Source: Conexibacter woesei Iso977N (GTDB lineage Bacteria; Actinomycetota; Thermoleophilia; Solirubrobacterales; Solirubrobacteraceae). From it: a DNA stretch of 64,000 nt. A program made the translations under genes and the position numbers. Shown here one piece after another: positions 1-64,000 of the stretch. Position 1 is the first letter of the stretch; each line of letters opens with the position of its first letter. Under the pieces are notes generated by a model. That model was not told the DNA's origin. It saw only the letters and a list, made by a program, of their open reading frames with translations, and ran no database searches. Where the stretch lies: positions 1,302,001 to 1,366,000 of the forward strand of contig NZ_AUKG01000002.1 of NCBI RefSeq assembly GCF_000424625.1, in the 5' to 3' direction.

Positions 1-1
1 G

Positions 2-1546
2 CCGATCATCGGCCCGACGTACGGGGTGATCCTGTACCAGGAGCAGTCGATGCTCATCTCCAAGGAGCTCGCGGGCTTCACGGGGGCGCAGGCCGACGAC
101 CTCCGCAAGGCGATCGGCAAGAAGAACCGCGCGGCGATGGCCAAGCTGGAGCCGATGTTCCGCGAGGGCGCCGCCAGGAACGGCGTGGCGCAGTCGACGA
201 TCGACTGGCTCTGGGCGACCAACGAGAAGTCCGCCGACTACTCCTTCAACAAGTCCCACGCGGCGTGCTACGCGCTGATCTCCTACCGGACGGCGTGGCT
301 GAAGGCCAACTACTGCGCGGAGTACATGGCCGCGCTGATCTCGTCGGTCATGGACACCAAGGACAAGGTGCCCTTCTTCGCCGCGCGCTGCGACGAGATG
401 GGGATCGAGATCCTGCCCCCGGACGTCAACCTGTCCGACCACGAGTTCGTCGTCGTGGATGGCAACATCCGCTTCGGGCTGGACGCCGTCAAGGGCGTCG
501 GCTACGCGGCGGTCGAGGCGATGAAGCGCGCCCGCGAGGATGGCGGCAACTTCACGTCGATCTGGGACTTCTGCGAGCGCGTCGACCCCAAGGCCGTCAA
601 CAAGCGGTCGATCGAGGCGCTGATCAAGTGCGGGGCCTTCGGCTCGACGGGCGCGTCGCGCAAGGGCATGTTGTCGGTCCTGGAGCAGGCCCAAGGCGCC
701 GGCCAGAAGGTCCAGCAGGACGCCGAGATCGGGCAGGGGTCGATCTTCGACCTGTTCGACACCGGCGGCGGTGGGGGCGGCGACAACGGTGCCGCGGCCG
801 CGTTCGCCGGGCCGACGCACCCGCCGATCCCGGAGGAGGAGTTCGAGAAGAACGAGCTGCTCGCCCACGAGAAGGACGCGATCGGGCTGTTCCTGTCGAT
901 GCACCCCCTCAAGGAGGTGCGCGAGGCGCTGATGGAGGCGGTCGACAAGCCGCTGTCGGAGCTGCCGAGGACCAAGGACGGCGAGTGGACGACGGTCGGC
1001 GGGATCATCACCGCCGCGCGCAAGCTCAAGACGCGGACGGGCAACATGATGATGTTCGCGACGCTCGACGACCTCGAGGGCTCGGTCGAGCTGATCTTCT
1101 TCGGCGACCAGCTCGCCGAGTACGAGCACGTCGCGCAGATCGACTCGATCATCACCGTCCGCGGCCGCGTCGGCAACGACGACCGCGGGCTGACGATCAA
1201 GGTCCAGGCGTGCGAGAAGTTCGAGCCGACCGAGGCCGAGGTCGAGATCGCCCGCGCCAAGGCGGTCGAGGTCGCCAAGGGCCCCGAGGCCCTGACGCTG
1301 CTGCTCGACGCCAACAGCCTGCCGGCCTCGATCATCCAGACGCTCAAGGACATCTTCGAGAACCACGTCGGCGAGTCCGACGTCGTCCTCGACGTCAAGA
1401 CCTCCGCCGGCGGCCGCCTGCTCAAGCTGGGCTCCGACTACCGCGTCAACCCGACACCATCACTGCGCGCCGAGCTGGCCCGCATCCTCGGCCCCCAGGC
1501 GCTCCCGGCGCCGGCCGCCGCCGAGGCCACACCGGCGCCGGTCTGA
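2..1546 (+). CDS. dnaE: DNA polymerase III alpha subunit, C-terminal part
   Basis: This is the 3' end of the replicative polymerase gene, entering from the left edge in frame 2, so the start and the catalytic aspartates lie outside the window. The visible 514 residues open with TYGVILYQEQSM, a conserved stretch of the DnaE active-site half. The helix-hairpin-helix region follows (about residues 170-215), with a glycine-rich insertion near residue 255. The OB fold starts at about residue 329 (WTTVGGIITAARK) and is followed by the tau-binding C-terminal domain. No defect is seen in the part present. The small membrane gene at 1557 follows after 10 bases and may be cotranscribed. Confidence 0.96.
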   Translation, partial: PIIGPTYGVILYQEQSMLISKELAGFTGAQADDLRKAIGKKNRAAMAKLEPMFREGAARNGVAQSTIDWLWATNEKSADYSFNKSHAACYALISYRTAWLKANYCAEYMAALISSVMDTKDKVPFFAARCDEMGIEILPPDVNLSDHEFVVVDGNIRFGLDAVKGVGYAAVEAMKRAREDGGNFTSIWDFCERVDPKAVNKRSIEALIKCGAFGSTGASRKGMLSVLEQAQGAGQKVQQDAEIGQGSIFDLFDTGGGGGGDNGAAAAFAGPTHPPIPEEEFEKNELLAHEKDAIGLFLSMHPLKEVREALMEAVDKPLSELPRTKDGEWTTVGGIITAARKLKTRTGNMMMFATLDDLEGSVELIFFGDQLAEYEHVAQIDSIITVRGRVGNDDRGLTIKVQACEKFEPTEAEVEIARAKAVEVAKGPEALTLLLDANSLPASIIQTLKDIFENHVGESDVVLDVKTSAGGRLLKLGSDYRVNPTPSLRAELARILGPQALPAPAAAEATPAPV

Positions 1547-1556
1547 GCCGCGCGCG

Positions 1557-1922
1557 ATGCCGGCCGTAGGGGCCCCGGCCGGTCATCGCTGGCGCTGGCT
1601 CGTGCTGCCGGCGGCCACCGCGGTGGCCGCTGGCGGGTTCTGGGGCGCGGGGGATGCAGACGGCGACCTCGGGATCGTCGGCTTCCTCGCGGTGCCGCTC
1701 TTCTGGGCGGCCGGCTACCTCACGCGGTGGTGGGCGTTGCCGGCGCCGCCGCTCGCGCTGGTCGTCGGCGTGGAGCTCGGCTCCAGCGACAACGAGTACG
1801 CGTGGATGAGCTACGCCGCCGGGCTGGTGCTCTGCCAGACAGCCGTCGTCTGGGGCCTGCTGCAGCGCTGGCGGGAGATCCGGTCGCGGTCGGTTGGCGT
1901 TCGCCCCGAGCGCCCCGGCTGA
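1557..1922 (+). CDS. small hydrophobic membrane protein, function unknown
   Basis: This encodes 121 residues with about three hydrophobic segments (roughly 12-27, 37-53 and 60-105), mostly Ala, Val, Leu and Trp, and a basic C-terminal tail (QRWREIRSRSVGVRPERP). It probably sits in the inner membrane with the tail in the cytoplasm. The ATG lies 10 bases after the dnaE stop, with no clear Shine-Dalgarno of its own, so translation may depend on dnaE transcription. No family is recognised. Codon third positions are GC-rich like its neighbours, which supports a real gene, but a protein this short and compositionally simple cannot be assigned a role. Confidence 0.6.
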   Translation: MPAVGAPAGHRWRWLVLPAATAVAAGGFWGAGDADGDLGIVGFLAVPLFWAAGYLTRWWALPAPPLALVVGVELGSSDNEYAWMSYAAGLVLCQTAVVWGLLQRWREIRSRSVGVRPERPG

Positions 1923-2045
1923 TCGTCGGCGGGCCGGCGCCCGCCGCGTCGAGCAGGGGTGACGACGCGACGGGGTGGCCGTGCCGCGGCGGCAGCGAAG
2001 GAAGGGCTGCGCGCAGCGTCTCTGAGTGGATTGGTGAACCGGAAT

Positions 2046-2239
2046 GTGGGGTGGCAATCACCCAGTCGCGGGTGAGTGATTTCCCCCAACGACTGCCCGC
2101 GGAGCGGTACGGTCGCGAATGCGGCCCCCGCTCTGTCGCTGGACCGGGGGCGGGGGCCGCACTCACGCGCTTCCCATGCGTTGGGCGAAGCCGCCCGCAA
2201 GCAGTTTCTCCAGGGTCCGCGGGTTAGAAACCACCGCAC
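2046..2239 (+). ncRNA. structured RNA candidate, cobalamin-riboswitch-like
   Basis: This lies in the 382-base gene-free stretch between convergent genes and can fold into a closed multi-helix unit. The ends pair (2046-2054 with 2231-2239, 8 of 9 positions). Inside are 2063-2068 with 2090-2095 (perfect), enclosing GGG/CCC; 2097-2100 with 2104-2107; a perfect 10-bp stem 2121-2130/2151-2160; 2183-2187/2192-2196; and 2204-2209/2226-2231. Length, helix order and the strings GGTGAGTGATTTCC, CTGCCCGCGGAGCGGTA and GTTAGAAACCACCG resemble the core and 3' box of actinobacterial cobalamin riboswitches, judged by eye. The usual GGGAA is missing and the 3' box is imperfect. No plus-strand gene follows before gltX at 3223. 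The structure is likely; the family is uncertain. Confidence 0.4.
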
Positions 2240-2281
2240 CTGGCCGAAGGTCCAGGCAGCCAGGCCCGGATCGCTGGGCAT

Positions 2282-2295
2282 GGCGCCCCGGCGCC
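2282..2295. terminator. hairpin in the nfo 3' flank
   Basis: A perfect inverted repeat of GGCGCC arms around CC lies 9 bases beyond the nfo stop codon. It would follow the structured RNA on the plus strand and nfo on the minus strand. There is no T-run on either side, so a terminator role is plausible in this GC-rich genome but unproven. Confidence 0.4.
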
Positions 2296-2304
2296 CGCCG
2301 CGGC

Positions 2305-3174
2305 CTACCTGCGCTTCTTGCGCGCCTTCTCGCCCTCGGCGCGGAGGGTGTGGCAGAGCTGGAGCTCCTCGGCGGTCGGGCCCTTCCTGTCGGGGCCGGG
2401 CGTCTCGAGGATCACCGGGAGGCCGTCGAAGCGCGGCTCGCTCAGGAACACGGCGCAGCCGTCGCGGCCCAGCTCGCCCTCGCCGACGTCGGCGTGGCGG
2501 TCCCTGTTGCTGCCCAGCGCGCCGACGGAGTCGTTGAAGTGCAGCGAGCCGAGACGGTCCAGGCCGACCGCGGCGTCGGCCTCGTCCAGGACCGCGGACA
2601 ACGCCTCAGCGGTCCGGATGTCGTAGCCACTCGCGTAGAGGTGGCACGAGTCCAGGCACATGCCGAGCCGCTCGTCGCCGCCGGCGGCGTCGATCAGCGC
2701 GGCCAGCTCGCCGAACGAGCGCCCGAGCGTGCCGCCGGCGCCCGCGGTGTTCTCCAGGTGCAGCGCGCAGTTCTCCGACTCGGCCAGCGCCTCCCGGATC
2801 ACCTCTCCGGCTCGCCTGATCGCGGGCGGGACCTCGCCGGTCTTGGCCGACCCCGGATGCAGGACCACGCTCACCGCGCCCAGCGCGTCGCCCGCCTGCA
2901 GCGACGTCGTCAGCGACGTCAGCGTCTTCCTGCGGATCTCGTCGTCCTCGGTCGCCGCGTTGAGCAGGTAGACCGCGTGGATCATCAGCGCGTCGACCTC
3001 GCTGTCGGCCATCGCCGTCCTGAAGTCCGCGACCGCCTCGTCGCTGTAGACCGTCGGCCTCCACATCCGCGGGCTCTGGTTGAAGATCTGGATCGCGCGA
3101 GCACCGCGTTCGGTGCCGCGCTCGACGGCCTTCGCGGGGCCGCCGGCGGGGGAGACGTGTGCGCCGATGAGCAT
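2305..3174 (-). CDS. nfo: endonuclease IV (AP endonuclease)
   Basis: This metal-dependent apurinic/apyrimidinic endonuclease (AP endonuclease family 2, TIM barrel) incises abasic sites in base excision repair. The 289 residues start MLIGAHVSPAGG, the family N-terminus, which fixes the ATG at 3174; an upstream in-frame extension is rejected. Zinc-ligand and barrel motifs are present in order: IFNQSPRMW, MIHAVYLLN, VVLHPG, LHLENTAG, CLDSCHLYASGYD, LHFNDS, HADVGEGELG and ILETPG. The C-terminus is short and basic (KARKKRR). The gene diverges from gltX across 48 bases, and its 3' end faces the structured RNA at 2046-2239, whose transcript could run antisense to it. Confidence 0.95.
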   Translation of the reverse strand: MLIGAHVSPAGGPAKAVERGTERGARAIQIFNQSPRMWRPTVYSDEAVADFRTAMADSEVDALMIHAVYLLNAATEDDEIRRKTLTSLTTSLQAGDALGAVSVVLHPGSAKTGEVPPAIRRAGEVIREALAESENCALHLENTAGAGGTLGRSFGELAALIDAAGGDERLGMCLDSCHLYASGYDIRTAEALSAVLDEADAAVGLDRLGSLHFNDSVGALGSNRDRHADVGEGELGRDGCAVFLSEPRFDGLPVILETPGPDRKGPTAEELQLCHTLRAEGEKARKKRR

Positions 3175-3208
3175 GTGATCCACAGTCCTACCGCATGAGC
3201 CCGTCACC

Positions 3209-3214
3209 TAGAGT
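3209..3214 (+). promoter_or_regulatory. -10 element of gltX, leaderless type
   Basis: TAGAGT lies 8 bases before the gltX ATG, so transcription would start at or next to the start codon. No Shine-Dalgarno fits in that gap. Twelve to fifteen other genes here show the same arrangement. Confidence 0.5.
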
Positions 3215-3222
3215 GCGCATTG

Positions 3223-4554
3223 ATGCGCGTTCGCTTCGCTCCCTCCCCGACCGGCGCCCTCCACATCGGTGGCGCCCGGACCGCCCTCTACAACTGGCTC
3301 ATGGCCCGCGGCAACGCGGGGACGCTGGTGCTCCGGATCGAGGACACCGACAAGGAGCGCTCGACGCCCGAGAACGTCGAGCAGATCCTCGACGCGCTGA
3401 CGTGGCTGGAGCTCGACTACGACGAGGGCCCGATCTCGCAGCTCTCGCGCACCGACCGCCACCAGGAGCTGCTGCAGAGGCTGCTCGACGAGGGCAAGGC
3501 CTACAGGTCGACCGCGACCGGCGAGGACGTCAGGAAGTTCAAGGAGCAGCACGGCGCCGACAAGGGCTTCCGCGGCACGCCGGAGGCCGAGGGCGCCGTC
3601 CGCCTGAAGGTCCCCGACGAGGGCTCGACCACCGTCCACGACCTCATCCGCGGCGACACGGTCTTCCAGCACGTCCACATGGACGACCCCGTGATCGCCC
3701 GCGCCGACGGCAGCGTCCTCTACAACTTCGCGGTCGCCGTCGACGACCTCGACGCGCAGATCACCCACGTCGTCCGCGGCGAGGACCACCTCTCCAACAC
3801 GCCCAAGCAGCTGCTGGTCTACGAGGCGCTCGGCGCGCAGCCGCCGCTCTTCGCCCACCTGCCGCTCCTGCACGGCCCGGACGGCAAGAAGCTCTCCAAG
3901 CGCCACGGCGCCGCGTCCGTCCAGGAGCTGCGCGACGCGGGCTTCCTGCCCGAGGCCGTCCGCAACTACCTCGCGCTGCTCGGCTGGGGCGCCGCCGACG
4001 ACCAGACGATCCTCACCACCCACGAGCTGACCGAGCAGTTCGACGTCGCGCGCGTGCAGAAGAACCCGGCGCAGTTCGACGTCAAGAAGCTCACGTGGCT
4101 CAACGGCCGCTACATCCGCGAGATGGACGTCGATGAGCTCACCAAGCGCGTCGAGCAGTTCACCGGCCGCACCGGCCTGCGCGAGGCGGTCGCGATCTCG
4201 CAGGAGAAGATCGGCACGCTCGCCGACTTCTGGCCGCTGGCCGGCTTCCTCTTCGACGGCCCGCAGGACGATCCCAAGGCGCGCGAGAAGTGGCACGACG
4301 CCGACCACCGCCACGCGCTCGTCCAGGCCCGCGAGGCGATCGCCACCACGTCGACCTTCGACGTCGAGCACCTCGAGGTCGCGCTGCGCGAGGTCGTCGA
4401 GGCCGATCCGGAGCGCAAGCCCAAGGACGTCTACCAGCCGATCCGGGTCGCGCTGGCCGGGACGACGGTCTCGCCGGGCATCTTCGAGTCGCTCGCGGTC
4501 CTCGGCCGCGACGAGTCGCTGAAGCGCCTCGATGCGGCGCTGAACCACGCCTGA
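3223..4554 (+). CDS. gltX: glutamyl-tRNA synthetase (class I)
   Basis: This charges tRNA-Glu with glutamate in the cytoplasm. Because gatCAB is also in this window, it may be a non-discriminating enzyme that also mischarges tRNA-Gln (inference). The 443 residues begin MRVRFAPSPTGALHIGGART, containing the HIGH-type ATP signature (HIGG). The KMSKS-type motif appears as KKLSKRHG near residue 228. The stem-contact and anticodon-binding helical domains fill the rest. ATG 3223 is preferred over the adjacent in-frame TTG at 3220 because the catalytic strand MRVRFAPSPTG begins there and the -10 spacing fits. It is slightly shorter than typical GltX (about 470 residues). Confidence 0.95.
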   Translation: MRVRFAPSPTGALHIGGARTALYNWLMARGNAGTLVLRIEDTDKERSTPENVEQILDALTWLELDYDEGPISQLSRTDRHQELLQRLLDEGKAYRSTATGEDVRKFKEQHGADKGFRGTPEAEGAVRLKVPDEGSTTVHDLIRGDTVFQHVHMDDPVIARADGSVLYNFAVAVDDLDAQITHVVRGEDHLSNTPKQLLVYEALGAQPPLFAHLPLLHGPDGKKLSKRHGAASVQELRDAGFLPEAVRNYLALLGWGAADDQTILTTHELTEQFDVARVQKNPAQFDVKKLTWLNGRYIREMDVDELTKRVEQFTGRTGLREAVAISQEKIGTLADFWPLAGFLFDGPQDDPKAREKWHDADHRHALVQAREAIATTSTFDVEHLEVALREVVEADPERKPKDVYQPIRVALAGTTVSPGIFESLAVLGRDESLKRLDAALNHA

Positions 4555-4570
4555 CCGGAACGTTGCAGAA

Positions 4571-4591
4571 CGCGGGCCCAGGAACCCCGCG
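4571..4591 (+). terminator. weak hairpin after gltX
   Basis: CGCGGG (4571-4576) pairs with CCCGCG (4586-4591) 17 bases after the gltX stop. No T-run follows. The rest of 4592-4717 shows no gene or strong structure and probably holds the promoter of the next gene. Confidence 0.25.
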
Positions 4592-4717
4592 TATACAGGC
4601 GAATACCACGGTCGGACAACGCACCGGACAAGTGTTGGATCAGTTCCTCAATCATCCGTCCACGGCTGCCGATAACCGGGTCGTACGACGGGTGCGGATC
4701 ACCGCGCCCCTGCCCTC

Positions 4718-5818
4718 ATGGAGCCCAGAGACGACATGCCCCCAGCCGCAGCAGCCTCTTCGAGCCAGCACACGCCGGCCGCTGATGTCCAGCGCCGTCA
4801 CAACGAAGGTCATGGCCGCCGCCTGACGGCCGCCTTCGAGGCTCTCGAGGCCTTCCCGGCCCTCGCCGAATCCCGCAACCGCCTGCTGCGCGTCGTGCGC
4901 CAGGAGCGCGTGTCGACCAGCGAGGTCGTGGCCGCCGTCGAGTCCGACGTCGCGTTGGTGATCAGCGTCTTGCGCCTGGGCAACCAGGTCGAGGGCCGCA
5001 CCCGCGGCAAGGTCGAGTCGGTCGTCCAGGCCGTCGAGCTGCTCTCGCCGGAGGCCGTCCAGGCCCTCGCGACGCGCGCCCGCACCTTCGACTTCTTCGA
5101 GCGCTCGTCCGTGTGGGACGCCGCTCCGGAGCGCTTCCGCCTGCACGGCGTCGCCACGCAGCGCGCGGCCGACCGCCTCGCCACCGAGGCCGGCTACGAG
5201 CACCGCGACCGCCTGATGGTCACCGCGCTCCTGCACGACATCGGCAAGTTGGTGTTGATGCACGCCTACCCCGGCTACCCGGGCCAGGTGCACGGCAACG
5301 CCCGCACGCCGGAGGAGCGCATCCACCGCGAGCGCCGCGAGCTCGGCGTCGACCACGCGCTGGTCGGCGGCGTCCTCGCCCGCCGCTGGGGCCTTCCCAA
5401 GGCCGTTGCGTCCGTCATCGAGCGCCACCATGCCGACGACGCGCAGGGCGAGGCGGCGTTCGTCCGCCTGGCCGACATGCTCGCGCACTACTCGCAGGGC
5501 GGCGCCGTGTCGCCGACCGAGCTGCTGAAGTGCGCCCGCACGATCGGCCTCGGCCCGAGCGAGCTGCGCTCGGTGATGTACGACCTGCCGTACCCGACGA
5601 CCGGCCGGACGCGCCAGATCGACCCGTGCCCGCTGAGCGGCCGCGAGCTCGAGGTGCTGAAGCGGCTGGCCGAGGGCAAGGTCTACAAGCAGATCGCGCT
5701 GGAGCTCTCGCTGAGCACCTCCACGGTCCGCACCCACCTGCACAACATCTACGGCAAGCTGGGCGCGGTCGACCGCGCGCAGGCCGTGCTGATCGCGACC
5801 GAGCGCGGCTGGCTCTAA
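4718..5818 (+). CDS. HDOD-domain protein with C-terminal LuxR-type HTH
   Basis: This 366-residue fusion joins an HDOD signalling module (about residues 35-285) to a GerE/LuxR helix-turn-helix (about 303-366). The N-terminal part has helical HDOD features and an HD-like LLHDIGKLVL at about 170, followed by HALVGGVLARRWGLP. The C-terminal part starts LSGRELEVLKRLAEGK and continues TSTVRTHLHNIYGKL, a complete LuxR DNA-binding helix pair. HDOD proteins usually act in signalling and stress networks without binding DNA, so the fusion suggests a one-component regulator whose ligand is unknown. ATG 4718 was used; ATG 4736 is possible. A strong terminator follows, so the gene looks monocistronic. Confidence 0.88.
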   Translation: MEPRDDMPPAAAASSSQHTPAADVQRRHNEGHGRRLTAAFEALEAFPALAESRNRLLRVVRQERVSTSEVVAAVESDVALVISVLRLGNQVEGRTRGKVESVVQAVELLSPEAVQALATRARTFDFFERSSVWDAAPERFRLHGVATQRAADRLATEAGYEHRDRLMVTALLHDIGKLVLMHAYPGYPGQVHGNARTPEERIHRERRELGVDHALVGGVLARRWGLPKAVASVIERHHADDAQGEAAFVRLADMLAHYSQGGAVSPTELLKCARTIGLGPSELRSVMYDLPYPTTGRTRQIDPCPLSGRELEVLKRLAEGKVYKQIALELSLSTSTVRTHLHNIYGKLGAVDRAQAVLIATERGWL

Positions 5819-5843
5819 GCCGTCGCACCAAGTCTCTCCTCGC

Positions 5844-5881
5844 CCAAGGGCGTCGCCTCGTGCGACGCCCTTGGTCGTTTT
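5844..5881 (+). terminator. strong intrinsic terminator
   Basis: A perfect 13-bp stem (5844-5856 with 5862-5874, loop CTCGT) is followed by TCGTTTT. It closes the HDOD-LuxR transcript before the Rrf2 gene. Confidence 0.9.
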
Positions 5882-5900
5882 CCGGGCGGGTTTGATGCCT

Positions 5901-5924
5901 TTCGACGGGATCGTGTCGTAGAGT
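5901..5924 (+). promoter_or_regulatory. promoter region of the Rrf2 gene with a dyad
   Basis: TAGAGT (5919-5924) lies 10 bases before the ATG. The overlapping dyad CGAC-N8-GTCG (5903-5918) sits where an autoregulatory operator would be. Operator function is inference only. Confidence 0.35.
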
Positions 5925-5934
5925 CGTAACGGAG

Positions 5935-6327
5935 ATGCTCTCGATCACGACGAAGTCGCCGTATGCGCTGAAGGCCCTGACCGAGCTCGGCCGCCAGGGC
6001 GGCGACACCCCCGTCCCGATCGGCGAGCTCGCCCGCCAGCGCGGCATCCCGGTCCAGTTCCTCGAGCAGCTCTTCGCCGTCCTGCGTCGTGCGGGTCTCC
6101 TGAAGTCCCAGCGCGGCGTCAAGGGCGGCTACTCCTTCGCCAAGCCCGCCTCCGAGATCACCGTGCTGGAGATCGTCGAGCTCCTCGACGGCCCCCTCGG
6201 CGGCGGCGCCGAAGGCATCTTCGCCGAAGCCGCCGCCGCCGCACGTGAGGTCCTCGCCAAGACCACCGTCGCCGACGTCGTCGAAGAGGACCGCAAGTCC
6301 GCCGGCTCGGTCATGTACTACATCTAG
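5935..6327 (+). CDS. Rrf2-family transcriptional regulator without cysteines
   Basis: This 130-residue winged-helix regulator has the Rrf2 hallmarks: KSPYALKALTELG, IGELARQRGIPVQFLEQLFAVLRRAGLLKSQRGVKGGY (HTH and wing) and a C-terminal helix with ITVLEIVELLDG. Cluster-binding members (IscR, NsrR, RsrR) use three cysteines in the effector region. This protein has none, so it is unlikely to hold an Fe-S cluster the same way; the signal is unknown. Its last codons (VMYYI and stop) lie inside the 18-bp direct repeat that bounds the island at 6311-7997, so the present 3' end was probably re-created when the island integrated. Confidence 0.92.
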   Translation: MLSITTKSPYALKALTELGRQGGDTPVPIGELARQRGIPVQFLEQLFAVLRRAGLLKSQRGVKGGYSFAKPASEITVLEIVELLDGPLGGGAEGIFAEAAAAAREVLAKTTVADVVEEDRKSAGSVMYYI

Positions 6328-6328
6328 C
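6311..6328 (+). repeat. left direct repeat (putative attL) in the Rrf2 gene end
   Basis: This 18-base repeat is identical to 7980-7997 and encodes the last residues and TAG stop of the Rrf2 protein. It contains the palindrome ATGTA-C-TACAT. The preceding base differs between copies (G here, A at the right) and so do the bases after, which fixes the repeat limits. Confidence 0.85.
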
Positions 6329-6340
6329 GTAGAGCTACGC
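6327..6340. terminator. palindrome shared by convergent stop codons at the left island edge
   Basis: GCGTAG-AG-CTACGC is a perfect 6-bp inverted repeat holding the stop of the 233-residue island gene and the last base of the Rrf2 stop. It may act as a short bidirectional terminator. No T-run is present. Confidence 0.4.
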
Positions 6341-7036
6341 CGAGAGTCGCTTCTCGCGCTCGCGCTCGAGCTTGTCGGCCGCGGTGAGGAACGCTTTCGC
6401 CTCTTCGGGCGGGCGTCCCGTAACGTTCCGCAGCTTCGCAAGGCGCTCGGCGAACGCCGCGTCGTCGACCTTGTCGTGGATATATGAGATCAGTGTGTCC
6501 GTGTAGGCGCGCAGCTCCGTGAGATCCTCGAGCAGCGACGCGACGTCGTCGATCGGAACCGTGCCCGACATCAGAAGCGGCGGGATCGAGGTGACGTTCT
6601 CGATCGACTCGGCTAGCCGCCGCCGCCCGCGCACATAGATCTCCAAGTCGGTGGCGCTTATCTCGGCGCGCTTGAACGCCGTCGCCCTCCGCCTTGCGTT
6701 CCGACGCGCGTCGTCAGCGCGCTCCGAAGCCTCGATCGGCACGGCTCGCGGCTTGCGCGGCTTACGGTCGTCGCGGATAACCGTCGCCTGCGGATGTGAA
6801 GCCCGCAGCGTCGCGTAGTTGTCGTGTTCGGTGCCCGTGTGTTCGGCGAGCGCGTAGCGTGCCTCTGACGCGCCCGGGAGCTTGAAGGTCACGAACTCAT
6901 AGTCCTCGGTGCGCAGCTCTGAGACCCAAGTACGCACGAGGCCAGGGTCGGCGCACTCACTGGTCGCGAAGCCCGCTGCTCCGCGTTCCTTGGCGAGCGC
7001 CAGCATCTGGCGCTTGTTGTCGGTGTACCTGCTCAT
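6335..7036 (-). CDS. island protein with N-terminal winged-helix-like domain
   Basis: This encodes 233 residues of unknown family. Residues 6-65 (RQMLALAKERGAAGFATSEC, then LVRTWVSELRTEDYEF and ARYAL) have the spacing of the winged helix-turn-helix seen in some phage proteins, read by eye. The middle (about 90-135) is very basic and rich in Ala and Arg (DDARRNARRRATAFKR). The rest is predicted helical and ends in a charged, probably coiled-coil tail (DKLEREREKRLSA). It is the second gene of the island operon, 60 bases after the first, with ACGGAG about 7 bases before its ATG. Codon third positions use more A and T than neighbouring genes. A DNA-binding or phage-like role is inference. Confidence 0.7.
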   Translation of the reverse strand: MSRYTDNKRQMLALAKERGAAGFATSECADPGLVRTWVSELRTEDYEFVTFKLPGASEARYALAEHTGTEHDNYATLRASHPQATVIRDDRKPRKPRAVPIEASERADDARRNARRRATAFKRAEISATDLEIYVRGRRRLAESIENVTSIPPLLMSGTVPIDDVASLLEDLTELRAYTDTLISYIHDKVDDAAFAERLAKLRNVTGRPPEEAKAFLTAADKLEREREKRLSA

Positions 7037-7058
7037 GAACGAACTCCGTTCTCGGCCC

Positions 7059-7085
7059 GGGGCCGAGGATGACGTCCTCGGCCCC
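7059..7085. terminator. strong intercistronic hairpin inside the island operon
   Basis: A perfect 11-bp stem (7059-7069 with 7075-7085, loop TGACG) sits between the stop of the first island gene and the start of the second. There is no U-run, so it may be an attenuator or an mRNA-stability or processing element that sets the ratio of the two proteins. Confidence 0.6.
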
Positions 7086-7096
7086 GGACCAGCGCG

Positions 7097-7753
7097 CTAG
7101 GCTTCGTCGCCGCCCGAGAGGGCGAGGTCGACCGTTGACGTCGCCAGAGCGGTCGCGCTTTGCATCGCGCCATCGAGGCCCTTACGGACCTTCCTCGCGT
7201 CCTGACCGCGCTTGATGAGCATCGTCGCGTTCATCGCGTACTTCCTCGCCGCACGGGTCACGGCCTGGCCCAGCGGCGAGGTGAAATCCTCCGCGATCCG
7301 CTGGTAGTCGGTCGTGACGTAGACCGCGTCTGTCGGGTTCCCGTCGATCGAGACCCTCGTCCGAACGAGCACGTATCCGAGGCCGTTGTCGTCAGTGACG
7401 TCGCCGACGAGCGTCTGGACAGCGCCCGAATGGTTCTCGTTTGCCTCACTCCAGACGACGCGGGACAGCTCCTGGTAGACCTTGCGGCCCACGTCGTCGG
7501 TGGCGTCGTCGTCCGCGTTAGGGATGACGAGCTTGGTCAGCCTGCCCTTTGTGAGGGCGAGCTTGCGATCGGCCTTGGTTGTCACCTTGGCTTTGATCAC
7601 GTGCCGAAAAATCGCCAGGCGCAGCTTCTTCCTGTCGATCCTCTGCTCGGCGGGGTCCTCATCGAGCAGGAATCCCGCGTGCTCGAGAGCGTTCCAGACG
7701 CCCTCATCGATCTCCACCGCCGCATCGGCGATATCGGCGATCGTTTCAGCCAT
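7097..7753 (-). CDS. island protein of unknown function, first gene of its operon
   Basis: This encodes 218 residues, no family recognised. It is acidic at the start (MAETIADIADAAVEIDEG) and basic in the middle (FRHVIKAKVTTKADRKLALTKGRLTK). A mixed alpha/beta stretch at about 105-170 (LVGDVTDDNGLGYVLVRTRV, AVYVTTDYQR) looks like paired strands. The C-terminus is a helix rich in Ala and Lys. There is no signal peptide or membrane segment and no cysteine. AGGAGG lies 7 bases before the ATG, a much better ribosome site than most native genes here have, and a good sigma-70-type promoter lies upstream. Those features and the lower GC mark it as imported. Confidence 0.75.
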   Translation of the reverse strand: MAETIADIADAAVEIDEGVWNALEHAGFLLDEDPAEQRIDRKKLRLAIFRHVIKAKVTTKADRKLALTKGRLTKLVIPNADDDATDDVGRKVYQELSRVVWSEANENHSGAVQTLVGDVTDDNGLGYVLVRTRVSIDGNPTDAVYVTTDYQRIAEDFTSPLGQAVTRAARKYAMNATMLIKRGQDARKVRKGLDGAMQSATALATSTVDLALSGGDEA

Positions 7754-7827
7754 CTCTGGCCTCCTGTCATCGGCCGGTGCTTCGGGCGGTCACGCGATTG
7801 TGAGCGCTCTCCTGCAGCGACGGTCTG

Positions 7828-7856
7828 ACACTAGGGGAGTCATCGCGGTCGGTCAA
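7828..7856 (-). promoter_or_regulatory. promoter of the island operon
   Basis: On the minus strand TTGACC (7856-7851), a 17-base spacer and TAGTGT (7833-7828) make a near-consensus housekeeping promoter about 75 bases before the ATG at 7753. It differs from native genes, which mostly show only a -10 next to the start. Confidence 0.7.
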
Positions 7857-7919
7857 GAGCGCTACGCGATGCACCTTGCTGTGCTAGATCTTCCGCAGTC
7901 TGGTCCCGGCATACAGGCT

Positions 7920-7933
7920 GCACCCTGGGGTGC
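7920..7933. other. inverted repeat near the right island edge
   Basis: GCACCC-TG-GGGTGC is a perfect 6-bp inverted repeat 47 bases inside the right direct repeat. It could be an arm-type protein-binding site or part of an origin. Apart from the promoter and this repeat, nothing else is recognisable in 7754-7979. Confidence 0.4.
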
Positions 7934-7979
7934 GGTCTCCGCCGTGCCAGTTTCAACGGACGCGGGTCGTCGAGATCGA

Positions 7980-7997
7980 TCATGTACTACATCTAGC
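7980..7997 (+). repeat. right direct repeat (putative attR)
   Basis: This is a perfect copy of 6311-6328. It is the apparent leftover of the original Rrf2 gene end; the palindrome CTAGCT-CGA-AGCTAG (7993-8007) runs from its stop codon into the stop codon of the convergent gene ending at 8004. Confidence 0.85.
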
Positions 7998-8003
7998 TCG
8001 AAG

Positions 8004-9014
8004 CTAGAAGTGCGGGTGGGTCGTCCGGATGATGTGGCCGGAGGGCGAGCGCCATTGGATGAAGATGGAGGGGCCGAAGCGGCGGGGGAGGGTGGTGTGG
8101 AAGAAGTTGTCCACCACCTTGATGGTGACCGGTTCGGCGCGGGGTGAGCCGGAGCCGTCGATGAGGCGGACGGTGGTGACGCCGTCGGGGATGAGCGAGT
8201 AGATGGAGTGGCCGCGGACGTGGCCGTGGTGGTAGGTGCCGATCCCGGAGGTTGCGGGGAGCGGGCCGGTGGCTTCGATCGTGCCGCCGCCGCCGGAGGT
8301 CTCGATGCCGTCGGGCCGGAACTCGGAGACCTGGTACTGCAGGGCCTTGCCGGAGGCGAGGCGCTCGACGCCGGCGACCTCGGCGTCCTCCTGGTCGCGC
8401 ACCTGCTGCTGGACGGCGGGCGGGAAGGTGGCGGCGGCCGCCAGCGCCGCGGCGCGGGCGCCCTTGAGGCAGCCGACCGGATCGGCCTGCGACGGGAAGA
8501 ACGAGCCGATGCCGCGCAGGAGCATGAAGCGGTAGGACCAGCCGTCGGGCTGGACGGCGAGCCGGCGCGAGCCGCGCAGGATCAGCGACCCGACCGCGTA
8601 GCGCAGGCTGCCACCGCTCGCCCGGTCCGCGGCGGTCTGGGGACGGCGCAGGATCCCGAGGTGGTCGCTCAGCCACGGCGGGACCGGCTCGCTGATCAGC
8701 CGCGGGCGGGTCGGCTTGGCGTGCCTGCAGGCGGGCAGCGTCCGCATCGCCCTCGACCCGGCGTCCATGGCCTGCCGCACCTGCTCCTGCGGCGTCGCGG
8801 TCGACCGGTGCTGCACGACGACCGCCGCCGTCGCCACGCCGCCGCCGAGCACGACCGCGCCGAGCAGCACCGGGATCGCGCCGCCGCGCGGCCAGGTGAA
8901 CCGCGACCGCGCGCGCCGGCGCGGCGGCGGGGAAGACCCGGGCTCCGGCGCGCGCCGCCGCTCCTCGACGGCCCCGCGCAGCTGGTCCTCCAGGTTCTTG
9001 TAGGGGTCGCTCAT
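8004..9014 (-). CDS. membrane protein paired with an ECF sigma factor (anti-sigma-like)
   Basis: This encodes 336 residues starting MSDPYKNLEDQL. The start overlaps the sigma gene stop by ATGA, which fixes it and indicates translational coupling. A short cytoplasmic part is rich in Arg and Pro (about 14-43); one transmembrane segment follows (GGAIPVLLGAVVLGGGVATAAVVV, broken here by wording only) and then a C-terminal extracytoplasmic domain of about 270 residues. Position and topology fit an anti-sigma factor. However, no clear zinc-binding HxxxCxxC motif is visible in the cytoplasmic part, so it may instead be an effector of the sigma factor. Confidence in the gene is high, in the role moderate. 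Confidence 0.8.
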   Translation of the reverse strand: MSDPYKNLEDQLRGAVEERRRAPEPGSSPPPRRRARSRFTWPRGGAIPVLLGAVVLGGGVATAAVVVQHRSTATPQEQVRQAMDAGSRAMRTLPACRHAKPTRPRLISEPVPPWLSDHLGILRRPQTAADRASGGSLRYAVGSLILRGSRRLAVQPDGWSYRFMLLRGIGSFFPSQADPVGCLKGARAAALAAAATFPPAVQQQVRDQEDAEVAGVERLASGKALQYQVSEFRPDGIETSGGGGTIEATGPLPATSGIGTYHHGHVRGHSIYSLIPDGVTTVRLIDGSGSPRAEPVTIKVVDNFFHTTLPRRFGPSIFIQWRSPSGHIIRTTHPHF

Positions 9015-9559
9015 CGCCCTTCCTCCACGGTCGCGCGCAGGCGCCGCAGGCCGCGGGAGACGCGCTGGCGCACGACCGCCTCCGAGCACTGCAGCCGCGC
9101 GGCGATCTCGCCGTAGCCGGCCTCGTCCAGCACCCGCGCCTCGATCGCCTCGCGCTCGGCGTCCGGCAACGCGCCCAGCGCCGCCTCCAACACACCCGGC
9201 GACGCCATCCGCTCCACCGCCTCCAGCCCCTCGTCGTCGAGCACGATCGGCTGCAGCCCCAGCGCCCGCCGCGCGCGGTCCTCGACCGCCGCCCTCCGGA
9301 CCGCCTGGCGCCACTCGTTCAGCGCGATCGCGAACAGCCACCCGCGCGCCGACCCGCGCGCCGCGTCGAACCCCTCCAACCCCCGGACGACCGCCGCGAA
9401 CGTCTCGGCGGTCAGGTCGAACGCGAGCTCGGCGCCGCCCGCCCGCCGCCGGTGGAACGCCGTGATCGCCGCGACATGGCGCCGGTAGAAGGCGCTGAAC
9501 GCGTCGGCGTCACCGCGCGCCGCCGCCGCGAGGAGCTGTTCATCGGTGCGAGCCACCAC
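9011..9559 (-). CDS. ECF RNA polymerase sigma factor
   Basis: This 182-residue sigma-70 family protein has region 2 (AFSAFYRRHVAAITAFHRRR, DLTAETFAAVVRGLEGFD, GWLFAIALNEWRQAVRR) and region 4 (LGALPDAEREAIEARVLDEAGYGEIAARL, then VVRQRVSRGLRRLRA). It is a stress-type alternative sigma factor and is probably held by the membrane protein translated right after it. The start is GTG 9559 or the next GTG at 9556; CATAGT (9570-9565) lies 5-8 bases before them. The secreted-protein gene 9604-10125 lies upstream on the same strand. It could be a regulon member, but no shared promoter motif was confirmed. Confidence 0.93.
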   Translation of the reverse strand: MVARTDEQLLAAAARGDADAFSAFYRRHVAAITAFHRRRAGGAELAFDLTAETFAAVVRGLEGFDAARGSARGWLFAIALNEWRQAVRRAAVEDRARRALGLQPIVLDDEGLEAVERMASPGVLEAALGALPDAEREAIEARVLDEAGYGEIAARLQCSEAVVRQRVSRGLRRLRATVEEGR

Positions 9560-9603
9560 CCGGAACTATGCGCGCCGCCGCGCGCGTGTGACGAGACCGC
9601 GCG

Positions 9604-10125
9604 CTACGGCCCGACGCAGAGCACGTACGCCACCGGCGTCCGCGGCTGCGTCCCGCCGTTGAACAGCGTCACGCGCCAGCGGATCAGCGGCCTCTCGTCC
9701 CCGACCGGGATCGAGTCCACCATCTTGTCGTTGGTCACCGCCGGCCCGGCGAACCCGCCGCCGCCACCGGTCGCGCGCTGGCCCGGGTCGCACGCCGCCG
9801 AGGCCGAGCCGACGCCGCCCGGCGCGACCGGGTCGCCCGACACCTGGTGCACCGACGACGTCGCCGCCGGCAGGATGCCCTTCGCGATGTCCTGCGCCTT
9901 GACCGCGCCGTTCCTGATCGCGTCGCTGGTCACCGCGTCCTTGTGGAGCTTGCCCGCGGTGATCGAGCGGTCGCGCAGCTGGAGGTTGCCGACCGCGCCG
10001 TTGCGCAGCTGCTTCTGGCCGACGCTCTTGGGCGGCAGCTGCGTCGCCGCGTAGCCCGTGCCCCCGAGCGCGACGATCAAGGCGATGCAGGCCACGACCA
10101 TGGCCGGCGATGGACGTCCCAACAT
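9604..10125 (-). CDS. secreted protein with decapeptide repeats
   Basis: This encodes 173 residues with an N-terminal signal or anchor segment (MVVACIALIVALGGTGYAATQ). After it come five 10-residue units in a row (residues 35-84): VGQKQLRNGA, VGNLQLRDRS, ITAGKLHKDA, VTSDAIRNGA and VKAQDIAKGI. Each has V or I at position 1 and L or I at position 6, and three units end in A. Such periodicity suggests a small beta-solenoid. A glycine-rich linker (ATGGGGGFAGP) and a C-terminal beta-rich part with two cysteines (ACDPG, YVLCVGP) follow. From memory, proteins with this N-terminal module are abundant in Thermoleophilia; their function is unknown. Confidence 0.85.
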   Translation of the reverse strand: MLGRPSPAMVVACIALIVALGGTGYAATQLPPKSVGQKQLRNGAVGNLQLRDRSITAGKLHKDAVTSDAIRNGAVKAQDIAKGILPAATSSVHQVSGDPVAPGGVGSASAACDPGQRATGGGGGFAGPAVTNDKMVDSIPVGDERPLIRWRVTLFNGGTQPRTPVAYVLCVGP

Positions 10126-10274
10126 GATGAGCAGGCTTTACCCGTGCCGCCCCGCGGTGAACCCGGATCGCCCCGACCTGGCGCGCAGGCGGACGCGAGG
10201 GGTCGGTTTCCCGCCGCCCGATACGCCTGCGAGCACCACGGCGCACGCGCGCGGCGCCCGCGAGGATCCACACC

Positions 10275-10601
10275 GTGTTCCGCGAGCCCCTGACGATGAC
10301 CGCACCGAGCTTCCGCTGCGAGCAGCTCCCGCCGCTGTGGTCGGCCGGACCCGCGCGCCTGCACGACGGGATCCTCGAGGTCCTCGCCGGCGACGGCCTG
10401 CGCGTCCCGGTCCGGGACGTCGTCGCGCTCACGCTGGAGCCCGCGCTCGGCGCCCGCCTGCTGCTCGCGCTCTCCTACCGCCGCGGGCTCGCCACGGAGC
10501 ACCGCCGCTTCTGGGCCGCGCACGAGGACCACGACCCGCTCATGCGCCTCGCCCGCGAGGTCCACGCGCTGGCGGCAAACCGGCGCATGCGCCGCCGCTA
10601 G
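10275..10601 (+). CDS. small protein of unknown function
   Basis: This encodes 108 residues starting at GTG 10275, with an alternative ATG at 10296 (MTAPSFRCEQLPPLW) that looks at least as good. The first half is beta-like (LHDGILEVLAGDGLRVPVRDVVALTLEP) and the second half helical and basic (EDHDPLMRLAREVHALAANRRMRRR). There is no signal peptide or membrane segment, and no family is recognised. Its TAG stop overlaps the stop of the convergent MFS gene in the tetramer CTAG. The upstream stretch 10126-10274 carries no recognisable site. Confidence 0.6.
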   Translation: MFREPLTMTAPSFRCEQLPPLWSAGPARLHDGILEVLAGDGLRVPVRDVVALTLEPALGARLLLALSYRRGLATEHRRFWAAHEDHDPLMRLAREVHALAANRRMRRR

Positions 10602-11812
10602 GGCGTCGGGTGCTTGCCGACCGCGGCGGCGGTGGGCCGGACCCGGCGCGCCGACCACAGCGCGGCGGCGGCCAGCGACAGCGCGCCCGCGAGCGCGAAG
10701 CCCTGCACGCCCGAGCCGGAGCCGGTCAGCGTCCCGCCCAGCGCCGCGCCCGCCGCGCTGCCGACCAGGAACGACGAGGTCAGCCACGCGAACGTCTCGG
10801 TGATCGCGCCGGTGCGGGCGCGGGTGCCGGTGAGGACGAAGATCGCCGCCAGCGTGGGGGCCAGGAACGCGCCGGAGATCGCCAGCGCCAGCGCCATCGT
10901 CCCGGTCGCGCGGGCCAGCAGCGCGGGGACGAACGCGATCCCGAAGCCGATCAGCAGCCACGTGAGGCGCCGCTCGGGCGGCGTCCTCCAGCGGCGCGCG
11001 GCGGCGGTCAGGCCGCCGGCCAGCGCGCCGACCGCCCACGCCGCAAGCAGCCAGCCCGCGAGGTCGCGGTCCCCGAGCGTGTGCTCGGCGAACGCGGTCG
11101 CGGTGACGTTGACGACGCCGGTCGTCGCGCCCGCCAGCAGGCCGATCGCCAGCAGCAGCGCGACCTCGGGCGCCCGGACCGCGGCGGTCCAGTGCGACGG
11201 CCCGCCGTCGCCGTGGGGCGCGGCGCGCCAGGTCCGGGCGGGGCGCGCGGTCGCGAACGCGATGGTGCCGAGCAGGCCGATCGCGGAGGCGAGGTCGAGC
11301 GCGAGCGCGGGCGTCCCGAGCGCGACGCCCAAGGCCACCAACAACGGGCCGACGACGAAGATGAGCTCCTGCGCGCCCGCGTCCAGCTCGTACGCGGCGG
11401 CGAGCGCGTGCTCGTCGTCGCCCGCGAGGTCCGGCCAGAGCGCGCGCAGCGCGGGCTCCAGCGGCGGCGTCAGCGCGCCCGCGGCGACGCAGACGACGCC
11501 CGCGGCGGCCAGGGAGGACGGCGCCAGCGCGACGATCGCCGCCAGCGCCACCGACCGCGTGACCGCCGCGCCGATCAGCACCGCGGGCTGGCCCGCGCGG
11601 TCGATCGCGCGCCCGAGCAGCGGCCCGCCGACCGCCGCGCCGACCGCGAACGCCCCGGCGATCGCGCCCGCCGTCGCGTAGGACCCGCCGTCGTGGCGGG
11701 CGAGCAGCAGCAGCGCCAGCGGGACCATCGCCTCCGGCAGCCGGGCGACGAGCGCGGTGAGCAGCATCCGCAGCGCATGGGGCCGCCCGATCAAGGCGCG
11801 GAGGTCGCTCAT
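10598..11812 (-). CDS. major facilitator superfamily transporter
   Basis: This encodes 404 residues with about 12 hydrophobic segments in two halves, typical of MFS transporters of the multidrug type. The loop after segment 2 reads GGPLLGRAIDRAGQPAVLIGA, the family's G-x3-D-R-x-G motif A. The central cytoplasmic loop lies near residues 195-210 (ARTWRAAPHGDGG). The substrate cannot be predicted. It starts at ATG 11812 (MSDLRALIGRPHALR). It diverges from the 11959 small gene and converges on the 10275 gene with a CTAG overlap. Confidence 0.88.
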   Translation of the reverse strand: MSDLRALIGRPHALRMLLTALVARLPEAMVPLALLLLARHDGGSYATAGAIAGAFAVGAAVGGPLLGRAIDRAGQPAVLIGAAVTRSVALAAIVALAPSSLAAAGVVCVAAGALTPPLEPALRALWPDLAGDDEHALAAAYELDAGAQELIFVVGPLLVALGVALGTPALALDLASAIGLLGTIAFATARPARTWRAAPHGDGGPSHWTAAVRAPEVALLLAIGLLAGATTGVVNVTATAFAEHTLGDRDLAGWLLAAWAVGALAGGLTAAARRWRTPPERRLTWLLIGFGIAFVPALLARATGTMALALAISGAFLAPTLAAIFVLTGTRARTGAITETFAWLTSSFLVGSAAGAALGGTLTGSGSGVQGFALAGALSLAAAALWSARRVRPTAAAVGKHPTP

Positions 11813-11958
11813 CGCCGCTGATCATACGTATGACTCGACCACCTGGCCATCCGGTCGAACCCCACCCGGACCGGTGGCCGAAGTTCGTGCAGTTTGCGCT
11901 CAACCGGGTGGACTTCCCCTGCCGGCGCGGCTAGGGTTCGTCCAGGTTGGCTTATCCC

Positions 11959-12168
11959 ATGAGCGTCCACGGTCCCGCCCAACTCGAGCTCATCCGGCGT
12001 TACGCGCGCACCCTCCGCGCCATGCACGCCGACGCGATGGCGGTCCGCGTCGCCTCGCCCGCCGACCGCGCGGGACGCATCGTGCGCGAGCGCAGGCCGA
12101 GCGAGCCGTCGCGCCCGGCGGCGGCCGCCGCCAGGGCCGTGACGGACCGCACCCGATCCGCCTCGTAG
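11959..12168 (+). CDS. small basic protein of unknown function
   Basis: This encodes about 69 residues from ATG 11959 (an in-frame TTG at 11947 would add four). The sequence is MSVHGPAQLELIRRYARTL then RAMHADAMAVRVASPADRAG, mostly helical, arginine-rich and without cysteine. Codon use is GC-rich at third positions. TAGGGT (11932-11937) lies about 20 bases upstream. There is no family and no motif. It may be real, but a protein of this size and composition can arise by chance in such DNA. Confidence 0.4.
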   Translation: MSVHGPAQLELIRRYARTLRAMHADAMAVRVASPADRAGRIVRERRPSEPSRPAAAAARAVTDRTRSAS

Positions 12169-12191
12169 CCCGGCTCGTCGGCCGCGGCGGC

Positions 12192-12197
12192 TAGGCT
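12192..12197 (+). promoter_or_regulatory. -10 element of cysK
   Basis: TAGGCT lies 10 bases before the cysK ATG, giving a leader of only a few bases at most. Confidence 0.4.
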
Positions 12198-12207
12198 GCG
12201 TCGCGGC

Positions 12208-13134
12208 ATGGGGACCATCCCGAGCAACATCTCCGACCACATCGGCAACACGCCGATGGTGCGTCTCAGCCGGCTGGAGCCGGAGGGCGTCGAGCTCTAC
12301 GGCAAGTTGGAGGCCTACAACCCGGGCGGGTCGGTCAAGGACCGGATCGGCATCGCGATGATCGCCGCCGCCGAGGCCGAGGGCCGCATCGAGCCGGGCC
12401 GCACCACGATCGTCGAAGCGACGTCGGGCAACACCGGCATCGCGCTCGCGTTCGTCTGCGCAGCGAAGGGCTACGAGCTGGCGATCTTCCTGCCGCAGGG
12501 CATGTCCCGCGAGCGCGAGGCGTTGTTGAAGCTCTACGGCGCGCGGGTCGAGATCGTGGAGTCGATGGGCGGCATGGACGAGGCCGTCGGCGCCGCCCGC
12601 AGGGCCGCCGCCACCGGCGATGCGTGGCTGCCCGACCAGTTCTCCAACCCCGCCAACCCGGAGGCCCACCGCCTCGGGACCGGCCCGGAGATCCTGAAGG
12701 CCATGGACGACAGGGTCGACATCTTCGTCGCGGGCGTCGGGACCGGCGGCACGATCACCGGCGTCGGCGAGGCCATCAAGTCGGTCAACCCGGACGCGCA
12801 GGTGATCGCGGTCGAGCCCGCGGGCTCCGCGGTGCTCAGCGGCAAGAGGCCCGGCCCGCACCGGATCCAGGGCATCGGCGCCGGCTTCGTCCCGGCGGTC
12901 CTGGACCGCGACGTCATCGACGAGGTCATCCCGGTCTCCGACGACGACGCGATCGCCACCGCCCACCTCGCCGCCGCGCGCGAGGGCGTCCTGGCCGGCA
13001 TCTCCTGCGGCGCCGCGCTCTGGGGCGCGATCACCGTCGGCAGGCGCCCCGAGAACGCCGGCAAGCGGATCGTCACGATCCTCCCGGACAGCGGCGAGCG
13101 CTACATCAGCGCCCCGTTCTTCGCGCCGAGCTAG
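12208..13134 (+). CDS. cysK: cysteine synthase A (O-acetylserine sulfhydrylase)
   Basis: This PLP enzyme makes cysteine from O-acetylserine and sulfide. The 308 residues carry GNTPMVRL, the PLP lysine motif NPGGSVKDRIG (K near 46), the substrate loop EATSGNTGIALAFV, the phosphate-binding GVGTGGTITGVG and the late serine motif GISCGAALWGA. The length is typical. cysE, which makes its substrate, lies 620 bases downstream, with an unrelated minus-strand hydrolase between them, so the two are neighbours but not one operon. The stop overlaps that hydrolase's stop as CTAG. Confidence 0.96.
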   Translation: MGTIPSNISDHIGNTPMVRLSRLEPEGVELYGKLEAYNPGGSVKDRIGIAMIAAAEAEGRIEPGRTTIVEATSGNTGIALAFVCAAKGYELAIFLPQGMSREREALLKLYGARVEIVESMGGMDEAVGAARRAAATGDAWLPDQFSNPANPEAHRLGTGPEILKAMDDRVDIFVAGVGTGGTITGVGEAIKSVNPDAQVIAVEPAGSAVLSGKRPGPHRIQGIGAGFVPAVLDRDVIDEVIPVSDDDAIATAHLAAAREGVLAGISCGAALWGAITVGRRPENAGKRIVTILPDSGERYISAPFFAPS

Positions 13135-13733
13135 GCGACCGGCGAGGCTTCGCAGGCGAGCGAGTCGGTCTCGCCCAGCGCCCAGGCCTCCATGGCGGGC
13201 CAGGGGCCGTAGCCGGCCTCGACGTTCAGATGCCCTGCGCCCGGCAGCAGGTCCACCGACAACTCCAGCGGCGCGCCCCAGTGCTCGGCCGCGCCGCGGC
13301 CGGGGCAGTACTCGTCGTCGTCGGAGCAGACCAACCTGGTGGACTTGCTCGCGGCGTCGATCGCGGCCTTGTCGGCACCCGTGGGGTAGAACTTCGCCAG
13401 CTCCGGCACGGCGGCGCCCGGGCAGGGCGGGGCGACCAGCACCACGCGGTCGACGCGCTGCGCCGGCCGCACCTCCGCGGCCTCCCTCAGCCACAGCACG
13501 CACCCGAGCGAGTGCGCGATCACGACGCGCTCGCCCTCGCCTCGGGACAACGCGCGCAGCTCGCGGTGCAGCGCGGCGCCCCAGCGGTCCGGGCACGGCA
13601 CGTCGCAGTCGGGCAGCCTCGGGTACTGCACGTGGGCGCCCGCGTCCTCCAACCGTCCCGCCAGCCACGTCTGCCAGTGCTCGGGGCCGGACCCCTGCCA
13701 ACCGTGCAAGATCAGGACGCGTAACGGAGCCAT
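13131..13733 (-). CDS. RBBP9/YdeN-type serine hydrolase
   Basis: This 200-residue alpha/beta hydrolase starts MAPLRVLILHGWQGSGPEHWQTWL, the characteristic opening of the RBBP9/YdeN family. The nucleophile is in VVIAHSLGCVLWL (serine near residue 74), the acid is probably in CSDDDEYCP, and the histidine is in LPGAGHLN. Family members are small cytoplasmic esterases of uncertain natural substrate. The start at 13733 is chosen from this conserved N-terminus; a much longer upstream extension runs antisense to cysE and is rejected. The gene lies between cysK and cysE on the opposite strand, 24 bases from the cysE start. Confidence 0.88.
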   Translation of the reverse strand: MAPLRVLILHGWQGSGPEHWQTWLAGRLEDAGAHVQYPRLPDCDVPCPDRWGAALHRELRALSRGEGERVVIAHSLGCVLWLREAAEVRPAQRVDRVVLVAPPCPGAAVPELAKFYPTGADKAAIDAASKSTRLVCSDDDEYCPGRGAAEHWGAPLELSVDLLPGAGHLNVEAGYGPWPAMEAWALGETDSLACEASPVA

Positions 13734-13742
13734 GCCGTCGAG

Positions 13743-13748
13743 TACGGT
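13743..13748 (+). promoter_or_regulatory. -10 element of cysE
   Basis: TACGGT lies 9 bases before the cysE ATG in the 24-base divergent gap, another near-leaderless arrangement. Confidence 0.35.
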
Positions 13749-13757
13749 ACATCGCAG

Positions 13758-14492
13758 ATGCTCGGCTTCGGGATCCTCCGTCGCGTCACCCGTGAGCTGC
13801 GGCTCGACATCGCCGCCGCGCACGAGCGCGATCCCGCCGCCCGCGGGGTCAGCAGCGTCGAGATCCTGATCGCCTGGCCCGGCGTGCAGGCCGTCCTGGC
13901 CCACCGCGTCGCCCACGCGCTGCACGACTCCGACGTCCCGATCCTCCCGCGCGCGATCGCCTACATCGCGCGCATGTCGACCGGCATCGAGATCCACCCG
14001 GCCGCCAACGTCGGCGACGGGCTGTTCATCGACCACGGCATGGGCGTCGTGATCGGTGAGACCGCCGACGTCGGCAACGACGTCACGCTCTACCAGGGCG
14101 TCACGCTCGGCGGCACCGGCTTCGCGACCGGCAAGCGCCACCCGACGGTCGGCGACAACGTCACGGTCGGCTCCGGCGCCAAGCTGCTCGGCCCGATCGA
14201 GATCGGCCACGGCGCGAAGGTCGGCGCGAACTCGGTCGTGATCACCGACGTCCCGCCCAACGCGACCGTCGTCGGCAACCCCGGCCACGTCGTCCGCGTC
14301 GACGGCAGGCGCCCGGAGGGCCCGGACGCCGACTGGATCCACCTGCCGGACCCCGTCGCCGACGCCATCAGGGAGCTCTCCTCGCGCCTCGCCGGCCTGG
14401 AGAAGCGCGTCGCCGACCTCAACGGCGAGGAGCCGCCCGCGCAGGTCCAGGAGCTCCGGCCTGTGCGCGGCGTGAACCCCGCCGGCGGCTAG
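13758..14492 (+). CDS. cysE: serine O-acetyltransferase
   Basis: This catalyses serine plus acetyl-CoA to O-acetylserine, the first step of cysteine synthesis. The 244 residues hold the N-terminal helical part and the left-handed beta-helix of hexapeptide repeats (IEIHPAANVGDGLFIDHGMGVVIGETADVG). The catalytic His-Asp pair is in FIDHGMG, and the substrate loop is LGGTGFATGKRHPTVGDNV. The extended C-terminus (about residues 195-244) is variable and probably disordered; it ends PAGG rather than with the isoleucine used by classical CysE to dock into CysK. The gene overlaps the convergent gene by CTAG. Confidence 0.94.
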   Translation: MLGFGILRRVTRELRLDIAAAHERDPAARGVSSVEILIAWPGVQAVLAHRVAHALHDSDVPILPRAIAYIARMSTGIEIHPAANVGDGLFIDHGMGVVIGETADVGNDVTLYQGVTLGGTGFATGKRHPTVGDNVTVGSGAKLLGPIEIGHGAKVGANSVVITDVPPNATVVGNPGHVVRVDGRRPEGPDADWIHLPDPVADAIRELSSRLAGLEKRVADLNGEEPPAQVQELRPVRGVNPAGG

Positions 14493-15403
14493 TAGTAGAC
14501 CGTCCGGCAGCGGTGGCGCGGGCGGGCCTTCAGCTCGGGTGACTGGCCGCGCGTCCAGAGCCACATGTCGAGCACGCGAGCCGGGACGTCCAGGCGCGCG
14601 CTGAGCAGCTCGCAGGCGTGCAGCGCGCAGGCGCGGATCTCGCGCTCCTCGCGGCCGGCGGGCAGCAGCTCCTCGGCGTCGATCCGCGCGGCCAGCTCGG
14701 GCGAGTACACCAACAACCCGTCGCAGCGCAGCACGTGCGGGACCAGGTTGTCGGCGAAGATCGTCAGCTCGTCGAGGTCGCCGAACTCCGCGACGCCGGC
14801 CAAGGCAAGGTCATTGGGAACGATCTGCGCGCGCTTGAAGAACCCGCGGTCGTCGTAGAGCGCCATGCCGCCCGCCAGCGTCGCCGCCAGCCGGTCGGCC
14901 GACCCGCCCGCCGACGCGATCAGGTCCAGCGCCGAGCGGTCCCCGAGGAACCGCCCCAGCTCGCGCAGCGCCTGCGTGTACAGGCTCATCAGCTCGTGGT
15001 CGGCGCGCTGGCCCAGCACGCCCGCCAGCCGCGCCGTGGTCATCGCGCGGAGATCGGAGACGCCCCACGGCCCGTCGACTCGGAACGCGTCCGCCAGGTT
15101 CCAGGCGACCGTGAAGTACCCCGACACGCTGCGCCCCGTCGCCGGGTCGACGCGCTTGCTCAGCGTCGGGAACCAGCCCGACCCGAAGTTGATGGTGTCG
15201 AGCGCCAGCGTGTAGAGCGCGACGTCGGCGACATCGCCCTCCAGGTAGTGCCGGACCGGGTCCAGCCCCGGATCGCTGACCACCGCGGCGCCATCGGCGC
15301 TCGGGTCGTACGCACCCAGGCGCTCCACGTCGATCTGGACCGACTGCGCGGTCCGCGCGATCTGCGCGCAGGAACTCCGGACGTGCTCGGCGAGGCGACC
15401 CAT
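14489..15403 (-). CDS. queuosine-salvage nucleosidase family protein (Qng1/DUF2419-like)
   Basis: This encodes 304 residues. From memory, DUF2419 (queuosine 5'-phosphate N-glycosylase, which frees queuine for tRNA modification) carries an ALNF-like N-terminal motif, a YKRAQI motif, a LTMFADYRVPQIL motif and a late EVEIRG motif. Here the counterparts are ALDTINFGSGWF, FFKRAQIVPNDL, LTIFADNLVPHVLRCDGLLVYS and EEREIRACALHACELL, in the right order and spacing, so the assignment is good. The ending LDMWLWTRGQ also fits. The protein starts MGRLAEHVRSSCAQIARTAQS. No other queuosine gene is in the window. Substrate specificity in this lineage is not known to me. Confidence 0.75.
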   Translation of the reverse strand: MGRLAEHVRSSCAQIARTAQSVQIDVERLGAYDPSADGAAVVSDPGLDPVRHYLEGDVADVALYTLALDTINFGSGWFPTLSKRVDPATGRSVSGYFTVAWNLADAFRVDGPWGVSDLRAMTTARLAGVLGQRADHELMSLYTQALRELGRFLGDRSALDLIASAGGSADRLAATLAGGMALYDDRGFFKRAQIVPNDLALAGVAEFGDLDELTIFADNLVPHVLRCDGLLVYSPELAARIDAEELLPAGREEREIRACALHACELLSARLDVPARVLDMWLWTRGQSPELKARPRHRCRTVYY

Positions 15404-15439
15404 GCGGCGCCGCAGGCTACCGCCACCGCCCGCCGGGCC

Positions 15440-16117
15440 TCAGCGGATGACCCGGCCGAAGTCGAGGTCGACGGTCAGCGCGCCCGTGTCGCTGCCGCTC
15501 GGCGCGCCCCTCGCCACGCCGACGCCGAGGTCGCGGAAGTTGGGGTCCAACAGGATCCTGCGGTGCGGTGGCGAGTTCAGCAGCCCGCGCAGGATCGCCC
15601 GCGGCGCGCCCGCCGACGCCTTGCCCCAGGCCAGCGCCTCGCCCAGCCACCACTCCCGGACGCCGCCGAGGTAGCCCGCCGACCTCACGCGCGACGACAC
15701 CGTCGTCCCGGCCGGGGAGTCGTGTGCGAAGAAGTCGTGCGCGGCCATGTCGCCCGCATGCCGGCGCGCGGCCAGCCGCAGCCTGCCGTTGGCCCGGACC
15801 GGCTTCAGCCCGTGCTGCGCACGCACGCCGTTGATCAGGCACTGCAGCGCATGAGCCGCGGCGGCCGTCGACAGGTGCGACGGCGCGGCGCTCGCATGCG
15901 CGCAGCGCGGCGGCGAAGAGTTGGCGGCCGCCGCCGGGGATGAGAAGGCGGCGGCCGCCGCCACGCAGAATAGTGCCTGCACCGCCCCGAAACGCGTCCA
16001 GATGTGTCCACGGCCGCGCCTGTAGGCCGCGGCCGTGCCGTCGTGAGTCCCCCGCACGTGCACCGTTCTGTCGCAAGTCATCGCACAACTGCGAGGTGCG
16101 ACGGGAACTGCACACAT
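15440..16117 (-). CDS. secreted CAP/SCP-domain protein
   Basis: This encodes up to 225 residues; the true start may be the internal ATG at 16081 or a later GTG. A signal peptide is visible as ALFCVAAAAAFSSPAAA near residues 48-65. The CAP domain follows with LQCLINGVRAQHGLKPV, RLAARRHAGDMAAHDFFAHDSPAG (the HAxxM and FxH signatures), GEALAWG, and LLNSPPHRRILLDPNFRDLGVGVA. The last is the SPxH motif of the YkwD-like bacterial CAP family, which is extracellular and of mostly unknown function. Two cysteines flank the domain start. The gene diverges from pcrA with overlapping upstream regions. Confidence 0.88.
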   Translation of the reverse strand: MCAVPVAPRSCAMTCDRTVHVRGTHDGTAAAYRRGRGHIWTRFGAVQALFCVAAAAAFSSPAAAANSSPPRCAHASAAPSHLSTAAAAHALQCLINGVRAQHGLKPVRANGRLRLAARRHAGDMAAHDFFAHDSPAGTTVSSRVRSAGYLGGVREWWLGEALAWGKASAGAPRAILRGLLNSPPHRRILLDPNFRDLGVGVARGAPSGSDTGALTVDLDFGRVIR

Positions 16118-16172
16118 GTCGTGGGTCCAACCTGTGCACTTCCTCCCGTACGGCGGCCGCCGGAGCCGCGCC

Positions 16173-16178
16173 TATCCT
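16173..16178 (+). promoter_or_regulatory. -10 element of pcrA, leaderless type
   Basis: TATCCT lies 6 bases before GTG 16185, which supports that codon as both transcription and translation start. Confidence 0.5.
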
Positions 16179-16184
16179 GGAGCG

Positions 16185-18446
16185 GTGCCGTCCGAAGTCC
16201 CACCCACCGCCGCCTCCTCCGCAGCCGCCTCGCCCCGCGACCAGCGCGTCGCCGACCTGCTTGAGGGCCTGAACCCGCCGCAGCGCGACGCGGTCCTGCA
16301 CGGCGACGGCCCGCTGCTGATCCTCGCGGGCGCCGGCTCGGGCAAGACGCGCGTGCTGACGCACCGGATCGCCTACCTGGTGCACACCCAGCGCGCCCGC
16401 GCGGGGGAGATCCTGGCGATCACGTTCACCAACAAGGCCGCCGCCGAGATGCGCGAGCGCGTCGGGCTGCTGCTCGGCCACTCGACGCGCGCGATGTGGG
16501 TGATGACGTTCCACTCCGCCTGCGCGCGGATGCTGCGCCAGCAGGCCGAGCGCCTCGGCTACACCTCGCGCTTCACGATCTACGACTCGTCGGACTCGCG
16601 GCGCCTGGTCAAGCGCTGCCTGGACCAGCTCGACGTCGACCCCAAGCGCTTCACCCCCAACTCGGTCGCCCACCAGATCAGCGACGCCAAGAACAAGCTG
16701 CGCTCCGCCGACGACTACTCCGAGATGGTCGGCAGCCACTTCGAGCGCACGATCGCCGACACCTACAAGTTGTATGAGTCGGAGCTGGTCCGGATGAACG
16801 CCATGGACTTCGACGACCTGCTGTTCCGCATGGTCAACGTCCTGGAGCTGTTCCCGGAGGTCAGGGAGCAGTACGCGCGCGCGTTCCGCCACGTCCTGGT
16901 CGACGAGTACCAGGACACCAACCACGCCCAGTACCGCCTGCTGCAGCTGATCGCCGGCGACCACCAGAACCTCGCGGTGGTCGGCGACGACGCGCAGTCG
17001 GTCTACTCGTTCCGCGGCGCGGACATCCGCAACATCCTGGACTTCCAGAAGGACTTCCCGGACGCGACGGTCGTCAAGTTGGAGCAGAACTACCGCTCCA
17101 CGCAGACGATCCTCGACGCCTCCAACTCGGTCATCGCCCACAACCGCGACCAGATGGAGAAGGCGCTGTGGACCGACCAGGGCCCCGGCGACCCGGTGAT
17201 GATCCGCGAGCTGGAGGACGAGCACGCCGAGGGCCGCTACGTGCTCGGCGAGGTCCAGCGGCTGCGCGACGAGGGCGTCTCGCTGGCCGAGATCGCCGTG
17301 CTCTACCGGACCAACGCGCAGTCGCGCGTCCTGCAGGACGCGCTGGTCCGGGCCGACGTCCCGTTCCAGATCATCGGCGGCACGAAGTTCTACGAGCGCT
17401 CGGAGATCAAGGACGCGCTGTCCTACCTGACGCTGCTGGCCAACCCGGCCGACGCGATCGCGTTCACGCGCATCGCCAACTCGCCCAAGCGCGGGATCGG
17501 CCAGACGTCGCTGTCGCGCGTGCTCGCGCACGCCGAGGCGATGGGGATCTCGACCTGGGACGCGGCGCTGGACCCGCAGGGCGTGCCCGGCCTGGGCACC
17601 GCGGCGGTGCGGTCGATCGGCCGGTTCATGGACATCATGTCGGGGCTGCGCGAGCGCGTCGCCGACAACGTCCCGATGGGCGACCTGCTGGAGGCCATCC
17701 TGCACGACGCCGGCTACCTGGAGGCGCTGCAGGCCGAGCGCACGATCGAGGCCCAGGGGCGGATCGAGAACCTCGAGCAGCTCGTCGAGGTCGCGCACGA
17801 GTTCGACGCCTCGCACCGCGCGCAGGAGGACCGGCTCGACCTGTTCCTGCAGGAGACCGCGCTGCGCTCCGACACCGACAGGCTCAGCGACGACACCGGC
17901 ATGGTCACGTTGATGACCTTGCACAACGCCAAGGGCCTGGAGTACCCGATCGTGTTCATGATCGGGATGGAGGAGGGCGTGTTCCCGCACTCCCGCTCGC
18001 TGGACGAGGGGACCCTCGAGGAGGAGCGGCGGCTCTGCTACGTCGGCATGACGCGGGCGATGCGGATGCTCCAGCTCACGCACGCGCGCCAGCGCAACGT
18101 GTTCGGCTCGCGCGCCTACGGGCTGCCGTCGCGGTTCCTGGCGGAGATCCCGCCGGAGTACGTCGACCGCCAGGGCGCGCAGGGATCGTGGGGCGGTGGC
18201 GCCTCGGCCGACCGCGGGATCCGGCCGCGCGCAAGCGCCTCCTGGGCCTCGATGCGCGCCGACAACGCCGCCGCCGCGGACAAGGGCGGCGGCTTCCGCC
18301 TCGGCGATGACGTCCTGCACGCGGCGTTCGGCGAGGGCGTCGTGACCGGCACCGAGCCGGGCGGCGTCGTGGTCATCCGCTTTGCCCGCGACGGCGCCGA
18401 GCGCAAGCTGATGGCCGAGTACGCACCCCTTGAACGGCGCGGGTAA
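16185..18446 (+). CDS. pcrA: ATP-dependent DNA helicase PcrA/UvrD
   Basis: This superfamily 1A 3'-5' helicase acts in nucleotide excision repair and replication. About 753 residues from GTG 16185; an ATG at 16116 is rejected because its extension overlaps the divergent CAP gene and the -10 points to 16185. Motifs appear in order: Q motif LNPPQRDAV, Walker [16 protein letters not shown], Ia [13 protein letters not shown], Walker [51 protein letters not shown], and [16 protein letters not shown]. The C-terminal 50 residues ([17 protein letters not shown]) form the Tudor-like RNA polymerase-binding domain typical of PcrA. folD starts 4 bases after its stop. Confidence 0.95.
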
Positions 18447-18450
18447 CTTG

Positions 18451-19323
18451 ATGGCCGTGAGCGCGGAGATCATCGACGGCAAGGCGATCGGGGCGAAGGT
18501 CCGTGAGGAGGTGGGCCGCGACGTCGCGGCGTTCACCGAGCGCACGGGGCACAAGCCGGGGTTGGCCACCATCTTGGTCGGCGACGACCCGGCGTCGGAG
18601 GTCTACGTCGCCAGCAAGCGCCGCACCGCGGGCGAGCTGGGGATCGAGTCCTTCCACCACGCCCTGCCCGCGGACGTGGCGTCGGAGGAGGTCGAGGCGC
18701 TGATCGAGCGGCTCAACACGGATGACAGCGTGAGCGGGATCCTCTGCCAGCTGCCGGTCCCCGACCACCTCGACGGCGTCCACCTGACCGGCCTGATCGA
18801 CGCGCGCAAGGACGTCGACGGGCTCACGCCGCTGAGCGCCGGCTACCTGGCGCTGGGCCGCGAGGGACTGCGGCCGTGCACGCCCGCCGGCTGCATGGTG
18901 CTGCTGGCCGAGGCGGGCGTCGACCTGTCCGGCAAGCACGCGGTCGTGATCGGACGCTCGAACCTCTTCGGCAAGCCGATGGCCCAGCTGCTGCTGGCCG
19001 CCAACGCGACCGTGACGATCGCGCACTCCCGGACCGCCGACCTGCCGGCCGTGTGCCGCGAGGCCGACGTGCTGGTCGCCGCCGTCGGGCGCGATCGGAT
19101 GGTCAAGGCCGACTGGGTCAGGCCGGGCGCGACGGTCATCGACGTCGGGATCAACCGCTCCGACGACGGCCTGCACGGCGACGTCGACTTCGACGCGGTC
19201 GCCGAGGTCGCGGGCGCGATCACGCCGGTCCCGGGCGGCGTCGGCCCGATGACGATCGCGATGTTGATGAGGAACACGCTGCAGGCCGCGGAGATGATCG
19301 CGCGCGAGGGCGCGGTCGCATGA
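18451..19323 (+). CDS. folD: bifunctional methylene-THF dehydrogenase/cyclohydrolase
   Basis: This interconverts 5,10-methylene-, methenyl- and 10-formyl-tetrahydrofolate in the cytoplasm. The 290 residues include the catalytic [14 protein letters not shown] (lysine of YxxxK), [12 protein letters not shown], the [11 protein letters not shown] substrate motif, [11 protein letters not shown], the NADP site [17 protein letters not shown] and the C-terminal [19 protein letters not shown] 18451 is preferred over an in-frame TTG at 18430 that would overlap pcrA. The gene follows pcrA and overlaps the next membrane gene by ATGA, so it is probably part of a four-gene transcript. Functionally it joins the serC-serA riboswitch story through one-carbon metabolism. 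Confidence 0.95.
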
Positions 19324-19868
19324 GCCGCCTGCGCTCGGGCGAGCTGATCGCCGGCGTCGGCGGGGTGGGGCTGTTCGTCGTGATGTTCTTCGACTGGTTC
19401 GGCTTCGACCCCGGCCCCGCGCAGCGCACCGTCGATCGAACGCAGGACTTCGGCGGCGGCGGGATCCTCAGCCTGCTGAACACGTACAGCACGAGGGGCG
19501 TCGACCTCGACGGCTGGTCGACGCTCGGCTGGTTCATGGTGGTGTTGCTGTGCGTCCAGATGCTCGGCGCGGCGGCGTTGGTGTACATGACGATCAGGCG
19601 CGCCTCGCCGGCGTGGCCGATCGGCGCGGGCGTGCTGACCTGGCTGGTCGGCTCGACGATCTGGGTGGTCCTGCTGTTCCGCGTCTGCATCACGCAGCCG
19701 GGCGTCGACCGCTACATCGGCGTGCAGCTGGCCGCCTACCTCGGCCTCCTCTTCTCGGCGCTGATCCCGATCGGCGGGCTGGTCTCGATCCGCAACGAGC
19801 GCACGCGGACGCCGGAGTCGCTGGGCTACATGCCACCCCCGGCCCGCACCGCGCCGACGACGTCGTGA
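19320..19868 (+). CDS. four-TM membrane protein, first of a tandem pair
   Basis: This encodes 182 residues with about four membrane segments (near 9-27, 68-90, 101-124 and 138-158). A short loop after the first segment ([18 protein letters not shown]) and a cytoplasmic tail ([18 protein letters not shown]) are also visible. The ATG overlaps the folD stop. The sequence is strikingly similar to the next gene (WSTLGWFM then [49 protein letters not shown]), so the two arose by tandem duplication. No family was recognised with confidence. The conserved C-terminal TPESL-YMPPPAR may be a binding tail. Confidence 0.8.
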
Positions 19869-20407
19869 CGCGCCTGCGCGCCGGCGAGCTGCTCGCCGGC
19901 GCCGGTGGGGCCGGGCTGTTCGTCCTGCTGTTCTTGAACTGGTTCGCCCTCCGCGGCCATGGCTCGGGCACGACGTTCTACGACGCGAGCTCCGGGAGCG
20001 GCATCGCCGACATGGTCCGCGAGTACTCCAACACCCATCACGCCCTCGACGCCTGGTCGACGCTGGGTTGGTTCATGCTGGTGTTGCTCTGCGTCCAGAT
20101 GCTCGGGGCGGCGGCGTTGGTGTACATGACGGTCAGGCGCGCCTCGCCCGCGTGGCCGATCGGGGCGGGCGTGCTGACGTGGATCGTCGGCAGCGCGATC
20201 TGGCTCGTCCTGCTCGTCCGGGTCTGCGTCGCGCAGCCGGGCATCGACGCGCTGATCGCCGTCCAGTGGGCCGCCTACGCCGGCCTGGCATGCTCGGCGC
20301 TGATCCCTCTCGGCGGCCTGCTGTCGATCAGGGACGAGCGCAAGCGGACGCCGGAGTCCCTGGCGTACATGCCGCCGCCCGCGCGCACCGCGCCGCCAGG
20401 CCCGTAG
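19865..20407 (+). CDS. four-TM membrane protein, second of a tandem pair
   Basis: This encodes 180 residues from a GTG that overlaps the previous stop (GTGA). It is a paralogue of the gene before it, with the same segment layout. The two are nearly identical across [17 protein letters not shown] and [16 protein letters not shown], and share the tail [16 protein letters not shown]. The external loop after segment 1 differs (GHGSGTTFYDASSGSGIADM), so the copies have diverged mainly outside the membrane. The pair could form a heterodimer (inference). Function is unknown. Confidence 0.8.
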   Translation: MTRLRAGELLAGAGGAGLFVLLFLNWFALRGHGSGTTFYDASSGSGIADMVREYSNTHHALDAWSTLGWFMLVLLCVQMLGAAALVYMTVRRASPAWPIGAGVLTWIVGSAIWLVLLVRVCVAQPGIDALIAVQWAAYAGLACSALIPLGGLLSIRDERKRTPESLAYMPPPARTAPPGP

Positions 20408-20411
20408 TCCC

Positions 20412-20417
20412 TAGCCT
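20412..20417 (+). promoter_or_regulatory. -10 element, leaderless type
   Basis: TAGCCT sits exactly 7 bases before ATG 20425. The gene would begin translation on the first base of its mRNA. Confidence 0.55.
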
Positions 20418-20424
20418 GGGGCGC

Positions 20425-21321
20425 ATGAAGCTCCTGATCACGGGTTCGGGCGGCAAGGTCGGCCGGGCGACGGTCGCCGCGGCGGTCGCGGCCGGCCACA
20501 AGGTGACGGCCGTCGACCTGCAGCGCGCGTCGTTCGACCGCCCCGAGCCGGGCGCGCCGCGCTACGTCCAGGCCGACCTCACCGACGCCGGCGACGCGTT
20601 CGCGGTCCTGGCCAGGACGAGGTTCGACGCGGTCATCCACGCCGCCGCGATCCCGGAGCCGACCGGCAACCCGCCGCACGTCGTGTTCCACAACAACTTG
20701 ATGGGCACGTTCAACCTGCTGGAGGCCGCGGTGCGCTTCGGCGTCCCGCGCTTCGTGCACGTCTCCAGCGAGACGGTCCCGGGCTTCTTCTTCCCCGAGC
20801 GCCCGTACCTGCCCGACTACCTGCCGATCGACGAGGAGCACCCGGTCGCGCCGCAGGACCCCTACGCGCTGGCGAAGTCCTTCGGCGAGCAGCTCTGCGA
20901 CGCGGCGGTCGCGCGCAGCGACATGAGGGTCATCAGCATCCGCCCGTCGTGGGTCCAGAACGACGACAACTACGAGTGGAACCTCGGGCCCCAGCTGGCC
21001 GACCCCGGCATCCTGCCCGCGGGCTTCTGGGCCTACATCGACGTGCAGGACCTCGCCGACGCGCTGCTGCTCGCCGCGGCCTCCGACCTGCCGGGCCACG
21101 AGGTCTTCTACATCGCCTCGCCCGACGTCGCCGCGACGCAGACGCTCCCGGAGCTGCTGGCTCGCCATGGCCTGACCGACAGGCTGCCGTTGCGCGACCT
21201 GGACCGCCCGGACGCGAGCAGCATCTCGATCGCCAAGGCGCGCCGCCTGCTCGGCTACGACCCCAGGCGCTCGTGGCGAGACCACCTCGACGAGCAGGGC
21301 CATAAGATCGGAGACCGATGA
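20425..21321 (+). CDS. NAD-dependent epimerase/dehydratase (extended SDR)
   Basis: This encodes 298 residues starting with the nucleotide-binding motif MKLLITGSGGKVGRATVAAAV (GxxGxxG). Other SDR signatures are DLTD, VIHAAAIPEP, NNLMGTFNLLEAA, FVHVSSETV, and the catalytic tyrosine-lysine in PYALAKSFGEQL. It probably oxidises, reduces or epimerises a nucleotide sugar or a small hydroxy compound. The late SISIAKARRLLGYDPRRSWR is typical of uronate dehydrogenase/UDP-glucose 4-epimerase relatives. The exact substrate is unknown. The stop overlaps the gatC start by ATGA. Confidence 0.88.
   Translation: MKLLITGSGGKVGRATVAAAVAAGHKVTAVDLQRASFDRPEPGAPRYVQADLTDAGDAFAVLARTRFDAVIHAAAIPEPTGNPPHVVFHNNLMGTFNLLEAAVRFGVPRFVHVSSETVPGFFFPERPYLPDYLPIDEEHPVAPQDPYALAKSFGEQLCDAAVARSDMRVISIRPSWVQNDDNYEWNLGPQLADPGILPAGFWAYIDVQDLADALLLAAASDLPGHEVFYIASPDVAATQTLPELLARHGLTDRLPLRDLDRPDASSISIAKARRLLGYDPRRSWRDHLDEQGHKIGDR
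21303..21308 (+). promoter_or_regulatory. possible -10 element before gatC
   Basis: TAAGAT lies 9 bases before the gatC ATG, within the end of the epimerase gene. GGAG at 21310-21313 could also serve as a ribosome site. Confidence 0.3.
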
Positions 21322-21617
21322 TCGACCGTGAGCAGGTAGTCCACGTCGCCCGGTTGGCCCGGCTGGAGCTGAGCGACGACGAGGTCGGGACGATGGCGGC
21401 GGAGCTGTCCTCGGTCCTCGGCCACATCGAGAAGATCTCCGAGCTGTCGCTCGACGACGTCGCGCCGACGACCCACGTGGTTGAGGTCGGCAACGCGCTG
21501 CGCGAGGACGTGCCGGTCCCGTGCCTGCCACGCGAGGTCGCGCTGTCGCAGGCGCCGGCCGTCCAGGACGGCGGCTTCCTCGTGCCCAGCCCGCAGGCCG
21601 GCGGGCCGACGGCATGA
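21318..21617 (+). CDS. gatC: Asp/Glu-tRNA amidotransferase subunit C
   Basis: This small subunit of the GatCAB complex stabilises GatA and threads between GatA and GatB. The 99 residues contain the family pattern VVHVARLARLELSDDEV, the middle LGHIEKISELSLDDVAPTTHV and the C-terminal NALREDVPVPCLPREVAL. The length is normal. It is the first gene of gatC-gatA-gatB, each pair joined by an ATGA overlap, which indicates tight translational coupling and equal expression. Confidence 0.94.
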   Translation: MIDREQVVHVARLARLELSDDEVGTMAAELSSVLGHIEKISELSLDDVAPTTHVVEVGNALREDVPVPCLPREVALSQAPAVQDGGFLVPSPQAGGPTA

Positions 21618-23038
21618 GCGACGTCACCGCGCTCACCGCCAAGCAGGCCGCCGACGCGGTCGCCACGGGCGACCTCGACGCGACCGAGCTGTTCGAGGCC
21701 TACCGCGCCAAGGCCGCCGCCGACGCGCTCAACGCCTACACCTGGGTCGCCGAGACGGCGCCGGACGGCTTGAGCGACAACAAGGGCCTGCCGCTCGGCG
21801 GCGTCCCGCTCGCGGTCAAGGACCTGTTCTGCACCGAGGGCGTCCCGAGCCAGTCGGGCTCGAAGATCCTCGAGGGCTACCTGCCGCCCTACACGGCGAC
21901 GGTCGTCGAGCGCCTCGCCGCCGCCGGCGCGCCGCTGCTGGCCAAGACCAACCAGGACGAGTTCGCGATGGGCTCGTCGAACGAGAACTCCGCCTACGGC
22001 CCGGCGCTGAACCCGTGGGACACGACGCGGATCCCGGGCGGGTCGAGCGGCGGCAGCGCCGCCGCCGTCGCCGCGGGCAGCGCGCCGTGGGCGCTGGGCA
22101 CCGACACCGGCGGCTCGATCCGCCAGCCCGCCGCGATGACCGGCATCGTCGGGCTGAAGCCGACGTACGGCTCGGTCTCCCGCTACGGGATGATCGCCTT
22201 CGCCTCGTCGCTGGACCAGGCCGGCCCGCTGACGCGCGACGTCACCGACGCGGCGTTGTTGTACTCCAAGATGACCGGCCGGGACCCGCGCGACTCGACG
22301 TCGCTCGAACATCCCGAGCAGATCGCGCTGCCGACCGCGCAGCGTCTCGACGGGCTCACGTTCGGCGTCCCGTCCGACCTGCAGACCGAGGGCGTCGACC
22401 CCGGCGTCGTCGCGCGCTTCGAGGAGACGCAGAGGCTGATCGAGGAGCTGGGCGGCAGGATCGCGACGGTGGAGCTGCCGCACGCGAAGTACGGCGTCAG
22501 CGCCTACTACGTGCTCGCGCCCGCCGAGGCGTCCTCGAACCTCGCGCGCTTCGACGGCGTCCGCTACGGCCTGCGCGCCGAGGCCGAGACGCTGCTCGAG
22601 ATGTACACCAAGACGCGCCACGACGGCTTCGGCCCCGAGGTCAAGCGCCGGATCATGCTCGGCACGTACGCGTTGAGCTCCGGCTACTACGACGCCTACT
22701 ACGGCAAGGCCCAGCGCGTCCGGACGATGATCGCGCAGGACTACAACAACGCGTTCGCCGGCGTCGACTTCGTGATCACCCCGACCGCGCCGAACGTCGC
22801 GTGGAAGCTGGGGGAGAAGAGCGACGACCCGTTGGCCATGTACTTGGAGGACCTGTTCACGATCCCGATCAGCCTTGCGGGGCTGCCGGCGATCTCGATC
22901 CCGAACGGGTTGAGCGACAACCTGCCGACCGGCTTCCAGATCGCCGGCCCGGCGTTCAGCGAGAACAAGGTCCTGGACGCCGCCTTCGCCCTGGAGCAGG
23001 CGATCGGCTTCGACGCGAGCAACGGGAGGACGGCATGA
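21614..23038 (+). CDS. gatA: Asp/Glu-tRNA amidotransferase subunit A
   Basis: This amidase-signature glutaminase releases ammonia for conversion of Glu-tRNA-Gln and/or Asp-tRNA-Asn. The 474 residues start MSDVTALTAKQAADAV at the ATGA overlap. The Ser-cisSer-Lys triad is visible: lysine in PLAVKDLF, the glycine/serine-rich signature IPGGSSGGSAAAVAAG, and the nucleophile region GTDTGGSIRQPA. The substrate-channel region GLKPTYGSVSRYG and the late AGLPAISIPNG motif are intact. With gltX in the window and gatB following, this supports the indirect route to Gln-tRNA and/or Asn-tRNA. Confidence 0.96.
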   Translation: MSDVTALTAKQAADAVATGDLDATELFEAYRAKAAADALNAYTWVAETAPDGLSDNKGLPLGGVPLAVKDLFCTEGVPSQSGSKILEGYLPPYTATVVERLAAAGAPLLAKTNQDEFAMGSSNENSAYGPALNPWDTTRIPGGSSGGSAAAVAAGSAPWALGTDTGGSIRQPAAMTGIVGLKPTYGSVSRYGMIAFASSLDQAGPLTRDVTDAALLYSKMTGRDPRDSTSLEHPEQIALPTAQRLDGLTFGVPSDLQTEGVDPGVVARFEETQRLIEELGGRIATVELPHAKYGVSAYYVLAPAEASSNLARFDGVRYGLRAEAETLLEMYTKTRHDGFGPEVKRRIMLGTYALSSGYYDAYYGKAQRVRTMIAQDYNNAFAGVDFVITPTAPNVAWKLGEKSDDPLAMYLEDLFTIPISLAGLPAISIPNGLSDNLPTGFQIAGPAFSENKVLDAAFALEQAIGFDASNGRTA

Positions 23039-24468
23039 GCGCGGTCGAGTACGAGACCGTCATCGGGCTGGAGATCCACGTCCAGCTGGCGACCGTCACG
23101 AAGATGTTCTGCGGCTGCACGCTGAGCTTCGGCGACCCGCCGAACACGCACACCTGCCCGGTCTGCCTCGGCCTGCCCGGCGCGCTGCCGGTCACCAACG
23201 CCGAAGCCATCCACTACGGGTTGATGATGGGGATGGCGCTGGGCTCCGAGCTGGCGCCGCGGTCGATCTTCCACCGCAAGAACTACTTCTACCCGGACTC
23301 TCCGAAGGCGTACCAGATCAGCCAGTACGACGAGCCCCTCTGCCTCGGCGGACGGCTCGGCGACGTGCGCATCCACCGCGTCCACCTGGAGGAGGACGCG
23401 GCCAAGTTGGTGCACATCGGCGCGTCCGGCCGGCTGCACGCCTCCGACGCCTCGGTCGTCGACTTCAACCGCTGCGGCACGCCGCTGGCCGAGATCGTCA
23501 CCGAGCCCGACCTCCGCGACGCGACCGCGGCCGCCGAGTGGCTGCGGATGCTCCGCGCGACGCTGCGCAGCCTCGGCGTCAGCGACGTCAACATGGAGGA
23601 GGGCTCGCTGCGCTGCGACGCCAACATCTCGATCCGGCCGGTCGGCAACAGCGAGCTGGGGACCAAGACCGAGCTCAAGAACATGAACTCGTTCCGGTTC
23701 ATCGAGCGCGGCATCCGCGCCGAGGTCGCGCGCCAGACCGCGATCGTCCGCGAGGGCGGCAGGGTCGAGCAGGAGACGCTGCACTTCGACCCGCGGACCG
23801 AGGCGATCACGTCGCTGCGCTCCAAGGAGGAGGCGCACGACTACCGCTACTTCCCGGAGCCGGACCTGACGCCGGTGGCGATCACGCAGGCGATGCTCGA
23901 CCGCGCGGCCGCCGCGCTGCCCGAGCTGCCGCTGGCGCGCGCCGAGCGCTTCGAGCGCGACCTCGGGCTGAGCCCGGACGCCGCGCACCTGCTGGCGTTC
24001 CGGACCGAGCTGGGCGACTACTTCGAGGCGGCGGTCGCCGCCGACGGCGCGCAGCCGCAGCCGCTGGCCAACTGGGTGTCCAACGAGCTGGTCCCGCGGA
24101 TCGGCGCCGACGCGGACCCGGCCGAGTCGAAGGTCGAGCCGGCGGCGCTGGCCAAGTTGGTGTCGATGATCGACGCCAACGCGGTGACCGGCGCCGGTGC
24201 CCGCCAGGTGCTCGACAAGCTCGTCGCCGAGGGCGGCGACCCAGCCGCGATCGTGGAGGCCGAGGGCCTCGGCGCGGTCGGCGGCGCCGACTCGCTCGGC
24301 CCGGTCGTCGAGGCCGCGCTGGCCGCCAACCCCGACGTCGCGGAGAAGCTGCGGGGCGGCGACATGAAGCCGATCGGCGTGATCGTCGGCTACGTGATGA
24401 AGGAGACCAGGGGCCGCGCGGACGGCAAGGAGATCACGAAGCTCGTGCGCCAGCAGCTCGGGCTCTAG
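23035..24468 (+). CDS. gatB: Asp/Glu-tRNA amidotransferase subunit B
   Basis: This kinase-like subunit activates the mischarged aminoacyl-tRNA and binds its tail. The 477 residues begin MSAVEYETVIGLEIHVQL (family start). It holds the zinc-binding cysteines (MFCGCTLSFGDPPNTHTCPVC), KNYFYPDSPKAYQISQY, the ammonia-acceptor region EEGSLRCDANISIRP and TKTELKNMNSFRFIERG. The C-terminal YqeY-like domain (about 330-477) contacts tRNA. Its last 35 bases overlap the 3' end of the convergent GGDEF-EAL gene, an unusually long overlap for this window. Confidence 0.96.
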   Translation: MSAVEYETVIGLEIHVQLATVTKMFCGCTLSFGDPPNTHTCPVCLGLPGALPVTNAEAIHYGLMMGMALGSELAPRSIFHRKNYFYPDSPKAYQISQYDEPLCLGGRLGDVRIHRVHLEEDAAKLVHIGASGRLHASDASVVDFNRCGTPLAEIVTEPDLRDATAAAEWLRMLRATLRSLGVSDVNMEEGSLRCDANISIRPVGNSELGTKTELKNMNSFRFIERGIRAEVARQTAIVREGGRVEQETLHFDPRTEAITSLRSKEEAHDYRYFPEPDLTPVAITQAMLDRAAAALPELPLARAERFERDLGLSPDAAHLLAFRTELGDYFEAAVAADGAQPQPLANWVSNELVPRIGADADPAESKVEPAALAKLVSMIDANAVTGAGARQVLDKLVAEGGDPAAIVEAEGLGAVGGADSLGPVVEAALAANPDVAEKLRGGDMKPIGVIVGYVMKETRGRADGKEITKLVRQQLGL

Positions 24469-27406
24469 GCGCCAGCAGCTCCAGCGCCGCCGGGAGGTCG
24501 ACCGGCGGCGAGAAGTGGAAGCCCTGGCCGTGCGGGCAGCCGAGCGCCCGCATGGCCGCCCACTGCGCGTCGTCCTCGATGCCCTCGGCGACGACGTCCA
24601 GGCCAAGCGCCTGGGCCATCTCGACGACGGCGCGGGCCAGCGCGGCGGCCGACTCGTCGGCGCCCGCGGGCGCGACCAGCGAGCGGTCGAGCTTGAGCAC
24701 GTCGACCGGGTGGCGCTGCAGCGCGCCGAGCGAGGACCAGCCGGTCCCGAAGTCGTCGATCGCGATCGCGACGCCGAGGCGGCGGATGCCGTCGAGCACC
24801 TCGACCGCGCCCGGGCCCTCGACCAGCAGCGTCTCGGTGACCTCGAGCGTCAGCGCGCGCGGGTCGACGCCCGCGTGCTCCAGCGCCGCACGGACCTCGT
24901 CGGCCAGCCCCGGCGCGATCTGGCGCCCGCTGAGGTTGACGCTCATGCGCAGCGGCCGCTGCGCCGCGGCCTGCAGCTCGCCCAGCCAGCGCAGCGCCTC
25001 GGCCAGGACCCAGCGGCCGATCGGGACGATCAGCCCGGTCTCCTCGGCGACGCCGATGAACTCGGCGGGCGCGACGGTCCCGCGCTCCGGATGCTCCCAG
25101 CGCACGAGCGCCTCGAAGCCCGCGACGTGGTCGCGATGCAGGTCGACGACCGGCTGCACGCGCAGCGACAGCTCGTGGCGCTCCAGTGCGCGGCGCAGCT
25201 CGGACTCGACGGTCAGGCGGTGCACGACGCGGGCGCGCAGGCCGGCGTCGAAGACCTCGTAGCGGGCGCCGCCGTGCTCCTTGGCGCGGTACATCGCGAC
25301 GTCGGCGTCGCGCAGCAGCGACTCGGCGGTGACGTCGCCGCCGTCGGCGAACACGAGCCCGGCCGAGGCGGAGATGTGCAGCTCGCGCCCGTCGACCACG
25401 TAGGGCGCGGCGACCGCGTCGAGCAGGCGGCGCGAGAGCGCGGCGACCTCGTGCGGCGCGCCGCCCGCGCCCGCGCAGACGACGACGAACTCGTCGCCGC
25501 CGAGGCGCGCGGCGAGGTCACCGCGGCGGATCGTCGAGCGCAGGCGATCCGCGACCGCGCACAAAAGCTCATCGCCCGCGCCGTGGCCGAGCGTGTCGTT
25601 GACGTTCTTGAAGCGGTCGAGGTCGAGCAGCAGCAGCGAGATGTGGTCCTCGGAGCGCTCCGCGCTCCCGATCGCCTGCTCGACGTGGGCGGCGAGGTAG
25701 GAGCGGTTGGCGAGGCCGGTGAGCGGGTCCTCGAGCGCCTGCGTGCGCAGCTCCTCCTCGATCGCGGCGCGGTCCAGGGCGGTGCCGAGGACGTTGGCCG
25801 CCGCCTCCATGAACGCCTCGTGGGCCTCGATGAACGCCGGTTGCTCGGGCGTGCGCGTGGCGACCAGCAGCGCCGGGAGGCCGTGGTGGGGGCGCAGCGG
25901 CGCGCTGATCGCGCGGCCCGGGCCGCCCGCGTCGTCGAGCGGCAGCGAGGCCGGGCGCAGCTGGACGTCGGCGGCCGGGACGCCGCCGCGCAGCAGCGCG
26001 CAGACCGCGTCGATGAGGTCGCCGGTCTCGCGCTGCTCCAGCGCCACGCGCGTCAGCTCGGCCAGCGCGGCCGAGTGGCGCGCGGTCCGGCGCGGCACCG
26101 TGATGTCCTTGATCTGGCTGAAGATGATCGGCGTGCCGTCGTCGTCGTCGACCAGCACGGAGGACATCTCGAGGTCGGCGACGATGCCGTCCTTGCGCAC
26201 GATCCGGCGCACGTAGGGCGGCGGGACGTCGCCGGCGCGCAGGCGCTCCAGGTTCGCGCGCGACGTGTTGGCCTCGTCGGGGTGGACGATCTCGGAGATC
26301 GGGTGGTCGACGTAGTCCTCGGCGCTGCCGCCGAGGATCCCGACGAGCGTCGCGTTCATCCGCCGCCAGCGCAGGTCCGGGACCGACACGAAGGCCATGC
26401 CGATGCCCGCCTCCTCGAAGCCGGACGCGAACCGCCGCGCCTCGTGGAGCTTGCCCAGCTCGCCGAAGGTGAGCAGGCCGCGGATCGTCGCGACGGCCAT
26501 CCCGGTCAGACCGAGCACGACGACGATGGTGTCGCCGGGGCCGGTCAGCGCGAGCGCCAGGACGGTCGCCACCAGGCAGCCGAGCGGCAGCGCGAGGACC
26601 GCGACGGTGTCGACGCGCATCCTCTGCGCGCGCGGCGGGCGCTGCCAGGCGGCGGCGCCGATGGCGAGCATCGCCAGCGGGAACGTCGCGGTCAGCCACG
26701 ACAGCTCCTCGTAGCTCCCGCGCGCGATCTCGACGTCCTGGACGATGTCGCCGAAGGCCATGATCGCCATGCCCAGCGCCAGCGTCCGCCAGGCCGGGCC
26801 GCGCCAGCCGGTCATCGCGCACGCCCACAGCGTGATGCTGAGCAGGACGAGGTCGGCGACCGGGAGCGCGAGGCCGGCGATCGTCTCGCCGGTCGCGATG
26901 TGGTGCAGGCCGTCGCCGACGAGCGCGGCGGCGACGGTCGCCAGCGCGATGCCGCCGAGCACGCCGTCGAGGAAGAACGGCAGCGAGAACGGCCGCAGGC
27001 GCGCGCGCAGCAGCGCGACGAGCGCGGGGTAGAAGGCGATGAAGAACCCGAACCAGCCGGCGAAGGCCAGCGCCGGCGGGTCGGTCGACGGGCGCGACGA
27101 GATGACGTTGGCGATCGAGCCGAGCGCGTAGCAGGCGATCCCGACGCCGATCAGCGCCCACGCGAGGCGGTCCTTGGGCACGCGGCGCGCGCGGACCAGG
27201 CACATCGCCGCGGCCACGAAGTAGAGCGCGATTGCACCCTGCCAGCGCACGGCGAGATGGCCGTCGTGCCCGAGGCTGGGCAGCAGGCGGCCGGCGACGT
27301 ACAGCAGGGCCAGCGCCGCCGCGATGATCGGGACGACGGGCCTGCGCTGTGGGGGCGTGGGCGGCACGAGCAGGGAGGGACCGGTTTCTCCCGTGGTGAT
27401 CGGCAC
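24434..27406 (-). CDS. membrane-bound GGDEF-EAL cyclic-di-GMP protein with PAS domain
   Basis: This encodes 990 residues. About nine hydrophobic segments (roughly 23-310) form a membrane sensor. A PAS domain (about 335-445; FEEAGIGMAFVSVPDL, IVRKDGIVADLE) and a GAF-like linker (about 450-580) follow. The GGDEF domain has an intact signature (AARLGGDEFVVV) and DPLTGLANRSY. The EAL domain has FEALVRWEHP, ETGLIVPIGRWVL, MSVNLSGRQ, TLEVTETLL, AIDDFGTGWSSL and VAEGIE, so both catalytic motifs look intact and it may make and break c-di-GMP. The start is GTG 27406. No operon partner is seen; the small gene at 27482 diverges. Confidence 0.92.
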   Translation of the reverse strand: MPITTGETGPSLLVPPTPPQRRPVVPIIAAALALLYVAGRLLPSLGHDGHLAVRWQGAIALYFVAAAMCLVRARRVPKDRLAWALIGVGIACYALGSIANVISSRPSTDPPALAFAGWFGFFIAFYPALVALLRARLRPFSLPFFLDGVLGGIALATVAAALVGDGLHHIATGETIAGLALPVADLVLLSITLWACAMTGWRGPAWRTLALGMAIMAFGDIVQDVEIARGSYEELSWLTATFPLAMLAIGAAAWQRPPRAQRMRVDTVAVLALPLGCLVATVLALALTGPGDTIVVVLGLTGMAVATIRGLLTFGELGKLHEARRFASGFEEAGIGMAFVSVPDLRWRRMNATLVGILGGSAEDYVDHPISEIVHPDEANTSRANLERLRAGDVPPPYVRRIVRKDGIVADLEMSSVLVDDDDGTPIIFSQIKDITVPRRTARHSAALAELTRVALEQRETGDLIDAVCALLRGGVPAADVQLRPASLPLDDAGGPGRAISAPLRPHHGLPALLVATRTPEQPAFIEAHEAFMEAAANVLGTALDRAAIEEELRTQALEDPLTGLANRSYLAAHVEQAIGSAERSEDHISLLLLDLDRFKNVNDTLGHGAGDELLCAVADRLRSTIRRGDLAARLGGDEFVVVCAGAGGAPHEVAALSRRLLDAVAAPYVVDGRELHISASAGLVFADGGDVTAESLLRDADVAMYRAKEHGGARYEVFDAGLRARVVHRLTVESELRRALERHELSLRVQPVVDLHRDHVAGFEALVRWEHPERGTVAPAEFIGVAEETGLIVPIGRWVLAEALRWLGELQAAAQRPLRMSVNLSGRQIAPGLADEVRAALEHAGVDPRALTLEVTETLLVEGPGAVEVLDGIRRLGVAIAIDDFGTGWSSLGALQRHPVDVLKLDRSLVAPAGADESAAALARAVVEMAQALGLDVVAEGIEDDAQWAAMRALGCPHGQGFHFSPPVDLPAALELLAPRARAAGARAS

Positions 27407-27481
27407 CTGGCGCGCCGGACCTGAGGCGCGGGGCTACCATCGGGCGCCCAGCCACTACTTCACCTCGGGAGGGGAGACGGG

Positions 27482-27706
27482 ATGGCACGTCTCGTGCGCA
27501 TGGACCGGACCGGCCACACGACTGTGGCGGAGTGGGACGTCGAGGACGCCGTCGCGGTCGACGCCGCCGTCCGCGCGTTCCGCGAGGAGCTGGACCGCGG
27601 CTACTTCGCGATGGTCTCGACGGGCCCCGGCCACGCCGAGCAGGTCAAGGAGCTGCCGCTCGACGCGGACCTCGTCGTCCTGCGGCTGCCGATCAGCGGG
27701 GGCTGA
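27482..27706 (+). CDS. small conserved-looking protein of unknown function
   Basis: This encodes 74 residues with a strong ribosome site (GGGAGGGGAG about 6 bases before the ATG). The sequence opens MARLVRMDRTGHTTVAEWDV then EDAVAVDAAVRAFREELDRG and YFAMVSTGPG, a short beta-alpha-beta layout without cysteine or membrane segment. TACCAT at 27433-27438 may be the -10, giving a leader of about 40 bases. It is followed after 4 bases by a membrane gene and probably cotranscribed with it. No family assigned. Confidence 0.7.
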   Translation: MARLVRMDRTGHTTVAEWDVEDAVAVDAAVRAFREELDRGYFAMVSTGPGHAEQVKELPLDADLVVLRLPISGG

Positions 27707-27710
27707 ACGC

Positions 27711-28355
27711 GTGAGCGCGGTCGCCTCGCCGCTCCCCGAGACCGGGGCCGTTCCGTGGCGGCCGGCGATGGACGCCGCGCGGCTGCGGCGGCGCGGGCGG
27801 CTCTGGACGCTGACGACGTTCGCGCACGTCGTGCCGTTCCTGGCGGCGGGCGTGGTCCTGCTGGCGGTCCAGCCGCTGGCGGCGCCGGTCGCGCTGGCGA
27901 GCTTCGCGCACGCCTGGGTGATCCCGATGCTCTACGCGGCGCGCGGCGCGAACGTCCTGCGCCCGAAGGCCCGCAGCGCCGACGCGCGCGCCGAGGCGAC
28001 CGCGCTCGGGTTGTTGGGGGACTTGCTCGACCACACCGCTCGGGACCTCCGCGCGCAGACGGGCCTGGTCGTCGAGCGCGGGGCGCTCGGCGTCTGGCTG
28101 GTCGGCGAGGGCGGCGCGGCGCTGGTCTCACACCGCGGCCGCCGCATCACGTGCTTCTGCGTGAGGGTCGACGACCCCGGCCTGCCGAGCGCCGACCGGA
28201 CCGCGCACCTGCTGCTCGCGCTGCGCGCCGACGAGGTCGGCTTCGCGACCGTCGCCAACATGGCGTTCTCGGGCGCGCGCTGGCGCGTCGCCCGGCGGCT
28301 CGGCCGCGAGGCGCGGCCGGCGCTGCGCGCCGCGGCCGCGCTCGACAGCATGTAA
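27711..28355 (+). CDS. membrane-anchored protein of unknown function
   Basis: This encodes 214 residues from GTG 27711. The N-terminal part (about 30-90) holds two membrane segments (LTTFAHVVPFLAAGVVLLAV; VALASFAHAWVIPMLYAA). The C-terminal soluble part has VVERGALGVWLVGEGGAALV, RITCFCVRVDDPGLPSADRTAHLLLALRADEVG and FATVANMAFSGARWR. It could sense or bind something at the inner face of the membrane, but no family is recognised. Cotranscription with the 74-residue gene 4 bases upstream is likely. Confidence 0.72.
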   Translation: MSAVASPLPETGAVPWRPAMDAARLRRRGRLWTLTTFAHVVPFLAAGVVLLAVQPLAAPVALASFAHAWVIPMLYAARGANVLRPKARSADARAEATALGLLGDLLDHTARDLRAQTGLVVERGALGVWLVGEGGAALVSHRGRRITCFCVRVDDPGLPSADRTAHLLLALRADEVGFATVANMAFSGARWRVARRLGREARPALRAAAALDSM

Positions 28356-28416
28356 GGGTCGCCCCGCGCATCTTCCGACCGGCGGGCGATGGTCCGGAGC
28401 GCGGCCAGACGGCAGC

Positions 28417-28611
28417 ATGATGTCCATGACCAGCGCCACCGCATCTCAGCTCTCGAGGATCCTCCTCGTCGGCGAGCGCGGCCGGCTGGGGTCGGGCCAG
28501 GACGCGCCGGCCATCCGCCGCTACCGCCTCGCCCGACTGCACGTGAACCACGACCGGCCGTCGGGGTCCGAGTCGGGGCGTCACGCGCACCTCCTCCGCA
28601 GTTACGACTGA
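28417..28611 (+). CDS. possible small protein or leader peptide
   Basis: This encodes 64 residues beginning MMSMTSATASQLSRILLVGE and ending RHAHLLRSYD; arginine and histidine are frequent. Third positions are GC-rich, as expected for a gene here, but so are many chance frames. No Shine-Dalgarno is clear. It lies in a 372-base stretch (28356-28727) without any other gene and ends 52 bases before a hairpin, so a short transcript with its own terminator is possible. Confidence 0.3.
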   Translation: MMSMTSATASQLSRILLVGERGRLGSGQDAPAIRRYRLARLHVNHDRPSGSESGRHAHLLRSYD

Positions 28612-28663
28612 CGGCGGCAGCAACAACCGAGGAGAGACACCGCATTCCGGCGGCCGCGGACCT

Positions 28664-28691
28664 CTGAGGGGGCGTCCGCGGTCGCCGCTTT
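28664..28691 (+). terminator. hairpin between small genes
   Basis: CCGCGGAC (28664-28671) pairs perfectly with GTCCGCGG (28684-28691), followed by TCGCCGCTTT. It probably ends the transcript of the upstream membrane gene or the small frame at 28417. Confidence 0.5.
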
Positions 28692-28714
28692 GCGCGCGCT
28701 TCACGTACAGGGAC

Positions 28715-28720
28715 TAGCCT
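28715..28720 (+). promoter_or_regulatory. -10 element, leaderless type
   Basis: TAGCCT lies exactly 7 bases before ATG 28728, the same sequence and spacing as at 20412. Confidence 0.55.
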
Positions 28721-28727
28721 GTAGCCC

Positions 28728-28907
28728 ATGGACGAGACGGCCTCCAAGAAGCCCTCGCTGCTCAGGCGCCTGCTGGCGCTCGTGGTCCTGGCGGTCGCCG
28801 CCTGGATCCTCCTGAGGTTCGTGATCGGCATCGTCGCCGGTCTCGCGACGGTGATCGTGATCGTATTGGCGATCGTCGCCGTCATCTGGGCGCTGAGCGT
28901 CCTCTAG
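28728..28907 (+). CDS. very small two-segment membrane protein
   Basis: This encodes 59 residues: a short charged head (MDETASKKPSLLRR) and then a long hydrophobic stretch (LLALVVLAVAAWILLRFVIG, then IVAGLATVIVIVLAIVAVIW) that can span the membrane twice. The -10 at 28715 and the tight 13-base gap to the next membrane gene support it as a real gene, the first of a two-gene unit before ilvB. Function unknown. Confidence 0.65.
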   Translation: MDETASKKPSLLRRLLALVVLAVAAWILLRFVIGIVAGLATVIVIVLAIVAVIWALSVL

Positions 28908-28920
28908 AGGAGCGACGGCG

Positions 28921-29202
28921 ATGGTCTACATCGTCATCGCGCTGTCGTTCGCCTTCGCGGGCGGCATCGTCGGCCGGATCAAGGGCTCCTCGTTCTTCAT
29001 CTGGTTCCTGATCTCCGGCGCGGTGCCGGTGATCGGCCTCGCGGCCGCCGTGCTGTACCGGTACGACACCGACGAGGCACGCCGCAGATGCCCGCAGTGC
29101 GGGCACATCTGCATGATCCACGACGCGCTGTGCACGCGCTGCGGGTCCGAGCTCGACTTCCCCGAGGAGTCCGAGATCCTCCCGCCGGTCGCGCCCGCGT
29201 AG
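28921..29202 (+). CDS. membrane protein with C-terminal zinc ribbon
   Basis: This encodes 93 residues. Two membrane segments (MVYIVIALSFAFAGGIVG and FFIWFLISGAVPVIGLAAAV) are followed by a cytoplasmic zinc ribbon with two knuckles (CPQCGHICM and CTRCGSEL) and an acidic tail. GAGGAG lies about 9 bases before the ATG. The layout of a small membrane anchor plus a four-cysteine ribbon suggests a protein-interaction or metal-binding role (inference). ilvB starts 54 bases downstream. Confidence 0.8.
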   Translation: MVYIVIALSFAFAGGIVGRIKGSSFFIWFLISGAVPVIGLAAAVLYRYDTDEARRRCPQCGHICMIHDALCTRCGSELDFPEESEILPPVAPA

Positions 29203-29256
29203 GATGGACGATCCAATTCCGATTCCCCTGACCTTGTTCGAAAGGAGGTCAAGCGC

Positions 29257-30933
29257 ATGCGAGCGGTCGATGCCGTGATGGAGTGCCTTAAGGCAGAAGG
29301 TGTGGACGTCGTATTCGGGTATCCCGGTGGCGCGAACCTCCCGACGTACGACGCGTTCGTCGACGCGGGGATCCGCCACGTCCTGGTGCGCCACGAGGCG
29401 GGCGGTGGCCACGCGGCCGCCGGCTACGCCAAGGCGACGGGCAGGGTGGGCGTCGCGCTGGGCACGTCCGGCCCGGGCGCGACCAACCTGGTCACGCCGA
29501 TCATGGACGCGATGATGGACAGCGTCCCGGTGGTGTTCATCACCGGGCAGGTCCGGACCGAGCTGCTCGGGACCGACGGCTTCCAGGAGGCCGACATCCT
29601 CGGCATCACGATGCCGGCGGTCAAGCACTCGTGGATGATCCAGCACCCGCTGGAGATCCCGCGCGTCCTGCACGAGGCGTTCCACGTCGCGCGCACGGGG
29701 CGTCCGGGGCCGGTCGTCGTCGACATCCCGACCGACCTGTCGAAGGCCGACATCCCGTACGAGCCGGTCAGTGACGTTCACCTTCCGGGCTACCAGGTCA
29801 CGGTCGAGGGCAACGTCAAGCAGATCCGCCAGGCGGCGAAGGCGCTGGCGTCGTCGCGGCGCCCGGTGATCTACGCGGGCGGCGGGGTGATCCTGTCGGA
29901 GGCGTCGGCCGAGCTGACCGAGTTCGCGTTGTCCGACCGGTTCCCGGTCACGAACACGCTGAACGGGCTGGGCGGGTTCCCGGGCACGCACGAGCAGTTC
30001 CTCGGGATGCTCGGCATGCACGGCACGCGGGCCGCGAACTACGCGATGGACGAGGCCGACCTGATCTGCGCGATCGGCGCGCGGTTCGACGACCGGATCA
30101 CCGGCAAGCTGTCGGAGTTCGCGCCGCGGGCGAAGTTCATCCACATCGACATCGACCCGGCCGAGATCTCCAAGAACGTGCCCGCGCACATCCCGATCGT
30201 GGGCGACGCGAAGCACATCCTGGTCAAGCTGGTCAACGAGTACCGCGCGCTGGGCGCCGATCCGGCGCGGCTCGAGGAGTGGTGGCAGCGGATCCAGGGG
30301 TGGAAGGAACGCCACCCGCTGCACTACACGGATTCGAGCGACACGGAGATCAAGCCGCAGCGCGCGATCCAGGCGATCTACGAGGCGACGGGCGGCGACG
30401 CGATCGTCACGTCCGACGTCGGCCAGCACCAGATGTGGGCGGCGCAGTACTACAACTTCGACAAGCCGCGCCGCTGGATCAACAGCGGTGGGTTGGGGAC
30501 GATGGGCTTCGGCCTGCCGGCCGCGATGGGCGCCGCTGTCGGGATGCCGGACGAGGTGACGGTCTGCGTCACCGGCGACGGCAGCGTCCAGATGAACTCG
30601 CAGGAGCTCGCGACGTGCGTCGCGAACCGGATCCCGGTCAAGGTGTTCATCTTGAACAACGGGTACCTCGGGATGGTCCGCCAGTGGCAGGAGCTGTTCT
30701 GGGACAACCGCTACTCGCACGTCGACATGGGGCAGTCGCCGGACTTCGTCAAGCTCGCCGAGGCGTACGGCGCCACCGGGCTGCGACTGACGAACAAGGA
30801 GACGCTCGTCGACGACCTGCGCGGTGCGATCGCCACCGAGGGCCCGGTCGTCGTCGACATCCGCGTGACGCGCGAGGAGAACGTGTACCCGATGATCGCG
30901 CCGGGGGCTGCGGCGCGCGAGATGGTGGGCTAG
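29257..30933 (+). CDS. ilvB: acetolactate synthase, large (catalytic) subunit
   Basis: This ThDP-dependent enzyme joins two pyruvates, or pyruvate and 2-oxobutyrate, at the entry of branched-chain amino acid synthesis. The 558 residues contain the catalytic glutamate in VRHEAGGGHAAAGYA (most homologues read HEQGA, so the following residue differs). Also present are GTSGPGATNLVTPI, the FAD-linked middle domain GGGVILSEAS and IGARFDDRITG, and the ThDP-magnesium motif GDGSVQMNSQELAT...NNGYLGMVRQWQ. An excellent Shine-Dalgarno, AAAGGAGGTCA, lies 6 bases before the ATG, the best in the window, so expression is probably high. ilvN follows after 4 bases. No attenuator-type leader peptide was found in 29203-29256. 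Confidence 0.96.
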   Translation: MRAVDAVMECLKAEGVDVVFGYPGGANLPTYDAFVDAGIRHVLVRHEAGGGHAAAGYAKATGRVGVALGTSGPGATNLVTPIMDAMMDSVPVVFITGQVRTELLGTDGFQEADILGITMPAVKHSWMIQHPLEIPRVLHEAFHVARTGRPGPVVVDIPTDLSKADIPYEPVSDVHLPGYQVTVEGNVKQIRQAAKALASSRRPVIYAGGGVILSEASAELTEFALSDRFPVTNTLNGLGGFPGTHEQFLGMLGMHGTRAANYAMDEADLICAIGARFDDRITGKLSEFAPRAKFIHIDIDPAEISKNVPAHIPIVGDAKHILVKLVNEYRALGADPARLEEWWQRIQGWKERHPLHYTDSSDTEIKPQRAIQAIYEATGGDAIVTSDVGQHQMWAAQYYNFDKPRRWINSGGLGTMGFGLPAAMGAAVGMPDEVTVCVTGDGSVQMNSQELATCVANRIPVKVFILNNGYLGMVRQWQELFWDNRYSHVDMGQSPDFVKLAEAYGATGLRLTNKETLVDDLRGAIATEGPVVVDIRVTREENVYPMIAPGAAAREMVG

Positions 30934-30937
30934 AGCG

Positions 30938-31495
30938 ATGGGCGATCCCGGAACCAAGGAACTGCTGTCGCTCGAGGAGCTGGAGGCGAGCGGTCAGCTG
31001 CGGACGGGCCGCAAGCACGTCCTGACGATCCTGGTGGAGAACAAGCCCGGCGTGCTGACCCGCATCGCCGGGTTGTTCGCACGCCGCGGGTTCAACATCG
31101 ACACGTTGACGGTGGGTCCCACCGACGACGAGCACATCTCCCGCGTCACGTTGACGGTCGACGGTGCCCTGCACCCGATCGACCAGGTGACCAAGCAGTT
31201 GCACAAGCTGATCAACGTCCTGAAGATCCGCGACCTCGAGCCCGACGAGACCGTCACGCGCGAGCTGGCGCTCTTCAAGGTCGCGGTCGACGGGACCCAG
31301 CGGGCCGAGGTGCTGCAGCTGACGGACATCTTCCGCGGCCGCATCGTCGACGTGACCCGCCGCAGCATCATCGTCGAGATCACCGGCACGACCGACAAGA
31401 TCGAGTCCTTCGAAGCCCTCCTGCGCCCCTTCGGCATGGTCGAGATGATGCGCACCGGCGAGATCGCGATCTCCCGCGGCCGCGGCGAGACCTGA
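30938..31495 (+). CDS. ilvN: acetolactate synthase, small (regulatory) subunit
   Basis: This encodes 185 residues with an N-terminal ACT domain (HVLTILVENKPGVLTRIAGLFARRGFNIDTLTVGPT) that binds valine for feedback inhibition, then the second ACT-like domain (REL ALFKVAVDG, IFRGRIVDVTRRSIIVEITG, LLRPFGMVEMMRTGEIAISRG). It is about 20 residues longer at the N-terminus (MGDPGTKELLSLEELEASGQ) than the shortest homologues. It is cotranscribed with ilvB, and a hairpin terminator follows. ilvC lies 15 kb away in the same orientation. Confidence 0.95.
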   Translation: MGDPGTKELLSLEELEASGQLRTGRKHVLTILVENKPGVLTRIAGLFARRGFNIDTLTVGPTDDEHISRVTLTVDGALHPIDQVTKQLHKLINVLKIRDLEPDETVTRELALFKVAVDGTQRAEVLQLTDIFRGRIVDVTRRSIIVEITGTTDKIESFEALLRPFGMVEMMRTGEIAISRGRGET

Positions 31496-31512
31496 TCCAC
31501 CGCGACACCGCT

Positions 31513-31548
31513 GAAGTCTTTGGGGCCGCCTTCTGGCGGCCCCACTTC
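31513..31548 (+). terminator. terminator after ilvN
   Basis: A perfect 9-bp stem GGGGCCGCC/GGCGGCCCC (loop TTCT) is extended by an outer GAAGT/ACTTC pair across a small bulge. It lies between convergent genes and can serve both strands. Confidence 0.75.
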
Positions 31549-31557
31549 GTTCCGCCG

Positions 31558-31956
31558 CTAGCGGGGTGGGAGGGCGACGATCGCGTGGGTTGTCTCGCCT
31601 GTTGCGATGAGGCGGTTGGAGGTGTCGTGGATCTCGACGTGGACGTGGCCGATGGTGGTGCCGGTCTTGAGGACGGTGGCGGTTGCGGTGAGCTCGGTGG
31701 CGGGGTGGGCCATGGAGAGGAAGCGGTAGGACACGGCGAGGTGGGGTGGGGTTGACCCTGCGGGCAGGGTCGTGTGGAGGGCCCAGCCGGTGGCGGAGTC
31801 CATCAACGTGGACAACAACCCGCCGTGGACGATGCCACCGAGGTTCAGGTGCTCGGGACCCGGGGTGATGGTCATCACGACGGTGCCGGGCGAGGACTCG
31901 ACGACGCGGATGCCGAGGTGGTCCATGAAGGGGTCGAAGGGCTCGTTGAAGCTCAC
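31558..31956 (-). CDS. PaaI-type acyl-CoA thioesterase
   Basis: This 132-residue hotdog-fold thioesterase has the family pattern NLGGIVHGGLLSTLMDSATGWAL (HGG with the catalytic aspartate in LMDSA), then TATVLKTGTTIGHVHVEI and ATGETTHAIV. GTG 31956 is chosen because TAGGCT lies exactly 7 bases upstream. It would hydrolyse a small or aromatic acyl-CoA. It diverges from menF, and menaquinone synthesis by the classical route needs a DHNA-CoA thioesterase, so this is a reasonable candidate for that step (inference from position and family). Confidence 0.85.
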   Translation of the reverse strand: MSFNEPFDPFMDHLGIRVVESSPGTVVMTITPGPEHLNLGGIVHGGLLSTLMDSATGWALHTTLPAGSTPPHLAVSYRFLSMAHPATELTATATVLKTGTTIGHVHVEIHDTSNRLIATGETTHAIVALPPR

Positions 31957-31963
31957 GGTCCGC

Positions 31964-31969
31964 AGCCTA
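31964..31969 (-). promoter_or_regulatory. -10 element of the thioesterase gene, leaderless type
   Basis: TAGGCT on the minus strand lies 7 bases before GTG 31956. Confidence 0.5.
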
Positions 31970-32002
31970 GGGGGCGACCTGCCAATCGGCCTGATCGCGT
32001 CA

Positions 32003-32008
32003 TAGACT
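32003..32008 (+). promoter_or_regulatory. -10 element of menF, leaderless type
   Basis: TAGACT lies 8 bases before ATG 32017. The divergent -10 at 31969-31964 is only 33 bases away, so the two promoters share their upstream DNA. Confidence 0.5.
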
Positions 32009-32016
32009 CCAAGCCC

Positions 32017-33462
32017 ATGGCCTCGGTCCACGAAGCCGGTCTTGCCGGTCCGTTCGCGCTCTCCCACGCCGACCAGCAGCGATTGCGCAAGCGGGTCACC
32101 GAGGCGATCAGGCGCGCGCGGAGGTACGGCGAGGCGCTCGCCGCCATCAGCGTGAAGGTCGACGCGCGCACCGATCCCAGCGCCGTCGTGGCCGCCAGCC
32201 GCCGTGGCGACGAGCCCTGGTTCTGCTTCGAGCAGCCCGACCGGGACCGTGCCGCGGTCGCCGCGCTCGGCTGCGCCACCGCGCTCGAGGACGACGGCCC
32301 GGACCGCTTCAGGACCACCGCCAAGCGCTGGCGCGCGCTCGCCAGCCGTGCCGCCTGCGACCCGCCGGAGGGCCCGCGCGGCGCCGGACCGATCGCCGTC
32401 GGCGGCTTCGCCTTCGCCCCCGACGGCGGCGCCTCGCCGCCCTGGGCCGGCTTCGCCGCCGCGTCGCTGCACGTCCCCGAGGTCGCGCTCGTGCGCCGCG
32501 GCGACGACGTCCGCCTGACCTTCGCGGTCCTCGCGCAGCCCGACGACACGCCCGAAGACCTCACCAACCGCATCAACAACCGCGCGAACAGCCTGCAGGA
32601 CGCCCACGACCTCCCGCTGCTGGACCCGAGCCCGTCCGGCCGCTACCGCGTCGTCTCCGCGATGCCGCCGGAGCACTACGAGCAGGCCGTCCAGCGCGCG
32701 GTCGAGCGCATCGAGCAGGGCGAGCTCGACAAGATCGTCCTCGCCCGCGAGGTCCAGGTCCACGCGCCGACCGACCACGACCCCGCCGCCGTCCTCGGTG
32801 TCCTGCGCGTCGCGTTCCCGTCCTGCCACCTCGTCGTCGCGGGCCGCGGCGACGCGGCGTTCGTGTCCGCCTCGCCCGAGCTGCTGATCCGCCGCGACGG
32901 CGAGCGCGCCGCCACGCTCGCGCTCGCGGGATCGACCCGCCGCTCCGCCGATCCCGCCGTCGACGACCACCTCGGCGAGCGCCTCCTGCGCTCCGCCAAG
33001 GACCGCGAGGAGCAGGCGATCGTCGTGCGCCGCATCGCCCGGACCCTCAAGCCCTATGCGGTCTGGGTGACCGCCCACGAGGAGCCCGAGGTCGTCAAGA
33101 TGGCCAACATCCAGCACTTGGGCACGCCGATCCGCGCGCAGCTCTCGCGCGCGATCAGCGTCATCGAGCTCGCCGGCCTGCTGCACCCGACGCCCGCCGT
33201 CGGCGGCGAACCCCTACAACAAGCCGCGCCGCTGATCCCGGCCCTCGAGGGCCTCGACCGCGGCTGGTACGCCGGGCCCGTCGGCTGGACCGACCTCGAC
33301 GAGGACGGCGAGTTCGTCGTCGCGCTGCGCTGCGCGCTCCTGCGCGGCCCGGTCGCGCGCTGCTACGCGGGCGTCGGCGTCGTCCGCGACTCCGATCCGG
33401 CCGCCGAGCTGGCCGAGACCGAGACCAAGCTCCAGGCGCTGCTGCCCGTCCTCGCGGGCTAG
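32017..33462 (+). CDS. menF: isochorismate synthase
   Basis: This converts chorismate to isochorismate, the first committed step to menaquinone. The 481 residues carry the chorismate-binding domain in the C-terminal two thirds: KIVLAREVQV (catalytic lysine region), SPELLIRRDG then TLALAGSTRR, RSAKDREEQAIVVR, HLGTPIRAQL and LLHPTPAVGGEPLQQA, GWYAGPVGW. The context with seven other men genes decides for MenF over salicylate- or siderophore-type enzymes. The start at ATG 32017 matches the -10; longer frames upstream overlap the divergent thioesterase. The stop overlaps the next gene by CTAG. Confidence 0.92.
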   Translation: MASVHEAGLAGPFALSHADQQRLRKRVTEAIRRARRYGEALAAISVKVDARTDPSAVVAASRRGDEPWFCFEQPDRDRAAVAALGCATALEDDGPDRFRTTAKRWRALASRAACDPPEGPRGAGPIAVGGFAFAPDGGASPPWAGFAAASLHVPEVALVRRGDDVRLTFAVLAQPDDTPEDLTNRINNRANSLQDAHDLPLLDPSPSGRYRVVSAMPPEHYEQAVQRAVERIEQGELDKIVLAREVQVHAPTDHDPAAVLGVLRVAFPSCHLVVAGRGDAAFVSASPELLIRRDGERAATLALAGSTRRSADPAVDDHLGERLLRSAKDREEQAIVVRRIARTLKPYAVWVTAHEEPEVVKMANIQHLGTPIRAQLSRAISVIELAGLLHPTPAVGGEPLQQAAPLIPALEGLDRGWYAGPVGWTDLDEDGEFVVALRCALLRGPVARCYAGVGVVRDSDPAAELAETETKLQALLPVLAG

Positions 33463-33755
33463 CCCGCGGCGACGCCGCGCGCGCGGCGCCACACCGCCAC
33501 GACGTCGCGCACGGTCGCGCTGCGCCACGTCGAGCGCCCGTCCAACGGCCGGACAGCGAGGTCGAACCGCCCGGACTCGCGCTGCTCGATCGCCTCGACG
33601 AGCGCGTGGAACCTGCGCCCCTTGCGGTCGATCTCGACGATGTCGCCGACCGCGATGCCCTTCGACGTCACCCGCGACGGGACCGGCGCCACCTCGGGAG
33701 CGACCGCAGCCACGTGCTCCTCACCGAGGAGGGAGATCTGGCCGTCATCGCTCAC
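33459..33755 (-). CDS. small protein of unknown function
   Basis: This encodes 98 residues from GTG 33755, chosen because TAGGGT lies exactly 7 bases upstream. It begins VSDDGQISLLGEEHVAAVAP and its second half is beta-rich (GIAVGDIVEIDRKGRRFHALVEAIEQRESGRF then DLAVRPLDGR), like a small SH3-type or KOW-like barrel. It has no cysteine and no membrane segment. A longer frame to 33830 is rejected. No family was recognised. It lies between menF and a CPBP protease on the opposite strand. Confidence 0.65.
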   Translation of the reverse strand: MSDDGQISLLGEEHVAAVAPEVAPVPSRVTSKGIAVGDIVEIDRKGRRFHALVEAIEQRESGRFDLAVRPLDGRSTWRSATVRDVVAVWRRARGVAAG

Positions 33756-33762
33756 CGCGCAC

Positions 33763-33768
33763 ACCCTA
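33763..33768 (-). promoter_or_regulatory. -10 element, leaderless type
   Basis: TAGGGT on the minus strand lies 7 bases before GTG 33755. Confidence 0.5.
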
Positions 33769-33868
33769 CGGCCCGCACCGGACCGGCCCACACCGGACCG
33801 AGCGTCCGCACCCGGACACATCCTCAACAAGCCTCGTCAATGAGGCCCATCCGTGGTACTCCCTCGCC

Positions 33869-34714
33869 GTGTCACTGGAAGCGCCACTCCCTTCAGCGGT
33901 CCGCGGATTCGCGCGAAAGCCGCCACGCCGCGCCGAGGTCGCCGACTGGCGTCCCGTCGCCGCCGCGATCGCCGTCGCCGCGGGCGTCGTGCTCGGCCTC
34001 CTCGCCGAGTTCGGCCTGATCGCGCTCGATCCCCACGGCCGCGCGCTCGTCGCAGCCTCCGGCCTGCTCGTCGACGCCGTGCTGCTCGCGGCCGTCCTGC
34101 TCTCCGCCCGCCGCGGCGCGCAGCGCCTCGGCCCCGCCACGCTCGGACTGCGCCGCACGCCCGTCGGTCCTGCGCTCGGCTGGGGCGCGGCGGTGCTCGG
34201 CGGCGTCTGGCTGGCCGAGATCATCCTCACCGCGCTGCTCGCCGGCCACGGCCAGGAGCACCACGGCCGCCACGCGGCCGGCGCGTTCGCGCCCGACGTC
34301 GCGGTCCTGCTCGTGCTCGCGGTCGCCGTCTCGGCCCCGATCGTCGAGGAGATCGCGTTCCGCGGCTACCTCTTCCCGGCGCTCGCCGGCTGGCGCGGCC
34401 CGTGGATCGGCGCGCTGCTGACCGCCGTCCTGTTCGCCAGTGCCCACGTGCTCGCGCTGCCGCCCGCGTTCCTGCCGGGCATCGCCGTCTTCGGCTTCGG
34501 CGCCTGCCTGCTGCGCTGGTTCACCGGCTCGCTGCTGCCCGGCGTCGCCATCCACGCCTTCAACAACGCGGTCGTCCTCACGGCGCTGAGCAGGGGCCAG
34601 CTCTGGTGGGCGATCCCGGCGGCGCCGCTCGTCTGCCTGGCGCTGCTGGCGCCGTTCAGCCGGACGCGCGCGGAAGACGTCGAGACCGCGGTCGCCGAGA
34701 CGGCCTCCGCCTAG
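33869..34714 (+). CDS. CPBP-family intramembrane metalloprotease
   Basis: This encodes 281 residues with about eight membrane segments. The CPBP (CAAX protease/Rce1) signatures are complete: VEEIAFRGYLF (motif 1, EExxxR, near residue 158), FASAHV (motif 2 histidine) and HAFNNAV (motif 3). Such proteases cleave membrane substrates or act in peptide self-immunity; no bacteriocin gene is near. The start is GTG 33869 (VSLEAPLPSAV). The following DUF4190-type gene lies 45 bases downstream in the same orientation. Confidence 0.88.
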   Translation: MSLEAPLPSAVRGFARKPPRRAEVADWRPVAAAIAVAAGVVLGLLAEFGLIALDPHGRALVAASGLLVDAVLLAAVLLSARRGAQRLGPATLGLRRTPVGPALGWGAAVLGGVWLAEIILTALLAGHGQEHHGRHAAGAFAPDVAVLLVLAVAVSAPIVEEIAFRGYLFPALAGWRGPWIGALLTAVLFASAHVLALPPAFLPGIAVFGFGACLLRWFTGSLLPGVAIHAFNNAVVLTALSRGQLWWAIPAAPLVCLALLAPFSRTRAEDVETAVAETASA

Positions 34715-34759
34715 CCCGTCAGCACCCCACTCACCACCACCAAGGAGACCAACACCACC

Positions 34760-35071
34760 ATGTCGGCCACCAACCCGTCCGCCACGCCGCTCGACCGCCA
34801 CGCCTCGCCGGTCAGGTCGCGCAAGGGCCAGCAGATCCCGGGCCTCGCGGTCGCCTCGTTCACGCTGGGCATCCTCGCGATCCTGACCGCGATCTTCATC
34901 GTCCCGGGCGTCCTGCTCGGCATCGTCGGCCTCGTCCTCGGCCTCACCGGTCGCGGCAACGCGAAGCGCGCCGGCCAGCCCTCGCACTGGATGGCGACCG
35001 CGGGCGCCGTGCTCAGCGGCCTCGCGATCCTCGGCGCGGTCGTCCTGGTCGCGATCGCCGCGGCGTCGTAG
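34760..35071 (+). CDS. DUF4190-type small membrane protein
   Basis: This encodes 103 residues: a polar N-terminus (MSATNPSATPLDRHASPVRS), then GLAVASFTLGILAILTAIFI and VPGVLLGIVGLVLGLTGRGN, and a last segment AGAVLSGLAILGAVVLVAIA. The pattern of two glycine-rich membrane hairpins with SFTLGI...LGIVGLVLG is that of the DUF4190 family of actinobacterial envelope proteins, whose function is unknown. AAGGAG lies about 14 bases before the ATG. Confidence 0.8.
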   Translation: MSATNPSATPLDRHASPVRSRKGQQIPGLAVASFTLGILAILTAIFIVPGVLLGIVGLVLGLTGRGNAKRAGQPSHWMATAGAVLSGLAILGAVVLVAIAAAS

Positions 35072-35074
35072 CCG

Positions 35075-35251
35075 CTAGGCGAGCGGGTGCTCGCGCCCGT
35101 CGGGCGCGGGCGGGAGCCACAGCGCCGCGCGCCTCATGCGCGCGGCGTGGTCCGGCGTCGGGCGGTCAGCGCGTGCGGCGGCAGCCGTGAGCGCGAGCAG
35201 CATCACGAAGGCACCGACCCAGCCGGCCATGAGGGCGACGATCCACACCAT
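35075..35251 (-). CDS. very small membrane protein
   Basis: This encodes 58 residues from ATG 35251: one membrane segment (MVWIVALMAGWVGAFVMLLA) and an arginine- and proline-rich tail (RADRPTPDHAARMRRAALWL). TAGGGT lies 8 bases before the ATG, which supports this start over a frame to 35281. The stop is 3 bases from the stop of the convergent gene. Function unknown. Confidence 0.5.
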   Translation of the reverse strand: MVWIVALMAGWVGAFVMLLALTAAAARADRPTPDHAARMRRAALWLPPAPDGREHPLA

Positions 35252-35259
35252 CGGGCGCC

Positions 35260-35265
35260 ACCCTA
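35260..35265 (-). promoter_or_regulatory. -10 element, leaderless type
   Basis: TAGGGT on the minus strand lies 8 bases before ATG 35251. Confidence 0.4.
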
Positions 35266-35308
35266 CCCATGCATGAGACATTCGTCACCTGTCCGCACGA
35301 GAACTTTC

Positions 35309-37006
35309 TCACCGGAGCGCTGCGGAAACCGCGTCCCAGACCGCCCGGTGCAGCGCCACGTTGGCCGCGCGCTGCGTCCGGACGTGCAGGATCGTCGTTC
35401 CCGAACCCTCCGGAGAGCTCAGCAACGCGCGCAGCCGCGCCCCGTCGGCCACCGCCTCGTAGCGGGCGCCGTACAGCGCGGCGGCACGCTCGATCTCCAG
35501 GTTCGTGGGCGTCAGGACGTGCTCTGCATAGGCAGGGTCGCCGGAACGCCCGACCGGCAGGAAGTCGAAGATCCCACCGCCCGCGTTGTCGACGACGACG
35601 ATGGTCAGCACAACGCCTGTTCGGCTGCCCGCGAGCAGGCCGCCGAGGTCGTGGGCGAACGCCACGTCGCCGATCAGCAGGAAGGTCGGAGCGTCCGGTC
35701 GCGCCGCGGCGACGCCGTAGGCGGTTGAGATCGTCCCGTCGATCCCGTTGGCGCCGCGGTTGGCCAGCGCGCGCCGCGGCGGGTCGGCGACCGGCCAGAA
35801 CGTCTCGACGTCGCGGATCGGCATCGACGCGGCGACGACCACCGCGCTGCCCGCCGGCGTCGCGGTCGCCAGCGCCCGCGCGACGCCCGGCTCGTCGAGG
35901 TCGCCCAGCGTCGCGGCGATCGCCTCGGCCGCGCGCGCGTCGCCGTCGCGCCAGCGGCCGAGCCACGCGGCGTCGACCGGCCAGACCTCGTCGATCGCGC
36001 CGAGCGCGGACGGGTCGAGCGCGAGCACGTCGGTCAGCGCCGCGTCCGGGTCCGGCCAGCGCCCGGACGGGACGAGCGCCAGCTGCGGCACGTCCAGCCC
36101 CGCCAGCCACTGGCGCAGCGGCTTGGACGTCGGCAGATCGCCGACGCGCAGCACGCACTCGGGCGCGACGCCGGCCGACCAGGCCGCGTCGCGCAGCAGC
36201 GCGTCGTAGTGCGCGACGGCCGCGCCGCCGCGGCGCGCGCCGCTCAGCGGGTCGGCGAGCAGCGGCCACGCCAGCGCCTCGGCCAGCCGCGCGGCGCTCG
36301 CGCCGTCGGCGCCGCGGCCCGCGACGATCACGCCGTGGCGGGAGTGCTCACGCAGCCAGTCGGTGAGCGGCTCGGGGTCGGCCGTGCCGCGCGGCGCGAC
36401 GACGCGCGTCCACGGCGCGCCGTCCGGCCGCCCGCCGTCGCCCGGCGCGCCCTCCAGCGGCTCGTCCAGGATCAGCGGCTCGCGCAGCGGGAAGTTCAGG
36501 TGCACGACGCCGGGCCGGCCGCTCGTCGCCTCGGCCAGCGCGCGGCACGCGAGCTGACGGATCCAGCGCAGCCGCGCGGGCGTCGCCTCATGCGTCCCGA
36601 CCTCGAAGAACCACTTCGCGAACGACCCGTACACCTTGACCTGGTCGATCGTCTGACCCGCGCCGACCTCGCGCAGCTCCGGCGGGCGGTCGGTCGTCAA
36701 CACCAACAACGGGACGCCGGCCTCGGAGGCCTCGATCACCGCCGGCAGGTAGTTGCCGGCCGCGCTGCCCGACGTGCACGCCAGGACCGCGGGCCGCCCG
36801 GACGCCTGCGCGAGCCCGAGCGCGAAGAACCCCGCGCTGCGCTCGTCGACGTGCGACGTCACCGGCACGCGGCCGTCGTGCGCGAGCGTCAGGACCAGCG
36901 GCGTCGACCGCGATCCCGGCGAGGTGCAGGCCCCGCTGACGTCGCCGCGGTGCAGCTCGTCGACGAAGGCGCGGAGGAGCTTGTAGGTGTCGTGCGTCTC
37001 GCTCAT
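35309..37006 (-). CDS. menD: SEPHCHC synthase (2-succinyl-5-enolpyruvyl-6-hydroxy-3-cyclohexene-1-carboxylate synthase)
   Basis: This ThDP enzyme condenses isochorismate with 2-oxoglutarate, the second menaquinone step. The 565 residues show the N-terminal [18 protein letters not shown], the catalytic glutamate in SHVDERSAGFFALGLA, TSGSAAGNYLPAVIEAS and VLTTDRPPELREVGAGQTI, and the C-terminal ThDP motif LIGDVAFAHDLGGLL...VVDNAGGGIFDFLP. The start at ATG 37006 leaves only 16 bases to the divergent menH start, so the two promoters must lie inside each other's coding regions or be leaderless. Confidence 0.95.
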   Translation of the reverse strand: MSETHDTYKLLRAFVDELHRGDVSGACTSPGSRSTPLVLTLAHDGRVPVTSHVDERSAGFFALGLAQASGRPAVLACTSGSAAGNYLPAVIEASEAGVPLLVLTTDRPPELREVGAGQTIDQVKVYGSFAKWFFEVGTHEATPARLRWIRQLACRALAEATSGRPGVVHLNFPLREPLILDEPLEGAPGDGGRPDGAPWTRVVAPRGTADPEPLTDWLREHSRHGVIVAGRGADGASAARLAEALAWPLLADPLSGARRGGAAVAHYDALLRDAAWSAGVAPECVLRVGDLPTSKPLRQWLAGLDVPQLALVPSGRWPDPDAALTDVLALDPSALGAIDEVWPVDAAWLGRWRDGDARAAEAIAATLGDLDEPGVARALATATPAGSAVVVAASMPIRDVETFWPVADPPRRALANRGANGIDGTISTAYGVAAARPDAPTFLLIGDVAFAHDLGGLLAGSRTGVVLTIVVVDNAGGGIFDFLPVGRSGDPAYAEHVLTPTNLEIERAAALYGARYEAVADGARLRALLSSPEGSGTTILHVRTQRAANVALHRAVWDAVSAALR

Positions 37007-37022
37007 GGGATAGGAAGGGGGA

Positions 37023-37748
37023 ATGCCCGAGACGCTGGTACTGCTCCATGGCTTCGGTGGGACCCACCGCGCCTGGGACCCTGTCCTGCCCGAGCTCGAC
37101 CATGCACGCTACAGCCCGCTCGTCCCGGACCTCCGCGGGCACGGCACGAAGTCCGGCGTGCGACCGGTCAGCTTCGAGGGTTGCGTCCGCGACGTCCTGG
37201 CCGCCGCGCCCGACGAGTTCGTGTTGTGCGGGTACTCGTTCGGGGGCCGCGTCGCGCAGCAGGTCGCGCTCGCCGCGCCGGACCGCGTCATGCGGCTGAT
37301 CCTCGTGTCGTCGTCGGCCGGGATCGCCGATCCGGAGGTGCGCGCGCGGCGGATCGCCGAGGACGAGCGCTTCGCCGGCGAGCTGGAGGCGATGACGATC
37401 GCGGAGTACGCCGAGCGCTGGATGGCGCAGCCGCTCTTCGCGGGCACCGACCCCGAGGCCGCGCGGTGGTGGCACGAGGACCTCCTGCGCAACGACCCGG
37501 CCGGGCTGGCCGCCGCGCTGCGCGGGATCGGCGGCGGCGCGATGGAGCCGTTCTGGGACCGCCTGCCGGAGCTGACGATGCCGGTGACGATCATCGTCGG
37601 CGCGCGCGACGAGAAGTTCGTGGCGTTCGCCGACGAGTACCGCAAGCACTTGCCCGACGCCGACGTCCACGTCGTCGAGGGCGCGGGGCACGGCCTGCCG
37701 CGCGAGGCGCCGCAGCAACTCGCCGAGCTGATCCAGGCCGGCGTGTGA
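37023..37748 (+). CDS. menH: SHCHC synthase-like alpha/beta hydrolase
   Basis: This 241-residue alpha/beta-hydrolase starts MPETLVLLHGFGGTHRAWDP. The nucleophile is in VLCGYSFGGRVAQQVAL (serine near 72), the acid in IVGARDEKFV and the histidine in EGAGHGLPREAPQQL. MenH eliminates pyruvate from SEPHCHC, the product of menD, which lies divergently next to it. The family is broad, but the triad arrangement and position make MenH the best call. The next gene (GH3 lipoprotein) starts at the GTGA overlap of its stop. Confidence 0.88.
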   Translation: MPETLVLLHGFGGTHRAWDPVLPELDHARYSPLVPDLRGHGTKSGVRPVSFEGCVRDVLAAAPDEFVLCGYSFGGRVAQQVALAAPDRVMRLILVSSSAGIADPEVRARRIAEDERFAGELEAMTIAEYAERWMAQPLFAGTDPEAARWWHEDLLRNDPAGLAAALRGIGGGAMEPFWDRLPELTMPVTIIVGARDEKFVAFADEYRKHLPDADVHVVEGAGHGLPREAPQQLAELIQAGV

Positions 37749-38920
37749 GGCGCGGCGCAGCCGTCGCGCTGCTGCTCGCCGTGGCCGTGCTCGTCGCGGC
37801 GGGCTGCGGCGGTGGGTCGACGAGCCACGGCACCGCGACCGAGGGGAGGCTCGGGACCGTGACGATCGCCGGCCGCGGCAAGCCGGGCAGCACGCCGCCG
37901 AAGGACGTCGCCGGCGGCCAGTCGGCGGTCAGGACCCTCACGCTGCGCCAGGAGATCGGCCAGCGCATGGTGTTCGCCTACTCCGGCACCAGGCCGCCCG
38001 AGGCGCTCAAGCGCCGGATCCGCCGCGGCGAGGCCGCCGGGGTGATCCTCTTCGCGCGCAACATCACGACGGCGGCCCAGCTGCGCACCCAGATGGCCGC
38101 GCTCCAGCGCCTGCGCGGCCCGCTCGACCGCGGCCTGCCGCTGCTGGTCATGGTCGACCAGGAAGGCGGCGCGGTCCGCCGCCTGCCCGGCGGTCCGCTG
38201 CGCGCGCCCGGTCAGACGCGCGACGCCGCCGACGCCCGCCGCCTCGGCAGCTCCGCCGCGGCCGCGCTGAAGCGCGCGGGGGCGAACGTCGACATCGCGC
38301 CGGTCGTCGACGTCGCCCGCGCCGGCTCGGCGATGGCCGCCGAGGGCCGGGCCTACGGCAGCGCCCCGGACCGCGTCGCCGCCCGCGCCGACGCGTTCGC
38401 GCGCGGCCTGCGCGCCGACGGCGTCCACCCGGTCTACAAGCACTTCCCCGGCTTCGGCGCGGCGACCGTCAACACCGACGACGCCGCGGCGCGCATCGAC
38501 CTGCCGCTGTCGGCGCTCCGGGCCGCGGACCTCAAGCCCTACAACAACGTCGACCCCGACGCGGTCATGGTCTCGACCGCGATCTACCCGCGCGTCGACC
38601 CGCGCCCGGCCGTGTTCTCCCGGCGCTGGGTCACCCAAGAGCTGCGCGACGGGATCAAGGGCTACAAGAACGTCGTGACGATGACCGACGACCTCCAGGC
38701 CCCGGCCGTCGCGCGCTACGGGACGTCCGCGCAGCTCGCGTTCTTCGCGATGACCGCGGGCGTCGACCTGCCGGTCTTCGCCAAGGACTACATGTCGGCC
38801 GACCGCGCGGCGAGGGGCCTGGAGCAGGCCGTCCGCTCCGGCAAGCTCAGCCGTCAGGAGCTCGCCGCGGGCGTCCAGCGCGTGCGCGCCTGGCGCGCGC
38901 GCCTGAACACCGGGCCCTAG
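37745..38920 (+). CDS. GH3/NagZ-like lipoprotein with altered acid/base motif
   Basis: This encodes 391 residues. The signal peptide ends in a lipobox (LLLAVAVLVAAGCGGG), predicting a lipoprotein. The glycoside hydrolase family 3 barrel follows: VILFARNI, MVDQEGGAVRRL (substrate loop), DIAPVVDV, KHFPGFGAA at 232-238 and the nucleophile region VTMTDDLQAP (aspartate near 315). In active NagZ the loop reads KHFPGHG then DSH, and the latter histidine is the acid/base. Here F replaces the H of PGHG and the following segment reads NTDDAA, without the histidine. The enzyme may be inactive or use another acid. It is translationally coupled to menH, which is odd for a cell-wall enzyme. Confidence 0.85.
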   Translation: MRRGAAVALLLAVAVLVAAGCGGGSTSHGTATEGRLGTVTIAGRGKPGSTPPKDVAGGQSAVRTLTLRQEIGQRMVFAYSGTRPPEALKRRIRRGEAAGVILFARNITTAAQLRTQMAALQRLRGPLDRGLPLLVMVDQEGGAVRRLPGGPLRAPGQTRDAADARRLGSSAAAALKRAGANVDIAPVVDVARAGSAMAAEGRAYGSAPDRVAARADAFARGLRADGVHPVYKHFPGFGAATVNTDDAAARIDLPLSALRAADLKPYNNVDPDAVMVSTAIYPRVDPRPAVFSRRWVTQELRDGIKGYKNVVTMTDDLQAPAVARYGTSAQLAFFAMTAGVDLPVFAKDYMSADRAARGLEQAVRSGKLSRQELAAGVQRVRAWRARLNTGP

Positions 38921-39942
38921 CCCAGCAGGCCCGGGCCGGCCGGAACCCTGAGGCGCCCGTGGCTGATCGCCAGCGCGCCGTCGGGCGGCGCGCCCTCGTC
39001 GGCGAGCATGCCGAGCGTTGCCAGCCCGCAGGGCAGCTCGACCTTCAGCGCCGCGGCGCAGTGCACGGCGGCGGCGATCCCGAGCGGGCCGTCGAGCGTC
39101 GAGGCGATGTAGACCTCGGCGCCGGTCGACCGCACCAACATGGCCTGGGCCAGCAGCGCGCTGATCCCGCCCGCGCGCGAGACCTTCAGGCAGACGGCGT
39201 CCGCCGCGCCCGAGGCGATCGCGCCGTGCTCGGCGGCGGTCTCGTCCATCGCGATCCGGATCGGGACGCGCTCGCGCACCGCGCGCAGCTCGCTGATCCC
39301 CGAGACCGGCTCCTCGACCAGCTCCAGCCCGGACACGCTGAGCGCGTCGATCGCCCGGATCGCCTCGTCGACCGACCACGCGCCGTTGGCGTCGACGCGC
39401 AGCGCGACGCCGTCGCCGACCGCGCGCCGGACCGCCGCGACGCGGCCCGCGTCGTCGCCGATCCCGACCTTGACCTTCACGCACTCGTAGCCCGCGTCGG
39501 CCGCCGCGGCCGCGGCCTCGGCCGCCTCGACGCGGTCGGTCGCGCCGATCGTCGCGTTGACCGGCACGGCGTCCAGCCACTCGTCGTTGAGCAGCGCGCA
39601 GACCGGCCTGCCGGTGCGCCTGCCCGCCGCGTCCCACAGCGCCATGTCGACCGCGGCCAGCGCCTGCGGGAGGTCGGCGACCTCGCGGCACGCGTCCAGC
39701 AGCTGCGGCCCGCTGCGCCCACGGTCGTCGGCGAGCACTTCGGCGTAGCGCTCCAGCGCGGCGCCGACGATCTCCAGCGGGACGCCGTCGTAGGCCTCCA
39801 GCGGCGCGGCCTCGCCGCGGCCGGTGACGCCGTCGCGCGCGGTCAGCGTCAGCAGGTAGGCGCCGCGCTCGTGGACCTCGCCGTAGGACGTGGCCAGCGG
39901 CGAGCGCAGCGGATGCATCACGGATTCGAGGGCGACCTGCAC
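38917..39942 (-). CDS. menC: o-succinylbenzoate synthase
   Basis: This enolase-superfamily enzyme dehydrates SHCHC to o-succinylbenzoate. About 341 residues from GTG 39942, chosen because VQVALESVMHPLRSPLATSYGE matches the family's first strand; GTG 39963 is possible. Active-site residues are visible: YECVKVKVG (KxK), RVDANGAW (metal Asp), LVEEPV (metal Glu), IAMDET (metal Asp) and VCLKVSRAGG (second lysine). The gene diverges from the LysR gene across a T-N11-A palindrome and converges on the GH3 gene with a CTAG overlap. Confidence 0.92.
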   Translation of the reverse strand: MQVALESVMHPLRSPLATSYGEVHERGAYLLTLTARDGVTGRGEAAPLEAYDGVPLEIVGAALERYAEVLADDRGRSGPQLLDACREVADLPQALAAVDMALWDAAGRRTGRPVCALLNDEWLDAVPVNATIGATDRVEAAEAAAAAADAGYECVKVKVGIGDDAGRVAAVRRAVGDGVALRVDANGAWSVDEAIRAIDALSVSGLELVEEPVSGISELRAVRERVPIRIAMDETAAEHGAIASGAADAVCLKVSRAGGISALLAQAMLVRSTGAEVYIASTLDGPLGIAAAVHCAAALKVELPCGLATLGMLADEGAPPDGALAISHGRLRVPAGPGLLG

Positions 39943-39984
39943 GACTGCGCAGGAGAGTGGCACACGCGGCCGTCGTGTCCATCC

Positions 39985-39999
39985 ATCACGCAGCGTGAT
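39985..39999. promoter_or_regulatory. LysR-type operator between menC and its regulator
   Basis: ATCACG-CAG-CGTGAT is a perfect 15-base palindrome and contains T-N11-A, the classical LysR box. It lies 43 bases before the GTG used for menC and 58 bases before the LysR ATG, so binding could control both. Confidence 0.7.
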
Positions 40000-40057
40000 C
40001 GATGTCTGCGCGAACGTGACTTCGACATATGACCGATGCCGTGGCACGATCAAAGGC

Positions 40058-40987
40058 ATGGAGATCCGGCATCTGCGCACCATCGCCGCCGTGGCCCGCC
40101 ACGGCTCGTTCACGAAGGCGGGGGAGGAGCTCCACCTCGCCCAGTCCGCGATCTCGCAGCAGATCCGCCGCCTCGAGGGCGAGCTCGGCATCCAGGTCTT
40201 CACGCGCTCCTCGCGGTCGGTCGAGCTGACCGCCGAGGGCCGGCTCGTCCTCGACTACGCCCACCGCGTCCTGCACGAGGTCGAGGGGTTGCAGAGCGAG
40301 CTGGAGGAGCTGTCGGGCCTGCTGCGCGGCGAGCTCAAGCTCGGCGGCATGTACCCGACGGGGCTGTACGACCTCGCCGACGTGATCGCCGACTTCCACG
40401 AGCGCCACTCGGGCGTGGCGATCCACATGGTCGAGGGCACGCAGGACGAGCTGCTCGAGCAGCTGCGCACCGACGAGCTCGACGCGGCGTTCACCGCGGT
40501 CGACCCGGACGCGCTGGGCGAGGACTTCGCCGCGTCGCTGGTCTTCGAGGAGGAGTTCGTGGTGGCGCTGCCCGTCGACCACCCGCTGACCGCGCACGAC
40601 CACATCACCTACGAGCAGCTCGCCGCCGAGGACCTCGTCACCTACCGCGAGAACAGCGCGCTGCGCCTGCGCCTGGAGAAGGCGATGGCCAAGCTCGGCA
40701 TGCAGCCGCGCAACGCTTTCATCTGCACGGAGATGGGCGCGGTCCGCGCGCTCGTGTCCAAGGGCCTCGGCGTCGCGGTGCTCCCGCGCTCGATCGCCGC
40801 CGAGCCGGGCGCCGAGATCGCCTTCCGCCCGGTCGGGCCCGAGCTGCTGACGTGGCCGACCGCGCTGGTCTGGCGCGCGGGCCGCCGCCAGCCGCCGGCC
40901 GCCAAGGCCTTCCTCCAGCTCGCGCTCCAGCGCGCGGAGGAGACCGGGCGCGAGCCGCGCAGGGCGCCGGTCGCGCTGGTCGCCTAG
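40058..40987 (+). CDS. LysR-family transcriptional regulator in the men cluster
   Basis: This encodes 309 residues. The N-terminal winged helix reads MEIRHLRTIAAVARHGSFTK then AGEELHLAQSAISQQIRRLEGELGIQVFTRSSR. The linker helix and the periplasmic-binding-like effector domain (about 90-295; LKLGGMYPTGLYDLADVIADF, GLGVAVLPRSIA) follow. LysR regulators usually control the divergent gene, here menC, and themselves. The ligand is unknown; a menaquinone-pathway intermediate is a natural guess only. ATG 40058 is preceded by AAAGGC; the stop overlaps the menA stop as CTAG. Confidence 0.92.
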   Translation: MEIRHLRTIAAVARHGSFTKAGEELHLAQSAISQQIRRLEGELGIQVFTRSSRSVELTAEGRLVLDYAHRVLHEVEGLQSELEELSGLLRGELKLGGMYPTGLYDLADVIADFHERHSGVAIHMVEGTQDELLEQLRTDELDAAFTAVDPDALGEDFAASLVFEEEFVVALPVDHPLTAHDHITYEQLAAEDLVTYRENSALRLRLEKAMAKLGMQPRNAFICTEMGAVRALVSKGLGVAVLPRSIAAEPGAEIAFRPVGPELLTWPTALVWRAGRRQPPAAKAFLQLALQRAEETGREPRRAPVALVA

Positions 40988-41898
40988 CTCAGCAGCAGGC
41001 CGGCCGACAGCAGCACGCAGAAGACGAGCTGCATCATGCCGGTCTTGGCCAGCGCGCCGTTGAGCGTCGGGCCGTCGTCGTGCTGGCGCACGGTCCGGAC
41101 CAGCGGGACCGCCAGCGGCAGCGCCAGCCAGGTCAGCAGGACCCACGGGCCGACGTGGTTGCCGCCGGCCAGCCACACGATCGGCGGGATCAGGAACGCG
41201 ACGTAGACCTCGGCCGCGTAGATCGAGCGCGCCGCGCTGCGGCCCAGCCGGACCGCGAGCGTGCGCTTGCCGACGCGCGCGTCGGTCGGCGCGTCGCGGA
41301 TGTTGTTGACCGCCAGGATCGCGCTCGCGATCAGGCCGACGGGCACGGCGAGGGCGAACGCCTCCCACTCCAGCCTCTCGACCTGCGCGTAGTACGAGCC
41401 GGTCACCGCGACCAGGCCGAAGAACAGGAACACGAAGACGTCGCCGAGGCCCTCGTAGCCGTACGGCCGCGGGCCGCCGGTGTAGAGGACGCCCGCCAGG
41501 ATCGACGCGGCGCCGATCGCCAGGATCACCCAGCCGGCGATGACGATCAGGTAGATGCCGCACGCCACGGCCAGCGCGAACGACACGTAGGTCGCGGTCA
41601 GCACCTGCCTCGGCGGCACCAGCCCGCCCGCGGTGACGCGCACGGGGCCGAGGCGGTCCTCGGTGTCGGCGCCGCGGCGCGCGTCGGAGTAGTCGTTGGA
41701 CAGGTTCGCCCCGACCTGGATGAACACCGCGCCGAGCAGCGCGGCGATGAACGCGCCGACGCGCAGCGACGAGCGCTCGGCGGCCGCCAGCGCGGTCCCG
41801 ACGAGCACGGGCGCGACACCGGCCGGCAGCGTGCGCGGCCGCGCGGCGAGCAGCCAGATCTTGACGGGGGAGGGGCGCTGGGAGATGGCGTCTGACAT
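40984..41898 (-). CDS. menA: 1,4-dihydroxy-2-naphthoate polyprenyltransferase
   Basis: This UbiA-family membrane prenyltransferase attaches the isoprenoid chain to DHNA. The 304 residues have about nine membrane segments. The two aspartate-rich sites are [15 protein letters not shown] (NDxxD; prenyl diphosphate and magnesium) and [22 protein letters not shown] (DxxxD-type second site). The start is ATG 41898 ([21 protein letters not shown]). menB lies 21 bases upstream on the same strand, forming a menB-menA operon. Confidence 0.94.
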
Positions 41899-41919
41899 GT
41901 TGTAGGTCTCGGTCCGGCT

Positions 41920-42747
41920 CTATGCCCGGCGCGGGAACTGGGAGAAGTCGGGCTGCCGCTTCTCCTTGTAGGCCTCGCGCCCTTCCTTGGCCTCGTCGGA
42001 CCCGTAGAAGAGCAGGTTGGCGTCGTGGGCCAGCTGCTGGATCCCCGCGTAGCCGTCCTCGTGGGCGTGGAACGACGACTTCACCAGCCGCAGCGCGAAC
42101 GGCGACAGCTCCAGCATCTCACGACACCAGGAGACCGTCTCCTCCTCGAGCTTCTCCAGCGGCACGACCGCGTTGACCAACCCCATGTCCAACGCCTGCT
42201 TGGCGTCGTACTGGCGGCACAGCAGCCAGACCTCCTTGGCCTTCTTGGTGCCGATCAGGTCGCGCAGCAGCGACGCGCCGAAGCCGCCGTCCCAGGACCC
42301 GACCCGCGGCCCGGTCTGGCCGAAGCGCGCGTTGTCGGCGGCGATCGTCAGGTCGCAGCAGAGGTGCAGGACGTGGCCGCCGCCGATCGCGAAGCCGGCG
42401 ACGCTCGCGACGATCGGCTTGGGCAGGCGCCGCATCTGGACCTGGAGGTCGGTGACGTGGAAGCGCCCGACCTTCGCGCCCTCCGGGATGTAGCCGGTGT
42501 CGCCGCGGACGTTCTGGTCGCCGCCGCTGCAGAAGGCGTTCGGGCCCTCGCCGGTGAAGATGATCACGCCGACGTCGCCGTCCTCGCGGGCGCGCTCCAG
42601 CGCCTCGGAGACGTCGATCAGCGTCTTGGGCCGGAAGGCGTTGCGCACCTCCGGGCGGTCGATGGTGATCTTGGCGATGCCGTCGCCGCTGAGCTCGTAG
42701 CGGATGTCGGTGTAGTCGCCGTCGCCGGGGGTCCAAGTCACTGCCAT
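41920..42747 (-). CDS. menB: 1,4-dihydroxy-2-naphthoyl-CoA synthase
   Basis: This crotonase-fold enzyme closes the second ring of o-succinylbenzoyl-CoA. The 275 residues start at ATG 42747 ([20 protein letters not shown]), chosen over an upstream in-frame ATG that would run through the menE start. The diagnostic MenB residues are present: [14 protein letters not shown] (oxyanion loop), [36 protein letters not shown] and the late tail [15 protein letters not shown], characteristic of MenB. It diverges from menE by 25 bases. Confidence 0.95.
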
Positions 42748-42759
42748 GGGTCGGCAGGC

Positions 42760-42765
42760 TACTTT
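42760..42765 (+). promoter_or_regulatory. -10 element of menE, leaderless type
   Basis: TACTTT lies exactly 7 bases before ATG 42773 in the 25-base menB-menE gap. Confidence 0.5.
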
Positions 42766-42772
42766 CCGAGCC

Positions 42773-44038
42773 ATGGTGGTCGAGTCCTGGCTGGTGCGGG
42801 CGGCGCGCGAGCGGCCCGCGCGGGCGGCGGTGAACGACGTGACGTACGCGGATCTGCTGGAGCGCGCGCGGGGCGTGGCGGCGGGGCTGCCGCGCGGCGC
42901 GCGGGTCGGGCTGGCGCTGGCGCCGGGGGAGGACTACGTGGTCGCGCTGCACGGCTGCCTGCTCGCCGGCGCGCTGGTCGTGCCGATCGACCTGCGGCTG
43001 ACCGAGGCGGAGCGGCCGGAAGTGGACGTGCTGCTCGAAGACGCAAAGCCGTTTACACCGGTTCGATTCGAGTCGGCCGACGAGCAGCACGACCTCGACG
43101 CGCCCGCGATCCTCGTGCACACCTCCGGGACCACTTCCGCTCCCAAGCCGATCCGCCTGACCTACGGCAACTGGCTCTGGTCCGCGCTCGGCTCCGCCGT
43201 CGCGCTCGGCGTCGACCCCGACGAGCGCTGGCTCTGCACGCTGCCGCTCTCGCACGTCGGCGGCCTGTCGATCCTGCTGCGCTCCGCGATCTACGGGACG
43301 ACCGCGGTCGTCCACGAGCGCTTCGAGACCCAGCGCGTCCTGCAAGCCCTACAACAACCCGACGGGCCGACCGTGGTCAGCCTCGTCCCGACGACGCTCG
43401 CGCGCCTGCTCGACGCCGGCCTGCAGGACCCGCCCGCGCTGCGCTGGGCGCTGCTCGGCGGCGCGCCGCTGCCGCCCGCGCTGATCGCCCGCGCCGAGGC
43501 GGCGGGTGTCCGGGTCGCGCCGACCTACGGGCTGACCGAGGCCTGCTCGCAGGTCGCCACCGCAGGCGTCCCGCTGTTCTGCACCCGCGTCGTGCTCGAC
43601 CCCGCCGACGGCGAGATCCTCGTCTCCGGCCCGACGCTCTCACCCGACGCGCGCACCGATGAGGACGGCCGTCTCCACACCGGCGACCTCGGCGCCTTCG
43701 ACGACGACGGCCTGCTGCGGATCGTCGGCCGCAAGGCCGACACGATCGTCACCGGTGGCGAGAACGTCGCGCCCGCCGAGGTCGAGGCGGTCCTGGAAGC
43801 GCACCCCGCCGTCGCCGAGGCCGGCGTCCTCGCGCGCCCCGACGACGAGTGGGGCGAGGCGGTCGTCGCGCTCGTCCGCCTCCGCGAGGGTGCGACCGCG
43901 ACCGCGCTCGACCTCCAGGACCACGCCCGCGCGCACCTCGCCCGCTTCAAGGTCCCCAAGGACGTCGTGGTGACCGCCGACCCGCTCCCGCGCACGGCCT
44001 CTGGAAAGCTCGTCCGTCGCGACCTGCGGTTCCCGTAA
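42773..44038 (+). CDS. menE: o-succinylbenzoate-CoA ligase
   Basis: This ANL-superfamily adenylating enzyme activates o-succinylbenzoate. The 421 residues carry the phosphate loop [35 protein letters not shown] (a MenE-like stretch), [51 protein letters not shown] and the C-terminal catalytic lysine in [13 protein letters not shown]. It is shorter than generic acyl-CoA synthetases, as MenE usually is. The start is ATG 42773, with an adjacent GTG at 42776. Confidence 0.93.
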
Positions 44039-44049
44039 CTTCTGCACCG

Positions 44050-45495
44050 ATGAAGCCGTTCTCACCATCGATGCGAACCCTGAGCTCCCTCGCGGCCACC
44101 GCGACCACCCTCGGCGTGCTGATCGTGGCCGCCGCGCCCGCAGGCGCCGCCGGCTGGCCGAAGACGCTGGTCGTCGACCAGACTGCCGGCCCGTACACGA
44201 CGATCAACGCCGCGCTCCAGGACGCGGTCAAGGACGACACGATCGACGTCCACGCCGGCACCTACGTCGAGAGCGTCCTGGCCGACCAGACGCACGGCGT
44301 CACGATCCACGGCGAGCCCGGCGCGGTCATCCAGGCGCCGCCTGGCGCGCCGTTCGCGGTGACGGTCTCGGGGACGTCGATCACGCTCGACCACCTGACG
44401 ATCAACGGTGGCGACGGCGGCGTGCTCATGGGCGCGTTCTACGACGAGATCACCAACAGCACGATCACCGCGCCCAACACCGCGGTCGAGATGGACGGCC
44501 CGTTCGCCTTCGCGATCGACCGCAGCGTGCTGCGGGCCACCGCGCCGTCCGGCGTCGCGCTGCGCGCCACCACCGTCGCCACGCCGGACTTCCCGGAGAA
44601 GCTCGACGTCTCGACGTCGGTCCTCGCAGGCGGGCCGGCCGGCTCCGGCCTGTCGCTCGTCTCCGACGGCAGCAAGTACGGGGGCGACGGCGTCGCCGCG
44701 ACGCTGACCTCGTCGACCGTGGCGGGCGCCCCGACCGCGCTGACCAGCGCGCAGGTCGCCGGGGGCGGCCCGAACAGCTTCACCGCCTACAACTCGATCG
44801 TGCACGGCGCGGCGCCGGGCCTCACCGGCTGGCGCAACGAGACCGCTGCGACCGACGCCGCCACCTTCGCCGGGGGCGGCGCCGACGGCGACTTCCACGT
44901 CTGCTCCGGGGCGCCGGCGGTCGGCTACACCGACGCCAACCCGCGCCCGGCCGTCCTGCGCGCGCCGACCTCGCCGGCCTTCGCCACGACCACCGACCTC
45001 GACGGCGTCGCGCGCAGCGGCGACGGCGCGGCCCCCGGCGCCTACGAGCCGACGGGGACGAGCTGCGCGGCGACGACGCCGGACGTCAAGCACGCCGCGA
45101 AGGACGTGACCGCGCCGACCGTCCGCATCACGCGCCAGGCGAAGGTCCGCCGCTTCCGCCTGCGCACGGTCAAGCACCACCACGTCGCCAACCGCGTGCG
45201 CTTCGGCGGCCACGTCGGCGACGCGAGCGGCGTCGCCGGCGTTCAGCTGGTCCTGCGCCGGCTCGGTGGCAGGGCCGGCACGTGCCGCTACCTGAGCCCC
45301 GCCAAGCGCCGGGTCGTCACGACGTCGTGCAAGGCGACGGGCCCGGCCGTGAGGGCCGCCGTCCACGGCACGACGTGGAGCTGGAAGATCCCCGCGGGCT
45401 ATGCGCTGCCGGCCGGCAGGTGGCAGCTGCAGGCGGTCGCGACCGACCGGGCGGGCAACGTCGCGACATCCGTGCTGCACTTCACGGTGACGTGA
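44050..45495 (+). CDS. secreted beta-helix protein
   Basis: This encodes 481 residues with a signal peptide (LAATATTLGVLIVAAAPAGAA) after MKPFSPSMRTLSS; ATG 44071 is an alternative start. The N-terminal half has the spacing of right-handed beta-helix or pectin-lyase-like proteins (TINAALQDAVKDDTIDVHAG then TYVESVLAD; VTIHGEPGAVI; ITLDHLTING; ITNSTITAPNTAVEM). The C-terminal part is an Ig-like domain (VRFGGHVGDASGVAGVQLVL; WQLQAVATDRAGNVATS). No catalytic motif stands out. It may be a surface protein acting on or binding polysaccharide. It overlaps the following methyltransferase by GTGA. Confidence 0.8.
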   Translation: MKPFSPSMRTLSSLAATATTLGVLIVAAAPAGAAGWPKTLVVDQTAGPYTTINAALQDAVKDDTIDVHAGTYVESVLADQTHGVTIHGEPGAVIQAPPGAPFAVTVSGTSITLDHLTINGGDGGVLMGAFYDEITNSTITAPNTAVEMDGPFAFAIDRSVLRATAPSGVALRATTVATPDFPEKLDVSTSVLAGGPAGSGLSLVSDGSKYGGDGVAATLTSSTVAGAPTALTSAQVAGGGPNSFTAYNSIVHGAAPGLTGWRNETAATDAATFAGGGADGDFHVCSGAPAVGYTDANPRPAVLRAPTSPAFATTTDLDGVARSGDGAAPGAYEPTGTSCAATTPDVKHAAKDVTAPTVRITRQAKVRRFRLRTVKHHHVANRVRFGGHVGDASGVAGVQLVLRRLGGRAGTCRYLSPAKRRVVTTSCKATGPAVRAAVHGTTWSWKIPAGYALPAGRWQLQAVATDRAGNVATSVLHFTVT

Positions 45496-46349
45496 TCGAC
45501 GAGACCGACCCTGAAGAGCAGCGCGCCAACGCCCGCGAGCGGTGGGAGAACGCGGCGCCGCGCTGGGAGGACCGCGTCGGCGGGTTCCTGGACGGCACGC
45601 TGCCGCTCGCGCACTGGATGGTCGACGCGCTGGCGCCGCAGCCGGGCCAGCGCGTCCTGGAGCTGGCCGCGGGCCGCGGCGACGTCGGCTTCCTGGCCGC
45701 CGAGCTGCTGCAGCCCGGCGGCGAGCTGATCAGCACCGACGGGGCGGAGGCGATGGTCGAGGTCGCCAGGCAGCGCGGCGAGCAGCTCGGCCTGACCAAC
45801 GTGGAGTACAAGCCGATGGAGCTGGAATGGGTCGACGCGAAGCTCGCGTCGCTCGACGGCATCCTCTGCCGCCACGGCTACCAGCACGCCGTCGATCCCG
45901 AGGCCGCGTTCCGCGAGGCGCGCCGCGTGCTCAAGCCCGGCGCCAAGCTCGTGCTCGCGGTCTGGACGACGCCGGAGGAGAACCCCTGGCTGGCGGCGAT
46001 CAACACCGCGGCGGAGTCGCTGGGCCTGCAGGAGCCGGCCGCGCCCGGCGCGCCCGGAGCCTTCGCGCTCAGCGATCCCCAGCGCCTCGCCGACCTGCTG
46101 CAGGACGCCGGCTTCGACACGCCTACGATCACCCCGATCGACCTCACCTTCACGGCCCCGGCGTCCGACGCCTGGTTCGAGACGCTGCGCGCGATGTCAT
46201 CGTCGTTGCAGCCGCTCCTCGACGGCCTCGCGCCCGCCGACCACTACAAGTTCCGCGACGCCATCGACGCGATCTGGGCACCGTTCGTCAACGACGACGG
46301 CAGCGTCGCGATCCCCGGTCGCAGCCTGGGAGCCGTCGCCGAGGCGTAG
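45492..46349 (+). CDS. UbiE/MenG-like class I SAM methyltransferase
   Basis: This encodes 285 residues from a GTG overlapping the previous stop. Rossmann-fold methyltransferase motifs are clear: motif [19 protein letters not shown], motif [39 protein letters not shown] and motif [17 protein letters not shown]. It is a possible demethylmenaquinone methyltransferase (MenG), the one men step without an assigned gene here. However, it sits 1.4 kb past menE behind an unrelated gene, and this subfamily has many substrates, so no symbol is given. Confidence 0.85.
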
Positions 46350-46353
46350 CTCA

Positions 46354-46359
46354 TAGACT
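46354..46359 (+). promoter_or_regulatory. -10 element of ilvC
   Basis: TAGACT lies 10 bases before ATG 46370, in the 20-base gap after the methyltransferase gene. Confidence 0.4.
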
Positions 46360-46369
46360 GCTCCGTCCT

Positions 46370-47359
46370 ATGTTCTACGACGACGACGCAGATCTCACCC
46401 TTCTCGACGGCAAGACCGTCGCCATCATCGGGTTCGGCTCCCAGGGCCATGCCCACGCCCAGAACCTGAAGGACTCGGGTGTGAACGTCGTCGTAGGCCT
46501 GCGCGAGGACTCCGCTTCGGTGCAGCAGGCCAAGGACGCCGGCCTCACCGTCAAGTCGGTCGCCGACGCCGCCTCCGAGGGCGACGTCGTGATGCTGCTC
46601 GTCCCGGACGAGCTGCACGGCCAGGTCTGGGAGAACGAGGTCAAGGACGGCATCGCCGAGGGCAACCTGCTGCTCTTCGGCCACGGCTTCTCCGTCCTCT
46701 ACGAGACCGTCCAGCCGCCCGCCGGCGTCGACGTCGCGCTCGCCGCCCCGAAGGGCCCGGGCCACCTCGTCCGCCGCCAGTACACCGAGGGCTCCGGCGT
46801 CCCGGGCCTGATCGCGATCCACCAGGACGCGACCGGCAACGCCAAGGATCTGGCGCTGGCCTACGCGAAGGGCATCGGCTGCACCCGCGGCGGCGTCTTC
46901 GAGACGACGTTCAAGGAGGAGACCGAGACCGATCTCTTCGGCGAGCAGGCCGTCCTCTGCGGCGGCGCGTCCGCGCTGGTCCAGGCGGGCTTCGACACGC
47001 TCGTCGAGGCCGGCTACGACCCGCAGATGGCCTACTTCGAGTGCCTCCACGAGCTCAAGCTGATCGTGGACCTCATGTACGAGAAGGGCCTGTCGGGGAT
47101 GCGCTACTCGATCTCCAACACCGCCGAGTACGGCGACTACACGCGCGGCCCGCGCGTCGTCAACGACGACACCAAGGCCGAGATGAGGCGCATCCTGGGC
47201 GAGATCCAGGACGGCACGTTCGCGCGCGAGTGGATCGCCGAGAACAACGCCGGCCAGGAGAACTTCAAGCGCATGCGCGCCGAGCAGGCCGACACGCAGG
47301 TCGAGCACGTCGGCAAGGAGCTCCGCTCGCACATGGACTGGATCCAGACCGAGTTCTAG
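46370..47359 (+). CDS. ilvC: ketol-acid reductoisomerase (class I)
   Basis: This converts acetolactate or acetohydroxybutyrate to the dihydroxy acids, using NADPH and magnesium. The 329 residues start [20 protein letters not shown] with the nucleotide motif [13 protein letters not shown]. The metal ligands are in the [12 protein letters not shown] and [18 protein letters not shown] motifs, plus [13 protein letters not shown] and [16 protein letters not shown]. The length is typical of the short class I form. It is separated from ilvBN by 15 kb; ilvD is not in the window. Confidence 0.96.
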
Positions 47360-47376
47360 TCCCGGTTCGGTTTCGC

Positions 47377-48623
<1,247 letters not shown>

Positions 48624-48624
<1 letters not shown>

Positions 48625-50228
48625 TGACCCGGGTCCTCGTCGCCGAGAAGATCGGCGCCAGCGGCATCGACCTGCTCAAGTCGCACTTCGACGTCGACCT
48701 CGCGTTCGACATCGACGGCTTCGACTTCGCCGAGCGCATCGGCGAGTACGACGGCCTGCTGATCCGCTCGGCCACGAAGATGACGGCCGACCTGATCGAC
48801 AAGTCGACCAACCTGAAGGCCATCGGCCGCGCCGGCGTCGGCGTCGACAACGTCGACGTCCCGGCCGCGACCAAGCGCGGCATCATCGTCGCCAACGCGC
48901 CGGAGTCCAACGTCGTCACCGCCGCCGAGCACACGATGGCGTTGTTGTTGGCCTTGGCCCGCAACGTGCCGCAGGCCCACGCCGCGCTCAGCGGCTCCGG
49001 CAAGTGGGAGCGCTCGAAGTGGTCGGGCGTCGAGCTCGACGGCAAGGTGCTGGGCATCCTCGGCTTCGGCCGGATCGGCCAGCTCGTCGCCGCCCGCGCC
49101 AAGGGCTTCGGCATGCGCGTCGTCGCCTACGACCCGTTCGTGTCCGCCGAGCGCTACAAGGACCTCGGCGTCGAGAAGGCCGAGAACTCGGACGGCGTCT
49201 ACGCGGTCGCCGACTTCCTGACGCTGCACCTGCCCAAGACGCCGGAGACCGAGGGCTGGCTGGACGCCGAGGCGATCGCCAAGTGCAAGGGCGGCGTCAA
49301 GGTCCTCAACGTCGCCCGCGGCCCGCTGATCAACGACGATGACTTGATCGCCGCGCTCGACAGCGGCAAGGTCGGCGGCGCGGCGCTGGACGTCTTCCGC
49401 TCCGAGCCCGTCACCGAGTCGCCGTACTTCGGCCGCCCCAACGTGATCGTGACGCCGCACCTCGGCGCCTCGACCGCCGAGGCGACCGACCGCGCCGGCT
49501 TCCAGGCCGCCGAGCAGGTCGTCGCGGCGCTCACCGGCGGCGCGGTCACCACGGCCGTCAACGTCCCGGCGATCAGGGCGGAGGACCTCGAGGTCCTCGG
49601 CCCGTACGTCCCGCTGTGCCGGCACCTGGGCCGCCTCGCGGTCACGCTGGCCGACGCCTCCTCGATCGACCGCATCGAGGTCGAGCTGCTCGGCAGGATC
49701 GCCGACCGCGACACGCGGCCGCTGGCGACCGCCACGCTGCTCGGCGTCCTGCAGGGCCACACCGAGGAGGACGTCAACTCGGTCAACGCGCCCGCGGTCG
49801 CCGACGAGCGCGGCATCGAGGTCGTCGAGACCAAGAACGCCTCGTCGCGCGACTTCGAGAACCTCGTGCGCGTGACGGTCACCGCCGGGGACAAGAGGAC
49901 CCGCGTGGTCGGCACGACGTTCGGCCGCCGCAACCGCCCGCACCTGCTCGAGGCGTGGGGTCAGCGCTTCGACGTCCAGCTCGACGAGCACCTCGCGGTG
50001 TTCCGCTACGGCGACCGCCCCGGCATGATCGGCCGGATCGGCGCGGCGTTCGGCGACGCGGGCGTGAACATCGTCTCGGCCGCCGTCGGCCGCCAGGACG
50101 AGGACGCCGCGGGCACGACCGCCGAGGCCGTGATGGTCGTCACCACCGACGGCGCCGTGCCGCGCGACGTCGTCGCGAGCGTCGTCGCCTCGGACGGCTT
50201 CGTGGCCGGCCAGGCGATCACGCTCTAG
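48624..50228 (+). CDS. serA: D-3-phosphoglycerate dehydrogenase
   Basis: This catalyses the first step of serine synthesis. The 534 residues are the long form: substrate/NAD domains (IGRAGVGVDNVDVPAATKRG, GILGFGRIGQLVAARAKGFG, LNVARGPLINDDDLIAAL, catalytic ITPHLGAST-type VTPHLGAS), an intervening ASB domain (about 330-450) and a C-terminal ACT domain (LAVFRYGDRPGMIGRIGAAF) that binds serine for feedback inhibition. The start codon shares its A with the serC stop (TGATG). A terminator follows, so serC-serA is a two-gene transcript. Confidence 0.96.
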
Positions 50229-50255
50229 CCCTCAGGCGGACAACGCTCCACAAAG

Positions 50256-50290
50256 GCGCCCCGGACCGCAGGTTCGGGGCGCTTTACGTT
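50256..50290 (+). terminator. terminator after serA
   Basis: A 12-bp GC stem (50256-50267 with 50271-50282, one G-U pair) is followed by TTTACGTT. It separates serC-serA from the sugar ABC operon. Confidence 0.75.
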
Positions 50291-50309
50291 GGGTAAGCAA
50301 CCTGACGCC

Positions 50310-51563
50310 ATGTCGAGTCGGGTCATCTCGGTCCTGGCGCTCGTCGCCGCGGTGTTCGCGGTTGCGGCGTGCGGGGGCTCATCGGACAAGTCCGGAGCGG
50401 TCACGCTCAACTGGTGGGCGGGCAACCAGCCCGGCGGTTCCTTCCAGAAGGCGGCCGAGTACTGCTCGCAGCACTCCAACGGCGAGTACAGGATCAAGGT
50501 CAACCTGCTGGGGACCGACGCCGACTCGCAGCGCCAGTCGCTCGTCCGCCGCCTCGCCGCGGGCGACAGCTCGATCGACCTGATGGCCATGGACGTGGTC
50601 TGGACCGCGGAGTTCGCGGAGGCCAAGTGGATCCTGCCGTTCCCGTCCGACGACGCCAACGAGCTCAAGCAGGACCGCCTCGCCGGCCCGCTGAAGACCG
50701 CGACCTACCAGGGCAAGCTCTACGCCGCGCCCGGCAACTCCAACACCCAGCTGCTCTGGTACCGCAAGTCCCAGCTGAGGGGCGAGCCGGTCCCGAGGAC
50801 CTGGCAGCAGCTGATCGACACGGCCAAGAAGCTCAGGACGACCATCGCCTACACCAACGCTCAGTACGAGGGCACGACCGTGTGGTTCAACTCGGTCATC
50901 CAGGCGGCGGGCGGCTCGATCCTGGACCCGACGGGCACGAGGGCGGTCCTCGGCCAGCCCGCGCTGAAGGCGATCCAGATCATGAAGGACTTCGCGGCCG
51001 GCCCGGGCAACCCGACGCTGCCGGCGGCCAAGGAGGACCAGGCGCGCCAGGCCTTCGAGGTCGACAGCGGCACGGCGTTCGAGCTCAACTACCCGTTCGT
51101 GTACGCCTCGGCCCAGAGCAACACCACCGTCAAGGGCCTCAAGGACGACATCAAGTGGGCGCCGTACCCGTCGGTCACGCCCGGCGGCCCGAACCGCGCG
51201 CCGATCGGCGGCTTCAACTGGGGCGTGGGCGCGCACACCAAGCACCCCAAGCAGGCCTTCGACGCCGCGACCTGCCTGGCCTCCGAGCAGCCCGAGCGCC
51301 TCTACGCGCAGCTCGACTCGCTGCCGCCGACGCTGAGCAAGGTCTACGACGACCCGAAGTTCCAGAAGTCCTATCCCTTCAGCGACATCGTCAGGAAGCA
51401 GATCGACTCCGCGGGCGTCCGGCCGGTCTCGCCGCTGTACGCCGACGTGTCGCTGGCCGTCTACACGACGCTGTCGCCCGCCGCGAAGCTCGATCCGCCG
51501 GCCGCGCTGAAGCAACTGACCTCGCGCGTCAGGGACGCGCTGCAATCGAAGGGGCTGCTCTAG
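50310..51563 (+). CDS. sugar ABC transporter substrate-binding lipoprotein
   Basis: This encodes 417 residues. The start at ATG 50310 gives a proper lipoprotein signal (MSSRVISVLALVAAVFAVAACGG, cysteine at about 21); an upstream in-frame TTG is rejected. It is a family 1 extracellular binding protein: LNWWAGNQPGGSFQKAAEYC, the hinge LMAMDVVWTAEFAEAKWILPF, GNSNTQLLWYRKSQL and GGFNWGVGAHTKHPKQAFD. The closest known types bind trehalose, maltose or related glucosides (LpqY/ThuE-like), but the exact sugar is not determined. It is followed by two permeases and the ATPase. Confidence 0.9.
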   Translation: MSSRVISVLALVAAVFAVAACGGSSDKSGAVTLNWWAGNQPGGSFQKAAEYCSQHSNGEYRIKVNLLGTDADSQRQSLVRRLAAGDSSIDLMAMDVVWTAEFAEAKWILPFPSDDANELKQDRLAGPLKTATYQGKLYAAPGNSNTQLLWYRKSQLRGEPVPRTWQQLIDTAKKLRTTIAYTNAQYEGTTVWFNSVIQAAGGSILDPTGTRAVLGQPALKAIQIMKDFAAGPGNPTLPAAKEDQARQAFEVDSGTAFELNYPFVYASAQSNTTVKGLKDDIKWAPYPSVTPGGPNRAPIGGFNWGVGAHTKHPKQAFDAATCLASEQPERLYAQLDSLPPTLSKVYDDPKFQKSYPFSDIVRKQIDSAGVRPVSPLYADVSLAVYTTLSPAAKLDPPAALKQLTSRVRDALQSKGLL

Positions 51564-52505
51564 ATGGCCGCGACCGCCGCCGAGGCACCGCCCGCCGCCG
51601 CACCCGCCAAGAGGGGCGCCATCTCCGCGCGCACGCGCGCCGAGCGCAAGTTGGGGTGGATGCTCTGCGCGCCCGCCGTGATCGTGATGCTCGCGGTCAC
51701 CGCGTACCCGATCCTCTACGCGGTCTGGCTGTCGCTGCACCGCTCCGACCTGCGCTTCCCGGACAAGACCGCGTGGATCGGCCTCGACAACTACGTCACG
51801 GTCCTCAGCTCGCAGCTGTGGTGGAAGGACCTCTTCCACACGATCGTCTTGATGGTGTTCTCGGTCTCGATCGAGCTGGTGCTCGGCATGCTGCTGGCCC
51901 TGGCCATGCACCGCGCGATCTTCGGCCGGGGGCTGATCCGGACCACCGCGCTGGTGCCCTACGGCATCGTCACGGTCGTCGCCGCGTTCGCGTGGCGGCT
52001 GGCGTTCTCCAAGGCCGACGGCGGCTTCGTCCCGGTCCTCCTGGGGTTGGAGAAGGACCCGCTGATCGTCACGTGGTCGACCTACCTGGTGGCGATCCTC
52101 GCCGAGGTCTGGAAGACCACGCCGTTCATGGCCCTGCTGTTGCTCAGCGGCCTGGCGCTGGTGCCCGACGACCTGCACGAGGCGGCCAAGGTCGACGGCG
52201 CGACCGCGTGGCAGCGCTTCTGGAGGATCACGATCCCGCTGATGAGGCCGGCGATCCTCGTCGCGCTGCTGTTCCGCACGCTCGACGCGTTCCGGATCTT
52301 CGACACCGTGCAGGTGCTTTCGAATGGCTCGAACCGCTCGATCGAGACGGTCTCGCAGTTGTCCTACAACACGCTGCTGACGCGGCTGAACCTCGGGCTC
52401 GGCTCCGCGGTCTCGGTGCTCGTCTTCCTGTGCGTGCTGCTGATCGCGTTCTTCTACATCAAGTTCTTGGGGGCCAACCTGGCTCAGCAGCGGGGTGAGC
52501 GATGA
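51564..52505 (+). CDS. sugar ABC transporter permease (MalF/SugA type)
   Basis: This encodes 313 residues beginning directly after the binding-protein stop. About six membrane segments are present (first: [25 protein letters not shown]). The EAA loop that docks the ATPase reads [24 protein letters not shown] polar N-terminal extension (about 30 residues, rich in Ala and Arg) precedes the first segment. It is one half of the CUT1 channel; its stop overlaps the next permease by ATGA. Confidence 0.92.
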
Positions 52506-53332
52506 GCATCGACCGCAGACGCCTGTTCGGCTGGGGCACGGCCGAGGCCGTCATCGTCGTCGCCGCGCTGTTCCCGATCATGTGGCTGATCTCGCTGTCG
52601 CTGAAGACGCCGGCGACCGTCGGCGACGGTCGGCTGATCCCGAAGGAGTGGTCGTTCGACAACTACTCCTCGATCTTCCACCAGGACATCTTCACCAAGG
52701 CCCTGCGCAACTCGATCGGGATCGCCGCGATCTCGACGGTGATCGCCGTCACGCTGGCGTCGCTGGCCGCCTACGCGATCGCGCGCCTGGACTTCCCGGG
52801 CAAGCGGCTGATCCTCGGCGCGTCGCTGACGATCGCGATGTTCCCGCCGGTCTCGATCGTCGGCCCGCTGTACGACATGTGGCGCACGCTCGGCCTCTAC
52901 GACACGTGGGCCGGCCTGATCATCCCCTACATGACGTTCACGCTGCCGCTGGCGATCTTCACGCTCAGCGCGTTCTTCCGCGAGATCCCGTGGGAGCTCG
53001 AGCAGGCGGCGCAGATGGACGGCGCGACGCCCGCGCAGGCGTTCCGCAAGGTGATCCTGCCGCTCGCCGCGCCGGGCGTGTTCACGACGGCCATCCTGGT
53101 GTTCATCTACGCCTGGAACGACTTCATCTTCGCGCTGTCGCTGACGTCGACCACGAGGGCGCAGACGGTGCCGCCGGCGATCCAGTCGTTCACCGGCGTC
53201 TCGCAGTTCACCGCGCCGACCGGCGCGATCGCGGCGGCGGCGATCATCGTGACCATCCCGATCGTGATCATGGTCCTGTTCTTCCAACGGCGGATCGTCG
53301 CGGGCCTCACGGCCGGCGCGGTCAAGGGCTGA
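52502..53332 (+). CDS. sugar ABC transporter permease (MalG/SugB type)
   Basis: This encodes 276 residues with about six membrane segments and the EAA loop [24 protein letters not shown]. The N-terminus [20 protein letters not shown] is the usual short cytoplasmic start. It pairs with the preceding permease as the second half of the channel. The ATPase gene follows after 15 bases. Confidence 0.92.
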
Positions 53333-53347
53333 GGAGGCCCACTCCCC

Positions 53348-54577
53348 ATGGCCGGCATCAAGCTCGAGGACATCACCAAGCGCTACGACGACGGCTTCGA
53401 GGCCGTCAAGCAGCTCAGCCTGGACATCGCCGACGGCGAGTTCCTGATCCTGGTCGGGCCGTCGGGCTGCGGCAAGTCGACGGCGCTGCGGATGGTCGCG
53501 GGGCTCGAGGACATCACCTCGGGCGACCTCATCATCGACGGCGAGGTCGTCAACGACCGCGCGCCCAAGGACCGCGACATCGCGATGGTGTTCCAGTCCT
53601 ACGCGTTGTACCCGCACATGACCGTGGGCGAGAACATGGCCTTCCCGCTGCGGCTGGCGAAGGTCGACGACGAGGAGGTCAAGCGCCGGGTGGGGGAGGC
53701 CGCGAGGATCCTCGACCTCGAGCAGCACCTCAACCGCAAGCCGGCCAACCTGTCCGGCGGCCAGCGCCAGCGCGTGGCGATGGGGCGCGCGATCGTGCGC
53801 AACCCGAAGGTCTTCCTGATGGACGAGCCGCTGAGCAACCTCGACGCGAAGCTGCGCGTGCAGATGCGCGCGGAGGTCTCGCGGATCCAGTCGCGGCTGG
53901 ACACGACGACGATCTACGTGACGCACGACCAGACCGAGGCGATGACGCTCGGCGACCGCGTCGCGGTCATGCGCGCGGGCCTGCTGCAGCAGGTCGACAC
54001 GCCCAGGAACCTCTACGAGCGCCCCGACAACCTGTTCGTCGCGGGCTTCATGGGGTCGCCGTCGATGAACTTCTTCGGCGGCCGCCTCGAGGGCGACACG
54101 CTGAAGCTGCCGTTCGCCGATGTCCCCCTGAGCGCCGAGCAGAAGCGCGCGGCGTCGGGCGCGAGCAGCGGCGACCTGATCGTCGGCATCCGGCCCGAGC
54201 ACTTCGAGGACGCGACGCTGATCGGCGAGCAGCAGGAGCACGGCGTGACGTTCGAGGCGCCGGTCGACGTCACCGAGTCGATGGGCAGCGAGGTGTACGC
54301 CTACTTCACCTACGAGGGCGACGACGTCAGCCACGACGAGCTGCGCGACCTCGCCGACGACGCGGGCGCGGGCGAGCTGCCCGACGCCAGCGGCCGCGCG
54401 ACCGCGCGGCTGGACGCCGAGACGAGGGTGACCGACGGCACCCGCGCGAAGCTGTGGGTCGACACGTCGCGGCTGCACTTCTTCGACGCCGAGAAGGGCC
54501 ACGCGCTGCGGGTCGACGACGCGGGCGCGCCCGCCACGTCCACCACGACCGCGCCGGAGCCCGAGCCCGCCGCCTAG
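53348..54577 (+). CDS. sugar ABC transporter ATPase (MsmK/UgpC type)
   Basis: This encodes 409 residues. The nucleotide-binding domain has Walker A VGPSGCGKSTALRMVAG, Q-loop VFQSYALYPHMTVGENM, signature NLSGGQRQRVAMGRAI, Walker B KVFLMDEPLSNLDAKL and the H-loop VTHDQTEAM. The C-terminal regulatory TOBE-type domain (about 240-390) carries an unusual acidic insertion (EGDDVSHDELRDLADDAGAG). Having its own ATPase makes this four-gene sugar operon self-contained. The stop overlaps the next gene's stop as CTAG. Confidence 0.93.
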   Translation: MAGIKLEDITKRYDDGFEAVKQLSLDIADGEFLILVGPSGCGKSTALRMVAGLEDITSGDLIIDGEVVNDRAPKDRDIAMVFQSYALYPHMTVGENMAFPLRLAKVDDEEVKRRVGEAARILDLEQHLNRKPANLSGGQRQRVAMGRAIVRNPKVFLMDEPLSNLDAKLRVQMRAEVSRIQSRLDTTTIYVTHDQTEAMTLGDRVAVMRAGLLQQVDTPRNLYERPDNLFVAGFMGSPSMNFFGGRLEGDTLKLPFADVPLSAEQKRAASGASSGDLIVGIRPEHFEDATLIGEQQEHGVTFEAPVDVTESMGSEVYAYFTYEGDDVSHDELRDLADDAGAGELPDASGRATARLDAETRVTDGTRAKLWVDTSRLHFFDAEKGHALRVDDAGAPATSTTTAPEPEPAA

Positions 54578-55419
54578 CCCGCGGCGAACGACGCGTCGCC
54601 GACGACCGCGAGCAGCTTCAGCCGCTCGGCGGCGTCGCTGCCCGGCGCCGCGGTGAAGACGACGAGGCACTCGGTGAGGTTCTCGGCGGTCAGGACCTGG
54701 CAGTCGAGCGCCATCGTCCCGACCGTCGGGTGGACGATCGTCTTGCGCTGACCGGAGCGGACCGCGACCTCGTGCTCGGCCCACAGCGCGGCGAACTCGG
54801 GCGAGGACGCCAGCAGCGCGTCGACCAGCGCGCGCGCCTCGGCGTCGTCGGGCGCGCGGCCCACTACCGCACGCAGGTTGGCCACGTAGGAGCGCGAGAG
54901 CGCGGCGTGCTCGCCGGGCGCATGGCGCTCGCGGTCCTGGCCGCGGCCGGTGAACCAGCGGTGGACGAGCGCGCGGTCCAACCCGGTGTACGTGGTCTGG
55001 TCACCCAGCAGCGCGACCGCCAGCGGGTTCTGGACGAGCGTCATGCCGAGGTCGTTGGTGATCTGCGCCGGGGTCGCGTCGAGCTGGCCGAGGATCCGCA
55101 GCAGCGCGGGGGACGGGTGGTCGGTCCGGAACGCGCGCGGCGGCGCGGTGTGGCTGGCGAGGCGGTAGAGGTGGTCGCGCTCGTCGGGCGTGAGGCGCAG
55201 CGCGCGTGCGAGCGCGGCGGCCGTCGCCTCCGAGGGCCGGTTGCCGCGGCGCTGCTCGAGGCGCGTGTAGAAGTCGGTCGACATGTGCGCCAGCCCCGCG
55301 ACCTCCTCGCGGCGCAGGCCGCTGGTCCGGCGCCGCTGCCCGGGTGGCAGCCCGACGTCGTCGGGGGTGAGCGCCGCGCGGCGGCGGCGCAGGAAGTCCG
55401 CGAGCGCGTCCTGGTCCAT
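54574..55419 (-). CDS. XRE-type regulator with MmyB-like ligand domain
   Basis: This encodes 281 residues from ATG 55419 (MDQDALADFLRRRRAALTPDDVG). The N-terminal helix-turn-helix (RTSGLRREEVAGLAHMSTDF then YTRLEQRRGNRPSEATAAAL) is followed by the MmyB-like PAS-type domain (about 110-270; TNDLGMTLVQNPLAVALLG, WFTGRGQDRERHAPGEHA, VHPTVGTMALDCQVL). This family commonly represses a divergent dehydrogenase gene, and a divergent SDR gene lies 94 bases away. TAGCAT lies 10 bases before the ATG. Confidence 0.92.
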   Translation of the reverse strand: MDQDALADFLRRRRAALTPDDVGLPPGQRRRTSGLRREEVAGLAHMSTDFYTRLEQRRGNRPSEATAAALARALRLTPDERDHLYRLASHTAPPRAFRTDHPSPALLRILGQLDATPAQITNDLGMTLVQNPLAVALLGDQTTYTGLDRALVHRWFTGRGQDRERHAPGEHAALSRSYVANLRAVVGRAPDDAEARALVDALLASSPEFAALWAEHEVAVRSGQRKTIVHPTVGTMALDCQVLTAENLTECLVVFTAAPGSDAAERLKLLAVVGDASFAAG

Positions 55420-55429
55420 CGCCCACACG

Positions 55430-55435
55430 ATGCTA
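55430..55435 (-). promoter_or_regulatory. -10 element of the MmyB-type regulator gene
   Basis: TAGCAT on the minus strand lies 10 bases before ATG 55419. Confidence 0.35.
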
Positions 55436-55455
55436 CGACGGCGGGCGCGCATCCA

Positions 55456-55470
55456 GGGACAGCTTGTCCC
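55456..55470. promoter_or_regulatory. palindromic operator between regulator and SDR genes
   Basis: GGGACA-GCT-TGTCCC is a perfect 15-base palindrome midway in the 94-base divergent gap (36 bases from the regulator start, 43 from the SDR start). It is the natural binding site for the adjacent XRE/MmyB-type regulator. Confidence 0.65.
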
Positions 55471-55513
55471 CCGACGAGCCCGCCTCTTTTGCGCGCGGCG
55501 CGCGGGGAGCAGC

Positions 55514-56287
55514 ATGATCGACATGACCTCGACTCCCCGCATCGCCCTGATCACCGGCGGCAACCGCGGCATCGGCCGCTCGGCCGCGCTGCACCTCGCG
55601 GACGCCGGCAGCGGCGTCGTCATCACCTACAACTCGCATGCCGACGAGGCCGAGCAGGTCGTCGCCGAGCTGCGTGAGCGTGGGGTGGCGGCCGCCGCGC
55701 TGCAGCTGCACCAGGGCGACGTCGCCGCGTTCCCGGCGTTCGCGCAGCAGCTCGACGCGACGCTGCGCGAGACCTTCGGCCGCGACGACTTCGACCACCT
55801 CGTCCTCAACGGCGGCTTCTCGCGCGGCGGCAACATCGCGACGATCACGACCGAGGACTTCGACGACCTCGTCGACGTCCACCTCAAGGGCCCGCTGTTC
55901 CTCACCAAGGAGCTGGCGCCCCGGATCGCCGACGGCGGCGCGATCGTCACGCTGTCGAGCGGCCTCGCCCGCTTCACGTTCCCGGAGCGCATGATGTACG
56001 GGTCGGTCAAGGGCGCGGTCGAGGTGCTGACCCGCTACCTCGCCGCCGAGCTCGGCCCGCGCGGCATCCGCGTCAACTGCGTCGCACCTGGCGCCGTCGC
56101 CACCGACTTCTCCGGCGGCATGGTCCGCGACACGCCCGCCGCGCAGGAGTCGCTGGCGGCGGCCGCCGCGCTCGGCCGCCACGCGGTCGCCGACGACATC
56201 GGCCCCGTCATCGCCTCGCTGCTCTCCGACGCCAACCACTGGGTCACCGGCCAGCGCATCGAGGCCTCCGGCGGCGTCCACCTCTAG
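55514..56287 (+). CDS. short-chain dehydrogenase/reductase
   Basis: This 257-residue classical SDR has the NAD(P) motif ITGGNRGIGRSAALHLADAG, NGGFSRGG in the NNAG position, the catalytic serine in VTLSSGLARF, the YxxxK pair in MMYGSVKGAVEVL, and the C-terminal substrate part (RGIRVNCVAPGAVATDFSGG). Basic residues after the glycine motif are few, so the cofactor preference is open. ATG 55514 is used; ATG 55523 is possible. It is probably controlled by the divergent MmyB-type regulator and may reduce a small carbonyl compound. Confidence 0.9.
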   Translation: MIDMTSTPRIALITGGNRGIGRSAALHLADAGSGVVITYNSHADEAEQVVAELRERGVAAAALQLHQGDVAAFPAFAQQLDATLRETFGRDDFDHLVLNGGFSRGGNIATITTEDFDDLVDVHLKGPLFLTKELAPRIADGGAIVTLSSGLARFTFPERMMYGSVKGAVEVLTRYLAAELGPRGIRVNCVAPGAVATDFSGGMVRDTPAAQESLAAAAALGRHAVADDIGPVIASLLSDANHWVTGQRIEASGGVHL

Positions 56288-56294
56288 GGGATGG

Positions 56295-57098
56295 TCAGAG
56301 CCCGCGCTGGCGCTTGTAGCGCTCGGCGGCGGCGTTCATGTAGGCGTCGGTCTCGGTCGCCGCGCCCTCGAGGAGGCCTGCGTCCCGGAGCAGCGTCACG
56401 ACCGGGACGTACTCCTCCTCGTACCAGCGGCGTGCCAGCTCGCGGCGGTCGATCAGCTCGCCGTGCTCCTGCGACCAGCGCCAGCCCCAGCCCTCGACGC
56501 CCTCGGCCAGCGCGGCGAAGGCCCACGGGTCGCTGGGCCGGACACGGCCACGCGCGGAGGCGGGCAGCGGGACGCGCTCCAGGAACACGCGCTCGTGGCT
56601 CTTCAGCGGCAGGTCGCCGCGCAGCAGGTCGCGGCCGGCGCCGACCTTCGTGACGACCTCGGTCACGCGCGCCTCGATGTCGTCGTGGCCGAGCGCCCTC
56701 GCGACGCTGACGCGGTGGTGGCCGTCCTTGACGAAGTAGGCCTCGCCGACCTTGTAGAGGTCGACCGGCGGCATCGCCTTCCCGCGCCGCATCGCCTCGG
56801 CGATGCCCTCCCAGCGCCGGCGCACCGCGGGCGTCGTCGGCCGGAAGCGCCGGTCGAACCCCTGCAGGCGGTCGACGGTCCCGACGATCGCGTCCAGCGG
56901 GACGACCTGCAACCCGGCGTCGCGCTCCTGCACCCGCCCGAGCGCGGCGACGACCTCGTCGAAGGGCAGGATGTGGTCGACGTCGCTCGGATCGCGCCGC
57001 AGCCAGCGCACCAATCGCGCCAGCGCCACCCGCCGTCGCGCACGCAGGAAGTCGTCCTGCGCGTCGGCTCCCGCCAGTCCGGTGCTCCGTGGAGGCAC
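56295..57098 (-). CDS. ParB-like domain protein of unknown function
   Basis: This encodes 267 residues from GTG 57098, chosen because TACCTT lies 6 bases upstream; longer frames have no support. The middle (about 75-160) has a ParB/Srx-type nuclease-fold pattern: VVPLDAIVGTVDR, MPPVDLYKVGEAYFVKDGHHRVSVARALGHDDIEARV, with the GHHR box typical of ParB N-terminal domains. No HTH of true ParB follows. Instead there is a tryptophan-rich C-terminal domain (EGVEGWGWRWSQEHGELIDRRELARRWYEEEYVPVV). It is not near parA or the origin, so a chromosome-segregation role is unlikely; it may be a nucleotide-binding or DNA-modifying relative. Confidence 0.75.
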   Translation of the reverse strand: MPPRSTGLAGADAQDDFLRARRRVALARLVRWLRRDPSDVDHILPFDEVVAALGRVQERDAGLQVVPLDAIVGTVDRLQGFDRRFRPTTPAVRRRWEGIAEAMRRGKAMPPVDLYKVGEAYFVKDGHHRVSVARALGHDDIEARVTEVVTKVGAGRDLLRGDLPLKSHERVFLERVPLPASARGRVRPSDPWAFAALAEGVEGWGWRWSQEHGELIDRRELARRWYEEEYVPVVTLLRDAGLLEGAATETDAYMNAAAERYKRQRGL

Positions 57099-57104
57099 GC
57101 CCGC

Positions 57105-57110
57105 AAGGTA
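57105..57110 (-). promoter_or_regulatory. -10 element, leaderless type
   Basis: TACCTT on the minus strand lies 6 bases before GTG 57098. Confidence 0.4.
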
Positions 57111-57204
57111 CTCCTGGTCGGAACTTGCGCTCCACCGTGGCGAGAACGTGTGCCGGAACGGACAACACGCCCGACGAACTGGTGCCCCGGAGTCGGAAAG
57201 CGCG

Positions 57205-57234
57205 TTGACTGCGTACGCCAAACGGGCCTAGGGT
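57205..57234 (+). promoter_or_regulatory. promoter of the polyamine-type ABC operon
   Basis: TTGACT (57205-57210), an 18-base spacer and TAGGGT (57229-57234) form a near-consensus housekeeping promoter. Unlike most genes here, this operon has a true leader of about 55 bases. Confidence 0.65.
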
Positions 57235-57257
57235 TGCGCTCGCCGGTGAAGTGACAT

Positions 57258-57275
57258 GCGACGCACCTGCGTCGC
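57258..57275. promoter_or_regulatory. perfect inverted repeat in the leader of the polyamine-type operon
   Basis: GCGACGCA-CC-TGCGTCGC is an 8-bp perfect inverted repeat about 20 bases after the predicted transcription start and 22 bases before the ATG. It could be a repressor operator or an mRNA hairpin controlling access to the ribosome site GAGGAGG. Confidence 0.55.
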
Positions 57276-57297
57276 GGGGCCAATTGAGGAGGGCCAC

Positions 57298-58449
57298 ATG
57301 GAGGGGACACCGACAGCAGCGCCGGAAGGCGCGCGCGTCGACGCGACCGCGTCGTCCGAAGCTGACATCCACCTGGAGGGCGTCACCAAGCGCTTCGGCG
57401 ATGCCGTGGCCGTCGACGACCTGACGTTGTCGATCGAGCGCGGCGCGTTCTACGCCTTGCTCGGCCCGTCGGGCTGTGGCAAGACCACCACCTTGCGCAT
57501 GATCGGCGGGTTCGAGGACCCGACCGCGGGCGTCGTCTACCTCGGCGGCCAGGCGGTGCAGGACCTGCCGCCCTACAAGCGCGACGTCAACACCGTGTTC
57601 CAGTCCTACGCGCTGTTCCCGCACCTCACGGTCGAGAAGAACGTGGCCTTCGGCCTGGAGCGCAAGAAGGTCTCGAAGTCCGAGACGACCACGCGCGTCG
57701 GCGAGGCGCTGGAGATGGTCCAGCTCGGCCAGCTGGCCAAGCGCAAGCCCGGCCAGCTCTCCGGCGGCCAGGCCCAGCGCGTCGCGCTGGCCCGCGCGCT
57801 CGTCAACCGCCCGCGCGCGCTGCTGCTCGACGAGCCGCTCGGCGCGCTCGACCTGCGCCTGCGCAAGCAGCTCCAGATCGAGCTCAAGCGGATCCAGCGC
57901 GACGTCGGGATCACCTTCGTGCACGTGACCCACGATCAGGAGGAGGCCATGTCGATGGCCGACACGATCGCGGTCATGAACAGGGGCAAGATCGAGCAGG
58001 CCGGCACGGCCGAGGACCTCTACGAGCGCCCGGTGACCGCGTTCGTCGCCAACTTCCTCGGCGTCTCCAACCTCGTCGACGGCAAGGTGCTGGAGCGCGG
58101 GACCGAGATCGCCCGCGTCGAGACGCCCGACGGCACCGTGTCCGTCCCGTGCTCGCGGATGTCCGAGACGCCCGGCGAGCAGGTCCGGATCGGCGTCCGT
58201 CCTGAGAAGATCGAGCTGGTCCCGGCCAGCGCCGGCGTGCCCGCGGGCCGCAACGCGCTGCGCGGCACGATCAGCGTCGCCTCGTTCCTGGGCACGCAGA
58301 TCCAGTACCTCGTGACCGCCCCCGGCGGCGAGGAGCTGACGGTGATCTCGCCCAACCGCGACGGCGCGCACCCGAGCCTCGGCGCCGGCCAGGAGGTCCT
58401 CCTGACCTGGGATCCGCAGCACACGTTCGTCGTGGCGCGCGATGCCTGA
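57298..58449 (+). CDS. potA: polyamine-type ABC transporter ATPase
   Basis: This encodes 383 residues; ATG 57298 follows TTGAGGAGGGCC, a good ribosome site, and an upstream GTG/ATG frame is rejected. Walker A is LLGPSGCGKTTTLRMIGG, Q-loop VFQSYALFPHLTVEKNVAFGL, signature QLSGGQAQRVALARAL, Walker B LLLDEPLGALDLRL, and the H-loop HVTHDQEEAMSMAD. The C-terminal TOBE domain (about 290-383) is standard. The order ATPase, binding protein and two permeases is that of spermidine/putrescine importers. Actual substrate specificity within this family varies. Confidence 0.9.
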   Translation: MEGTPTAAPEGARVDATASSEADIHLEGVTKRFGDAVAVDDLTLSIERGAFYALLGPSGCGKTTTLRMIGGFEDPTAGVVYLGGQAVQDLPPYKRDVNTVFQSYALFPHLTVEKNVAFGLERKKVSKSETTTRVGEALEMVQLGQLAKRKPGQLSGGQAQRVALARALVNRPRALLLDEPLGALDLRLRKQLQIELKRIQRDVGITFVHVTHDQEEAMSMADTIAVMNRGKIEQAGTAEDLYERPVTAFVANFLGVSNLVDGKVLERGTEIARVETPDGTVSVPCSRMSETPGEQVRIGVRPEKIELVPASAGVPAGRNALRGTISVASFLGTQIQYLVTAPGGEELTVISPNRDGAHPSLGAGQEVLLTWDPQHTFVVARDA

Positions 58450-59659
58450 GCGCCCCGACGTCGAGCGGGCGCTGGAGCGCCTGCTCTTCGACAAGCGGAA
58501 CGACGGCATGAACCGGCGGCGCTTCATCGGCCGCGGCGGCGCGATGGCGCTGGGCATGACCGCGCTGGGCAGCGCGCTCGCCGGCTGCTCGATCGAGGGC
58601 GAGGCCGCCCACCAGGTCAACGTCAAGAAGAACGTCACGGTCAACCACCCCAAGGCGCCGATCGACGGCATGCGCTGGGCGAACTGGCCGTTGTACATCG
58701 ACAAGCACTCGTTGAAGACCTTCGACAGGAGGTACGACACGAAGGTCGACTACGTCGAGGAGATCAACGACAACTTCGAGTTCTTCGGCAAGGTCCGCCA
58801 GCAGCTGGCCCAGGGCCAGAACATCGGCCGCGACATCGTCACGCTGACCGACTACATGGCGGCCCGCTGGGTGCGCGACGGCTACGTCGAGCCGATCGAC
58901 AAGCGCAACGTCCCCAACATCAAGAACCTGGTCTCGAACCTCAAGACCATCAACTACGACCCGAACCGCGACTACACGATGCCGTGGCAGTCGGGCGGCA
59001 CGGGCATCGGCTACAACCCCAAGAAGACCGGCCGTAGGCTGGAGAGCGTCAACGACCTCTTCGACCCGGCCTTCAAGGGCCGCGTGACGTTCCTGCAGGA
59101 GCCCTACGACGCGGCCTGCCTGGTCGCGCTGGGCATGGGCATCGACGCGTCGAAGGCCACGATCGACGAGATCCTGAAGGCCATCGACAAGATCGGCGCG
59201 GCCAAGAACGCCGGCCAGATCCGGCGCTTCACCGGCAACGACTACACGACCGACCTCGCCAAGGGCAACGTCTGGGTCGCGATGGCCTACTCGGGCGACC
59301 TCGTCCAGCTGAAGGCCGACAACCCCGACCTGGAGTTCATCTTCCCCAAGGAGGGCGCCATGTTGTTCACCGACAACATGATGATGCCCAAGCACCTCTC
59401 GCACCCCTACGGCGCGGAGCTGTTGATGAACTACTACTACGAGCCGGAGGTCGCGGCCAAGGTGGCGGACTACGTCAACTACATCAGCCCGGTGGAGGGC
59501 GCCAAGGAGGCGCTGCTCAAGTTCGACCCCGAGGTGGCCAACAACCCGCTGATCTTCCCGCCCGACGACGTCAGGAAGCGGCTGTACCCCTACCCGAACC
59601 TGTCGCCCGCCGACGAGCGCACGATGCAGAACGCCATGGCGAACGTGACGGGGGCCTGA
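58442..59659 (+). CDS. polyamine-type ABC transporter substrate-binding lipoprotein
   Basis: This encodes 405 residues. The N-terminus carries a twin-arginine motif (MNRRRFIGRGG at about 23) and a lipobox (ALAGC at about 49), so it is predicted to be exported folded by Tat and lipidated. The 22 residues before the motif (MPERPDVERALERLLFDKRN) make an unusually long n-region; the internal ATG at 58508 may be the real start. The PotD-like fold shows RWANWPLYIDK, VDYVEEINDNFEFFGKV and PWQSGGTGIGYNPKK. Its first codons overlap the potA stop. Confidence 0.9.
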   Translation: MPERPDVERALERLLFDKRNDGMNRRRFIGRGGAMALGMTALGSALAGCSIEGEAAHQVNVKKNVTVNHPKAPIDGMRWANWPLYIDKHSLKTFDRRYDTKVDYVEEINDNFEFFGKVRQQLAQGQNIGRDIVTLTDYMAARWVRDGYVEPIDKRNVPNIKNLVSNLKTINYDPNRDYTMPWQSGGTGIGYNPKKTGRRLESVNDLFDPAFKGRVTFLQEPYDAACLVALGMGIDASKATIDEILKAIDKIGAAKNAGQIRRFTGNDYTTDLAKGNVWVAMAYSGDLVQLKADNPDLEFIFPKEGAMLFTDNMMMPKHLSHPYGAELLMNYYYEPEVAAKVADYVNYISPVEGAKEALLKFDPEVANNPLIFPPDDVRKRLYPYPNLSPADERTMQNAMANVTGA

Positions 59660-59663
59660 TCCG

Positions 59664-60536
59664 ATGCTGCGACTGAGCCTCAAGACCCGCCGCACGCTGC
59701 TGCCCTACCTGTTCCTCGGGCCGGGCCTGCTGTGGCTGATCGTCTTCTACCTCGTCCCCCTGATCAACCAGGGCGGCGTGTCGCTGATGACCGGCAACCC
59801 GGAGGACGGGTACACGCTGACGTGGCACTTCGCCACCTACACCAACGCGATCTCGGACTACTCGACGCAGTTCGGGCGCTCGGTGCTGTTCTCGGGGATC
59901 GCGACGATCGCCTGCCTGGTCATCGGCTTCCCGCTCGCGTACTTCATCGCCTACAAGGCGGGCAAGTACAAGAACTTCATGTTGCTGCTGACGGTCCTGC
60001 CGTTCTTCACGTCCTACGTGCTGCGGACGGTCTCCTGGCAGCTGATCCTCAACGACAACGGCTGGGTCGTCCACCGCTTCCAGGACGTCGGGCTGCTGGG
60101 CAGCAACGGCCACCTGCTGGCGACCAACCTCGCCGTGATCGCAGGCATCACCTACAACTTCCTGCCGTTCATGGTGCTGCCGCTCTACGTGACGCTGGAA
60201 CGGCTCGACCGCCGGTTCATCGAGGCGGCGACCGACCTGTACGCCTCGCGCGCCACCGCGTTCCGGAAGGTGACCGTGCCGCTCGCGCTGCCGGGCATCT
60301 TCGCCGGCTCGCTGCTGACGTTCATCCCGGCGTGCGGTGACTTCATCAACGCCGCGCTGCTCGGGACGCCCAAGCAGTACATGATCGGCAACGTCATCCA
60401 GGCCAAGTTCCTCAACATCCTGGACTACCCGACGGCGGCCGCGCTGTCGTTCATCCTGATGACGGCGATCCTGGTCGGGATCCTGATCTACGCCCGCCTG
60501 CTCGGGACCAAGTCGCTCACGGAGGCTGCTGCCTAA
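59664..60536 (+). CDS. potB: polyamine-type ABC transporter permease 1
   Basis: This encodes 290 residues with about six membrane segments (first: YLFLGPGLLWLIVFYLVPLI). The EAA loop is EAATDLYASRATAFRKVTVPLALPGIF. YTNAISDYSTQFGRSVLFSG and SYVLRTVSWQLIL match PotB-type permeases. It starts 4 bases after the binding-protein stop and abuts the next permease (TAAATG), so all four genes are one operon. Confidence 0.9.
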   Translation: MLRLSLKTRRTLLPYLFLGPGLLWLIVFYLVPLINQGGVSLMTGNPEDGYTLTWHFATYTNAISDYSTQFGRSVLFSGIATIACLVIGFPLAYFIAYKAGKYKNFMLLLTVLPFFTSYVLRTVSWQLILNDNGWVVHRFQDVGLLGSNGHLLATNLAVIAGITYNFLPFMVLPLYVTLERLDRRFIEAATDLYASRATAFRKVTVPLALPGIFAGSLLTFIPACGDFINAALLGTPKQYMIGNVIQAKFLNILDYPTAAALSFILMTAILVGILIYARLLGTKSLTEAAA

Positions 60537-61412
60537 ATGCTCTCTTCCCGCGACAAGGTCCGCGACTGGCTGCTCGGGATCTGGAGCGCGCTCGCGCTGC
60601 TCTACCTGTTCATCCCGATCTTCATCGTCGTCCTCTACTCGTTCAACGACAACAAGGGCCGCTTCAACTTCACCTGGCAGGGCTTCACGCTCAAGCACTG
60701 GGCGCACCCGTTCTCCAACAGCGACCTGACCACGGCGCTGCAGCACTCGCTGATCGTCGCGGCCTTCACGGTCGTGATCGCCACGGCGCTGGGCACGTTC
60801 ATGGCCTTGGCCTTGGTGCGCTACGGCTTCCGCGGCAAGGCGACGACCGAGCTGTTCGTGTTCCTGCCGCTGGCCACGCCCGAGGTCGTCCTCGGCGCCG
60901 CGCTGCTGGGCCTGTTCCTGACGTTGCACGTCGGGACCGGCATGGTCACGATCATCATCGCCCACGTGATGTTCACGGTGTCCTACGTGGTGGTCACGGT
61001 GAGAGCGCGACTAGAGGGCATGGACCGCCACATCGAGGAAGCGGCGATGGACCTCGGGGCGACCGAGTGGACGACGTTCCGCAAGGTCACGCTGCCGATG
61101 ATCGCCCCGGGCGTCGCGGCCGCGGCGCTGCTGGCGGCGGCGATCTCGATCGACGACTACGTCGTGACGAGCTTCAACGCCGGCCAGACGCAGACGTTCC
61201 CGCTGTTCATCTTCGGCGCGACCCGCCAGGGCGTGCCGGCCGAGGTCAACGTGCTGGCGACGATCCTGCTGCTGGCGGTCCTGGTCCTGATGGGGCTCAA
61301 CGTGCTGGTCCAGAAGGCGCGCGCCCGCGACGAGGGCGGCGGGCCCGAGGCCGGGCGCGAGCAGGTCGAGGAGCTCGCGTTCGACTTGGCCGAAGCGGGT
61401 GCACGCGGGTAG
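60537..61412 (+). CDS. potC: polyamine-type ABC transporter permease 2
   Basis: This encodes 291 residues with about six membrane segments. The N-terminus includes YLFIPIFIVVLYSFNDNKGRF, a PotC-like stretch, and the EAA loop is EEAAMDLGATEWTTFRKVTLPMIAPGV. The C-terminal tail (about 260-291) is highly charged (RARDEGGGPEAGREQVEEL). It forms the channel with potB. The permease-stress gene pair starts 13 bases later with its own -10. Confidence 0.9.
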   Translation: MLSSRDKVRDWLLGIWSALALLYLFIPIFIVVLYSFNDNKGRFNFTWQGFTLKHWAHPFSNSDLTTALQHSLIVAAFTVVIATALGTFMALALVRYGFRGKATTELFVFLPLATPEVVLGAALLGLFLTLHVGTGMVTIIIAHVMFTVSYVVVTVRARLEGMDRHIEEAAMDLGATEWTTFRKVTLPMIAPGVAAAALLAAAISIDDYVVTSFNAGQTQTFPLFIFGATRQGVPAEVNVLATILLLAVLVLMGLNVLVQKARARDEGGGPEAGREQVEELAFDLAEAGARG

Positions 61413-61418
61413 TAGGCT
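61413..61418 (+). promoter_or_regulatory. -10 element of the amino-acid permease gene, leaderless type
   Basis: TAGGCT lies exactly 7 bases before ATG 61426, overlapping the potC stop region. Confidence 0.5.
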
Positions 61419-61425
61419 CGCGCGC

Positions 61426-62931
61426 ATGGAGACCGCTGCCGCGCCTGCCGGGAAGACCCTCAAGGCCGGAGCCATCTCCTACATCTCGGGCGTCGTCATC
61501 GCCGTCGCGTCGACGGCGCCCGGGTACTCGCTCGCGGCGACGCTGGGCTTCATCGTCGCGATCGCCGGCATCGGGGTCCAGGCGCCCGCGGTCATCCTGG
61601 TGGCCTTCATCCCGATGGCGTGCATCGCGGCGGCCTACAACTACATGAACCGCGCCGACCCCGACTGCGGCACCACGTTCTCGTGGGTGACGCTGTCGCT
61701 CGGGCCGCGGATCGGCTGGTTCTCCGGCTGGGCGGTGCTGGTCGCCGACATCCTGGTGATGCCGTCGCTGTCGCAGATCGCCGGGATCTACTCGTGCTCG
61801 CTGGTCGGCGTCGACCACCCGTCGACGCTGACGGTCACGATCATCGGCGTCATCTGGATCATCCTGATGACGGCCATCTGCTACATCGGGATCGAGCTCA
61901 GCGCGCGCACCCAGCAGCTGCTGCTGGGCATGGAGATCGTGACGCTCGCGCTGTTCGCCGCCGTCGCGCTGGTCAAGGTCTACACGCAGTCGCCGGCGCA
62001 CTCGATCAAGCCCCAGTTCTCGTGGTTCAACCCGTTCGCGATCTCGTCGCTGAGCGCGCTGAGCGGCGGCGTGCTGCTGGCGATCTTCATCTACTGGGGC
62101 TGGGACTCGGCGGTCTCGGTCAACGAGGAGACCGAGGACGGCGCGACGTCGTCGGGCAAGGCGGCGGTCGTCTCGACGTTCATCCTGCTCGGGATCTACG
62201 TGACGGTCGCGGCCGGCGCGCAGGCCTTCGGCGGGACGCAGTCGCTGATCGCCAACCAGACCGACGTGTTCGCGCCGATCTCCAAGGCCGTGCTCGGCTC
62301 GCCGCTGGACAAGCTGCTGATCATCGCGGTGCTGACGTCGGCCTCGGCCTCGACGCAGACGACGATCCTGCCCGCGACGCGCACGTCGCTGTCGATGGCG
62401 CGCAAGGGCGCGCTCGGCCCGAGGTTCGCCCAGATCCACGACCGCTACCTGACGCCGTCGTTCTCCACGATCTGGATGGGCGTGGTCTCGATCGCGGTGT
62501 TCGTGTTCCTGAGCGCGACGAGCGAGAACCTGATCGCCGATGCGTTCACGTCGTTGTCGATGACGATCGCGTTCTACTACGGGATCACCGGCGTGGCCTG
62601 CGCGTGGTTCTACCGCAGGTACCTGACCGCGTCGGTCAAGAACTTCATCTACCTCGCGTTCCTGCCGCTGCTGGGCGCGGTGATCCTCGCGGCGGTGTTC
62701 CTCAAGGCGACGGTCGAGTACGCGGCCAAGGACGGCGGCTACGCCAAGCCGTTCCTCGGGATCGGCTCACCGGTGGCGATCACCATCGCGATGATCTTGA
62801 TCGGCCTGGTCTGGTTCATCTACCGCTACACGCAGGACCGTGCGTTCTTCGCGCTCAAGCCGCGGCCGGTCGACCCGCAGGTCGCGGCGACGATCACCCA
62901 CCGCGTCCCGAAGAAGGAGAAGGCGGCATGA
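61426..62931 (+). CDS. APC-superfamily amino acid/polyamine permease
   Basis: This encodes 501 residues with about 12-13 membrane segments. The N-terminal GAISYISGVVIAVASTAPGYSLAATLGF and the GTTFSWVTLSLGPRIGWFSGW region are those of amino acid-polyamine-organocation permeases; EETEDGATSSGKAAVVST follows segment 6. Position after a polyamine-type importer suggests an amine or amino-acid substrate (inference). The start at ATG 61426 matches the -10; an upstream GTG frame would overlap potC. The C-terminus is cytoplasmic and basic. Its stop overlaps the stress-protein start by ATGA. Confidence 0.9.
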   Translation: METAAAPAGKTLKAGAISYISGVVIAVASTAPGYSLAATLGFIVAIAGIGVQAPAVILVAFIPMACIAAAYNYMNRADPDCGTTFSWVTLSLGPRIGWFSGWAVLVADILVMPSLSQIAGIYSCSLVGVDHPSTLTVTIIGVIWIILMTAICYIGIELSARTQQLLLGMEIVTLALFAAVALVKVYTQSPAHSIKPQFSWFNPFAISSLSALSGGVLLAIFIYWGWDSAVSVNEETEDGATSSGKAAVVSTFILLGIYVTVAAGAQAFGGTQSLIANQTDVFAPISKAVLGSPLDKLLIIAVLTSASASTQTTILPATRTSLSMARKGALGPRFAQIHDRYLTPSFSTIWMGVVSIAVFVFLSATSENLIADAFTSLSMTIAFYYGITGVACAWFYRRYLTASVKNFIYLAFLPLLGAVILAAVFLKATVEYAAKDGGYAKPFLGIGSPVAITIAMILIGLVWFIYRYTQDRAFFALKPRPVDPQVAATITHRVPKKEKAA

Positions 62932-63344
62932 CGCTCGTGGTCGGCTACGACGGGTCGGCCGGCGCGCACGCCGCGCTGGCCGAGGCGCTCGCGCTCGCCG
63001 GGCGGCTGAGCGAGGGCGTGCACGTCGTGTTCTCGTTCGAGTCGCCGCGGCTGGGCGGCGAGCTGCACGACCTCGACGCCGAGATCCAGGAGCGGGGCGA
63101 CTTCGTCGTCGGCGAGGCGCTGCGCACGGCCGAGGCCGCGGGCGTCACGGTCTCCAGCGACGTGCGCAAGCAGGACCCGGCCGAGGGGCTGATCGCCGCC
63201 GCCGACGAGGTCGAGGCGTCGATGATCGTCGTCGGCTCCTACGGCGAGCGCCCGCTGAGGTCGGTCCTGGTCGGCTCGACCCCGACGCGGCTGCTGCACC
63301 TCAGCGAGCGGCCGGTCCTGGTCGTGCGCGCCTCGCGTCACTAG
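62928..63344 (+). CDS. universal stress protein (UspA family)
   Basis: This encodes 138 residues with the Usp fold: MTLVVGYDGSAGAHAALAEA at the N-terminus, and the ATP-binding motif G-x2-G-x9-G-S/T complete in GSYGERPLRSVLVGST near residues 104-119, then RPVLVVRA. ATP-binding Usp proteins often modulate a neighbouring transporter. Translational coupling to the permease by ATGA suggests it regulates that permease (inference). Confidence 0.92.
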   Translation: MTLVVGYDGSAGAHAALAEALALAGRLSEGVHVVFSFESPRLGGELHDLDAEIQERGDFVVGEALRTAEAAGVTVSSDVRKQDPAEGLIAAADEVEASMIVVGSYGERPLRSVLVGSTPTRLLHLSERPVLVVRASRH

Positions 63345-63347
63345 GCT
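63342..63347 (+). promoter_or_regulatory. -10 element of the quinone oxidoreductase gene
   Basis: TAGGCT overlaps the Usp stop codon and lies 11 bases before ATG 63359. Confidence 0.35.
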
Positions 63348-63358
63348 CCGCTCGCACT

Positions 63359-64000
63359 ATGCGAGCAGTGGTGATCACCAAGCACGGCGACCTGTCGGTC
63401 CTGCAGGTGCAGGAGCGTCCCGATCCGGCCGCGCCGGGGCCAGGACGGGTGACGGTGGCGGTGAAGGCCGCGGGCGTGAACTTCGCCGACACGATGGCGC
63501 GCGTCGGGCTCTACGAGGACGCGCCGAAGCCGCCGATGGTCGTCGGCTACGAGGTCGCGGGGACGATCACGGCGGTCGGCTCGGGCGTCGACGCCGCGCG
63601 CGTCGGCGAGCGCGTGATGGCCGGGACGCGCTTCGGCGGCTACGCGGAGATCGTCGACGTCGCGGCGGCCGACGCGATCCCGCTGCCGGAGTCGCTGAGC
63701 TTCGAGCAGGGCGCGGCGATCCCCGTCAACTACGCGACCGCGTGGGCCGCGCTGCACGGCTACGGCTCGCTGCAGGCCGGCGAGCGGGTGCTCGTCAACG
63801 CCGCGGCCGGCGGCGTCGGGATCGCGGCGCTGCAGCTGGCCAAGCGCGCGGGCGCCGAGGTCCACGGGACCGCATCGCTGGGCAAGCACGGACGGCTGGC
63901 CGAGCTGGGCTGCGACCGCGCGATCGACTACCGCCGCGACAACTGGTGGCGCGGGCTCGGTCCCTACGACGTGATCCTCGACGCGATCGGGGGCAAGTCC
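63359..64000 (+). CDS. quinone oxidoreductase-like MDR protein, 5' part
   Basis: Only the first 214 codons are in the window. The sequence begins MRAVVITKHGDLSVLQVQER and has VAVKAAGVNFADTMARVGLY, VVGYEVAGTITAVGSGV, then the nucleotide-binding NAAAGGVGIAALQLAKRAGAEV. These are features of zinc-free NADPH:quinone reductases and VAT-1-like members of the medium-chain dehydrogenase superfamily. The zinc-binding cysteines of alcohol dehydrogenases are absent in the visible part. It would reduce a quinone or enone using NADPH; the substrate is unknown. Confidence 0.88.
   Translation, partial: MRAVVITKHGDLSVLQVQERPDPAAPGPGRVTVAVKAAGVNFADTMARVGLYEDAPKPPMVVGYEVAGTITAVGSGVDAARVGERVMAGTRFGGYAEIVDVAAADAIPLPESLSFEQGAAIPVNYATAWAALHGYGSLQAGERVLVNAAAGGVGIAALQLAKRAGAEVHGTASLGKHGRLAELGCDRAIDYRRDNWWRGLGPYDVILDAIGGKS

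What the first reader, a model, noticed from the sequence alone, without database searches (positions are those of the whole stretch)
2046..2239. Orphan structured RNA resembling a cobalamin riboswitch, possibly antisense to nfo
Seen: at least six compatible helices with closing ends, in a gene-free 382-base gap. There is by-eye similarity to actinobacterial cobalamin aptamers (GGTGAGTGATTTCC, CTGCCCGCGGAGCGGTA and a GTTAGAAACCACCG 3' box). No coding gene follows on the plus strand until 3223; instead the transcript would run antisense into nfo. Known: B12 riboswitches can control antisense RNAs (PocR in Listeria) and regulatory sRNAs (EutX/Rli55). Inference: a vitamin-sensing ncRNA or antisense regulator of endonuclease IV, or a relic of a lost gene.
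Basis: partly seen in the sequence, partly recalled or inferred. Interest (0 to 1): 0.65.

Follow-up and report, generated by a model that had tools for sequence, protein, structure and literature searches.

The report
Conserved hairpin RNA beside endonuclease gene
The stretch is not a vitamin B12 sensor but carries what looks like a small RNA gene, with a promoter-like box and an evolutionarily conserved hairpin, found so far only in a handful of related soil bacteria.

Summary
No Rfam family fits 1900-2340, while the same genome holds three cobalamin riboswitches elsewhere: not a B12 aptamer. The conserved core is a hairpin at 2121-2160. A model of it gives 8 strong hits in 146 family genomes (56.6-76.9 bits; next 29.1). 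All 8 lie at the 3' end of nfo, 7 with dnaE upstream. Among 5 distinct hairpins 80 of 80 pair cells are standard and 5 of 16 pairs change on both sides. Read on the minus strand 87.5% of cells pair, which favours plus-strand RNA. The apex CGCUGGACCGGGGG is invariant. A TANNNTCG box sits 28-30 bases before it in 8 of 8 copies and is the only TANNNT in 800 bases in 7 of 8. Best reading: a small noncoding RNA with its own promoter that starts with this hairpin, probably inherited with losses. It is a new, narrow family of a known kind. What the loop binds is unknown; transcription is untested.

The parts
2070..2087 (+). block GGGTGAGTGATTTCCCCC conserved in the genus, near where a -35 element would lie; possible regulator site, or 3' half of a terminator of the upstream gene
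   Evidence: alignment of 4 genus members, ungapped to the -10-like box; only exact match in the window's genome
2108..2113 (+). -10-like box TACGGT (TANNNTCG in all copies)
   Evidence: 8 of 8 copies at 28-30 bases before the apex; only TANNNT in 800 bases in 7 of 8
2119..2121 (+). inferred transcription start
   Evidence: inference from the spacing to the -10-like box; not tested
2121..2160 (+). conserved hairpin, 13-pair stem plus 3 apical pairs, invariant apical sequence CGCUGGACCGGGGG
   Evidence: R1 model 76.9 bits; covariation; fold z -5.0
2170..2180 (+). box CTTCCCATGCG, same letters in 3 of 4 genus sequences, CTCCCATGCG in G002
   Evidence: read by eye from the sequences; the alignment shifts it by some bases in G005
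2183..2196 (+). possible second small hairpin GGGC..GCCC, with other letters in 3 relatives
   Evidence: RNAalifold predicts a helix here, but some of its pairs break, so weak
2203..2211 (+). box AGTTTCTCC (AGTGTCTCC twice, AGGTCCTCC once in relatives)
2227..2232 (+). box GAAACC (GAAGCC in G002), last block kept in the genus; RNA may end near 2240
   Evidence: end is inferred, no T-run terminator found
2305..3207 (-). nfo, endonuclease IV family, convergent neighbour in 8 of 8 copies
   Evidence: PF01261
26..1546 (+). dnaE 3' part, upstream neighbour in 7 of 8 copies (with another ORF between in the window and in G001)
   Evidence: PF14579, PF17657

Best explanation
This is a small noncoding RNA gene on the plus strand. 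A -10 box (TACGGT, 2108-2113) starts a transcript at about 2119. The RNA opens with a strong hairpin (2121-2160) that protects its 5' end and displays a fixed apical sequence. In this genus it probably runs on to about 2240, through three short conserved boxes. The invariant apex (in four relatives: two unpaired bases, three pairs CCG/CGG, loop CUGGAC) is the working part, recognised in trans by a protein or another RNA. Shown here: hairpin, covariation, strand preference of the pairs, fixed position of the -10-like box, and location beside nfo. Inferred: that the box is a promoter, transcription, the RNA's ends, action in trans, and recognition of the loop.
For: 8 of 146 family genomes have strong model hits, all beside nfo. 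6 hairpins aligned, 5 distinct (G001 and G005, identical to the window here, were left out): 80 of 80 cells paired, 5 of 16 pairs with changes on both sides; shuffle mean 1.8, 1 of 500 as high; slid controls 0 or 1. The same helix on the minus strand pairs in 70 of 80 cells, because 10 G-U cells become A-C. Stem letters change while the apex CGCTGGACCGGGGG does not. TANNNTCG lies at a fixed distance with variable inner bases (CGG, GCT, CCG, ATG), 8 of 8. 40 of 40 hairpin columns are identical in four genus members while the flanks diverge. Single copy: the second-best place in the window's genome scores 20.0 bits, E 0.96. Carriers cluster on the nfo tree: 3 changes against 7.2 by shuffling, 0 of 500 as low.
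Against: No transcript data. The scan found no sigma-70-type promoter pair and no T-run terminator. Changes on both sides are equally many on the minus strand, and its hairpin also folds well (z -5.25), so the strand rests on the wobble pairs and the box alone. Only 5 distinct hairpins support the covariation, and a stem indel sits near its base. In two species the hairpin is 3 and 12 bases from the nfo stop, leaving no room for the boxes seen in the genus. In the window the lowest-energy apex is a GCUG tetraloop (-35.3), not the CUGGAC hexaloop (-31.0 kcal/mol) of the relatives. 138 of 146 family genomes have no strong hit, among them one genus member 97% complete (G006).
Confidence: 0.68

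Rival explanations
1. A transcription barrier between the convergent genes dnaE and nfo: a strong hairpin that ends or protects both messages, with no RNA gene of its own.
For: It lies between convergent genes in 7 of 7 copies where both are seen, and is very stable on both strands. In G009 a T-run hairpin that would end the nfo message lies just beyond it (by eye, sequence).
Against: No T-run terminator in the window. The loop is invariant while the stem covaries, which termination does not need. The pairs favour one strand. 17 of the 18 dnaE-nfo junctions printed lack it, and 138 of 146 family genomes have no strong hit. It would not explain the fixed TANNNTCG. In the window and G001 dnaE is 560-595 bases away, with another ORF between.
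Confidence: 0.15
2. A cis-antisense RNA that starts at 2119 and runs into the 3' end of nfo, damping endonuclease IV.
For: Next to the nfo stop in 8 of 8 copies, only 3 and 12 bases away in two species. No terminator is seen before nfo.
Against: Gap to nfo varies from 3 to 283 bases. An antisense RNA does not need a conserved hairpin loop. In the genus the conserved blocks stop before nfo.
Confidence: 0.1
3. Cobalamin riboswitch or a relic of one.
For: By-eye similarity of three strings only.
Against: No RF00174 match at E up to 10, while three are found elsewhere in the same genome; no likely gene follows on its strand for about 1 kb; the core is strongly conserved.
Confidence: 0.01
4. A short leader peptide or leaderless small protein starting at the ATG at 2119.
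For: ATG follows the -10-like box at a leaderless spacing in 5 of 8 copies.
Against: No ATG there in G009, G050, G051. By eye, G067 has a one-base shift in the conserved part and the boxes downstream fall in different frames in the genus; no formal coding test was run.
Confidence: 0.03

Closest known systems
Bacterial trans-acting small RNAs with a 5' hairpin (general class)
   Same: intergenic, single copy, -10-like box, stable hairpin with covariation
   Different: no match above cut-off to any of 4227 Rfam families at the site or in 7 relatives' loci (which lists matches with E up to 1: two, both under their cut-offs); strong hits in 4 of 25 genera of the family; no target known
CsrB/RsmZ-type RNAs that sequester CsrA
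   Same: GGA at positions 3-5 of an apical hexaloop in four relatives; csrA in 131 of 146 family genomes and in all 8 carriers; G009 and G050 show a second UGGACCGG stretch
   Different: the window's RNA has one GGA only; the loop is CUGGA, not ANGGA; in the window the hexaloop is not the lowest-energy apex
Cobalamin riboswitch RF00174
   Same: three short strings by eye
   Different: no model match; no likely gene follows on its strand for about 1 kb
6S RNA RF00013
   Same: an orphan structured RNA in a genome where the model finds no 6S (none in 6 genomes searched)
   Different: short near-perfect stem with a conserved apex rather than a long hairpin with a central bubble (shape of 6S recalled, from no call)

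Membership tests
Cobalamin riboswitch (RF00174) | match to the family's covariance model | tested here: not met
   no match at gathering or at E up to 10; positive control: three matches over the cut-off elsewhere in the genome
Cobalamin riboswitch (RF00174) | lies in the leader of a gene it controls | tested here: not met
   next likely plus-strand gene, gltX, begins about 1 kb away, beyond nfo on the other strand
CsrA-sequestering RNA (CsrB/RsmZ type) | several GGA hairpins | tested here: not met
   one GGA in the first 134 bases of the window's putative RNA; 2-6 GGA, not all in loops, in the other seven copies
CsrA-sequestering RNA (CsrB/RsmZ type) | ANGGA in a hexaloop (motif seen in passages of PMC4894983) | tested here: not met
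   CUGGAC in 8 of 8; GGA register fits, the A does not
CsrA-sequestering RNA (CsrB/RsmZ type) | a CsrA protein to bind | tested here: met
   csrA in all 8 carriers, but also in 131 of 146 genomes, so uninformative
Intrinsic terminator | G+C hairpin followed by a T-run | tested here: not met
   0 found in window 1500-3300; the relatives were not scanned with this tool
6S RNA (RF00013) | match to the family's covariance model | tested here: not met
   none in 6 genomes; 5 of 14 controls match, 4 over the cut-off; no match at the site
Independent small RNA gene | conserved -10-like box at the right place | tested here: met
   TANNNTCG at fixed distance 8 of 8
Independent small RNA gene | complete promoter with -35 box | tested here: not met
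   0 sigma-70-type pairs in 1500-3300; 0.0 expected, so the scan has little power in such DNA
Independent small RNA gene | a transcript with defined ends | not testable with these tools
   no expression data available
Repetitive palindrome (REP, mobile element end) | many copies per genome | tested here: not met
   one strong copy in the genome; no exact pattern match in viral contigs, no match in plasmids

The most novel reading that the evidence does not exclude
The RNA is a CsrA-binding decoy of the Actinobacteriota: its apex shows GGA in the register of CsrA hexaloops, csrA is nearly universal in the family, and two carriers show a second such stretch. It would be a one- or two-site sponge unrelated to CsrB in lineages thought to control CsrA through FliW.
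Probability: 0.07. Interest if true: 0.75.

Novelty: new member of a known kind. Interest (0 to 1): 0.42.

Why it matters
Structured RNAs of this actinobacterial order seem little studied: the three literature searches that named Solirubrobacter, Thermoleophilia or Conexibacter listed 5 papers, none on such RNAs by title and abstract start. This gives a compact candidate with a -10-like box, a covarying stem and an invariant apex, small enough to test by pull-down. If expressed, it would be an RNA family not in the Rfam release searched, tied to a fixed place between a DNA polymerase gene and a DNA repair gene.

Tried and rejected
Cobalamin aptamer: rejected. Leader peptide: rejected by eye, ATG in 5 of 8 copies and frame not kept. 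Intrinsic terminator with T-run: not found in the window. 6S RNA: no match. Mobile palindrome: single copy in the genome, no match in viral contigs (exact pattern) or plasmids. CsrB-like sponge: motif not met.

Upstream block GGGTGARYGATYTCCCC as a regulon motif: with up to 2 mismatches 2-6 places per genome in 6 genomes (reversed-pattern control 0-3); exact matches only at the locus itself in G000, G001 and G005; one place with 1 mismatch elsewhere in G000; not pursued.

Weak model hits, taken as chance: L149 (29.1 bits) is, by eye, a hairpin followed by a T-run; L060 (27.8) looks coding by eye; L150 (26.8) and L061 (27.9) were printed but not analysed further. In one search, 11 of 40 genomes had a hit at E up to 0.5, none over 26.5 bits; 5 of these 12 places were printed. 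One, L109, has a similar loop and a TACCGT box at another locus (23.0 bits, E 0.1) and remains undecided. Rfam near-misses in relatives (ASdes 24.8 bits against a cut-off of 40 in L029; mir-619 in L004) were set aside.

Papers: searches were seen as listings with abstract starts (2, 8, 10, 1 and 2 papers). Of PMC4894983, PMC10746217 and PMC4682653 I saw passages only.

Full report
What was claimed.

Check of the observation. The gap 1923-2304 is real and lies between a 121-codon plus-strand ORF without Pfam match and the 3' end of nfo (PF01261); dnaE precedes and gltX follows. As a whole, 2020-2300 is not more structured than shuffled sequence on the plus strand (z -1.15, 29 of 200) and is so on the minus strand (z -2.82, 0 of 200). 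One hairpin stands out: 2119-2165 folds at -37.5 kcal/mol with z -5.0 on the plus strand, and at -32.3 with z -5.25 on the minus strand.

Not cobalamin. cmscan of the window at gathering scores finds only a ZTP riboswitch at 47386-47468. On 1900-2340 at E up to 10 it finds only a sub-threshold microRNA match. The model is able to find its targets here: RF00174 matches three other places in this genome, at 86.1, 48.4 and 38.1 bits.

Relatives. A DNA search of 41 genomes gave matches in 12; beyond the window's own, G001 (84% over 174 bases), G005 (77%), G002 and G009 were followed, and the rest were short with E of 1e-5 or weaker. These four lie next to nfo. A pattern of the hairpin's upper part, up to 3 mismatches, matched 7 of 146 family genomes: it added G067, and two places that look coding by eye, in G100 and a second one in G001. 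Reading the junctions of the 30 best nfo loci showed a diverged copy in G050. A covariance model from five sequences (R1) found G051 as well. Over the 146 family genomes R1 reaches E 0.02 in 11: 8 strong (56.6-76.9 bits) and three weak (29.1, 27.8, 26.8 bits). In 399 genomes of the class it reaches E 0.01 in 7: five of the same eight, and two weak. These searches score a limited number of first-look places per genome (13, 38 or 139), so diverged copies may be missed. I also gave R1 71 sources directly: the window, four first loci, 25 of the 30 nfo loci (the other five being the same genomes as the window and the four), L059, and 40 further stretches of the roughly 100 nfo places not yet held. 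It found the same 8 genomes; all other rows were under 24 bits. One exact scan of the named species collection found four records, three Solirubrobacteraceae or Solirubrobacterales MAGs and one Conexibacter MAG.

Place. All 8 copies sit at the 3' end of nfo; in 7 the dnaE end is upstream, and in G005 no dnaE was found in the stretch held. In the window and G001 dnaE is 560 and 595 bases from the box, in the other five 18-106. The distance from hairpin to nfo stop is 146, 103, 283, 85, 80, 3, 107 and 12 bases for G000, G001, G005, G002, G009, G067, G050 and G051. On an nfo tree of 31 rows (the 30 best loci and G051) the carriers need 3 changes against 7.2 for shuffled labels, and none of 200 bootstrap trees makes them one clade. 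This fits inheritance with losses; it is not proof. G006, G016 and G052, from carrier genera, have no strong hit.

Hairpin. For 6 rows, 5 distinct, 80 of 80 cells form standard pairs and 5 of 16 pairs change on both sides (shuffle mean 1.8, 1 of 500 as high; slid structures 0 or 1). The same helix on the minus strand has as many changes on both sides, but 70 of 80 cells paired: the 10 departures are G-U pairs of the plus strand, which suggests that selection acts on plus-strand RNA. The apex CGCTGGACCGGGGG is invariant. In G009, G067, G050 and G051 the best fold is a stem, two unpaired 5' bases, CCG/CGG and loop CUGGAC. In the window the best fold is instead GUC-GCUG-GAC, -35.3 against -31.0 kcal/mol for the hexaloop form. 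G050 and G009 carry a second, partial UGGACCGG copy downstream; in the G050 fold of 93 bases the first arm appears to pair with the second copy.

Promoter-like box. TANNNTCG lies 28-30 bases before the apex in 8 of 8 copies with inner bases CGG, GCT, CCG or ATG. It is the only TANNNTCG in the 800 bases around in all 8, and the only TANNNT in 7 of 8. No sigma-70-type pair was found in the window, nor expected by chance. In the genus a block GGTNANYGATYTCCCC lies at a constant distance upstream. By eye its left neighbour can pair with it, so it may instead be a terminator of the upstream gene.

Rest of the RNA. In the four genus members short boxes go on to about 2240. A second small helix is weakly supported, some pairs break. 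By eye no coding frame is kept.

Function. I commit to a trans-acting small RNA with a recognised apex. The partner is unknown. CsrA was considered because GGA is in the right register and csrA occurs in 131 of 146 genomes. But the window's RNA has a single GGA, and CUGGA is not the ANGGA motif given in passages of PMC4894983. A passage of PMC4682653 lists Actinobacteria among groups that may use FliW to control CsrA. So CsrA is kept only as the novel case.

Verdict. A new, narrow RNA family candidate of a known kind; the B12 reading is refuted; transcription is the missing proof.

Noticed in passing
window 47386-47468: ZMP/ZTP riboswitch (58.1 bits, gathering 39) just upstream of an ORF that looks like a phosphoserine aminotransferase (serC, by eye) and downstream of an ilvC-like ORF.
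   Followed up: partly
L051 (G006), between nfo and an acetyltransferase-like ORF: This genus member without a strong hit has a repeated short palindrome of the type AAGGTGCCTGGCACCTT at this junction (by eye).
   Followed up: no
L029 (G050) about 1348-1450: A second partial copy of the hairpin's 3' half could compete with the first for the same 5' arm, a possible two-state RNA.
   Followed up: partly
L109 (G065) 43-89: A weak hit at another locus (23.0 bits, E 0.1) with loop ACUGGACCGGC and TACCGT upstream, before a HAD-hydrolase-like ORF by eye; may be chance.
   Followed up: partly
family genomes: csrA is found in 131 of 146 genomes, some with two or three copies, including genomes of 1.6-1.7 Mb; wider than I would expect for a flagellar regulator only.
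   Followed up: no
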